From positions 1 through 33,683 of the forward strand of contig JAGWAC010000001.1 in the NCBI GenBank assembly GCA_018302125.1: DNA of 33,683 nucleotides. The letters are read 5' to 3'. This document shows positions 1 to 33,683 of this stretch, piece after piece. Every line of letters begins with the position of its first letter. Position 1 is the stretch's first letter. Both the position numbers and the translations under genes were made by a program. The DNA is from Candidatus Woesearchaeota archaeon. Lineage in GTDB: Archaea; Nanobdellota; Nanobdellia; SCGC-AAA011-G17; JACPIM01. Below the pieces are notes generated by a model. That model was not told where the DNA came from and ran no database searches. It saw only the letters and a program-made list of their open reading frames with translations.

Positions 1-72
1 AAATAAATTGGGGACTCTACACATGGCCGCTCTGTAGAAAGCTTTAAAAATAAGAGCTAGAGATTGAATTAT

Positions 73-270
73 ATGATAATTCCAGTAAGATGTTTCAGCT
101 GTGGTAAGCCTATTGCCCAATTATGGGAAGAATTTGTAGAAAGAATAAAAAAAGGCGAAGAAAAAGGAAAAATTATGAATTCTTTGGGCTTGAAAAGATA
201 CTGCTGCAGGGCTATTTTTTTGGGGCACATTGATTTAATAGACACTATTGCTAAATTTAAAAAGTCATAA
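73..270 (+). CDS. rpoN: DNA-directed RNA polymerase subunit N (RpoN/Rpb10)
   Basis: MIIPVRCFSCGKPIAQLWEEF...RYCCRAIFLGHIDLID matches Rpb10 with CFSCGK and RYCCR zinc motifs; the ATG at 73 is preferred over the upstream TTG at 64. Confidence 0.97.
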   Translation: MIIPVRCFSCGKPIAQLWEEFVERIKKGEEKGKIMNSLGLKRYCCRAIFLGHIDLIDTIAKFKKS

Positions 271-402
271 TTGCCAGTTGTTTAAGTATCGGGCTTCTAT
301 GTTTTCTCTTTCACAATCTCTACAAATATAGGCATCAGTCTGAGCGCTTTTAAAAATTGTATTACCACATAAGATACATTTTTTTCTTTTCAAAATTATC
401 AC
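265..402 (-). CDS. Small zinc-ribbon protein (45 aa), overlapping the rpoN stop tail-to-tail
   Basis: Not in the ORF track (too short). Minus-strand translation VIILKRKKCILCGNTIFKSAQTDAYICRDCERENIEARYLNNWQL* has paired CxxC knuckles. Confidence 0.6.
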   Translation of the reverse strand: MIILKRKKCILCGNTIFKSAQTDAYICRDCERENIEARYLNNWQL

Positions 403-406
403 TTCC

Positions 407-553
407 TTAAGCTTCTTCTATATATTCATAACCTTCCATAAAAGCTTCTTCAATTTCATTTATTTCATCATCTTCTAAAAGCAAACTCCGCATTGCTTTT
501 TTATATATGTCTGAATCCTCATCTTCATAGTATTCATCTTCTTCATAGAACAT
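407..553 (-). CDS. Small acidic protein of unknown function (MFYEEDEYYEDEDSDIYKKAMRSLLLEDDEINEIEEAFMEGYEYIEEA)
   Basis: Internal ATG at 553 preceded by a strong SD-like GGAGGGGGGATAAAA; the longer ORF start at 637 is less likely. Confidence 0.55.
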   Translation of the reverse strand: MFYEEDEYYEDEDSDIYKKAMRSLLLEDDEINEIEEAFMEGYEYIEEA

Positions 554-688
554 TTTTATCCCCCCTCCAAAACAACCTCTTATTTTTTCCTTTTTACCAA
601 AAACTTTTTGGTAGAATTGTATAATATCCGATTTCATATATAAATATGTGTTGCAGTGGCATAGACAACAACAACATTTAAATAATTA

Positions 689-1492
689 ATGAATAATCTT
701 AATTTAATGGATGCAGAAAAAGCATTACAGGATATTGGATTTAGCAAAAATGAATCTAAAGTATATCTTAATTTATTAAATTTAGGACCTAGCCAGGCAG
801 GAACTATTGCTGAAAAGAGCAAGGTATATAGAACAAATGTTTATGAATCTTTACAAAGATTAATTGAAAAAGGTTTAGTTTCTTATATATTTAAAGGACA
901 CCAGAAAATATTTCAAGCTGAAAGTCCAGAAAAAATTTTAGGAATAATAAAAGAGAAAGAAGAATCATTTAGAGATGTTCTACCACAGTTGACTCTTAAT
1001 AATAAATTATCCAAAATAAAAGAAAAAGTTTCTATCTATGAAGGTGGGAATGGAGTTAAAGCAATTATGTGGGATATTTTAAAAGAAAAAGAAGAAACAA
1101 ATTCTTTTGATGAGGTAGTTACATTTGGTGTTCCTAAAGATATGGTTCTTAGAGTGAGACCTTTTATTAAACAATACCATCGAAGAAGAATTAAATTAAA
1201 ATTATTACAAAAACACCTTTATGATGAAAATGCGCAAAGAAGAATAGCTCATTTAAATAGAATGCCTTATACTGAAGCAGCTTATTTACCAAATGCTATT
1301 AATAGTCCAGCAACAACTGTTGTTTATGGAGATAAGGTTGGATTTTTTCTCTGGTCTGATCCTATAATGGGCATCTTAATTGAAAGCAAGAGAATGGCTG
1401 ATATGTACAAAAGATATTTTAATATTTTATATTCAATGGCTGTCAGAGAAAATCCAAATATGGTTTTGAAAAATGAAAATATACTTGAATAA
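689..1492 (+). CDS. TrmB family transcriptional regulator
   Basis: N-terminal wHTH 'ALQDIGFSKNESKVYLNLLNLGPSQAGTIAEKSKVYRTNVYESLQRLIEKGLV' is typical of TrmB. Confidence 0.88.
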   Translation: MNNLNLMDAEKALQDIGFSKNESKVYLNLLNLGPSQAGTIAEKSKVYRTNVYESLQRLIEKGLVSYIFKGHQKIFQAESPEKILGIIKEKEESFRDVLPQLTLNNKLSKIKEKVSIYEGGNGVKAIMWDILKEKEETNSFDEVVTFGVPKDMVLRVRPFIKQYHRRRIKLKLLQKHLYDENAQRRIAHLNRMPYTEAAYLPNAINSPATTVVYGDKVGFFLWSDPIMGILIESKRMADMYKRYFNILYSMAVRENPNMVLKNENILE

Positions 1493-1493
1493 A

Positions 1494-2675
1494 TTATTTT
1501 ATAGCAACTATACTTCCAAATTGACTTTTCTTATGCCCACTTTTCTTATGCATTTTTCTTTTTATATCTTTAAATCTAGAGGCTTTCATTGATCTACTTA
1601 TTACTTTAATGCTTTTGTAAAATTCAACTAAACCTCTTTTTGCATTATAAAATTCTTCTTTAACGACTTTTACTGCTTCATTTCTGAATGATGTATCATT
1701 TTGAAAACTTCTTTGAATTTTATGAAATAAATTACCATAGAAACTCCATATTGGATCTATGAAATATATTTTATCAAATTTATTTTCTTCATCTATTAAT
1801 GGAAATAAAACTATATTCTCTATTTGGTCTAAATGTTTTCTTCCTTTAGTCTTCAGGAACTTGATATATTTTGATGCTTCTTCATCGCTGTTAGCTGATA
1901 GAGTAACATTTCCTTCTTTATCTAAAAACAATTCAATATTTCCAATTGATGGATTTTTCTTTTCAGGAAACTTTGCATTTTTCACTCCTTTTTGAAATAA
2001 ACCATATCTTTTGAATTCTTCATCTCTTTCATCAACGAATAAAACTGCATCATTAAAAAAATCAGCAGTATCGCTTCCTAAAATATTTATTCTACTTTCT
2101 GAGTCCATATAAACAGAACCCTCCCCATAATGTATCATACCTCTTTTTACTAATACCCTATGCAAGTCTGAAGTTAATCTATCTAAATCAGATAAAAAAG
2201 GTGTGACGTGATGTCCTACTAATGTTATATCTATGCAATCAAATGAATTATTTTCAAAAGGCAATGGTTCTCTAATATCTCCCTGAACAAATGTTATTGT
2301 TCTAGCTTCCAGACTTTTAGGATTTGTTACAAGTTCAACACTATTAAGCTTTAAACCACTTTTTTTAAAAAAATCTTTTTCTAGCAAGTATCTAATTGCA
2401 GCTTCAATATTTTTATCTGAATAATCAAGAAGCACAATTTTTCCTTTTTCACCAAGCATTTTCGATACTTTTTCTGGATATTTGGAGAAAGGCAACATAG
2501 CTGATCCTGGACCTATTTGTAATAATGTTTTCTCGTCTTTATCTTTGCTGATTAAAAAACTATAAATTTCCTTAAAAAGAAAATCGTGCATTAATCCAAC
2601 TAATAATGGCGCTGTTTTAATATAAACTTCTCTATGTTTACTTGCTACATCTTTTCTTTCAGGTTCTTGTTTCAT
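1494..2675 (-). CDS. Class I SAM-dependent methyltransferase-like protein
   Basis: 'LLQIGPGSAMLPFSKYP', 'KIVLLDYSDKNIEAA' and 'FVQGDIREPLPFENNSFDCIDI' follow the Rossmann MTase pattern. Confidence 0.7.
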   Translation of the reverse strand: MKQEPERKDVASKHREVYIKTAPLLVGLMHDFLFKEIYSFLISKDKDEKTLLQIGPGSAMLPFSKYPEKVSKMLGEKGKIVLLDYSDKNIEAAIRYLLEKDFFKKSGLKLNSVELVTNPKSLEARTITFVQGDIREPLPFENNSFDCIDITLVGHHVTPFLSDLDRLTSDLHRVLVKRGMIHYGEGSVYMDSESRINILGSDTADFFNDAVLFVDERDEEFKRYGLFQKGVKNAKFPEKKNPSIGNIELFLDKEGNVTLSANSDEEASKYIKFLKTKGRKHLDQIENIVLFPLIDEENKFDKIYFIDPIWSFYGNLFHKIQRSFQNDTSFRNEAVKVVKEEFYNAKRGLVEFYKSIKVISRSMKASRFKDIKRKMHKKSGHKKSQFGSIVAIK

Positions 2676-2678
2676 TAT

Positions 2679-3767
2679 TTAATGAAAACTAACTAAACCC
2701 GCTTTTTTCATTAAATCATTTATTCTTTGAACTAATTCTCTTTTGGATTGAACATATTTTACTCTTTCAGAACTAGAAATTTCTGAAATAAAATCAGAAT
2801 CTGCTTCTACTATTGTGCTACTTACTTTATCCTCTAATTTTGTAAATTTACATTCAGTTGTAATAAAGCAATCTTCAACTCTTGTATGGGGAAAGTCATT
2901 GCTAAAACTTATTGTAGGTATTTTTCCACATTTAATTATTGCTTTAACAGTTTCAACTAATGCCTTCGAAGGAACTCTAACATTTCTCATGGGATTCCCA
3001 GTATTTGTCTGGAATTTTGTAGGTCCTGTTACCAAAGCTTTTTTTATTTCGAATTTTATTTTTTCTCTGGTTTTGTCTTTATCTAATCTAGGATCAGTTA
3101 AAAATCTTCTACTACCAATTTTAATTAAAGAATAAACAGGAATCATTTCAGGTCCATGTTCTCCAATTACAACTGCCCTATTTAAAAATTCAGGTTTAAT
3201 TTTTATATGTGCAAATTTATATAATTTGTCTGATAATTCATACCTAAATCTATATGTATCAACAAAAGAAGCTGCAATAATCCTGTTTCTACTAATGCCA
3301 CTTATTTTTGCAATAGCTTCTGCAGTTGGCTCTAAAGGATTTGTAGCTATAATAACAACTCCTTTTTTATAATTTCTTAATTTTTCTGCATCGGGCTTGA
3401 TTTTTTCTAAATTCGCGAAAAATTCATCATCCCTCTCTTTAAAATCTGAAAATGAAACATTTTGGTTTCTAGCTGCATAAATGATTATATCAGAATCTAA
3501 AAATCTTCCCCCATTTGAGTTTAATTCTTCATCAATACATTTGTACCATTTTACTCTTTCACCACTTGGAATACCACCAGTAAGTTCCTGAATTCTTTGT
3601 TTTTGCATATCTTTATCTTGGATATTATAACTTCGAGAAAAAAGATTAAACCTTACATTTTCAAATTCAGAAAACAAATAATGAGCTACACCAGTACCTA
3701 TATTGCCTAGACCTATTATTCCAACTTCAAATTTTCTTTTATAAACTTTTTGATCTGTTGGATCCAT
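2679..3767 (-). CDS. Lactate/malate dehydrogenase-like NAD-dependent oxidoreductase (divergent)
   Basis: 'VGIIGLGNIGTGVAHYL', 'IIATNPLEP', 'FVDTYRFR', 'VIGEHGPEMIPVYS' (catalytic His context). Confidence 0.72.
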   Translation of the reverse strand: MDPTDQKVYKRKFEVGIIGLGNIGTGVAHYLFSEFENVRFNLFSRSYNIQDKDMQKQRIQELTGGIPSGERVKWYKCIDEELNSNGGRFLDSDIIIYAARNQNVSFSDFKERDDEFFANLEKIKPDAEKLRNYKKGVVIIATNPLEPTAEAIAKISGISRNRIIAASFVDTYRFRYELSDKLYKFAHIKIKPEFLNRAVVIGEHGPEMIPVYSLIKIGSRRFLTDPRLDKDKTREKIKFEIKKALVTGPTKFQTNTGNPMRNVRVPSKALVETVKAIIKCGKIPTISFSNDFPHTRVEDCFITTECKFTKLEDKVSSTIVEADSDFISEISSSERVKYVQSKRELVQRINDLMKKAGLVSFH

Positions 3768-3792
3768 TTTTCTTTAATTGATTTTTTTATTG

Positions 3793-3890
3793 TATAACTA
3801 TCTAAACTCACCATCTTTTGCTCTAAAACCTGAAAAATTACTTTATAAATATTGTTGTTAGTTAGTTATAAGAGTTAAAAACTATAACTA
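3793..3890. promoter_or_regulatory. Candidate operator set: TATAACTA (3793), TAGTTATA (3863), TATAACTA (3883)
   Basis: Three copies of one 8-mer, one inverted, in the divergent infB / dehydrogenase-like intergenic region; the proximal inverted pair is 20 bp apart. Confidence 0.4.
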
Positions 3891-3946
3891 CTTACTAATA
3901 TAAGATAAAAACCTTTAAAAGTTTACCTTTTTATAAAAATTTTTAT

Positions 3947-5671
3947 ATGAAGAATTTGAGATCTCCAATTTGTGTAGTAGTAGGACATATTGATCATGGA
4001 AAGTCCTCAATCTTGGATAGAATTAGAAACACAAATATTATTGCTTCTGAAGCTGGAGGAATTACACAAGCAATTTCTTTTACAAACTTAGGCTCAAAAA
4101 GGATAAAGGAAGTTTCTGGCAGATTATTAGAAGCTTTGAAAATAAATTTGACAATCCCAGGTATTTTATTTTTAGATACTCCTGGACATGCTGCATTTAA
4201 TAATTTAAGGAGAAGGGGTGGAAACTTAGCTGATATAGCTATTTTGGTAATTGATATTACAAAGGGAATTGAGGAACAGAGTGTTGAGAGTATAAATATT
4301 TTGAAACAATATAAGACTCCTTTTATTATAGCTGCAAACAAAATTGATTTACTAAGTGGATGGCAGAAGAAAGATGATTTTTTGATAAAGGACATTAATC
4401 TACAAAGCGAGAGAGTAAAGCAGGAATTAGACAATAAAATTTATGAGTTAGTTGGAAAGTTATCTGGGCTAGGATTTAATTCTGAAAGATTTGACAGAGT
4501 TGATGATTATACAAAAAATGTCGCTATTGTTCCTGTTTCTGCCAAAACTAATGATGGCATTTCTGAGTTATTAATGGTTGTTTCTGGATTAGCACAAAAA
4601 TACCTTGAGAATAATTTACTTATAAACAAAGAATCTGGTGGCAGAGGAACTATTTTAGAAGTTAAAGAAGAAAAAGCAGGAACTGTTATTTATTCTGTAA
4701 TTTATGACGGAACTTTAAAGAAAAATGACCAAATTGTTATAGGTGGAGTAGATAAGCCCATTATTACAAAAGTAAGGGCTATTTTTTCTGCTGATGAGAA
4801 ATTTAAGTTTAAAAAAGAAAAGGAAGTTTCAGCTGCAATTGGCATAAAATTATTAGCTTCTAATGTTAAAGATGTTATCTCTGGAATGCCCTTGGTTGTT
4901 GCAAATAAAGATTTAGATAAACACAAAGAAGAAGTACAGAAAGAAGTTGAAGAAGTTTTAATTCATACTGACAGAGAAGGGATAATTGTAAAGGCAGACA
5001 CATTAGGTGGTTTAGAGGCTTTAACAAATTTATTGAAACAAAGCGGATTACAAATTAAAAAAGCTTCAATTGGAAATATTTCTAAAAAAGATATTGCTGA
5101 TGCCATGGCTGAAAATGAAGAATTAAACAAAGCTATTTTAGGATTTAATGTAAAAGCTATTGATGAAACTAATGAAGTAAAGATAATTACAAATGAAGTT
5201 ATCTATAAGTTAATAGAAGATTATGAAAACTGGAAAAAACAGAAATTAGAAGAACAAGAAAAAAAGGAGCTAGAGAATGTAATAAGACCCTGCAAAGTAC
5301 AGATATTGCCTGGATGTGTTTTCAGGCAGAGCAATCCTGCTGTTGTTGGAGTGATTGTTTTAGGTGGTTTAGTTAAGAATAATACTCCTTTGATTAAAGT
5401 AACTGGTGAAAAGATTTCAGAAGTTAAAAGCATGCAATTAGAAGGAAAGAATATTGACAAAGCTGAAAAGAACAAAGAAATTGCCCTTTCTTTGCCTAGT
5501 GCTGTTGTAGGGAGACATATTAGAGAGAGAGATATATTAATATCTGACATGAATGAAGAGGATTTTATTAAACTGAAGAAATTAAAGAAATATTTAAATA
5601 GAGATGAGATTGAGCTTTTGAAAGAAATTGCCAATATTAAAAGGAAGAAAGATCCTTTGTGGGGCATTTAA
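3947..5671 (+). CDS. infB: Translation initiation factor IF-2 (aIF5B)
   Basis: GTPase motifs GHIDHGKSSILD, DTPGHAAF, NKIDLL plus C-terminal IF2 domains 'CKVQILPGCVFRQSNPAVVGVIVLGG'; no intein. Confidence 0.96.
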   Translation: MKNLRSPICVVVGHIDHGKSSILDRIRNTNIIASEAGGITQAISFTNLGSKRIKEVSGRLLEALKINLTIPGILFLDTPGHAAFNNLRRRGGNLADIAILVIDITKGIEEQSVESINILKQYKTPFIIAANKIDLLSGWQKKDDFLIKDINLQSERVKQELDNKIYELVGKLSGLGFNSERFDRVDDYTKNVAIVPVSAKTNDGISELLMVVSGLAQKYLENNLLINKESGGRGTILEVKEEKAGTVIYSVIYDGTLKKNDQIVIGGVDKPIITKVRAIFSADEKFKFKKEKEVSAAIGIKLLASNVKDVISGMPLVVANKDLDKHKEEVQKEVEEVLIHTDREGIIVKADTLGGLEALTNLLKQSGLQIKKASIGNISKKDIADAMAENEELNKAILGFNVKAIDETNEVKIITNEVIYKLIEDYENWKKQKLEEQEKKELENVIRPCKVQILPGCVFRQSNPAVVGVIVLGGLVKNNTPLIKVTGEKISEVKSMQLEGKNIDKAEKNKEIALSLPSAVVGRHIRERDILISDMNEEDFIKLKKLKKYLNRDEIELLKEIANIKRKKDPLWGI

Positions 5672-5699
5672 AGTTTTAAGAAAAGCTTAAGCAAAAACA
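5671..5699 (+). repeat. Dispersed hairpin element, copy A (AAGTTTTAAGAAAAGCTTAAGCAAAAACA)
   Basis: Palindrome plus A-rich tail between infB and rps6e. Confidence 0.6.
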
Positions 5700-5717
5700 A
5701 AAAATGAGAATAAAAAA

Positions 5718-6113
5718 ATGGAATTTAAATTTGTGATAAGTGATCCGAAAACTGGAAAAAGCTATCAGAAAGCCTTGAATAATGAGTGGTTTGTTGGAAA
5801 AAAGATAGGCGACAAAGTAGAAGGTAATTTAGTTGGTTTAAAAAATTATGAATTAGTAATTACAGGCGGCTCTGACAATGCAGGATTTCCAATGAGAAAG
5901 GGTGTAGATATTGCTGGAAGGAAGAAGATTTTATCTGGAAAAGGAACTGGAGTTCATGTTGAAGGAAAAGGAGTAAGAATAAGAAAAACAGTTCGTGGCA
6001 GCATTGTTTCTGATCAAATTGCTCAAATTAATTTAAAAGTAGAAAAGCAAGGCTCTGAAAATATTGAAGATTTATTGGGAATAAAAAAAGAAGAACCTAA
6101 ACCTGCTGCTTAA
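5718..6113 (+). CDS. rps6e: 30S ribosomal protein S6e
   Basis: FKFVISDPKTGKSYQ...GGSDNAGFPMRKGV...RKTVRGSIVSDQIAQINLKV. Confidence 0.96.
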   Translation: MEFKFVISDPKTGKSYQKALNNEWFVGKKIGDKVEGNLVGLKNYELVITGGSDNAGFPMRKGVDIAGRKKILSGKGTGVHVEGKGVRIRKTVRGSIVSDQIAQINLKVEKQGSENIEDLLGIKKEEPKPAA

Positions 6114-6145
6114 TTTTAGATTTTTCTAAAGTTTTTAATAAAAAA

Positions 6146-6447
6146 TTATTCTTTTGTGTAACAAAATTTTTTCTTTAAATAATTTCCTAGAAATACAAAA
6201 ATTGAAGATATTACATAGGCTAGAATTATCCATATTACAAGAGTTTGTAAACTCGAGATGACTTCTTTAAAATAAATTGGATTTTTACTTAAAGATATTG
6301 TTTGTTTTAAAATATTTAAGAATGATATTTTTTCTTCAAAACACGATACAATTCCACAGATACTTGATTGTATTGTGGAATAAACATTAAAGCAAGCGCT
6401 AAAATAATTTTTGTTATTGTAGGTTTAAAAAATTCTTTAAGTTTCAT
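6146..6447 (-). pseudogene. Small membrane protein interrupted by a frameshift
   Basis: Frame 1: MKLKEFFKPTITKIILALAL...; a second frame continues VYSTIQSSICGIVSCFEEKISFLNILKQTISLSKNPIYFKEVISSLQTLVIWIILAYVISSIFVFLGNYLKKKFCYTKE*. Span of 302 nt is not a multiple of 3. ATG overlaps the L10e stop. Confidence 0.6.
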
Positions 6448-6974
6448 TATTTTAATTTGAGTTCTTTAACATTTATTAAGTAAGAACCAGGCAATCTTGG
6501 TTTTGCCAATGACATTGCTTTTTTAGCTGTTTCTAAATGTTCTTTGTTTACTGCAATTGACAATATTGTCTGACCTCTTTTTAGCTGTGCTGCAATTCCA
6601 ACAGGCTTTCCAAATGCATTGGACATACCAGGAGACATTCTGTCAGCTCCTGCTCCTGTCAACATTTTATGTTCTCTTAAAATATGATGAGGAAAAACTC
6701 TTATTTGAAATAAATATTGACTGCCTAAATTAATTTCTAAATGTCTATTGACTACTTGACGTACTGATTCCAAAGCATTATGTCTTATTTGAAGAGTTTC
6801 TTTAGGAGACAATTCAATCTCATAATTAAATTTCTTAAACAAATCCCCCATTTTGAATCTTGCAATTTTGCAAGAGGGAATTGCCTTAATAAAAGATTTA
6901 GCCTTAAATTTGGATTTTCTAGTATAAGCTCTTTTTACTTTTCTATATGATCTTCCTTTTCTTAATCCTGCCAT
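6447..6974 (-). CDS. rpl10e: 50S ribosomal protein L10e (uL16)
   Basis: MAGLRKGRSYRKVKRAYTRKSKFKAKSFIKAIPSCKIARFKMG...LTGAGADRMSPGMSNAFGKPVGIAA. Confidence 0.96.
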   Translation of the reverse strand: MAGLRKGRSYRKVKRAYTRKSKFKAKSFIKAIPSCKIARFKMGDLFKKFNYEIELSPKETLQIRHNALESVRQVVNRHLEINLGSQYLFQIRVFPHHILREHKMLTGAGADRMSPGMSNAFGKPVGIAAQLKRGQTILSIAVNKEHLETAKKAMSLAKPRLPGSYLINVKELKLK

Positions 6975-6975
6975 T

Positions 6976-7233
6976 TTATATTACCTGTACTTTTTCTCCT
7001 AAACTCTGACCTGGAAATCCTTTTTCAAAAATTACTCTTATAGCTCCTTTATTTCCATGAGAATTTGCTACTTTACCAACAAATTCCTTTCCTGTTTTAG
7101 TTTTCCAGATTACTTTTTTTCCTATTAGTTTTTTGGAATCTTCTTTATTTTTTATATTATTAACTAGAATAATCATTTGATTATTTGTTTGCACATGTCT
7201 ACTTCTTCTAAAGTTAGCTATAAGACCTTCCAT
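6976..7233 (-). CDS. rpl35ae: 50S ribosomal protein L35Ae
   Basis: MEGLIANFRRSRHVQTNNQMIILVNN...GKKVIWKTKTGKEFVGKVANSHGNKGAIRVIFEKGFPGQSLGEKVQVI; internal ATG at 7233 chosen over 7314. Confidence 0.92.
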   Translation of the reverse strand: MEGLIANFRRSRHVQTNNQMIILVNNIKNKEDSKKLIGKKVIWKTKTGKEFVGKVANSHGNKGAIRVIFEKGFPGQSLGEKVQVI

Positions 7234-7240
7234 TTTAATA

Positions 7241-7268
7241 TTTTTTGCAAAAAGCTTGATTAAAAAAT
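7241..7268 (+). repeat. Dispersed hairpin element, copy B (TTTTTTGCAAAAAGCTTGATTAAAAAAT)
   Basis: Partial copy just upstream of the rpl35ae start (minus strand). Confidence 0.55.
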
Positions 7269-7300
7269 GTAAATAAGATATATAAAAAGTTTTGTATTTT

Positions 7301-7331
7301 AACCTTTTTTGCAAAAAGCTTAACCAAAAAC
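7301..7331 (+). repeat. Dispersed hairpin element, copy C (AACCTTTTTTGCAAAAAGCTTAACCAAAAAC)
   Basis: Best consensus copy; abuts the stop of the NTase gene. Confidence 0.75.
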
Positions 7332-9127
7332 TAGAAATTTAGGATTAATTCAGCGTCATTTCCAAAGATTTTTTTAAGATCTGATATAGTATTTTCGTTA
7401 ATAAAGACTTTCTTTGGTGATTTTATTGATTTAAGGACTTCTTCCAGTTCGTTTAAATTACTTTTTTTCAGTTCTCCCAAGCAACAATTGTTTAGAAAAA
7501 CCCCTTTAAGAAATTCCTTATCTTTTGTTACAAAAACAGAATTATCTATTATTAAAACTTCTCCAATTTTATCTTTATTGTATTTTACACGGAATTTTAA
7601 TCTTTCAATATCAAAGCCTTTCTTTCTTTGGACAATGTCAATTAAAGTCCTCATAAACATGCTTGCTTCTTTTCTTATTTTTTCAACTTCTTGCTTTGTA
7701 ATTTTCCCTTTTTCATAATCTTCTTTTGCTTTCACAACAACTTTTAAAATTCTCAGGAATTTCTCAGGAACTTTTCCTTGCTTTACTAATTCTTCAAAAC
7801 CTTCCAATACATTATTTTTTTTGATATTATTTACATGAATTAAATCCTGGGCTACTGATATACATCCTTCGTAAAATTCAAGAACTCTTTTCTTTTCTGA
7901 TTTTTTTTCTATTTCCTTAAATAATTTATTTAACCTTTTTAGATAATCATCAACATCTTTTAATAATTGGTCTACTTCCTTTCCAGAGATTTCTTTTGTT
8001 GTTCCATGTTCAATCCTTTTAAAGTATCTGAAAGTTTTATCCAATATATCTACATACTTTTTTTCCAATAATTTTTCTTTTTTTACAAAAATTTCCAATA
8101 ATAGTTTTATAGTCTCCCTATGAGTTGGAGGAGGAATTCCGTACAACATTAATGCTGCCTGAGCTGGATTTAATGTTGCATAATACAAATCTTCACCAAC
8201 AACACTCAATAATTTTCCTTTGGCTCTTTGTATTAATTTATCTGCAATATCCATGTGCATGTCAATTGCTTCTGGACTTGGTTTAATTCTACCCATTTGC
8301 AATAATAACTTCCAAGGCATAAATACACCACGATCATATAATGGAACTCCGTCTCTTAAAAATGTGAAAATTACAGGGGAAGCATCTTTCAAACTTTCCC
8401 AAAAATCTGTTAATATGTGAACCTGAATATGAAATGCTTTGTTTATTCCAGTTATTCTGCTTGCATCGTAACCAAGACCGATAATAATTGCTCTTAATTT
8501 GTCCTTTAATTCTATCCTTGACATTTTTTTTACATCAGTATCATCTACTACAATAAGAACATCTATATCATTTGATTTTTCTCCCCTGAATAAAGAACCA
8601 ATAGCAACATAGCTTACAATATATTTTTCGAATTTCTTCAAAGCCATTTTTTTATGGACTTCAGAAATCTTGAAAGCTGCCAAAACATCTGCTGGATCAT
8701 AAAAAATTGCTGATAAAGCAATTGCTTCCAGAACTTCGTATTTAGCATCAAAACAATTTTCTTTTAATTCTGACATTAACATTACAATTGCCTTAAAATT
8801 TGGATCGGTTTCTTTTGCACTTTTTTCTATAATTGCTGTTAATTTGTCTTTTAATTCAAATTTGGACATTTTTTTGCTATTAGAATCATCAACTAAAATA
8901 AGAATAGCAATTTCTTTTGGATTAGGATTTGGTTTCTTTTCTTTTTTACTTTCTTCATAATCTTCTTCTAGAATTTTAGAATTTGGAAGAATAGCTATAC
9001 CAGTAATATATTTATCGAATTTTTTTATAATATCTTTTTTAAATTTAGTTATATTATTTCTAATTTCCTTGAATTTATCTTTTAATTCTTCTGGTACTAC
9101 TATATTTTGCTTTGGCTGTCCTTCCAT
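7331..9127 (-). CDS. Large nucleotidyltransferase-domain protein with a helical C-terminal region
   Basis: 'YVAIGSLFRGEKSNDIDVLIVVDD' is a Pol-beta-type NTase motif (GS...DxD). An upstream segment 'KEIAILILVDDSNSKKMSKFELKDKLTAII' looks like a degenerate duplicate of 'DIDVLIVVDDTDVKKMSRIELKDKLRAII'. Confidence 0.75.
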   Translation of the reverse strand: MEGQPKQNIVVPEELKDKFKEIRNNITKFKKDIIKKFDKYITGIAILPNSKILEEDYEESKKEKKPNPNPKEIAILILVDDSNSKKMSKFELKDKLTAIIEKSAKETDPNFKAIVMLMSELKENCFDAKYEVLEAIALSAIFYDPADVLAAFKISEVHKKMALKKFEKYIVSYVAIGSLFRGEKSNDIDVLIVVDDTDVKKMSRIELKDKLRAIIIGLGYDASRITGINKAFHIQVHILTDFWESLKDASPVIFTFLRDGVPLYDRGVFMPWKLLLQMGRIKPSPEAIDMHMDIADKLIQRAKGKLLSVVGEDLYYATLNPAQAALMLYGIPPPTHRETIKLLLEIFVKKEKLLEKKYVDILDKTFRYFKRIEHGTTKEISGKEVDQLLKDVDDYLKRLNKLFKEIEKKSEKKRVLEFYEGCISVAQDLIHVNNIKKNNVLEGFEELVKQGKVPEKFLRILKVVVKAKEDYEKGKITKQEVEKIRKEASMFMRTLIDIVQRKKGFDIERLKFRVKYNKDKIGEVLIIDNSVFVTKDKEFLKGVFLNNCCLGELKKSNLNELEEVLKSIKSPKKVFINENTISDLKKIFGNDAELILNF

Positions 9128-9253
9128 AGTTAAAAAAAGAAAAAGAGTGTTTAAAATATTTTTGGTTGAACTATTTAGAAGGTATTCTACAAAATAAAGA
9201 GAATTCTAGAAATTTAAGATAGGTTTAAAAATTCTAGAATCCAATGGCTAATT

Positions 9254-9598
9254 ATGGACAAAATACAGGAATACAAGTTGGGATCGTTTATTATTGAAGG
9301 AAGACAGTTCCTGGGCAATGTTAAAATAGTAAATGGAAAGGTAAGATACTGGGAAAAGTCAGAGAACCAGAATTTAAGCGCGAATGATTTAAAAGAAATA
9401 ATTGAGCAAAATCCTGAATTTTTAATAATTGGAACTGGCGCTGCGGGATTATTGAAAGTACCTGACCATGTGAAACAAGAAGCTGCTGAAAAAGGAATTT
9501 CTGTTTTTATTGGGAAAACACAAGATGTAGTAAAACGATTTAATGATCTTAATACCCAGAAAAAGAAAGTTAGCGCTATTTTATGTGCTAGCAGTTAA
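9254..9598 (+). CDS. MTH938/DUF498-like domain protein
   Basis: 'IQEYKLGSFIIEGRQFLGNVKIVNGKVRYWEK...PEFLIIGTGAAGLLKVPDHVKQEAAEKGISVFIGKTQDVVKRFNDL'. Confidence 0.8.
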   Translation: MDKIQEYKLGSFIIEGRQFLGNVKIVNGKVRYWEKSENQNLSANDLKEIIEQNPEFLIIGTGAAGLLKVPDHVKQEAAEKGISVFIGKTQDVVKRFNDLNTQKKKVSAILCASS

Positions 9599-9633
9599 AT
9601 TTAAATATCATTTAATTTGAACTTTTCTTTTAT

Positions 9634-9720
9634 GGGCCGGTGGTCTAGTGGCTAAGTTATTCCATAAATGACAAGACGTTTACACCGTCTAGATCGAAGG
9701 TTCAAATCCTTCTCGGCCCA
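9634..9720 (+). tRNA. tRNA-Val(UAC) with ~14 extra nt in the D-arm (candidate non-canonical intron)
   Basis: Acceptor GGGCCGG/TCGGCCC, anticodon stem AGACG-TTTACAC-CGTCT (anticodon TAC), T-arm GAAGG-TTCAAAT-CCTTC, discriminator A. Total 87 nt; removing ~AGTTATTCCATAAA (9655-9668) leaves a normal 73-nt tRNA. Confidence 0.85.
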
Positions 9721-9723
9721 TTT

Positions 9724-9755
9724 AACCTTTTTTTACAAAAAAAGTTAATCAAAAA
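9724..9755 (+). repeat. Dispersed hairpin element, copy D (AACCTTTTTTTACAAAAAAAGTTAATCAAAAA)
   Basis: Immediately 3' of tRNA-Val; overlaps the 3' end of the VKOR relic. Confidence 0.7.
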
Positions 9756-10056
9756 ATAATTTAAATTCTAAGGAGAAAATTAATAGCAGAATATTAATTA
9801 GATAAATAGAATTACAGATTAAACAAAGAGTTTTTAATTTTATTAAGGATAAGTAGGCAAGGTAGATACTGCCTAAAAAACCAAGAGTGACTAATGCAAG
9901 GTGGCCATATTTACTTTTTATTGCTTTAAAACAAGAAACTTTTTCATTAAATTCACAAAGTGCTTTATATTTCTTATTTCTTTTTAGAGTATATTCTATT
10001 TTAAAAGCATATAATGATATTAATAATCCAAAAATAGATTAGATTTGAAGTATCAT
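9745..10056 (-). pseudogene. Decayed vitamin K epoxide reductase (VKOR)-like gene
   Basis: Minus-strand: MILQI*SIFGLLISLYAFKIEYTLKRNKKYKALCEFNEKVSCFKAIKSKYGHLALVTLGFLGSIYLAYLSLIKLKTLCLICNSIYLINILLLIFSLEFKLFFD*. In-frame TAA at codon 6; central region appears deleted; CxxC (CLIC) retained. Confidence 0.62.
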
Positions 10057-10116
10057 TGAAAAAAATGTTGATTAATAAGATTTAAATAGATTTGTGTAGA
10101 AAAAAATATCAGAAAA

Positions 10117-10234
10117 GCGCTAGTAGTATAGTGGTTAGTATATGGCCTTGCCAATAAGCTTTTAGGAAAAGTTTAACCAAAAACTAAAAGCAAGTAAAGA
10201 GGCTATGACCTGGGTTCGAGCCCCAGCTAGCGCA
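10117..10234 (+). tRNA. tRNA-Gly(GCC) with a ~46-nt intron at about 37/38 (intron ~10154-10199)
   Basis: Acceptor GCGCTAG/CTAGCGC, T-arm CTGGG-TTCGAGC-CCCAG, anticodon stem TGGCC/GGCTA around TTGCCA|A; exons 37+35 nt; exon CTTGC can pair with intron GCAAG as a relaxed BHB-type helix. Confidence 0.9.
10156..10185 (+). repeat. Dispersed hairpin element, copy E inside the tRNA-Gly intron (AAGCTTTTAGGAAAAGTTTAACCAAAAACT)
   Basis: Same palindrome plus AACCAAAAAC tail. Confidence 0.72.
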
Positions 10235-10250
10235 TATAAATTTAATTCAA

Positions 10251-10997
10251 ATGGTAAAGATTGGGATTATTGGTGGATCTGGACTTGATGATCCTGATAT
10301 TTTAAAGAATAAACAAGAAAAGGAAACAAGTACTCCTTTTGGAAAACCGAGTTCTTTTTTAACTATTGGGAAAATTGGGAATGTTGATGTTGTAATCTTA
10401 GCAAGGCATGGAAAAAAACACACTATTACACCAACAGAAGTAAATTACAGGGCTAATATTCATGCCCTAAAGCAAGAAGGATGTACTCATATTTTTGCAA
10501 CAACTGCTGTAGGGTCATTGAAAGAAGAAATTGAAAGAGGAGATTTAGTTATAATTGATCAGTTTATTGATTTTACGAAACATAGAGAAATTTCTTTTTA
10601 TGAAAGCTTTGAGGATGGTCCAAAACATACCTCAATGGCAGAACCTTTTAATAAATTTTTAAGAGAAAAATTAATAGAGACTTGTAAAGAATTAAAATAC
10701 AAAATGCATGAAAAAGGAACAGTTATTACAATTGAAGGCCCAAGATTTAGCACCAAAGCAGAATCTAAACTTTTTAGGATGTGGGGAGCGGATATTATAA
10801 ATATGTCTATTGCTCCTGAAGTTATTTTAGCAAATGAAGCTGGAATACCTTATGCTGCTATTGCTATGTCGACTGATTATGATTGTTGGAGAGAGGGAGA
10901 AGAAAGTGTAAGTTGGGAACAAATTTTATCTGTTTTTCATTCAAATTCAAAAAAAGTAGTTGATTTGTTAATAAAAGTTATTCCCAAAATAAAATAA
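10251..10997 (+). CDS. mtnP: S-methyl-5'-thioadenosine phosphorylase / purine nucleoside phosphorylase family
   Basis: [18 protein letters not shown]...[25 protein letters not shown]...[12 protein letters not shown]...[26 protein letters not shown]. Confidence 0.93.
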
Positions 10998-11036
10998 TCA
11001 CTATTTATATATGCAGAATCTTTTCTAGATTAAAAG

Positions 11037-11255
11037 ATGAAAATAGGAATAAAAGTAGTGCCAAACGCAAAAAATAATTCTATTATTAAGGAGAACAATT
11101 TACTAAAAGTTTATGTAAAAAAACCAGCTATTGACAACAAGGCAAACAAAGAAATTATTGAGTTATTAGGCAAATTCTTTGAAGTTAAAAAGAAAAATGT
11201 AAAAATAATTAAGGGAGAGAAATCAAGAAATAAAATAGTTGAGATTTCAAAATAA
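11037..11255 (+). CDS. DUF167/YggU-family protein
   Basis: 'MKIGIKVVPNAKNNSIIKENNLLKVYVKKPAIDNKANKEIIELLGKFFEVKKKNVKIIKGEKSRNKIVEI'. Confidence 0.88.
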   Translation: MKIGIKVVPNAKNNSIIKENNLLKVYVKKPAIDNKANKEIIELLGKFFEVKKKNVKIIKGEKSRNKIVEISK

Positions 11256-11259
11256 AAAA

Positions 11260-12165
11260 ATGAAATTAAAAACAGAATTTATTGAAAGATACAAGAAATT
11301 GACCAATTTTGGGGAATATGAAAAATATTTGAATATATTTCTTAGGAAGGCAATAAGAGTTAATACTTTGAAAATAGATATTAACAGAATTAAGAAAGAT
11401 TTGGATTATTTGGAATTGAAACAAATACCATGGTGCAAAGAGGGATTTTGGATAGAGAGTGAGAAAAGAGATTTTGGAAATTTAAATGAACATAAATTAG
11501 GATATATTGTTTTCCAGGAATCTGCTTCAATGATACCAAGCGTTGTTTTAAATCCAGAAAAAAATGATGTTGTTTTAGACATGAGTGCTTCTCCTGGCGC
11601 AAAAACAACACACTTGGCACAAATTATGAAAAATAAAGGGATAATAGTTGCTAATGAAAAACATTATGACAGAATTATTGCTTTGATTTCTAATTTAAAA
11701 AGGTGTGGAGTTTTGAATGCTGTTGTTACTTTAATGGATGGAAGACAAATTCAGCATAAATTTGATAAAATTTTACTGGACGCTCCTTGCTCTAGTTCTG
11801 GCACAATAAGAGGGCTAACTAAAAATTCTGAATTTATAGCAAGATCATGGAATTTAGAAAGAATCAAAAGCACTGCTGGTTTACAGAAGAAATTAATTTT
11901 AAATGCTTATAATTTATTAAATAAAAAAGGAGTTTTAGTTTATTCTATTTGCTCTTTAGAACCAGAAGAGGGAGAGGAAGTTATACAATTTTTACTGGAT
12001 AATACTGATGCAAAAACTGAGAAGATTGACTTAAAAATTAAATCTGGAGTAAATTTAGAATTTAATGGGAAAAAATATTCTGATGAAATTAAGAAATGCA
12101 TAAAATTATGGCCCCAATATCATGATACAGAAGGATTTTTTATTGCAAAGATTAAGAAGAATTAA
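11260..12165 (+). CDS. NOL1/NOP2/Sun-family RNA m5C methyltransferase
   Basis: 'VLDMSASPGAKTTHLAQIMKNKGIIVANE', 'ILLDAPCSSSGTIRG', 'GVLVYSICSLEPEEGEEVI'; ATG at 11260 preferred. Confidence 0.92.
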   Translation: MKLKTEFIERYKKLTNFGEYEKYLNIFLRKAIRVNTLKIDINRIKKDLDYLELKQIPWCKEGFWIESEKRDFGNLNEHKLGYIVFQESASMIPSVVLNPEKNDVVLDMSASPGAKTTHLAQIMKNKGIIVANEKHYDRIIALISNLKRCGVLNAVVTLMDGRQIQHKFDKILLDAPCSSSGTIRGLTKNSEFIARSWNLERIKSTAGLQKKLILNAYNLLNKKGVLVYSICSLEPEEGEEVIQFLLDNTDAKTEKIDLKIKSGVNLEFNGKKYSDEIKKCIKLWPQYHDTEGFFIAKIKKN

Positions 12166-12196
12166 GATTTAAAAGAGAATGTAACATTTTTTACTG

Positions 12197-12366
12197 AAAC
12201 TCATGTTGATACACCTATTAATAATATTTGGTGACTCGCTCACCAAAGTATACTCCTAATTGAGTAACCATCTGATTCAGTCCCAGATTGACTGCCACTT
12301 TTCTGACAAATCACTAATAATCAAGTAAAGTATCTTGAATAAAGAGTCATCAGTAGGAATGAGTCT
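12197..12366. other. Structured non-coding region, candidate ncRNA (strand undetermined)
   Basis: Terminal complementarity AAACTCAT (12197-12204) / ATGAGTCT (12359-12366); perfect 8-bp hairpin TTTGGTGA-CTCGC-TCACCAAA (12227-12247); further CAGTC...GACTG and ATCTG...CAGAT pairs; no supported ORF. Confidence 0.4.
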
Positions 12367-12372
12367 TATATA

Positions 12373-12594
12373 TCATTTACTTTGATATGATAGTTCGACT
12401 TCTATTTTGGGGGTTTTTTTCAAGTCCCTGACTGCTCTTGAATATACAATTGCAGCAACATATTTCATTTCTTCTTCTGTAAATTCTGCATCAATTTTTA
12501 CAAAACCAAGATAATTTTTAGTGCCATTTATTTCAAATATTCTTAACATTCCAGAACAAAACATAGCTTCTAATTTTACTACCATAAAAATCAC
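12373..12594 (-). CDS. Small hypothetical protein
   Basis: 73-aa ORF MIFMVVKLEAMFCSGMLRIFEINGTKNYLGFVKIDAEFTEEEMKYVAAIVYSRAVRDLKKTPKIEVELSYQSK in a gap between + strand genes. Confidence 0.5.
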   Translation of the reverse strand: MIFMVVKLEAMFCSGMLRIFEINGTKNYLGFVKIDAEFTEEEMKYVAAIVYSRAVRDLKKTPKIEVELSYQSK

Positions 12595-12768
12595 CTCAAA
12601 AATATTAAGTTAAATATTCTTAATAATAATTGCTGAAAAATTCTCGAAATGTATTTAATTTTTCATGTAGAGATTGCGATTTTTCGATTTGAAACTTGAA
12701 CATTTTTCAGATTAGGCTGGAAATTTTAATCGAAACCTTTAATAATTTAAATCTTATTTTAGCTTATA

Positions 12769-13950
12769 ATGAATTTAATTGATAGAATTAAGCCTTTTAA
12801 AGAAGAAGAAAAAATTGTCGAGAATTTAACAAAAGAAGTTTTTTCAAAATTAAATAAGATTAGGAATGTGAAATTTGTTTTGGGTGGGAGTGTTTCAAAA
12901 GACACTTGGCTTAAAGGAACTAATGAAATTGACATATTTGCAAAATTTAATTATTTTAAATTTAAAGAAAAAGATATTTCTGCTGTATTGTGTAAAGAAT
13001 TAAAAAAATTATTTAAACTAAAATTAGTTCATGGATCAAGAGATTATTTTCATATCAATTTTAAAGGTTTTACTTTTGAAATTGTCCCAATTTTAGATAT
13101 TAAAAATCCAAAGGAAGCCAAAAATGTAACTGACTTAAGCCCTTTACATATTAATTTTGTAAAAAAATACCCTAAATTAAAGGACGAAATAAGATTATTG
13201 AAGATGTTTTGCAAGACAAATTCTCTTTATGGCGCTGAATCTTATATTTCGGGATTTTCTGGCTATACTCTGGAAATTTTAGTAATTTATTATAAAAATT
13301 TTAAAAATGTTTTAAAAAATGCAACTAAATGGAAAGACAAAACTATAATTGATATATTAGGAAAAGTTAAAGACCCTTTAAATGAATTAAATCCTTCTAA
13401 AATTGTCTCCCCTTTAATTATTATTGATCCTGCTGATCAAACTAGAAACATTTCTGCTTCCTTAAGCCATGAAAATTTTTACAAATTTATTAATTTAAGC
13501 AAAGAATATTTGAAAAATCCTTCTGAAAAATTCTTTGTAGAAAGAAATGAAATTCCTAAAGATGCTTTTGTTCTAAAAATAATTCCCTTGAAAGGTAAAA
13601 AAGATGTAATAGGTGCTAAAGCAGTAAAAGATATGACTTATATAAAAAATAAGTTAAATGAACATGTTTTTTTTGTAAATAAAAGCGAATGGTTTTGGAA
13701 TAAAGAAATAGTTTTTTGGTTTAAAGTTAAAAATAAAAAATTATCAATGTACAAAATACATAAGGGACCCCCAGAATCTTTAGAAAAAAATGTTGACGAA
13801 TTTAAGAAAAAGCATAAAAATATTTTCTTGAAAAAAGGAGTTTATTACGCCAAAATAAAAAGAGAATATGTAAAGGTTGAGGATTTAATTAAAAAATTAT
13901 TAAAAGATAAATATGTAAAAGAAAGGGTGAAGGAGATAAAATGGAAATAA
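12769..13950 (+). CDS. cca: CCA-adding enzyme (archaeal class I tRNA nucleotidyltransferase)
   Basis: 'FVLGGSVSKDTWLKGTNEIDIFAKF' NTase motif; 'LLKMFCKTNSLYGAESYISGFSGYTLEILVIYY' characteristic of archaeal CCA. Confidence 0.93.
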   Translation: MNLIDRIKPFKEEEKIVENLTKEVFSKLNKIRNVKFVLGGSVSKDTWLKGTNEIDIFAKFNYFKFKEKDISAVLCKELKKLFKLKLVHGSRDYFHINFKGFTFEIVPILDIKNPKEAKNVTDLSPLHINFVKKYPKLKDEIRLLKMFCKTNSLYGAESYISGFSGYTLEILVIYYKNFKNVLKNATKWKDKTIIDILGKVKDPLNELNPSKIVSPLIIIDPADQTRNISASLSHENFYKFINLSKEYLKNPSEKFFVERNEIPKDAFVLKIIPLKGKKDVIGAKAVKDMTYIKNKLNEHVFFVNKSEWFWNKEIVFWFKVKNKKLSMYKIHKGPPESLEKNVDEFKKKHKNIFLKKGVYYAKIKREYVKVEDLIKKLLKDKYVKERVKEIKWK

Positions 13951-14186
13951 AGCCAGGCAAATACTTGCACTTTAAAGGCCATTTAGTCGAGGTAATTGGG
14001 ATAGGAAGACACAGCGAGACTTTGGAAGAATTTGTTGTATATAAACATGACAACGAAGAATTTGGGAGGGGAAGTTTATGGATAAGACCTAAAACCATGT
14101 TTTTAGAAACTGTTAAAATTGATGGAAAGGAAGTGCCAAGGTTTAAATTTATTAATAAAAAAATTGACAGAAAACTTTATAAATAA
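13941..14186 (+). CDS. DUF1653-like protein
   Basis: 'IKPGKYLHFKGHLVEVIGIGRHSETLEEFVVYKHDNEEFGRGSLWIRPKTMFLETV'. Confidence 0.85.
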   Translation: MEIKPGKYLHFKGHLVEVIGIGRHSETLEEFVVYKHDNEEFGRGSLWIRPKTMFLETVKIDGKEVPRFKFINKKIDRKLYK

Positions 14187-14243
14187 GTTTATATCAATTA
14201 GTTTTAAGTTGTTTAATTCTTCAAAATTAAGGGGAGAAGTTAT

Positions 14244-14891
14244 ATGGAAAATATAAATGATTATGTTAAAAAAGGTACAACTACTGTAGGTATAGTTTGT
14301 AAAGAAGGAATAGTATTGGCTGCAGACAAAAGAGCCACTTTTGCAGGAAGAATAATTGCTGATAAAAATGTTGATAAAATATTTAAAATCTCTGAGAATA
14401 TGGCAATTACAACTGCTGGAACTGTATCTGATGTTCAATTAATCACAAAATTAATCAAAGCTGAATTAACTTTAATAAAAGTTAGATCAGGAAGAGAAGC
14501 AAGTGTTAAAACAACTGCCAATTTGTTGGGAGCTATTGTTTATCAAAATATCAGAAAATTCAGTCCAATTTTAGGCATAACTGGTTTTATTTTGGGCGGA
14601 AGAGATGAAACTGGATTTTATTTATATGAGCTGGGACCTGATGGAAGTGTACTAGAACATAAAGATTATGCAAGTGATGGTTCTGGAATGGTTCATGCAT
14701 GGGGTGTTTTAGATACTTTATATAAAGAAGGACTAACTATCCAAGACGGTGTGAAATTGAGTGTTAGGGCAATAAATGCAGCAATGCAAAGAGATGCTGC
14801 AACAGGTGAAGCTATTGATGTATTTACAATAACCAAAGATGGAGTAAAGAAAGTCTTGACAAAGAGACTAGAAACAAATATTATAATTTAA
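14244..14891 (+). CDS. psmB: Proteasome subunit beta
   Basis: Propeptide then KKG|TTTVGIVCKEGIVLAADKRATFAGRI...; 'YASDGSGMVHAWGVLDTLY'. Confidence 0.95.
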   Translation: MENINDYVKKGTTTVGIVCKEGIVLAADKRATFAGRIIADKNVDKIFKISENMAITTAGTVSDVQLITKLIKAELTLIKVRSGREASVKTTANLLGAIVYQNIRKFSPILGITGFILGGRDETGFYLYELGPDGSVLEHKDYASDGSGMVHAWGVLDTLYKEGLTIQDGVKLSVRAINAAMQRDAATGEAIDVFTITKDGVKKVLTKRLETNIII

Positions 14892-14940
14892 TTTTTTATT
14901 ATTAATTTTCTTAAAATTTGAGAATTTTTAAACAAATACA

Positions 14941-17900
14941 ATGGCAGATATTTTAGAAGAAGTAATGAAATTTATTCCTGATAAAAATAAGATTAGTGAT
15001 TCTTATTTTGAGGGAGCAAATATAGTGCTTTATACTAAAGATAAGGATTTCTTCCTAGACAATAATGGAATTATAAAACAAATAGTAGATTCTATAAAAA
15101 AAAGAGTTGAATTAAGACCTGATCCGGCTATTTGCATGGATATTGAAAATGCTGAAAAAATTATAAGGGATATAATTCCAAAAGATGCTGGCGAGATAAA
15201 TCTTTTGTTTGACATACAAAGATCCTTAGTTACAATTGAGGTTGAAAAACCTGGGGTGGCTATTGGAAAACAAGGTGAGGTTTTAAAAGAAATTAGAAAA
15301 AAAAGTTTCTGGGTACCAATTATAAGAAGAACCCCTGCAATAAGATCAAAAATTATCGAAAATATTAATCACGTTTTATTTGAAAATAATGACTATAGAA
15401 AAAAATTCTTGAACAATGTCGGAAAAAGAATTTATGGTGGGTGGACTAAAGGAAGAGTTGATGAATGGATAAGAGTTACTTTTTTAGGGGCTGGAAGACA
15501 GGTTGGCAGGAGCTGCTTATTTTTACAAACTCCTGAGTCTAAAATTTTATTAGACTGCGGAATTAATGTTTCTGCCCAAACTAATGAAGAGATGTTTCCT
15601 TTATTAGAAGCACCAGAATTTAAAATTGATGAATTGGATGCTGTTATTATTTCACATTCACATATTGATCATGTTGGATTTTTACCTTATTTGTATAAAA
15701 TGGGATTTACTGGGCCTACTTATTTAACAGCACCGACAAGGGACATTGCTGCTTTGCTTTGTTTGGATATTATAAATATTGCACAAAAAGAAGCAAATAA
15801 AGCAATTTATTCTTCAACTGATATTAAAAACATGGTAAAACACGCTATTTGTTTGGATTATGGTGAAGTGACTGACATAACTCCAGATGTAAGATTAACT
15901 TTTTATGATGCTGGGCATAAGTTAGGAAGCGCTTTGTGCCATTTACATATTGGGAATGGATTGCACAACTTAGTCTATTCTTTAGACAGAAGCATGAAAG
16001 TCCCCATAGTGGATATTAACAATAATGTTGAATTTGTTGAAATAGGTAAATTTACAGATGATTTATTTAATAAGGGAGGTGTTATAATAGACAATGGCCA
16101 TGTTCAAGAAAGACCAAATATAGAAAGATATTCTACATTTGCTTTTAATCCTAAGACTTTAAAATCAGAATTAGCTGACATAACTAGTTTTACTAGACAT
16201 CCTGTTACTGAAGAATTATATAAAATTAAAACTGATACAGGTAGATCTTTAACAGTAACTAAATCGCATAGCTTATTTACTGCTAAAAATGGAAAAATTA
16301 TTCCTGTTAAAACTTCTGACTTAAAAATAGGAGATTTTATAGCTGGGTCTAAAAAAATTTCTTCTCTTAATGTTGGAGAACCTATTATTGATTTACTCCC
16401 TTATTTAGGGGATTTAAGAATTTCAATAAAAGATGAAACTATAATCACTAATTTAATTTCCAGTCTTAAAGAAAAATTTTCAAAATTAGAAAATAATGAT
16501 AAGGAAATAGTTGAGAAAATTTTATTTGCTTATTATAGGGGGTTTTACAAAGAAGAAATAGCTAAAAAATACCTTATACACCCAGGAAGAGTAAGAAGGA
16601 TATTATTAAATTTAGGCTTAAAAAGTCAACCTAGAGTTAAAGAATCTTTCCCTGATAAACTTATTTTATCAAGGGATCTTGCGAGATTTTTAGGATATTA
16701 TATTTCAGAAGGGTATCCTGTAAAAGATAGTCAAACTGTTCATATAGCTAATGATAATAATGAAATTCTTCAAGATTGTTATAATATAATAAATAAAGAA
16801 TTTAATATTGAAGGGGATTTAAGATATGAAGATCATTGTATTTTATTTAATTCTAAACAATTGAAATATTTATTATCCAAAGTTTTGAAATGTGGCTCTA
16901 ATGCTTATGAAAAGAGAATCCCTAAGGAATTATTATTAACTAATAAAGATATTATTTCTGATTTATTATATGGTTTATTTTCTGGAGACGGCGGGATAAG
17001 AAATAGAATTAAAGCAAGAGAAATTAATTATGGGAGTAAATCAAAAGGACTTACAGAAGATATTGCTTTTCTATTATTGCAGTTTGGTTTAGTACCAACA
17101 TTAGAGTTTAACAAGACTTCAAAAATGTTTAATTTACATCTTTATAATGCTGAAAAAATAGTTCAATTTTTAGAAGAAATTAATATTAATAATAACCAAA
17201 AAGAGGGTTTAATTAATTCTTTAGAAAATTTAAAAACAACAAAAGGAAGTTTTGATATGAGGATTCCTTTAGTCGCTTTGTCCGATAAAGCTCATGAAAG
17301 CGAAGTTGTAAAAGCATGGAGTAATGCTAAATCCTGCGGAATAAGTAAATTATGTTACGAAGAACTTCTTGAAGAAGATTTAATTTTAATATATTCTGAT
17401 TTATTATTTGATAAAATAAAGGCTATAGAAAAAGTTGAATCAACAGGACACTATGTTTATGATTTAAGAATTAATGGTTATGAAAATTTTGTAGCTGGAG
17501 ATGGGTTCTTATTTGCACATAATACTGGGGATTATTTATATGAAAACTCGAATTTGCTGGGCGCTGCTGTAACCAGATTTCCAAGATTAGAAACAATAAT
17601 TATGGAAGCAACTTACGGTAGCAAGAAAGATACTCCTCTTACAAGGAGAGAATGTGAATTATTTTTTACAGATATAATCAAAAAAACCTTAGAAAGAGGT
17701 GGAAAAGTTTTAGTTCCTGTTTTAGGTTCTGGAAGAGCCCAAGAGATTATGGTTATTTTAGATAAGTTAGTTAGGGAGGGAACATTACAAAAAATACCAG
17801 TTTATGTTCAGGGATTAGTATGGGATATTACTGCAATTCATACTGCTTATCCTGATTTTTTCAATAGTAGAGTAAAGAAAATGATTTACCATAAGGATGA

Positions 17901-18387
17901 AAATCCTTTTTTGAATGAAATGTTCATGCGAGTTGGATCAAGAAAAGAAATGCTAGATGTTGTAGAAGAAAAGGGACCCTGCGTTATTTTAGCAACATCA
18001 GGAATGTTAACTGGAGGAGCTTCTTTGGAATACTTTAAGATGCTTGCTGACAATCCAAAAAATTCAATAGTATTGAATTCTTATCAAGGACCTGGATCTA
18101 TTGGAAGACGATTAGAAGAAGGAGATAGACAGATTAATTTTATAACTGGAAACAAGCAAGAAACTGTTGAAGTAAAGATGGATGTTAATGTTATTCATGG
18201 TTTTTCTGGGCATAGCAACAGAACACAGACAATGAATTTTGTACATAATTTAGATCCTAAACCAAAAAAAATAATTTTGGTTCATGGAGAAAGTTCTAAA
18301 TGTCTAGAATTAGCTTCGGACTTACATAAAATGACGAGATTAGAGACTTTGGCTCCAAAAAACTTGGAGGCTGTAAGACTTAGGTAA
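14941..18387 (+). CDS. aCPSF1/FttA (KH-CPSF, beta-CASP ribonuclease and transcription termination factor) containing an intein
   Basis: KH-type N-terminus, MBL motifs 'SHSHIDHVGFLPYL', 'DAGHKLGSA', beta-CASP 'VPVLGSGRAQEIMVIL', 'ILATSGMLTGGASLEYF', 'VIHGFSGHSNRTQ'; interrupted by intein blocks. Confidence 0.95.
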   Translation: MADILEEVMKFIPDKNKISDSYFEGANIVLYTKDKDFFLDNNGIIKQIVDSIKKRVELRPDPAICMDIENAEKIIRDIIPKDAGEINLLFDIQRSLVTIEVEKPGVAIGKQGEVLKEIRKKSFWVPIIRRTPAIRSKIIENINHVLFENNDYRKKFLNNVGKRIYGGWTKGRVDEWIRVTFLGAGRQVGRSCLFLQTPESKILLDCGINVSAQTNEEMFPLLEAPEFKIDELDAVIISHSHIDHVGFLPYLYKMGFTGPTYLTAPTRDIAALLCLDIINIAQKEANKAIYSSTDIKNMVKHAICLDYGEVTDITPDVRLTFYDAGHKLGSALCHLHIGNGLHNLVYSLDRSMKVPIVDINNNVEFVEIGKFTDDLFNKGGVIIDNGHVQERPNIERYSTFAFNPKTLKSELADITSFTRHPVTEELYKIKTDTGRSLTVTKSHSLFTAKNGKIIPVKTSDLKIGDFIAGSKKISSLNVGEPIIDLLPYLGDLRISIKDETIITNLISSLKEKFSKLENNDKEIVEKILFAYYRGFYKEEIAKKYLIHPGRVRRILLNLGLKSQPRVKESFPDKLILSRDLARFLGYYISEGYPVKDSQTVHIANDNNEILQDCYNIINKEFNIEGDLRYEDHCILFNSKQLKYLLSKVLKCGSNAYEKRIPKELLLTNKDIISDLLYGLFSGDGGIRNRIKAREINYGSKSKGLTEDIAFLLLQFGLVPTLEFNKTSKMFNLHLYNAEKIVQFLEEININNNQKEGLINSLENLKTTKGSFDMRIPLVALSDKAHESEVVKAWSNAKSCGISKLCYEELLEEDLILIYSDLLFDKIKAIEKVESTGHYVYDLRINGYENFVAGDGFLFAHNTGDYLYENSNLLGAAVTRFPRLETIIMEATYGSKKDTPLTRRECELFFTDIIKKTLERGGKVLVPVLGSGRAQEIMVILDKLVREGTLQKIPVYVQGLVWDITAIHTAYPDFFNSRVKKMIYHKDENPFLNEMFMRVGSRKEMLDVVEEKGPCVILATSGMLTGGASLEYFKMLADNPKNSIVLNSYQGPGSIGRRLEEGDRQINFITGNKQETVEVKMDVNVIHGFSGHSNRTQTMNFVHNLDPKPKKIILVHGESSKCLELASDLHKMTRLETLAPKNLEAVRLR
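15979..17523 (+). mobile_element. Intein (515 aa) with a LAGLIDADG homing endonuclease domain, in aCPSF1 between VY and TGD
   Basis: Ser1 'SLDRSMKVPIVDINNNVEFVEIGKF', block B 'LTVTKSHSLFT', DOD motifs 'LARFLGYYISEGYP' and 'LLYGLFSGDGGI', C-terminal 'YVYDLRINGYENFVAGDGFLFAHN|T'; exteins rejoin as HNLVY-TGDYLYENSNLLG. Confidence 0.95.
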
Positions 18388-18413
18388 ACTTTTTAAGAAA
18401 AAGTTTAATCGAA
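18386..18413 (+). repeat. Dispersed hairpin element, copy F (AAACTTTTTAAGAAAAAGTTTAATCGAA)
   Basis: Overlaps the aCPSF1 stop region. Confidence 0.62.
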
Positions 18414-18824
18414 ATGTTACGCAAATTATTTAATTTTTTTAAAGGAAGAAGAAAGAATTTAGAAGATATTCTGATTTTAAAACTAAAGAAGTAATAAGAT
18501 TATATATGGCAGGAATTACAAATACAAAAGATATTGCAAATAAAATAGAAGTTAATATACAAAAAGTTCAGCGAGTTTTAAAATCTAATAATCTAGGAGC
18601 TCAAAGAATATTAACACCCAAAAAGAAAAGAAATTGTAAAATTTGTTTCTCAAAATCAAAATTTATCTTGTATAGAAATAGCCAAACAATTTAATGTACA
18701 TGAATCTGTTGTAAGAAGAGCATGCAAAAAATTTGGTGTGAAAAAATTAGACGCTCATAAATATAGACTTTCTCAAAAAATTCATTTGACCAGCCTTCAA
18801 ATAGAAAGTAATTATAAGGTCTAA
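18414..18824 (+). pseudogene. Frame-broken HTH-repeat protein, possible relic of a free-standing homing endonuclease
   Basis: Three frames: MLRKLFNFFKGRRK.. / ..EFRRYSDFKTKEVIRLYMAGITNTKDIANKIEVNIQKVQRVLKSNNLGAQRILTPKKKRNCKIC.. / ..QNLSCIEIAKQFNVHESVVRRACKKFGVKKLDAHKYRLSQKIHLTSLQIESNYKV*. Confidence 0.5.
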
Positions 18825-18847
18825 TATTTTGGAACGACGAACAGCTA

Positions 18848-19261
18848 TTATCTGTAACTTTTTTGTCTGCATTTTCTTGGCTTAGAATCGTTTGGTTTTG
18901 AACTTTCTGCAAATCTTACATCATTTATTAAAATAGCCCTATCATAGTCTAAAAATGTTTTTTTTAATAAAGGATTAAATTGGGCTAAAGCTTTTCCAAT
19001 GCCTGTTCTGCAAGCATCGGCTTGAGCATTCCATCCACCACCATTAACATTAATATTAATATCAACTTTTTTAGCTATTTCACCAGCCAAATAAATTGGC
19101 TCAAGAATTCTCATTTTTGCAACTTCTGGCTTATAATGATCTAATAAAAAATTATTAATTTTAACAATTCCTTTTCCAGCTTTCAAAGTAACTCTAGCTG
19201 TTGCCCTTTTTCTTTTACCTGAAACATGTACAATATTTGACTTTGATTTTTTTTCTGCCAT
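18848..19261 (-). CDS. rps9: 30S ribosomal protein S9
   Basis: VHVSGKRKRATARVTLKAGKGIVKINN...NVNGGGWNAQADACRTGIGKALAQFNP...PRKCRQKSYR. Confidence 0.96.
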   Translation of the reverse strand: MAEKKSKSNIVHVSGKRKRATARVTLKAGKGIVKINNFLLDHYKPEVAKMRILEPIYLAGEIAKKVDININVNGGGWNAQADACRTGIGKALAQFNPLLKKTFLDYDRAILINDVRFAESSKPNDSKPRKCRQKSYR

Positions 19262-19263
19262 GT

Positions 19264-19292
19264 AACCTTTTTATAAAAAAGCTTAACCAAAA
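19264..19292 (+). repeat. Dispersed hairpin element, copy G (AACCTTTTTATAAAAAAGCTTAACCAAAA)
   Basis: Between rps9 and rpl13. Confidence 0.75.
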
Positions 19293-19299
19293 GATAAAA

Positions 19300-19701
19300 C
19301 TATTTTTTTAGATGCTTGCAAAGCTCTCCTACTGTTATATAACTTCCTTTTTTTAATTTTGTGTATTTTGCATTTTCTAATGTTATCCCTTTAACATTTT
19401 TTGGATTTCCAGGATAACACTTAATTCTTTTATATGCTAATTTTCCCCTTTCTTTTTTATATGAAATCATCCCCCTAATAACTCTCTTAAAAAATTTCAT
19501 TGGAATTTTAGGCATAAATGGCCCCTTAAATGGTTCACCTAAATTGTCTCTCCATAAATATTTTTCAACAACAACTTCTTTTGATCCTGAAATTACAGCT
19601 TTCTCTACATTAATTATTATTACTTCTTCACCTAATAAAGCTTGTTTAGCAGCATAGGTTGCTACTCTCCCCATGATTAAATCTTCTGCGTCTATTATCA
19701 T
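19300..19701 (-). CDS. rpl13: 50S ribosomal protein L13
   Basis: MIIDAEDLIMGRVATYAAKQALLGEEVIIINVEKAVISG...RVIRGMISYKKERGKLAYKRIKCYPGNP; internal ATG at 19701, since the longer ORF runs into a repeat element. Confidence 0.94.
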   Translation of the reverse strand: MIIDAEDLIMGRVATYAAKQALLGEEVIIINVEKAVISGSKEVVVEKYLWRDNLGEPFKGPFMPKIPMKFFKRVIRGMISYKKERGKLAYKRIKCYPGNPKNVKGITLENAKYTKLKKGSYITVGELCKHLKK

Positions 19702-19704
19702 TTG

Positions 19705-19736
19705 AACCTTTTTAGGAAAAAGTTTTACCAAAAAAA
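19705..19736 (+). repeat. Dispersed hairpin element, copy H (AACCTTTTTAGGAAAAAGTTTTACCAAAAAAA)
   Basis: Fills the rpl13/rpl18e gap. Confidence 0.73.
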
Positions 19737-20090
19737 CTACCCTATGATTTTAACTCCTGTACCTTTTGGATGCTTTTTCATTAATTCATGAATTGATAGA
19801 TTGTCTTTTAATTTTTGCTTTGCAGATTCTGAAAAGTTGAAAGCTGCAACTGTAACATTATGATCTACATTGCCTTTGCCCAAGACTTTTCCTGGAACTA
19901 CAATTATATCGTTTGGTTTTGTTACTCTGTTTATTTTATCTATATTAACTTCCCGCATTTTTCTTGTAGGTTTTAATAATTCAAGAGCTATAGCTTTCCA
20001 TATTTTTGCTTTTTTCGCTGTGCTTGTTTTTTTTAATTCAACTACTAAATTCAACAATAATTCATTTGTTTTTGTGATGTGTTTATCCAT
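19737..20090 (-). CDS. rpl18e: 50S ribosomal protein L18e
   Basis: 'WKAIALELLKPTRKMREVNIDKINRVTKPNDIIVVPGKVLGKGNVDHNVTVAAFNFSESAKQKL'. Confidence 0.94.
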   Translation of the reverse strand: MDKHITKTNELLLNLVVELKKTSTAKKAKIWKAIALELLKPTRKMREVNIDKINRVTKPNDIIVVPGKVLGKGNVDHNVTVAAFNFSESAKQKLKDNLSIHELMKKHPKGTGVKIIG

Positions 20091-20093
20091 TTT

Positions 20094-20123
20094 AACCTTT
20101 TATCAAAAAGCCTAACAAAAAAA
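20094..20123 (+). repeat. Dispersed hairpin element, copy I (AACCTTTTATCAAAAAGCCTAACAAAAAAA)
   Basis: Fills the rpl18e/rpoD gap. Confidence 0.7.
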
Positions 20124-20125
20124 CT

Positions 20126-20914
20126 TTAATCTGTTTCCTTAATCTTTTTTAATTGCTTTGAAAAATCATCTAATTTGTCGTTAAAATCTTTCACTGCACT
20201 TGAAAGTATTTCTTTTATTGTTAATTGACCCCAAGACTCTATTTCAAAAACAAAATCTTCTTCACTAAACTTTACATCTATATTATTTTCTTTTGCATAA
20301 TCGAAACATGCCTCATTCCATTTTAATACATTGTCTACTTCTATTTTTTTACCTTCAATTTTTACCAGTCCCTTTGGAACTTTTTCTGCAAATTCTTTTA
20401 TTTTAGAATCTTGCTTTACAATAAATTCTGGGTATCCCCTGTAAAAAACTAAAGCTGGACTGAATTTCATATGATCAGAGCCTTTTCCTAAAACTGCGCA
20501 AGCTTCTAAAATTAATTCTTGCCCTTCTAATAATTTAGTTATTGGGATACTTGAAAATATTGGCTTAACTTTTGGATCTTGTGATTTTAATTCTGAAGAA
20601 TATACTGTGCCTGGGCCTTTTACCTTTAAAATTAATTTTAATTGACAATTTTGGCAACCTTTACCTTCACATTTACATTCATTTGGTAGGTTGTAGGATT
20701 TAAGATCTGTTTTAATTGGAATTAATCCTAATCTATGAGCTATTGTTTCATCATATAAAGCTGAACTATTTTTAGATATTTCTACTTCTTCTATAGCCAT
20801 TACTGGAACTTCATTAATAATTAATCTTCTTAAAGTATTAGCTAATACTGGGTTTATGCTTTTAAAAACAAAGCTAACAGAGTTTTCTTCTTTATCTAAA
20901 AGTTGGATATTCAT
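20126..20914 (-). CDS. rpoD: DNA-directed RNA polymerase subunit D (Rpb3-like)
   Basis: 'SVSFVFKSINPVLANTLRRLIINEVPVMAIEEVEI...ETIAHRLGLIPIKTDL'; Cys motif CKCEGKGCQNC. Confidence 0.95.
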   Translation of the reverse strand: MNIQLLDKEENSVSFVFKSINPVLANTLRRLIINEVPVMAIEEVEISKNSSALYDETIAHRLGLIPIKTDLKSYNLPNECKCEGKGCQNCQLKLILKVKGPGTVYSSELKSQDPKVKPIFSSIPITKLLEGQELILEACAVLGKGSDHMKFSPALVFYRGYPEFIVKQDSKIKEFAEKVPKGLVKIEGKKIEVDNVLKWNEACFDYAKENNIDVKFSEEDFVFEIESWGQLTIKEILSSAVKDFNDKLDDFSKQLKKIKETD

Positions 20915-20954
20915 GCTATTTTTGAGTTTTAATTTGATTTATAAATATTACTTT

Positions 20955-21656
20955 TTATTTTTTAGAAACAGAGTGATTTTGTTTACTTTTCAATTCTTCC
21001 CTGATTTTTTGCAGATTTTTTCTAGTTTCTTCCCCAATTTCGAGAGTTATTGTGTTGTTATTTATTGAATATTCTGGTCTTTCTAATCCAATATCGGCAA
21101 AAGCCGTTTTTAGTAAAAACGCTATTTTCTTAAGAATATGAAAACTTCTCGGTCCTTTTTCACTATCTTTACTTTTAGACCAGTGTTCATTTACTGATAC
21201 TAATACATAACTGCTTTTAATTAAAGAATCTAGGTAAAATTTTGCTTGTTCATCATCAGAACTAAATAATTTATTTCTAGAAAGATTTAATTTACTTATA
21301 TCTAAATGTGCTCCATTATTTGGGTTGTTTAAATATTTTTTTAAAGATTCTAAGGAATAAAATACATTTGAAGGTTTTGTTTCATTTGGCTTGTTTATGG
21401 CTCTTCTTACTAAATTAAAATATTCATCTAGAAAACTATTTTTATAATCTAAAAATGAACCATTTTTAACAATCTCTTTAGCGATAGATTCAATGACTAA
21501 ATTTTCCAAAGTATTGTAATTTTTAACAAAATCATCAAGAGAAACTTTTCTAGCAATATCTCTAGCTCTTATAAAATTTATTTCAAATTCCCTAGCTAAT
21601 AATTCAGTTAAATCTGCGTCTGGATCTTTTAATAGTTCTTTTCCAATATATTCCAT
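20955..21656 (-). CDS. Hypothetical protein (233 aa) between rpoD and rps11
   Basis: Long ORF within a conserved operon; N-terminus 'LTELLAREFEINFIRARDIARKVSLDDFVKNYN' is helical/HTH-like; no family recognised. Confidence 0.75.
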   Translation of the reverse strand: MEYIGKELLKDPDADLTELLAREFEINFIRARDIARKVSLDDFVKNYNTLENLVIESIAKEIVKNGSFLDYKNSFLDEYFNLVRRAINKPNETKPSNVFYSLESLKKYLNNPNNGAHLDISKLNLSRNKLFSSDDEQAKFYLDSLIKSSYVLVSVNEHWSKSKDSEKGPRSFHILKKIAFLLKTAFADIGLERPEYSINNNTITLEIGEETRKNLQKIREELKSKQNHSVSKK

Positions 21657-21713
21657 TAAAATAAAACAGAATTTCAGCTTTATAAATCTTATTATTTGTT
21701 ATTACTATATAGT

Positions 21714-22127
21714 TTATACACGACGTCCTCTGCGACCACCACGTTTTCTGCAACCATCACTGGGAACTGATGTAACATCTTCTATAATTCCAACTCTTAA
21801 TCCGACTCTTGATAATGTTCTTATTGCTGCTTGCGCACCAGGACCTGGACTAGCTGGACCATTATGACCTCCAGGAGCTCTTATTTTAATATGAATAGCA
21901 TTAATTCCTTTTTCTTTAGCTTCTTCTGCTGCCTGCCTTGCAGCTCCCATTGCTGCTGTTGGGCTACTTTCAAGTCTATCAGCTTTTACCATCATTCCAC
22001 CAGAAGCTTTTGCTATTGTTTCAGATCCTGACAAATCAGTAATATGAATTATAGTATTATTATAGGATGAATAAATATGCACAACTCCCCACTTTAATTT
22101 TTGTTGTTTTTGATATTGCTGGTTCAT
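21714..22127 (-). CDS. rps11: 30S ribosomal protein S11
   Basis: '[38 protein letters not shown]...[25 protein letters not shown]...[13 protein letters not shown]'. Confidence 0.97.
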
Positions 22128-22141
22128 GTTAATTTTTGATT

Positions 22142-22160
22142 AAACTTTTCTTAAAAGTTT
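22142..22160 (+). repeat. Dispersed hairpin element, copy J, palindrome only (AAACTTTTCTTAAAAGTTT)
   Basis: Between rps11 and rps4. Confidence 0.5.
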
Positions 22161-22764
22161 ATTTAGCTTCTACCTCAACTAATTTTTCTTCTTTAGTATT
22201 TGTTTCTTTCATGAAATGCTCTTTTTCTTTTTGAAGATCTTTTTCTAATTTTTTAGTCAGTCTTTCAGGATGATCTTCCTTGCTTAAATCAGAATTTGGA
22301 TAAAACGATATCTTGGTTTCTTCTTCTTTTTTTACTAAATAAGAAGGAACATTAATCCTTTTATTTTCTATTGATATATGCCCGTGAATTATAAATTGAC
22401 GAGCTTGCTCAATTGATTTTGCCAAACTTAATTTAAAAACAAAAGTCTGTAATCTTCGTTCAAAAATACTATCTAATTTTAATTCAAGAACATCATCCAA
22501 AGTTGCATTTTCTGAAATTAAATTTAATTTTGCCAATTTTGAAATTAATTGCTTTTTTTCTTTTTCACCTTGTTCTGTTTGAGAAGCGATTAAACTTTTA
22601 GCCTGAGCTTTAAATCTTTTAATAGTAGAAATCATTTTCCACACTTCTTTTTTATTTTTCAATCCAAATCTATTTAGTAATTCTCCCTCTTCTTTTAACC
22701 TTGTTGCTTGCCAAGGATGAGAAGGAGTACTGTATTTTTTTCTGTTTTTCTTTGGATCTCCCAT
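22159..22764 (-). CDS. rps4: 30S ribosomal protein S4
   Basis: 'MGDPKKNRKKYSTPSHPWQATRLKEEGELLNRFGLKNKKEVWKM...RRLQTFVFKLSLAKSIEQARQFIIHGHISIENKRINVPSYLV'. Confidence 0.97.
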   Translation of the reverse strand: MGDPKKNRKKYSTPSHPWQATRLKEEGELLNRFGLKNKKEVWKMISTIKRFKAQAKSLIASQTEQGEKEKKQLISKLAKLNLISENATLDDVLELKLDSIFERRLQTFVFKLSLAKSIEQARQFIIHGHISIENKRINVPSYLVKKEEETKISFYPNSDLSKEDHPERLTKKLEKDLQKEKEHFMKETNTKEEKLVEVEAK

Positions 22765-22774
22765 TTAACATTTG

Positions 22775-22809
22775 AACCTTTTTTGAAAAAAAGCTTCAGG
22801 AAAAAACAA
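22775..22809 (+). repeat. Dispersed hairpin element, copy K (AACCTTTTTTGAAAAAAAGCTTCAGGAAAAAACAA)
   Basis: Between rps4 and rps13. Confidence 0.68.
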
Positions 22810-22843
22810 AAACATTTTTCTGTAAACTCTTTTTCTAAAATGG

Positions 22844-23302
22844 TTAACCTGTTTTACCTTTCTTTGGTTTTTTTACTCCTAATGATTTTCCTTTATGGAA
22901 ATGTGATCTTGTACTTTGTCCTCTTACTGGGAGGCCAATACCATGCCTAATACCTTTATAAGATTTAATTAATTTCATTCTTTTTATATCTAATTCTTTT
23001 CTTAATCTAAGATCAGAACCTAATAAATGTTCATCTTTGCCTGTTTCTATATCTCTTCTCCTGTTTAAAATGAATGTTGGAAAATTATGTTTTAAGGGAT
23101 TTTTTATTACTTCTTCTATTTTCTTAATTTCATCTTCAGAATAAGAACCAATTGGTTTTTTTCTATCTAATTTTAAATAATTACAGACTGCATTTGAAAA
23201 ACTGTAACTTACCCCAAAAATTTTGGACAATGCAAAAAAAGTATTTGTATCTCCTTTTAGGTCTGTATTGACAATTCTGATGATTTGTTTTAATTCTGAC
23301 AT
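22844..23302 (-). CDS. rps13: 30S ribosomal protein S13
   Basis: 'IIRIVNTDLKGDTNTFFALSKIFGVSYSFSNAVCN...SYKGIRHGIGLPVRGQSTRSHFHKGKSLGVKKPKKGKTG'. Confidence 0.96.
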   Translation of the reverse strand: MSELKQIIRIVNTDLKGDTNTFFALSKIFGVSYSFSNAVCNYLKLDRKKPIGSYSEDEIKKIEEVIKNPLKHNFPTFILNRRRDIETGKDEHLLGSDLRLRKELDIKRMKLIKSYKGIRHGIGLPVRGQSTRSHFHKGKSLGVKKPKKGKTG

Positions 23303-23347
23303 TTTTGAGAATTATAATAAAGAAGGCATTTAAAAAGGTTTAGGTTT

Positions 23348-23908
23348 TTAATTAATGAACAACCTGTGTTTGTCTTCTCCCCTAATTTCTAATAAGATTC
23401 TTTTTATAATAAGTTTCTTAGGATCTGGTATAAGCTTAACTCTTTTTCTTATGTCTTCAAAATTTTCGAATGGTTTTTCTGATCTTTTTTCCAAGATATC
23501 CTGCATGTGTTTTTTACCTACTCCTGGAAGCAATTCTATCTGGTGTTTTCTTATATTAATAGGATCTGCTTTATTGAAGAATTCTACAAATTTTGCTTCA
23601 TTTTTATTTACAAGATCTATTATTATGGCCTCTAATTCAGATTGGGCTGTTTGGGTTAATTTTTCTGCTGGAATTCTTCCAACTATATGATGTATTTTTT
23701 CTCTTTTACCTTCCCCCATATAAACTTCTTCATAAGGCTGTAAGAAAACATTTCTTTTTGGAACTAATTCAAGAATTATAAAATGCTCCTTACCTAGAGC
23801 TTGAGCTATGGGGGTCTTTTTGTGCATTGGCCTTGTATCGAATGGATATCCATTCGGGAGGAAATCCAATACTATTGCTTTCTCTTCTTTTATTTCTTTC
23901 TTGAACAT
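23348..23908 (-). CDS. DUF655 helix-hairpin-helix protein
   Basis: 'AIVLDFLPNGYPFDTRPMHKKTPIAQALG...FVEFFNKADPINIRKHQIELLPGVGKKHMQDILEKR'; archaeal location next to RpoF/L21e. Confidence 0.9.
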   Translation of the reverse strand: MFKKEIKEEKAIVLDFLPNGYPFDTRPMHKKTPIAQALGKEHFIILELVPKRNVFLQPYEEVYMGEGKREKIHHIVGRIPAEKLTQTAQSELEAIIIDLVNKNEAKFVEFFNKADPINIRKHQIELLPGVGKKHMQDILEKRSEKPFENFEDIRKRVKLIPDPKKLIIKRILLEIRGEDKHRLFIN

Positions 23909-23925
23909 GTTTTATTTTAAACATT

Positions 23926-24261
23926 CTATTTTAAACATTCTAATATCTTTTTAAGGTCTTCTTGTTTTAATATTACATTATCACCTGAAAATACTGCTTT
24001 AAGGCTGTCAATATCTTTTGGCATTATGTCTATTAATTTTACAATGTGTTTTTCTTTTAATCTTTCAACTCCAGATTCCTCTAATTTTTTTTTTAATTCA
24101 TTAAACTCTTTTATTTTTAAATTTGATACTTTTGATATATAATCAAGGACTTTTGTTTCTCTTGGTGATAATGATTTATCTTTTTTATTTATACTTTCTA
24201 TTGCTTCCTTTACTTCTGGTAAAGATATTGGTATTTCTTCTAAAACTTCTATTTCTGCCAT
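23926..24261 (-). CDS. rpoF: DNA-directed RNA polymerase subunit F (Rpb4)
   Basis: Synteny (L21e-RpoF-DUF655) and Rpb4-like C-terminus 'KLIDIMPKDIDSLKAVFSGDNVILKQEDLKKILECL'. Confidence 0.88.
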   Translation of the reverse strand: MAEIEVLEEIPISLPEVKEAIESINKKDKSLSPRETKVLDYISKVSNLKIKEFNELKKKLEESGVERLKEKHIVKLIDIMPKDIDSLKAVFSGDNVILKQEDLKKILECLK

Positions 24262-24262
24262 T

Positions 24263-24553
24263 TTATGCCTTAGATAAGTGTACTGGATGAACTATTAAAT
24301 TTTTTGTTTTAGTTTTATCTTTTATTTCTACTATATAGCATTCGCCTCTTTTCCTTTTTATAGTGCCTTTGCTGCTGTGAAACCTAGCGAAATATAAACC
24401 CTTATGAACAGATGGATTAGCACTTAAAGATACTTTTTCTCCTACTTTGAATGACTGGAGATATTTTCTAATACTAACTTTGCCCCTGTCTCTAATATTC
24501 CTTCTAAATTTAGCTCTTGTTTTTCTTCTTGTTCCACCTATTCTTCGTACCAT
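24263..24553 (-). CDS. rpl21e: 50S ribosomal protein L21e
   Basis: 'GGTRRKTRAKFRRNIRDRGKVSIRKYLQSFKVGEKVSLSANPSVHKGLYFARFHSSKGTIKRKRGECYIVEIKDKTKTKNLIVHPVHL'. Confidence 0.96.
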   Translation of the reverse strand: MVRRIGGTRRKTRAKFRRNIRDRGKVSIRKYLQSFKVGEKVSLSANPSVHKGLYFARFHSSKGTIKRKRGECYIVEIKDKTKTKNLIVHPVHLSKA

Positions 24554-24767
24554 TTGTTTTGTTATTTAGACAGGCATTTATAAAGCTTTTCTTAAGAATG
24601 CTCAGTAGAAATCCTCTAACTATCTGCATGCCAACTTTGATGCTCTTACTGTTGAACCTTCAATTCTTTTTATTACAGGATTTATAGTTTCTATTTTTGA
24701 TCTGTAATTAGCTCTTAATTTGTTAATCCTTCTTTTCGCTTTCCAAATAATAATTTTAATAAGCCCT

Positions 24768-25376
24768 TCAGCATTTTTCTAGAATCCAGCACCCTATTTT
24801 AACATAATAACTTTTTCTTTTGTGGAATTTATATTTTTGTTTAATTAATAAATTATAATCATAAACTCCAGAAACAGAAAAATTATTTGTCTCAGCTAAT
24901 TTTTTTATAAATTCCTTGCTTTCAATCTTGTGTAAAGAATAAATTTTTTGACTTATTTCCATGGCCTTTTCCAAAAATATTTTGTCATTATGCTCTTTTT
25001 GCACGCCAAAAGGTGGATTCATTAAAACTACATCAGCTTTTTTCTCAAATTCATTAATATCCTTGTTAAGAAAAATTCCATTTTTAAGTTTTAATCTTTT
25101 GTAATTCTCCTTTGCTGCATCTATGGCATCAATATCTTTGTCCAAAAAATAAACTTTCTTTGCTTCCATCAGCAAAGCACCAATGCCAAAAATTCCATTT
25201 CCACAGCCCAAGTCAGCAATTGTCTTTCCTTTTATGTCATTATTCAAAAAAGCTTTCCATAGAATATCTCCAGCTATTTCTCCCTCTGTTTGATATTGCT
25301 CTAAATTTAATTTCAGAATTTCCTGTTCTTTTAATCTGGAAAGTAAAATGCTTAATTTCTTTTTGTCATAATTCAT
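24768..25376 (-). CDS. METTL5-like RNA (adenine-N6) methyltransferase
   Basis: 'QYQTEGEIAGDILWKAFLNNDIKGKTIADLGCGNGIFGIGALLM...DVVLMNPPFGVQKEHNDKIFLEKAMEIS'. Confidence 0.88.
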   Translation of the reverse strand: MNYDKKKLSILLSRLKEQEILKLNLEQYQTEGEIAGDILWKAFLNNDIKGKTIADLGCGNGIFGIGALLMEAKKVYFLDKDIDAIDAAKENYKRLKLKNGIFLNKDINEFEKKADVVLMNPPFGVQKEHNDKIFLEKAMEISQKIYSLHKIESKEFIKKLAETNNFSVSGVYDYNLLIKQKYKFHKRKSYYVKIGCWILEKC

Positions 25377-25395
25377 TTTTACAGTTGAAATAACA

Positions 25396-25836
25396 TTATT
25401 TTTTCTTTAATTTTAATAAATCCCCTATAGTTAAAGAACTATTTTTAAAGTCCAATTTTACCTTCTCTTCTTTATATTCTTCAGTCAATTTAATCCTAAA
25501 AAAACTTTCAAGCTTTTTAATAACAGCCTCATTTGGCTCTATGTCTTTATTTTCAATTTTGTGGATTAAAGAAAGTTTTTCATTTAGTTTTTTTGCAAGA
25601 TCTTCCTGAGTAAAATTTTGTTTTTCTCTTAATTTTTTTATTAATAAATTATAATTTTCTTTTAATAAAACAACAGTTTCATCTTTCCTGAATTTTGACT
25701 TTACAAGCTTATTAAATTCTTTTTCCTTCTCAATCAAAACTCCAAATTTAACACAATTTTTACAGACCTCCATCAAGCTTCCTTCTATCTGTGCTCTAAA
25801 CAATTCTCCAGAATAACCGCATAAGTCACAGCTCAT
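25396..25836 (-). CDS. Multiprotein bridging factor 1 (MBF1)-like, zinc ribbon plus HTH_XRE
   Basis: 'MSCDLCGYSGELFRAQIEGSLMEVCKNCVKFG' and 'LREKQNFTQEDLAKKLNEKLSLIHKIENKDIEPNEAVIKKLESFFRI'. Confidence 0.92.
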   Translation of the reverse strand: MSCDLCGYSGELFRAQIEGSLMEVCKNCVKFGVLIEKEKEFNKLVKSKFRKDETVVLLKENYNLLIKKLREKQNFTQEDLAKKLNEKLSLIHKIENKDIEPNEAVIKKLESFFRIKLTEEYKEEKVKLDFKNSSLTIGDLLKLKKK

Positions 25837-26427
25837 TTTGAATCACTTTTCAATATTTTCTCGTTTGCATATTTAAATATATCCGACAAATTTGGAGTAT
25901 CACTAACTTCCATATAATATGCTTCATCTATTAATACACTTGGTGCATTAGTTATATTATAATTAGTTTTTATCATGCTTACTTTTGCTTAACTCATCAT
26001 AAGGTTTGTCATTAGAATAAAAAAAGAAAATAGTAACGAAGTTTTCGTTGCATACGGAATTAAGTTTTTTAATTATTTTATAATGGTTAAGCTCGAGCGC
26101 GCTATAAAGCTTTTTTTGCTCTAAAACTCTTTTATCATTTTTTCCTAATCTAAATTCTAAGGTATTAATTAAATCTCCAACAAAATCTAATTTTTCTGAA
26201 GATTCAAGTAATAATTTATTGCTGCAATTCTTTTCATCTTCAAATTCAATAAAAAGCCGGTCTAAAAATATTAGATTATCCTTGATTAAGCTATTTTCAT
26301 AATATATACGTTGATAATTCAAATAAGAAGATGTATATGCTATTAAAAAAATAATAACAAAAATAATAATAGTTAAAATAAATGATGCTATATATTTCAA
26401 AATAAAAGAATCTTTTTTATTATCCAT
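25833..26427 (-). pseudogene. Membrane-anchored thioredoxin-fold-like protein split over two frames
   Basis: Track ORF 25963..26427 (154 aa, N-terminal TM) is followed in another frame by 25833..25976: MIKTNYNITNAPSVLIDEAYYMEVSDTPNLSDIFKYANEKILKSDSK*, which resembles a thioredoxin cis-Pro strand. Confidence 0.5.
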
Positions 26428-27679
26428 CCTCTGATCTCCAAATAATTTTTCTATTAGTTATAACATAAAAAAATGAAATAATCCACCATAAAGCAGATAA
26501 TAATAAATAAAAGCTAAGGAAAAAAACAAAATTTAATTTTGCATTAGTTAAGTCAAGTTTATTTTTATTGGAAAAAAATAAGTAAAGAGCAAGTATCGAA
26601 ATAAATAAAATAGATAATAAAAAAAGAGGCTGGCTAAAAAGACTAAAAAGATATTTTTCAAAAACATAAGAATTTAATTCAAAAATGCTGCCAAATTTAT
26701 AATTAATAATAACTAAATAATCTAGATCATTTTTTATTTTGATTAGTCGTTTAATAACAACATAAACTGTTAATATAGTAGGCACAAACATTGTCATTAA
26801 AGCTAAAGGCAATACTAATATTCCCAAGGGTCCTTTATTTATGCCAAACAAATTTCTATAATTCCAAAGATTCTTTATCAAGCCAGAATACCATCTTCTT
26901 CTTTGTACTAATAATTCATTAAAAGTTTTAGGAGCGCTCGTGTAAACAATAGCTTCTGGAACATTTTCTATTCTAAGTTTTTTGCTTTGTATTCTTAATG
27001 CTATCTCTAAATCCTCTGTAATATTTTTCTCGTCAAAACCTCCATATTTTTTAAAAAAGTTTCTTCTATAAGCTGAGAAAGCTCCAGGAGTTACATGCAT
27101 GGAATCTATAACTGCAAAAGCCTTTCTTAAAAAAACGCCAAGAGCATATTCAATATGCTGAATTTTCTGCCATAAACTTTTTGGTTTATAAACTCCCATC
27201 GATGGTGTTACTGCCGCAACTAGTTTATTATCGAAAAAACTTATCATTCTTTTAACAGTGCTTGGATTAACAAAAGTATCTGCATCCATGGTAAAAATAA
27301 TATCAGCTTTCGAATTATTAATGCCTAAATTTAAAGCAGAACCCTTTCCCCCGTTTTTCTTTTTTAATACTTTTAATTTTGGATCTTTAAAAGATTCAAA
27401 TTTTTTTGCTATTTCATATGTTCTGTCCCTGCTTCCATCATCAACAACAATTATCTCCAATTTATTTTTTGGATAATCAATAGCTAAAGCAGATAATATT
27501 GTTTTTTCTATGCTCTTTTCTTCATTATATGCTGGAATAATAATGCTTACTGTTTTATCTTCAGATTCCTTATATTTATATTTTTTATAATAATAATATA
27601 AATTAATTGCATAAAATATTGCTGCAAATAATCCAATAAAAGATGAAACATAGACTACCAAACTATAAAAGTTAACCAT
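26420..27679 (-). CDS. Membrane glycosyltransferase family 2 (processive, poly-GlcNAc/hyaluronan synthase-like)
   Basis: 'VSIIIPAYNEEKSIEKTILSALAIDYPKNKLEIIVVDDGSRDRT', 'FTMDADTFVNPSTV', 'ITEDLEIALRIQ', 'QRRRWYSG', multiple TM segments. Confidence 0.94.
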   Translation of the reverse strand: MVNFYSLVVYVSSFIGLFAAIFYAINLYYYYKKYKYKESEDKTVSIIIPAYNEEKSIEKTILSALAIDYPKNKLEIIVVDDGSRDRTYEIAKKFESFKDPKLKVLKKKNGGKGSALNLGINNSKADIIFTMDADTFVNPSTVKRMISFFDNKLVAAVTPSMGVYKPKSLWQKIQHIEYALGVFLRKAFAVIDSMHVTPGAFSAYRRNFFKKYGGFDEKNITEDLEIALRIQSKKLRIENVPEAIVYTSAPKTFNELLVQRRRWYSGLIKNLWNYRNLFGINKGPLGILVLPLALMTMFVPTILTVYVVIKRLIKIKNDLDYLVIINYKFGSIFELNSYVFEKYLFSLFSQPLFLLSILFISILALYLFFSNKNKLDLTNAKLNFVFFLSFYLLLSALWWIISFFYVITNRKIIWRSEDG

Positions 27680-27732
27680 TATCTCAAACTATCAACATAA
27701 CTTTATAAACATTATTAAACTTACTTTTTAAA

Positions 27733-28434
27733 ATGCTGTCAATAATAGTTCCTACTTTAAATGAAGAAAAACACATCCCTAATTTATTAAATTGTTTAAA
27801 AAATCAGACATATAAAAATTTTGAGATAATAGTCGTGGATGCTCACTCCAATGATAAAACAAAAGAAGTTGTTAAAAAATTTAAGAATTTAAAAATAAAA
27901 ATTATTAATTCAGAAAAAAGGAATGTTGCTTATCAAAGGAATATAGGTGTAAAATATGCTAATAATGAAAGAATATTGTTTTTGGACGCAGATACAAAAA
28001 TACCAAAAGATTTTTTGGAAAATGCTTTAAAAGAAATAAAAAATAATGAAATTTCAGCTTGCAGAACTTATCCCGACAGCTCTCACCCAATAGATATTTT
28101 TTTCATTTTTCTTTTTAGGATTTATCTAAAAGCTTTGTACAAATTAATTGGATTTAATGGCTGCTGTCTATTTTCTTTAAAGTCAGTCCATAATAAAATA
28201 AATGGTTTTGATGAAACAATAAAAGTAAGCGAGGATTTTGATTATACAAAAAGAATAAAGAAATTTGCAAAATTGCATCTCTTAAAAAAGCCATATATAA
28301 AAATATCCATGAGAAGATTTGAAAAAAATGGCAGGATAAGAACAGGGTTAAAGATTTTGGTAATAGGAATTTATATTGATTTTGGGGGCAGAATTAGAAA
28401 TAATCTTTTCAATTATAAGTTCAATGAAAAATAA
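27733..28434 (+). CDS. Glycosyltransferase family 2
   Basis: 'LSIIVPTLNEEKHIPNLLNCLKNQTYKNFEIIVVDAHSNDKT...RILFLDADTKIPKDFLE'. Confidence 0.93.
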   Translation: MLSIIVPTLNEEKHIPNLLNCLKNQTYKNFEIIVVDAHSNDKTKEVVKKFKNLKIKIINSEKRNVAYQRNIGVKYANNERILFLDADTKIPKDFLENALKEIKNNEISACRTYPDSSHPIDIFFIFLFRIYLKALYKLIGFNGCCLFSLKSVHNKINGFDETIKVSEDFDYTKRIKKFAKLHLLKKPYIKISMRRFEKNGRIRTGLKILVIGIYIDFGGRIRNNLFNYKFNEK

Positions 28435-28456
28435 TTTTTGCTAAATTTTTTTGATA

Positions 28457-28480
28457 AAACTTTTAAGAAAGAGTTTTCTA
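28457..28480 (+). repeat. Dispersed hairpin element, degenerate copy (AAACTTTTAAGAAAGAGTTTTCTA)
   Basis: Just past the stop of scpB (minus) and downstream of the GT2 gene. Confidence 0.4.
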
Positions 28481-29002
28481 GAACATTTTTTTAATGCCTT
28501 GTTCTTCAACAGCTTGCTTTATTTTGTCTTTTGCTTCTGACTCGGCAATGTCAAAATATTCATAAAAATTATTTGTTACTTTTAACAGTCTTGTTCTTCC
28601 TTTTTTTTCAGCAGAAACTAAATTGTTTTCTCTCAGGTATTTGATGTGGTCATATGCTTTATTCCCTCTTATCTTTATTACCTCACTTTGTGTGACTGGT
28701 TGCTTGTAAGCAATAATTGCCAATGTCTTTGTAGTTGGACTGTCTAATTCGCTTCCAGAAAGCAGCCTGTTTGTTAAATACCCAAACTTTTTTTTAATGT
28801 TTAATTTAAATTTCCCCTCATTTTCCTGTATCTCCAAAGCACAATTTTTGTTTTCATAATCCTTTTTTAGTTCCTCTAAAGCCTCTTTTACCATCCCAAT
28901 GCTTCCGACCTCGCAGTATCTTCCCAAGTCTTCTAAAGAAACAAACTTTCCAAGAGTAAACAACACTGCTTCAACTTTATACTTTAATTCTGTATTCTCC
29001 AT
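28478..29002 (-). CDS. scpB: Segregation and condensation protein B-like (ScpB)
   Basis: 'KYKVEAVLFTLGKFVSLEDLGRYC...SPTTKTLAIIAYKQPVTQSEVIKIRGNKAYDHIKYLRENNLVSAEKKGRTRLLKVTNNFYEYF'. Confidence 0.92.
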   Translation of the reverse strand: MENTELKYKVEAVLFTLGKFVSLEDLGRYCEVGSIGMVKEALEELKKDYENKNCALEIQENEGKFKLNIKKKFGYLTNRLLSGSELDSPTTKTLAIIAYKQPVTQSEVIKIRGNKAYDHIKYLRENNLVSAEKKGRTRLLKVTNNFYEYFDIAESEAKDKIKQAVEEQGIKKMF

Positions 29003-29041
29003 AAGAAGAATATTTAACTGGGAATTTTTAAACCTTATGAA

Positions 29042-29320
29042 TTATAAAGTAGATAGGAAATGCCTAAGTGGAAATTGAACTAAATAAACCATAGTATAAG
29101 GCTTAATTTCCTTATTTTCAAGATATCGTAGTGCTAAAACCTTTTGCTGATATCTCAAGAATCTTAACCTTGCGTTTTGTCTTTTCTGTTCTATGTTTTT
29201 TGAAAAGTAAACTTTTAGCCATTCGTCGTAATAATCCTTATTTTTTAGCCTCCATTCCCTAGCCATTAAGGTTAATTTTTTCCTATTTTTCTGCCTGTAT
29301 TCTAAAACTCTAATCTGCAT
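29042..29320 (-). CDS. Small basic hypothetical protein, possible truncated HNH-type relic
   Basis: Arg/Lys/Tyr-rich heptad-like 'EYRQKNRKKLTLMAREWRLKNKDYYDEWLKVYFSKNIEQKRQNARLRFLRYQQK', resembling the helical arm of phage-type HNH proteins; no HNH core present. Confidence 0.35.
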   Translation of the reverse strand: MQIRVLEYRQKNRKKLTLMAREWRLKNKDYYDEWLKVYFSKNIEQKRQNARLRFLRYQQKVLALRYLENKEIKPYTMVYLVQFPLRHFLSTL

Positions 29321-29379
29321 CTGTTCTTGCTGCTATATCTTTCATGAAGAAAATCTGCTATTATTATGGTTTACAAATT

Positions 29380-30870
29380 TTACTTTGACAACTCATACCT
29401 CAAAATAGCAGCCACACTTCCAAGGTCTTTCAATTGTTTTCCTTCTCTTGTATCAGTAGAAATTAGCTGTATTTTTGCCCCAGTTTTCTCACATAAGCTT
29501 TCAAGTTCTTCAATTCCATTTTCATCATAGTCCTCACTAACTAAAACAACCTCAACAGCACCTATGTCAAGGGCTTCTTTAACCTCTTTTGCACCATAAA
29601 CAACTTTATTTGGTTCCTTGCCCAATTTTTCGAAAAACCTTGTCATAATAATTCTTTCCTGGACAATTATTTCATTGGCAAGTAAATCATGACTTCTTTC
29701 AACTAGGTCATGTAGCCCAGACTCATCAGTATAAGTAATATCCTTTATGCCAATTATTTTTTTTCTGATTTCATTGTTCAGGTATTCTACAAATTCCTCT
29801 TTAGTAGGGCCAGGGCCGCCCAAGATTATGCCTTTCATCTCTTTTTTTCCTAAAAATTCTTTATTAAGAATATCGCTTATCCTATAATAAAATTCTTTTG
29901 CAGCTTCTTCTCTTAATCTTGCGAACCTATTTGATGAATTATGAACTAATATACCATTTGCAAAAAAGTTGCCAGAAGAAGTTTCTAAATCTACCAAGTC
30001 TAAATTAGTCGCTCTATTAATTATTTTATTGATTGGTTCATTTTCAAGTTTATCATTAAATAGTACAGATTTTTCAGATAAATTTCTTGCTGAAGTTTCA
30101 ACTAATTTATTTTTATCAATAATAAAAAAAGTATGATCTAATGAAGAGCTAATAGATTTATTATTTTCTGTTAAAATTTCTATTATAGAGGGTTCTTTCT
30201 TTGTCCATTTATTAGTGCATTTTGCAAAAATTATTTTTTTATTGCTTATATCAAATGCTTTTATTTCATCACTAATTTTTACTTCTTTTATTTTTATTAT
30301 TTCTTTTTTAGTTTCTACTAAAGTATCCGGAGTATGACATTGTCCTCCAGCCCTCGTTTTTCCCGGAACACCGGATGTAATATATTCAACCATCTTAATA
30401 CTGGTTCCTCGTAAAATTCCAATTGCACATTCTCTCTTGTCCATGACAACTAATCCATAAACCTCTCTATGCTCCATCATGTCTTTTAATAAGTCTAAAT
30501 AAAAAGTCTGGTCACATCTGTAAATTTTAACTTTCAAAGGTTCTGGGGGCTCAATGCTGTAAACCTGTATATCTACTTTATTATCAACTTTAGAAACATC
30601 TCCGGCAAAAACAACTAATCCATTTTCAGGTGTTTTCTTAAATAATTGCAAATGCTTTACAATTCTCTCTAAACTATCAGTAACATTTGCCCTTGTTCTT
30701 GCATCTTTAATATTGGAAGCAGTTCCTTGTTCTTGTTTTAAATGCCCGATTATTTTTACTAATTCATATCCAGCAGGGATGTAAACAGAAACTAATTCAG
30801 TATGTCTTCCCCTGACTACGGCTAGTGTATTTACAAATTTTTTTAACCTTTGTTTTGTCTTTAAGTCCAT
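29380..30870 (-). CDS. prf1: Peptide chain release factor aRF1 containing a mini-intein
   Basis: Exteins: 'TASNIKDARTRANVTDSLERI...SGVPGKTRAGGQ' + 'SSNRFARLREEAAKEFYYRISDILNKEF...KGIILGGPGPTKEEF'. Confidence 0.96.
   Translation of the reverse strand: MDLKTKQRLKKFVNTLAVVRGRHTELVSVYIPAGYELVKIIGHLKQEQGTASNIKDARTRANVTDSLERIVKHLQLFKKTPENGLVVFAGDVSKVDNKVDIQVYSIEPPEPLKVKIYRCDQTFYLDLLKDMMEHREVYGLVVMDKRECAIGILRGTSIKMVEYITSGVPGKTRAGGQCHTPDTLVETKKEIIKIKEVKISDEIKAFDISNKKIIFAKCTNKWTKKEPSIIEILTENNKSISSSLDHTFFIIDKNKLVETSARNLSEKSVLFNDKLENEPINKIINRATNLDLVDLETSSGNFFANGILVHNSSNRFARLREEAAKEFYYRISDILNKEFLGKKEMKGIILGGPGPTKEEFVEYLNNEIRKKIIGIKDITYTDESGLHDLVERSHDLLANEIIVQERIIMTRFFEKLGKEPNKVVYGAKEVKEALDIGAVEVVLVSEDYDENGIEELESLCEKTGAKIQLISTDTREGKQLKDLGSVAAILRYELSK
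29938..30339 (-). mobile_element. Mini-intein (134 aa, no endonuclease domain) immediately after GGQ of aRF1
   Basis: Cys1 'CHTPDTLVETKKEIIKIKEVK', block B 'SSSLDHTFFI', blocks F/G 'VDLETSSGNFFANGILVHN|S'; exact in-frame length 402 nt. Confidence 0.95.
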
Positions 30871-30871
30871 T

Positions 30872-33256
30872 TTATAATTCCAGTTTTATTTCTTTGCCAA
30901 ATTCCAATTTTTGTATTTTATGAGTATTTATTATATCTTTTTCAATAATCCTGAACTTAACTGGAATTATTGCTTTTTTAATTTCTGCATTTAAAGGTTT
31001 ATTATTGCTTTTTTTATAATTCCATATCTGGCTATTTAGTTCCATAATTGATTCGGAATCAATATCAACTTCTTTTATTTTTTCTGTTGTTGGGAATTTT
31101 TCTAAATGGATATTTTTATTTTTCCAATCTTTGTACAATCTATATGTAATAAGGGGGTTTATTGGAGCCAAAATCTTTAATATCTTGTCTAAAGAATAAT
31201 ATAATGTGAAAATGGCTGATTCTTGTTCTTCTTTTGTGAATTTTTTATCTGGATTATAAGCACGAGCTTTTACTAATTCTATGTAATGAGATGCAAAAAG
31301 TTCCCATAAGAAATTTTTTAATTTTATTGCTGGATTATGGAAATCATAACTTTTATAGTTATTTCTGGCAAGAGCAATTATTTTATTTAATTCATTTATT
31401 ACTATCCTATCTAAAATTTCTAATTTTTTAGGTTTTTTTGTTTCATTAAACAGAAAAATAAATTTAGAAATATTTAGTAATTTTGTAATTGTTTTATTTG
31501 CACCTTCTATTCTGTCTAATGAACATCTAAAATCTGTTTTCTCTAAATTTCCTTCGATTGCTGCCCAAAGTCTAAATGGCTCTGCTCCAAATTTGTCAAG
31601 AATTACTTTTGGATCAATAACATTGCCTAAAGATTTAGACATTTTTCGCCCGCTTTCATCTACAATGTGATAATTAACCCAATGATCTTTAAATACAACT
31701 TTATTAGTCAATTGATAACAACGTAAAAGAGTATAATACCCCCATGTCCTTACAATCTCTTTTCCAGAAGGTCTTAAAGTACATGGAAATGCCTTTTTAA
31801 AAAATTCATTATCGCGTTCATACATCAAAATATATAACGGAGATATTGAGGAATCAAACCATGTATCGAAAACTCTTGTTTCTCCTGTAAATTTTTTAGA
31901 TTGGCATTTTGGACATTCTTTTATCGGGAGATCTGATTTCCAGGGTTGATAGTATTTTCCTTTTTTAGGCAAAATAACTTCAGAACAATTTTGACAGTAC
32001 CAAAGAGGGATTTCAGTAGCATAATATCTTCTTCTTGAAATCGGCCAATCTATTGAAACTGACTCAATCCAATTTAATAAAATATTTCGAGATTCAGGAG
32101 AAAAGAAATCAACTTTATTAGCAACTTCCTTCATTTTATCTTTGAAATCTAATTGTTTGAGATAAAATTCTTTCATAGAAATAAATTCTATTTCTGCTCC
32201 GCTGCGTTCGGAAATTGGTGTTCTATGAGAAATGGTTGTTTGTTTTAATATTAGAGTTTCAATTTTTAATTTTTCAATTATTTTCTCTCTTGCTTCTTTT
32301 ACTTTTAATCCTTTTAAAAAACCAGAATGATGATTCATTCTTCCATCTTTTTCAATTGCTATAACTGGGTCTAAGTTCATTTCTCTAAAAAATCTTATAT
32401 CTGATAAATCTCCAGCAGAACACATCATAACTAATCCAGTTCCCTTGTCTATTTGTGCTAATGGGTGTGGAATTATTTTTACTTCTTTATTATAAATTGG
32501 AGTTATTGCTGTTTTATTTTTTAGATGAAAATATCTTTTGTCTTCTGGGTTGTAAATAATCATAGCACATGTACATATAAGTTCTGATCTTGTTGTACCT
32601 ATGATTATTTCTTCATTTGTCTCTTTAACTTTAAATTTTATTTCATTAAATAATGTTGGAATATCTTCATAATTTATTTCAGAATCAGCTAATGTTGTTT
32701 GTAATTTTGGATCCCAATTATTTATTCTTTCATCCTCATAAATTAAGCCCTTATTCCATAAATCAATAAATGTACCTTGAGTCAAAGTTCTATAATTTTC
32801 AGAATCTGTTTCATAAACTTCTCCAATTTTTTCTCCCTTTTCAAAAGAATTGAAACTTATGCCTAATCTTAGAAAAGAATCTATAGTTGCTGTTCCTGCT
32901 TCATCTAATAATTTTTTACATAATTCTAAAAATTTTTCTCTAGGAGTTTCTGTTAATTTTATATTAAATTTTTTTTCTGTTGCTATTTCTATTGGCAATC
33001 CATTTTTATCTAAACCTAATGGGAATAAAACTTCTTGTCCGATCATTCTTCTAAAACGAGCAAACATATCCATAAGAACATAAGTTGTTGCTTGTCCAAT
33101 ATGTACTGGTGTATTTATATAAGGAGGAGGGGTATCTATTGAAAATATTTTTTTCTTTGAATTTTTATTAAATTTGTATACTTTTTCTTTTTTCCATAAT
33201 TCGTATACTTCTTTTTCTAATTCTTTTGTCCAACGCTTTATCTCTGATTTTATCAT
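30872..33256 (-). CDS. valS: Valyl-tRNA synthetase
   Basis: 'PPPYINTPVHIGQATTYVLMDMFARFRRM', 'NNWDPKLQTTLADSEINYED', 'TWFDSSISPLYIL', 'DESGRKMSKSLGNVIDP'. Confidence 0.88.
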   Translation of the reverse strand: MIKSEIKRWTKELEKEVYELWKKEKVYKFNKNSKKKIFSIDTPPPYINTPVHIGQATTYVLMDMFARFRRMIGQEVLFPLGLDKNGLPIEIATEKKFNIKLTETPREKFLELCKKLLDEAGTATIDSFLRLGISFNSFEKGEKIGEVYETDSENYRTLTQGTFIDLWNKGLIYEDERINNWDPKLQTTLADSEINYEDIPTLFNEIKFKVKETNEEIIIGTTRSELICTCAMIIYNPEDKRYFHLKNKTAITPIYNKEVKIIPHPLAQIDKGTGLVMMCSAGDLSDIRFFREMNLDPVIAIEKDGRMNHHSGFLKGLKVKEAREKIIEKLKIETLILKQTTISHRTPISERSGAEIEFISMKEFYLKQLDFKDKMKEVANKVDFFSPESRNILLNWIESVSIDWPISRRRYYATEIPLWYCQNCSEVILPKKGKYYQPWKSDLPIKECPKCQSKKFTGETRVFDTWFDSSISPLYILMYERDNEFFKKAFPCTLRPSGKEIVRTWGYYTLLRCYQLTNKVVFKDHWVNYHIVDESGRKMSKSLGNVIDPKVILDKFGAEPFRLWAAIEGNLEKTDFRCSLDRIEGANKTITKLLNISKFIFLFNETKKPKKLEILDRIVINELNKIIALARNNYKSYDFHNPAIKLKNFLWELFASHYIELVKARAYNPDKKFTKEEQESAIFTLYYSLDKILKILAPINPLITYRLYKDWKNKNIHLEKFPTTEKIKEVDIDSESIMELNSQIWNYKKSNNKPLNAEIKKAIIPVKFRIIEKDIINTHKIQKLEFGKEIKLEL

Positions 33257-33368
33257 TCTTTTTTCCTTATATAGATGACATTTATATAATTATTTATCTC
33301 TGCTTTTCAAGGGGGCCGCACAGAGCCTGAAAGAAAATAATATAAACAAAAAGAATTTAGAAATTCTT

Positions 33369-33449
33369 ATGCCAAAACCAAAAAGAGTAAGTAAGCCAAA
33401 AAAGAAGATGGCTAAAAAAAGAGAAGAAAAAGTCTGCAGATTTTGTTAA
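33369..33449 (+). CDS. Lys-rich mini-ORF (26 aa)
   Basis: MPKPKRVSKPKKKMAKKREEKVCRFC*; coding status uncertain. Confidence 0.25.
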   Translation: MPKPKRVSKPKKKMAKKREEKVCRFC

Positions 33450-33455
33450 TTTATA

Positions 33456-33527
33456 ATGATTAATTTCAGAATAGCTGTAAAATCATTTATTATAAATAAT
33501 GAAAATAAGCTTCTATTACTTAAAAGT
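33456..33527 (+). pseudogene. N-terminal fragment of a Nudix-like protein
   Basis: MINFRIAVKSFIINNENKLLLLKS resembles the first Nudix strands, then similarity is lost and no Nudix box follows. Confidence 0.35.
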
Positions 33528-33550
33528 ACTATAAACATAATAAATATATT

Positions 33551-33578
33551 TGTATACAAGTTACCGCATATGTATACA
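33551..33578 (+). promoter_or_regulatory. Twin palindromic operator TGTATACA-N12-TGTATACA
   Basis: Two perfect 8-bp palindromes at 33551-33558 and 33571-33578, 20 bp centre to centre, ending 1 nt before the RHH ATG. Confidence 0.65.
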
Positions 33579-33579
33579 C

Positions 33580-33683
33580 ATGGCAGAAACTGTATCAGTA
33601 AGAATATCAGAAGAAGATCTTAAAAAGATAAAACAAATATCAAAATATGGAAAAACCTCTAAATCAGAAGTACTCAGAGAAGT
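33580..33683 (+). CDS. Ribbon-helix-helix antitoxin/repressor-like protein (truncated by window end)
   Basis: MAETVSVRISEEDLKKIKQISKYGKTSKSEVLREV... fits the RHH pattern. Confidence 0.7.
   Translation, partial: MAETVSVRISEEDLKKIKQISKYGKTSKSEVLRE

Follow-up and report, generated by a model that had tools for sequence, protein, structure and literature searches.

The tRNA-Gly(GCC) gene at positions 10117-10234 (+) of the 33,683-nt stretch of DNA analysed here (the window) raises the question of where its intron came from. The origin of archaeal tRNA introns at odd positions is an open question, with transposition having been inferred in Thermoproteales. The full-length Rfam tRNA model (RF00005) matched the gene at 50 bits, a long insert being placed in the anticodon loop; ARAGORN in bacterial mode made no call for it at 10117-10234. 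The ends of the intron, 10154-10199, are those predicted from tRNA structure, and the otherwise complete tRNA that it interrupts has intronless orthologues, as is the case for archaeal bulge-helix-bulge (BHB) tRNA introns. Within the intron lies the sequence TAAGCTTTTAGGAAAAGTTTAACCAAAAA (10155-10183), one of 8 exact pattern matches in the genome. The earlier note on this DNA, which quoted the string from 10156 onwards, had described a tRNA-Gly(GCC) carrying a dispersed element in its intron, a description confirmed by the Rfam assignment together with the match to a profile of the repeat (Table 1).

Table 1. Features of the tRNA-Gly(GCC) gene and other copies of the element in the window
Feature	Position	Strand	Basis and remarks
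Element copy; its TAA is the stop of the 574-aa ORF 3947-5671	5669-5697	+	Profile
Weaker element copy	7231-7268	+	Profile
Element copy just past the stop of minus-strand ORF 7331-9127, antisense to the ORF	7300-7330	+	Profile
Element-like hairpin plus tail directly 3' of tRNA-Met (9634-9720)	9723-9756	+	Sequence; absent from the E<=1 profile list
tRNA-Gly(GCC) exon 1	10117-10153	+	To position 37, splice site inferred; Rfam RF00005; intronless orthologues
tRNA-Gly(GCC) intron, 46 nt, canonical position 37/38	10154-10199	+	Anticodon-loop insert of tRNA model; intronless relatives
Element copy TAAGCTTTTAGG-AAAAGTTTAACCAAAAA, hairpin plus tail, in tRNA-Gly intron	10155-10183	+	Tail word exact; profile, 20.9 bits
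Distal intron helix, 5' strand GCUUUUAG	10158-10165	+	Pairs with 10184-10191, competes with element hairpin; RNAfold pair probability about 1
Distal helix, 3' strand (10184-10191), plus exon-1-complementary GCAA (10190-10193)	10184-10193	+	GCAA pairs with UUGC 10148-10151; folding energies, complementarity test
tRNA-Gly(GCC) exon 2	10200-10234	+	Rfam RF00005
Element copy giving the TAA stop of ORF 14941-18387	18385-18414	+	Profile
Element copy between two minus-strand ORFs, 5' end abuts start codon at 19261	19263-19292	+	Profile
Element copy between minus-strand ORFs, 5' end abuts start codon near 19701	19704-19734	+	Profile
Element copy between minus-strand ORFs, abuts start codon at 20090	20093-20122	+	
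Element copy giving the TAA stop of minus-strand ORF 22159-22764	22133-22161	-	Core-word search, profile
Element copy upstream of minus-strand ORF 22159-22764	22774-22803	+	Profile
Weak element copy between convergent ORFs	28448-28464	-	Profile

The repeat follows the consensus XAANCTTTTT-NN-AAAAAGNTTX' for the hairpin and ANCAAAA for the tail, forming a unit of about 30 nt with an AU-rich stem and an A-rich tail. Its core word AAAAGTTTAACCAAA (<=2 mismatches) was found 9 times in the window, compared with 1.6 expected occurrences and at most 5 in 100 shuffles. In the whole genome (G000; ~829 kb in 33 contigs, 29% GC or 71% A+T on the first 800 kb assembled), the pattern AAAAGYTTAACCAAAAA (<=2 mismatches) matched at 85 places versus 10 for the reversed pattern, and a further pattern count yielded 70 forward versus 0 reversed matches. 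With a profile, we recovered 92 non-redundant copies at E<=1, of which 58 reached E<=0.01, whereas the reversed genome produced a single weak match at E<1, with nothing below 0.01. Because each copy is recognised by about 28 low-complexity bases, individual weak copies are uncertain, but the family is not. The closing pair X-X' covaries, being Watson-Crick in 55 of the 61 copies that fit the template (37 T-A, 9 A-T and 9 G-C), versus a mean of 28 and a maximum of 38 after shuffling. With 92 copies and this covariation, the repeat is a multicopy dispersed palindrome with a conserved stem, as are RPE-like and MITE-like elements. The earlier note had held that a genome-wide background of A/T palindromes would overturn its reading, but such a background fails against the reversed-sequence controls. 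A related subfamily with the tail GCGTTNRCGGAAAA is also present in G000 (7 matches versus 0 reversed). A second palindrome, AAGAACC..GGTTCTTAT, occurs at about 5-6 sites (0 in the reversed control), often directly past the element tail, with sites downstream of copies at, for example, C11:23925, C12:212, C22:2915 and C22:19655.

Of the 92 copies, no fewer than 13 are located within tRNA genes, where about 0.6 would be expected from the share of tRNA genes in the genome and about 2.8 from their share of noncoding DNA, the tRNA footprint being estimated; the tRNA limits were set by us. Anticodon-loop copies are found in tRNA-Gly(GCC) and tRNA-Pro(UGG), D-loop copies in tRNA-Arg(GCG), -Glu(UUC), -Glu(CUC), -Ile(GAU), -Gly(UCC), the tRNA-Ala of the rRNA operon and others, and T-loop copies in tRNA-Glu(UUC), tRNA-His and one more, so that tRNA-Glu(UUC) holds two copies, one in each of the D- and T-loops; further copies directly abut tRNA ends. 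As the earlier note had claimed, the palindrome with its tail also sits between protein genes, both in the window and elsewhere in the genome. Relative to gene borders drawn by a home-made gene caller, 20 copies have their 5' end no more than 7 nt from a stop codon, which is TAA in every case and comes from the element itself, and 11 have it equally close to a start codon, in antisense; the tail end is near stops in 6 copies and near starts in 0. Both orientations occur. Seven copies lie in frame and in sense within ORFs which, in our reading of the sequences, include an E2 acyltransferase, topoisomerase I, GatA, Bud32 and a TnpB-like protein. This matches the in-frame insertion into unrelated proteins, absent in orthologues, of RPE-like and MITE-like elements (7 ORFs, with an empty site for Bud32).

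Several further peculiarities were observed at these loci. The topoisomerase I gene (C17:1682-5356) contains an apparent internal intein in addition to an in-frame element copy that is common to G000 and G002, a genome of the same family. The tRNA-Met at 9634-9720, called by ARAGORN, has extra bases in the D-loop region, possibly a short noncanonical intron, and its CAT anticodon call may be misplaced, since in the Rfam alignment the anticodon loop reads TTTACAC. A duplicate of tRNA-Arg(GCG) that lacks its 5' part is located at C6:6869-6938 (-), the complete gene being at C1:11975-12085 (+); the homology starts inside the D-loop element copy and runs beyond the tRNA 3' end. The truncated copy may result from recombination at the element or may represent the 3' half of a split tRNA, for which a search did not find a matching 5' half.

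To follow the element among relatives, whose genomes are likely metagenome-derived, we counted the exact 16-mer AAAAGYTTHAYCAAAA in 103 genomes of the order. It occurs 53 times in G000 (0 in the reversed control, which gave about one match per ten genomes), 31 times in G002, 23 in G004, 19 in each of G031 and G033 and 15 in G036, with 0-4 occurrences in most other genomes of the order and 0 in G001, which belongs to the family of G000. Elsewhere in the class, 22, 12, 7 and 6 occurrences were found in G179, G134, G153 and G349, respectively; in this class, the distribution of the element over families and orders is scattered. The second subfamily is present in much the same genomes, with 8 matches in G001 and none in G002. 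In low-copy genomes, 9 of 16 hairpin copies lie in or against tRNA or RNase P RNA genes, the hosts being the anticodon loops of tRNA-Glu and tRNA-Asp, the D-loop of tRNA-Leu, T-loops and RNase P RNA. Rfam identified RNase P RNA at loci L264 and L278 and, truncated and below threshold, at L357, as well as tRNA at several other loci; at L278 and L357 the element is at the edge of the model match, so that its position within RNase P RNA is less certain there. Beyond the order, tRNA-Gly(UCC) of G264 carries an anticodon-loop and a T-loop copy, and in G134 one copy lies in a D-arm and another in RNase P RNA. Most of the named records closest to a window protein were MAGs of Woesearchaeota and other Nanoarchaeia, with a few bacterial ones among them, and judging from this sequence similarity the genome appears to be Woesearchaeota-like. 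Copies in G033 are on the forward strand of contigs in 18 of 19 cases, whereas G000 has no such bias, and G002 contains tandem element arrays of 2-4 units with a 34-bp period (L101 on C32, L106 on C42, L103 on C76 and L102 on C84), with longer flanks common to several loci.

Comparison of individual sites showed copies that are present in some relatives and absent from others. The D-loop copy of tRNA-Glu(UUC) is common to G000 and G002, and the T-loop of the same tRNA is uninterrupted in G002 (TTCAAAT) and contains a 52-nt insert in G000 (TTCAAA/GTAAGC...GAAAG/T) between near-identical flanks; no clear target-site duplication was seen at this insertion. In a tRNA with an anticodon-loop intron (C16:20377), an extra element unit is present in G002 and missing in G000, a difference compatible with insertion and deletion alike. 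The Bud32 insert of G000, FLEKSLTKNNPFEKSVSGK, consists of two elements in frame (L302) and is missing in 18 relatives, including G002, and Bud32 of G001 has a different hairpin, CCATTTAAAAAAGCGTTCGCG, at exactly the same site (L310), which suggests an insertion-tolerant or preferred site. As for tRNA-Gly(GCC), the comparison proposed in the earlier note turned out as anticipated, with the intron absent from most relatives (G003, G008, G013, G019, G027, G028, G029 and others); G002 has a related but different hairpin and G025 the full element. No tRNA was found at the relatives' loci that we compared for synteny with the downstream phosphorylase gene, and the downstream gene differs in G002; the empty sites of tRNA-Gly therefore come from other loci. 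Given that the copy occupies the canonical intron site and that G002 has a different hairpin there, it need not be a fresh insertion.

Both of the competing helices that had been proposed for the tRNA-Gly intron exist, the element hairpin being formed by 10155-10163 and 10167-10175. RNAfold assigned -14.6 kcal/mol to the fold with the distal helix versus -8.6 kcal/mol to the BHB-like fold with the element hairpin. The relaxed BHB suggested earlier from exon/intron pairing is also possible: next to the UUGC/GCAA helix there would be a 3-nt 5' bulge (CAA) and a 7-nt 3' bulge, and the structure is therefore relaxed compared with the standard two 3-nt bulges and 4-bp helix, and is not the minimum-energy fold. 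In G025, tRNA-Gly adopts a textbook BHB fold with 3-nt/3-nt bulges, in which the element hairpin is the intron helix, and the T-loop copy at C13:23329 folds with a 5-bp central helix and 4/3-nt bulges. A distal helix like that of tRNA-Gly, CTTTTTAG/CTAAAAAG, was found in two T-loop introns. Across 23 introns with boundaries set by hand, the complementarity between exon 1 and the intron 3' part averaged -4.43 kcal/mol, versus -2.83 kcal/mol (sd 0.46) when intron ends were permuted from other loop classes. Consistent with a capacity for splicing, G000 encodes one endA gene (PF01974; C25:15149-15721) of about 190 aa. Copies in D- and T-loops would presumably be spliced as well.

We consider it likely that the tRNA-Gly(GCC) intron contains a copy of a short non-autonomous mobile palindrome that supplies BHB-like introns removable by the splicing endonuclease EndA. 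The palindrome would have spread through the genomes of many small Woesearchaeota-like archaea, with copies surviving where they do little harm, namely at gene borders (often providing the TAA stop), within tRNA loops and RNase P RNA, and in frame in the loops and linkers of proteins. After insertion into a tRNA gene, the hairpin would become the body of an intron, and the central helix of a BHB-like structure would be formed by a short, target-fitted stretch at the 3' side that is complementary to exon 1; this combination would allow EndA to cut the intron out and restore the tRNA. That a mobile element landed in the intron was one of two alternatives in the earlier note, and it gains support from the dispersal and patchiness of the repeat, its many unrelated tRNA positions and its presence or absence between sister genera. 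We infer that the element moved by transposition, probably at the DNA level; as the copies have diverged, transposition is not caught in the act except by comparing genera. The signature of a known transposase, with terminal inverted repeats and a target-site duplication, did not emerge: no clear target-site duplication was seen for the element, and the search for Y1 revealed no transposase linked to it. A Y1 (IS200/RAYT) transposase was rejected as mobiliser because PF01797 is absent from G000; it is also absent from G004, and G002 has one. The TnpB-like locus in C27 was likewise considered as a source of the ends, but its upstream hairpin looks different and the gene itself carries a copy. 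A bolder version, which we advance tentatively as a possibility, would make the palindrome a portable, intron-like selfish element from which new tRNA introns can arise at any time and in any loop, since its hairpin and a few exon-complementary bases form a substrate of the splicing endonuclease; its spread may use intron RNA.

Other readings have to be weighed against a mobile palindrome. It appears rather unlikely that the introns came first, with tRNA genes as the reservoir from which excised (circular) intron RNA or DNA spread to other tRNAs and then to intergenic DNA by reverse splicing or recombination. Intron transposition between tRNAs is on record in Thermoproteales (PMC4090602, PMC4390854), most hairpin copies of low-copy genomes are in or against RNA genes, and the single pattern match of G025 is its tRNA-Gly intron, but the conserved unit ends at the tail, without the exon-complementary 3' part expected of an excised intron, and intergenic and ORF copies lack that part too. 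The other alternative of the earlier note, in which the splicing endonuclease would process intronic and intergenic copies alike, would make the latter mRNA introns or processing sites; it is not supported and is highly improbable: introns and intergenic sites have hairpins in common, and EndA can act on a 5' UTR in Haloferax (PMC7714728), but the flanks of 63 intergenic copies show no complementarity beyond that of permuted pairs (-1.83 versus -1.99 kcal/mol), whereas the tRNA copies do, and in-frame copies are open reading frames that need no removal.

A function of the hairpins in 3' or 5' UTRs, as terminators or as signals for stability or processing, with tRNA introns having received chance copies, would account for the 20 stops, all TAA, and 11 starts abutted always by the same element end, and for the copies that directly flank tRNA ends. 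We nevertheless find this role unlikely, as most genes have no copy, the numbers of copies in sister genera of the same family are 53, 31 and 0, both orientations are present, and copies within proteins and tRNA loops do not fit; moreover, in a compact genome, selection acting on insertions would also be expected to produce a bias towards gene boundaries. Chance resemblance or drift among unrelated AT-rich palindromes, to which a genome with 71% A+T and a hairpin of low complexity might incline, has a negligible probability, being refuted by the reversed controls (85/10, 70/0 and, for the 16-mer, 53/0) and contradicted by the X-X' covariation and the clean insertion distinguishing G000 from G002.

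These results suggest a selfish repeat as one of the sources of tRNA introns in archaea. As the same repeat is found in tRNA loops, RNase P RNA, proteins and intergenic DNA, and is present or absent between sister genera, intron gain by a mobile element becomes directly testable. The element also accounts for the many tRNA genes that escape a standard tRNA model in such genomes (in G000, that of Rfam recovered 17), and the missed genes affect completeness estimates and claims about the codon sets of these archaea.

In the open PMC literature, we found no paper on one short repeat shared by tRNA loops, intergenic DNA and ORFs, but several known systems resemble it in part. Rickettsia is known to have palindromes that are inserted in frame in its proteins (PMC10969869, PMC6649704), and the element is like these Rickettsia palindromic elements (RPEs) and other MITE/REP-like palindromes in being short, multicopy and dispersed, in occurring both in noncoding DNA and in frame in unrelated proteins, and in having related subfamilies. 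It is not an RPE proper: RPEs are bacterial and about 150 bp long, whereas the unit here is about 30 bp, belongs to DPANN-type archaea, has no long coding peptide and, unlike RPEs, resides to a large extent within tRNA genes as introns and in RNase P RNA. With palindromes derived from IS200/IS605 (REP/RAYT, PATE-like), it shares the hairpin, the conserved flanking bases and the non-autonomous character, but not the Y1 transposase, PF01797 being absent from G000 and G004 and the C27 TnpB-like gene itself containing a copy. On the basis of one Caldiarchaeum locus, it has been proposed that mobile elements drive intron gain (PMC3293823). Asgard archaea have many tRNA genes with multiple introns at noncanonical positions (PMC11291895), similar to those described here, and the parts of that report dealing with them describe no dispersed repeat as the intron source. 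Introns of Thermoproteales tRNAs transpose by an unknown mechanism (Fujishima et al. 2010, as described in PMC4390854 and PMC4090602); going by those descriptions, they likewise comprise similar sequences in different tRNAs at canonical and noncanonical positions, whereas the sequence studied here is also intergenic and within ORFs, belongs to another archaeal lineage and is a hairpin plus tail rather than a whole intron. Finally, the tRNA copies share exon/intron pairing with archaeal BHB introns removed by EndA, down to the 3-nt/3-nt fold of tRNA-Gly in G025, but, unlike the usual BHB introns, they have a repeat family as the intron body, and several of their junctions are relaxed.
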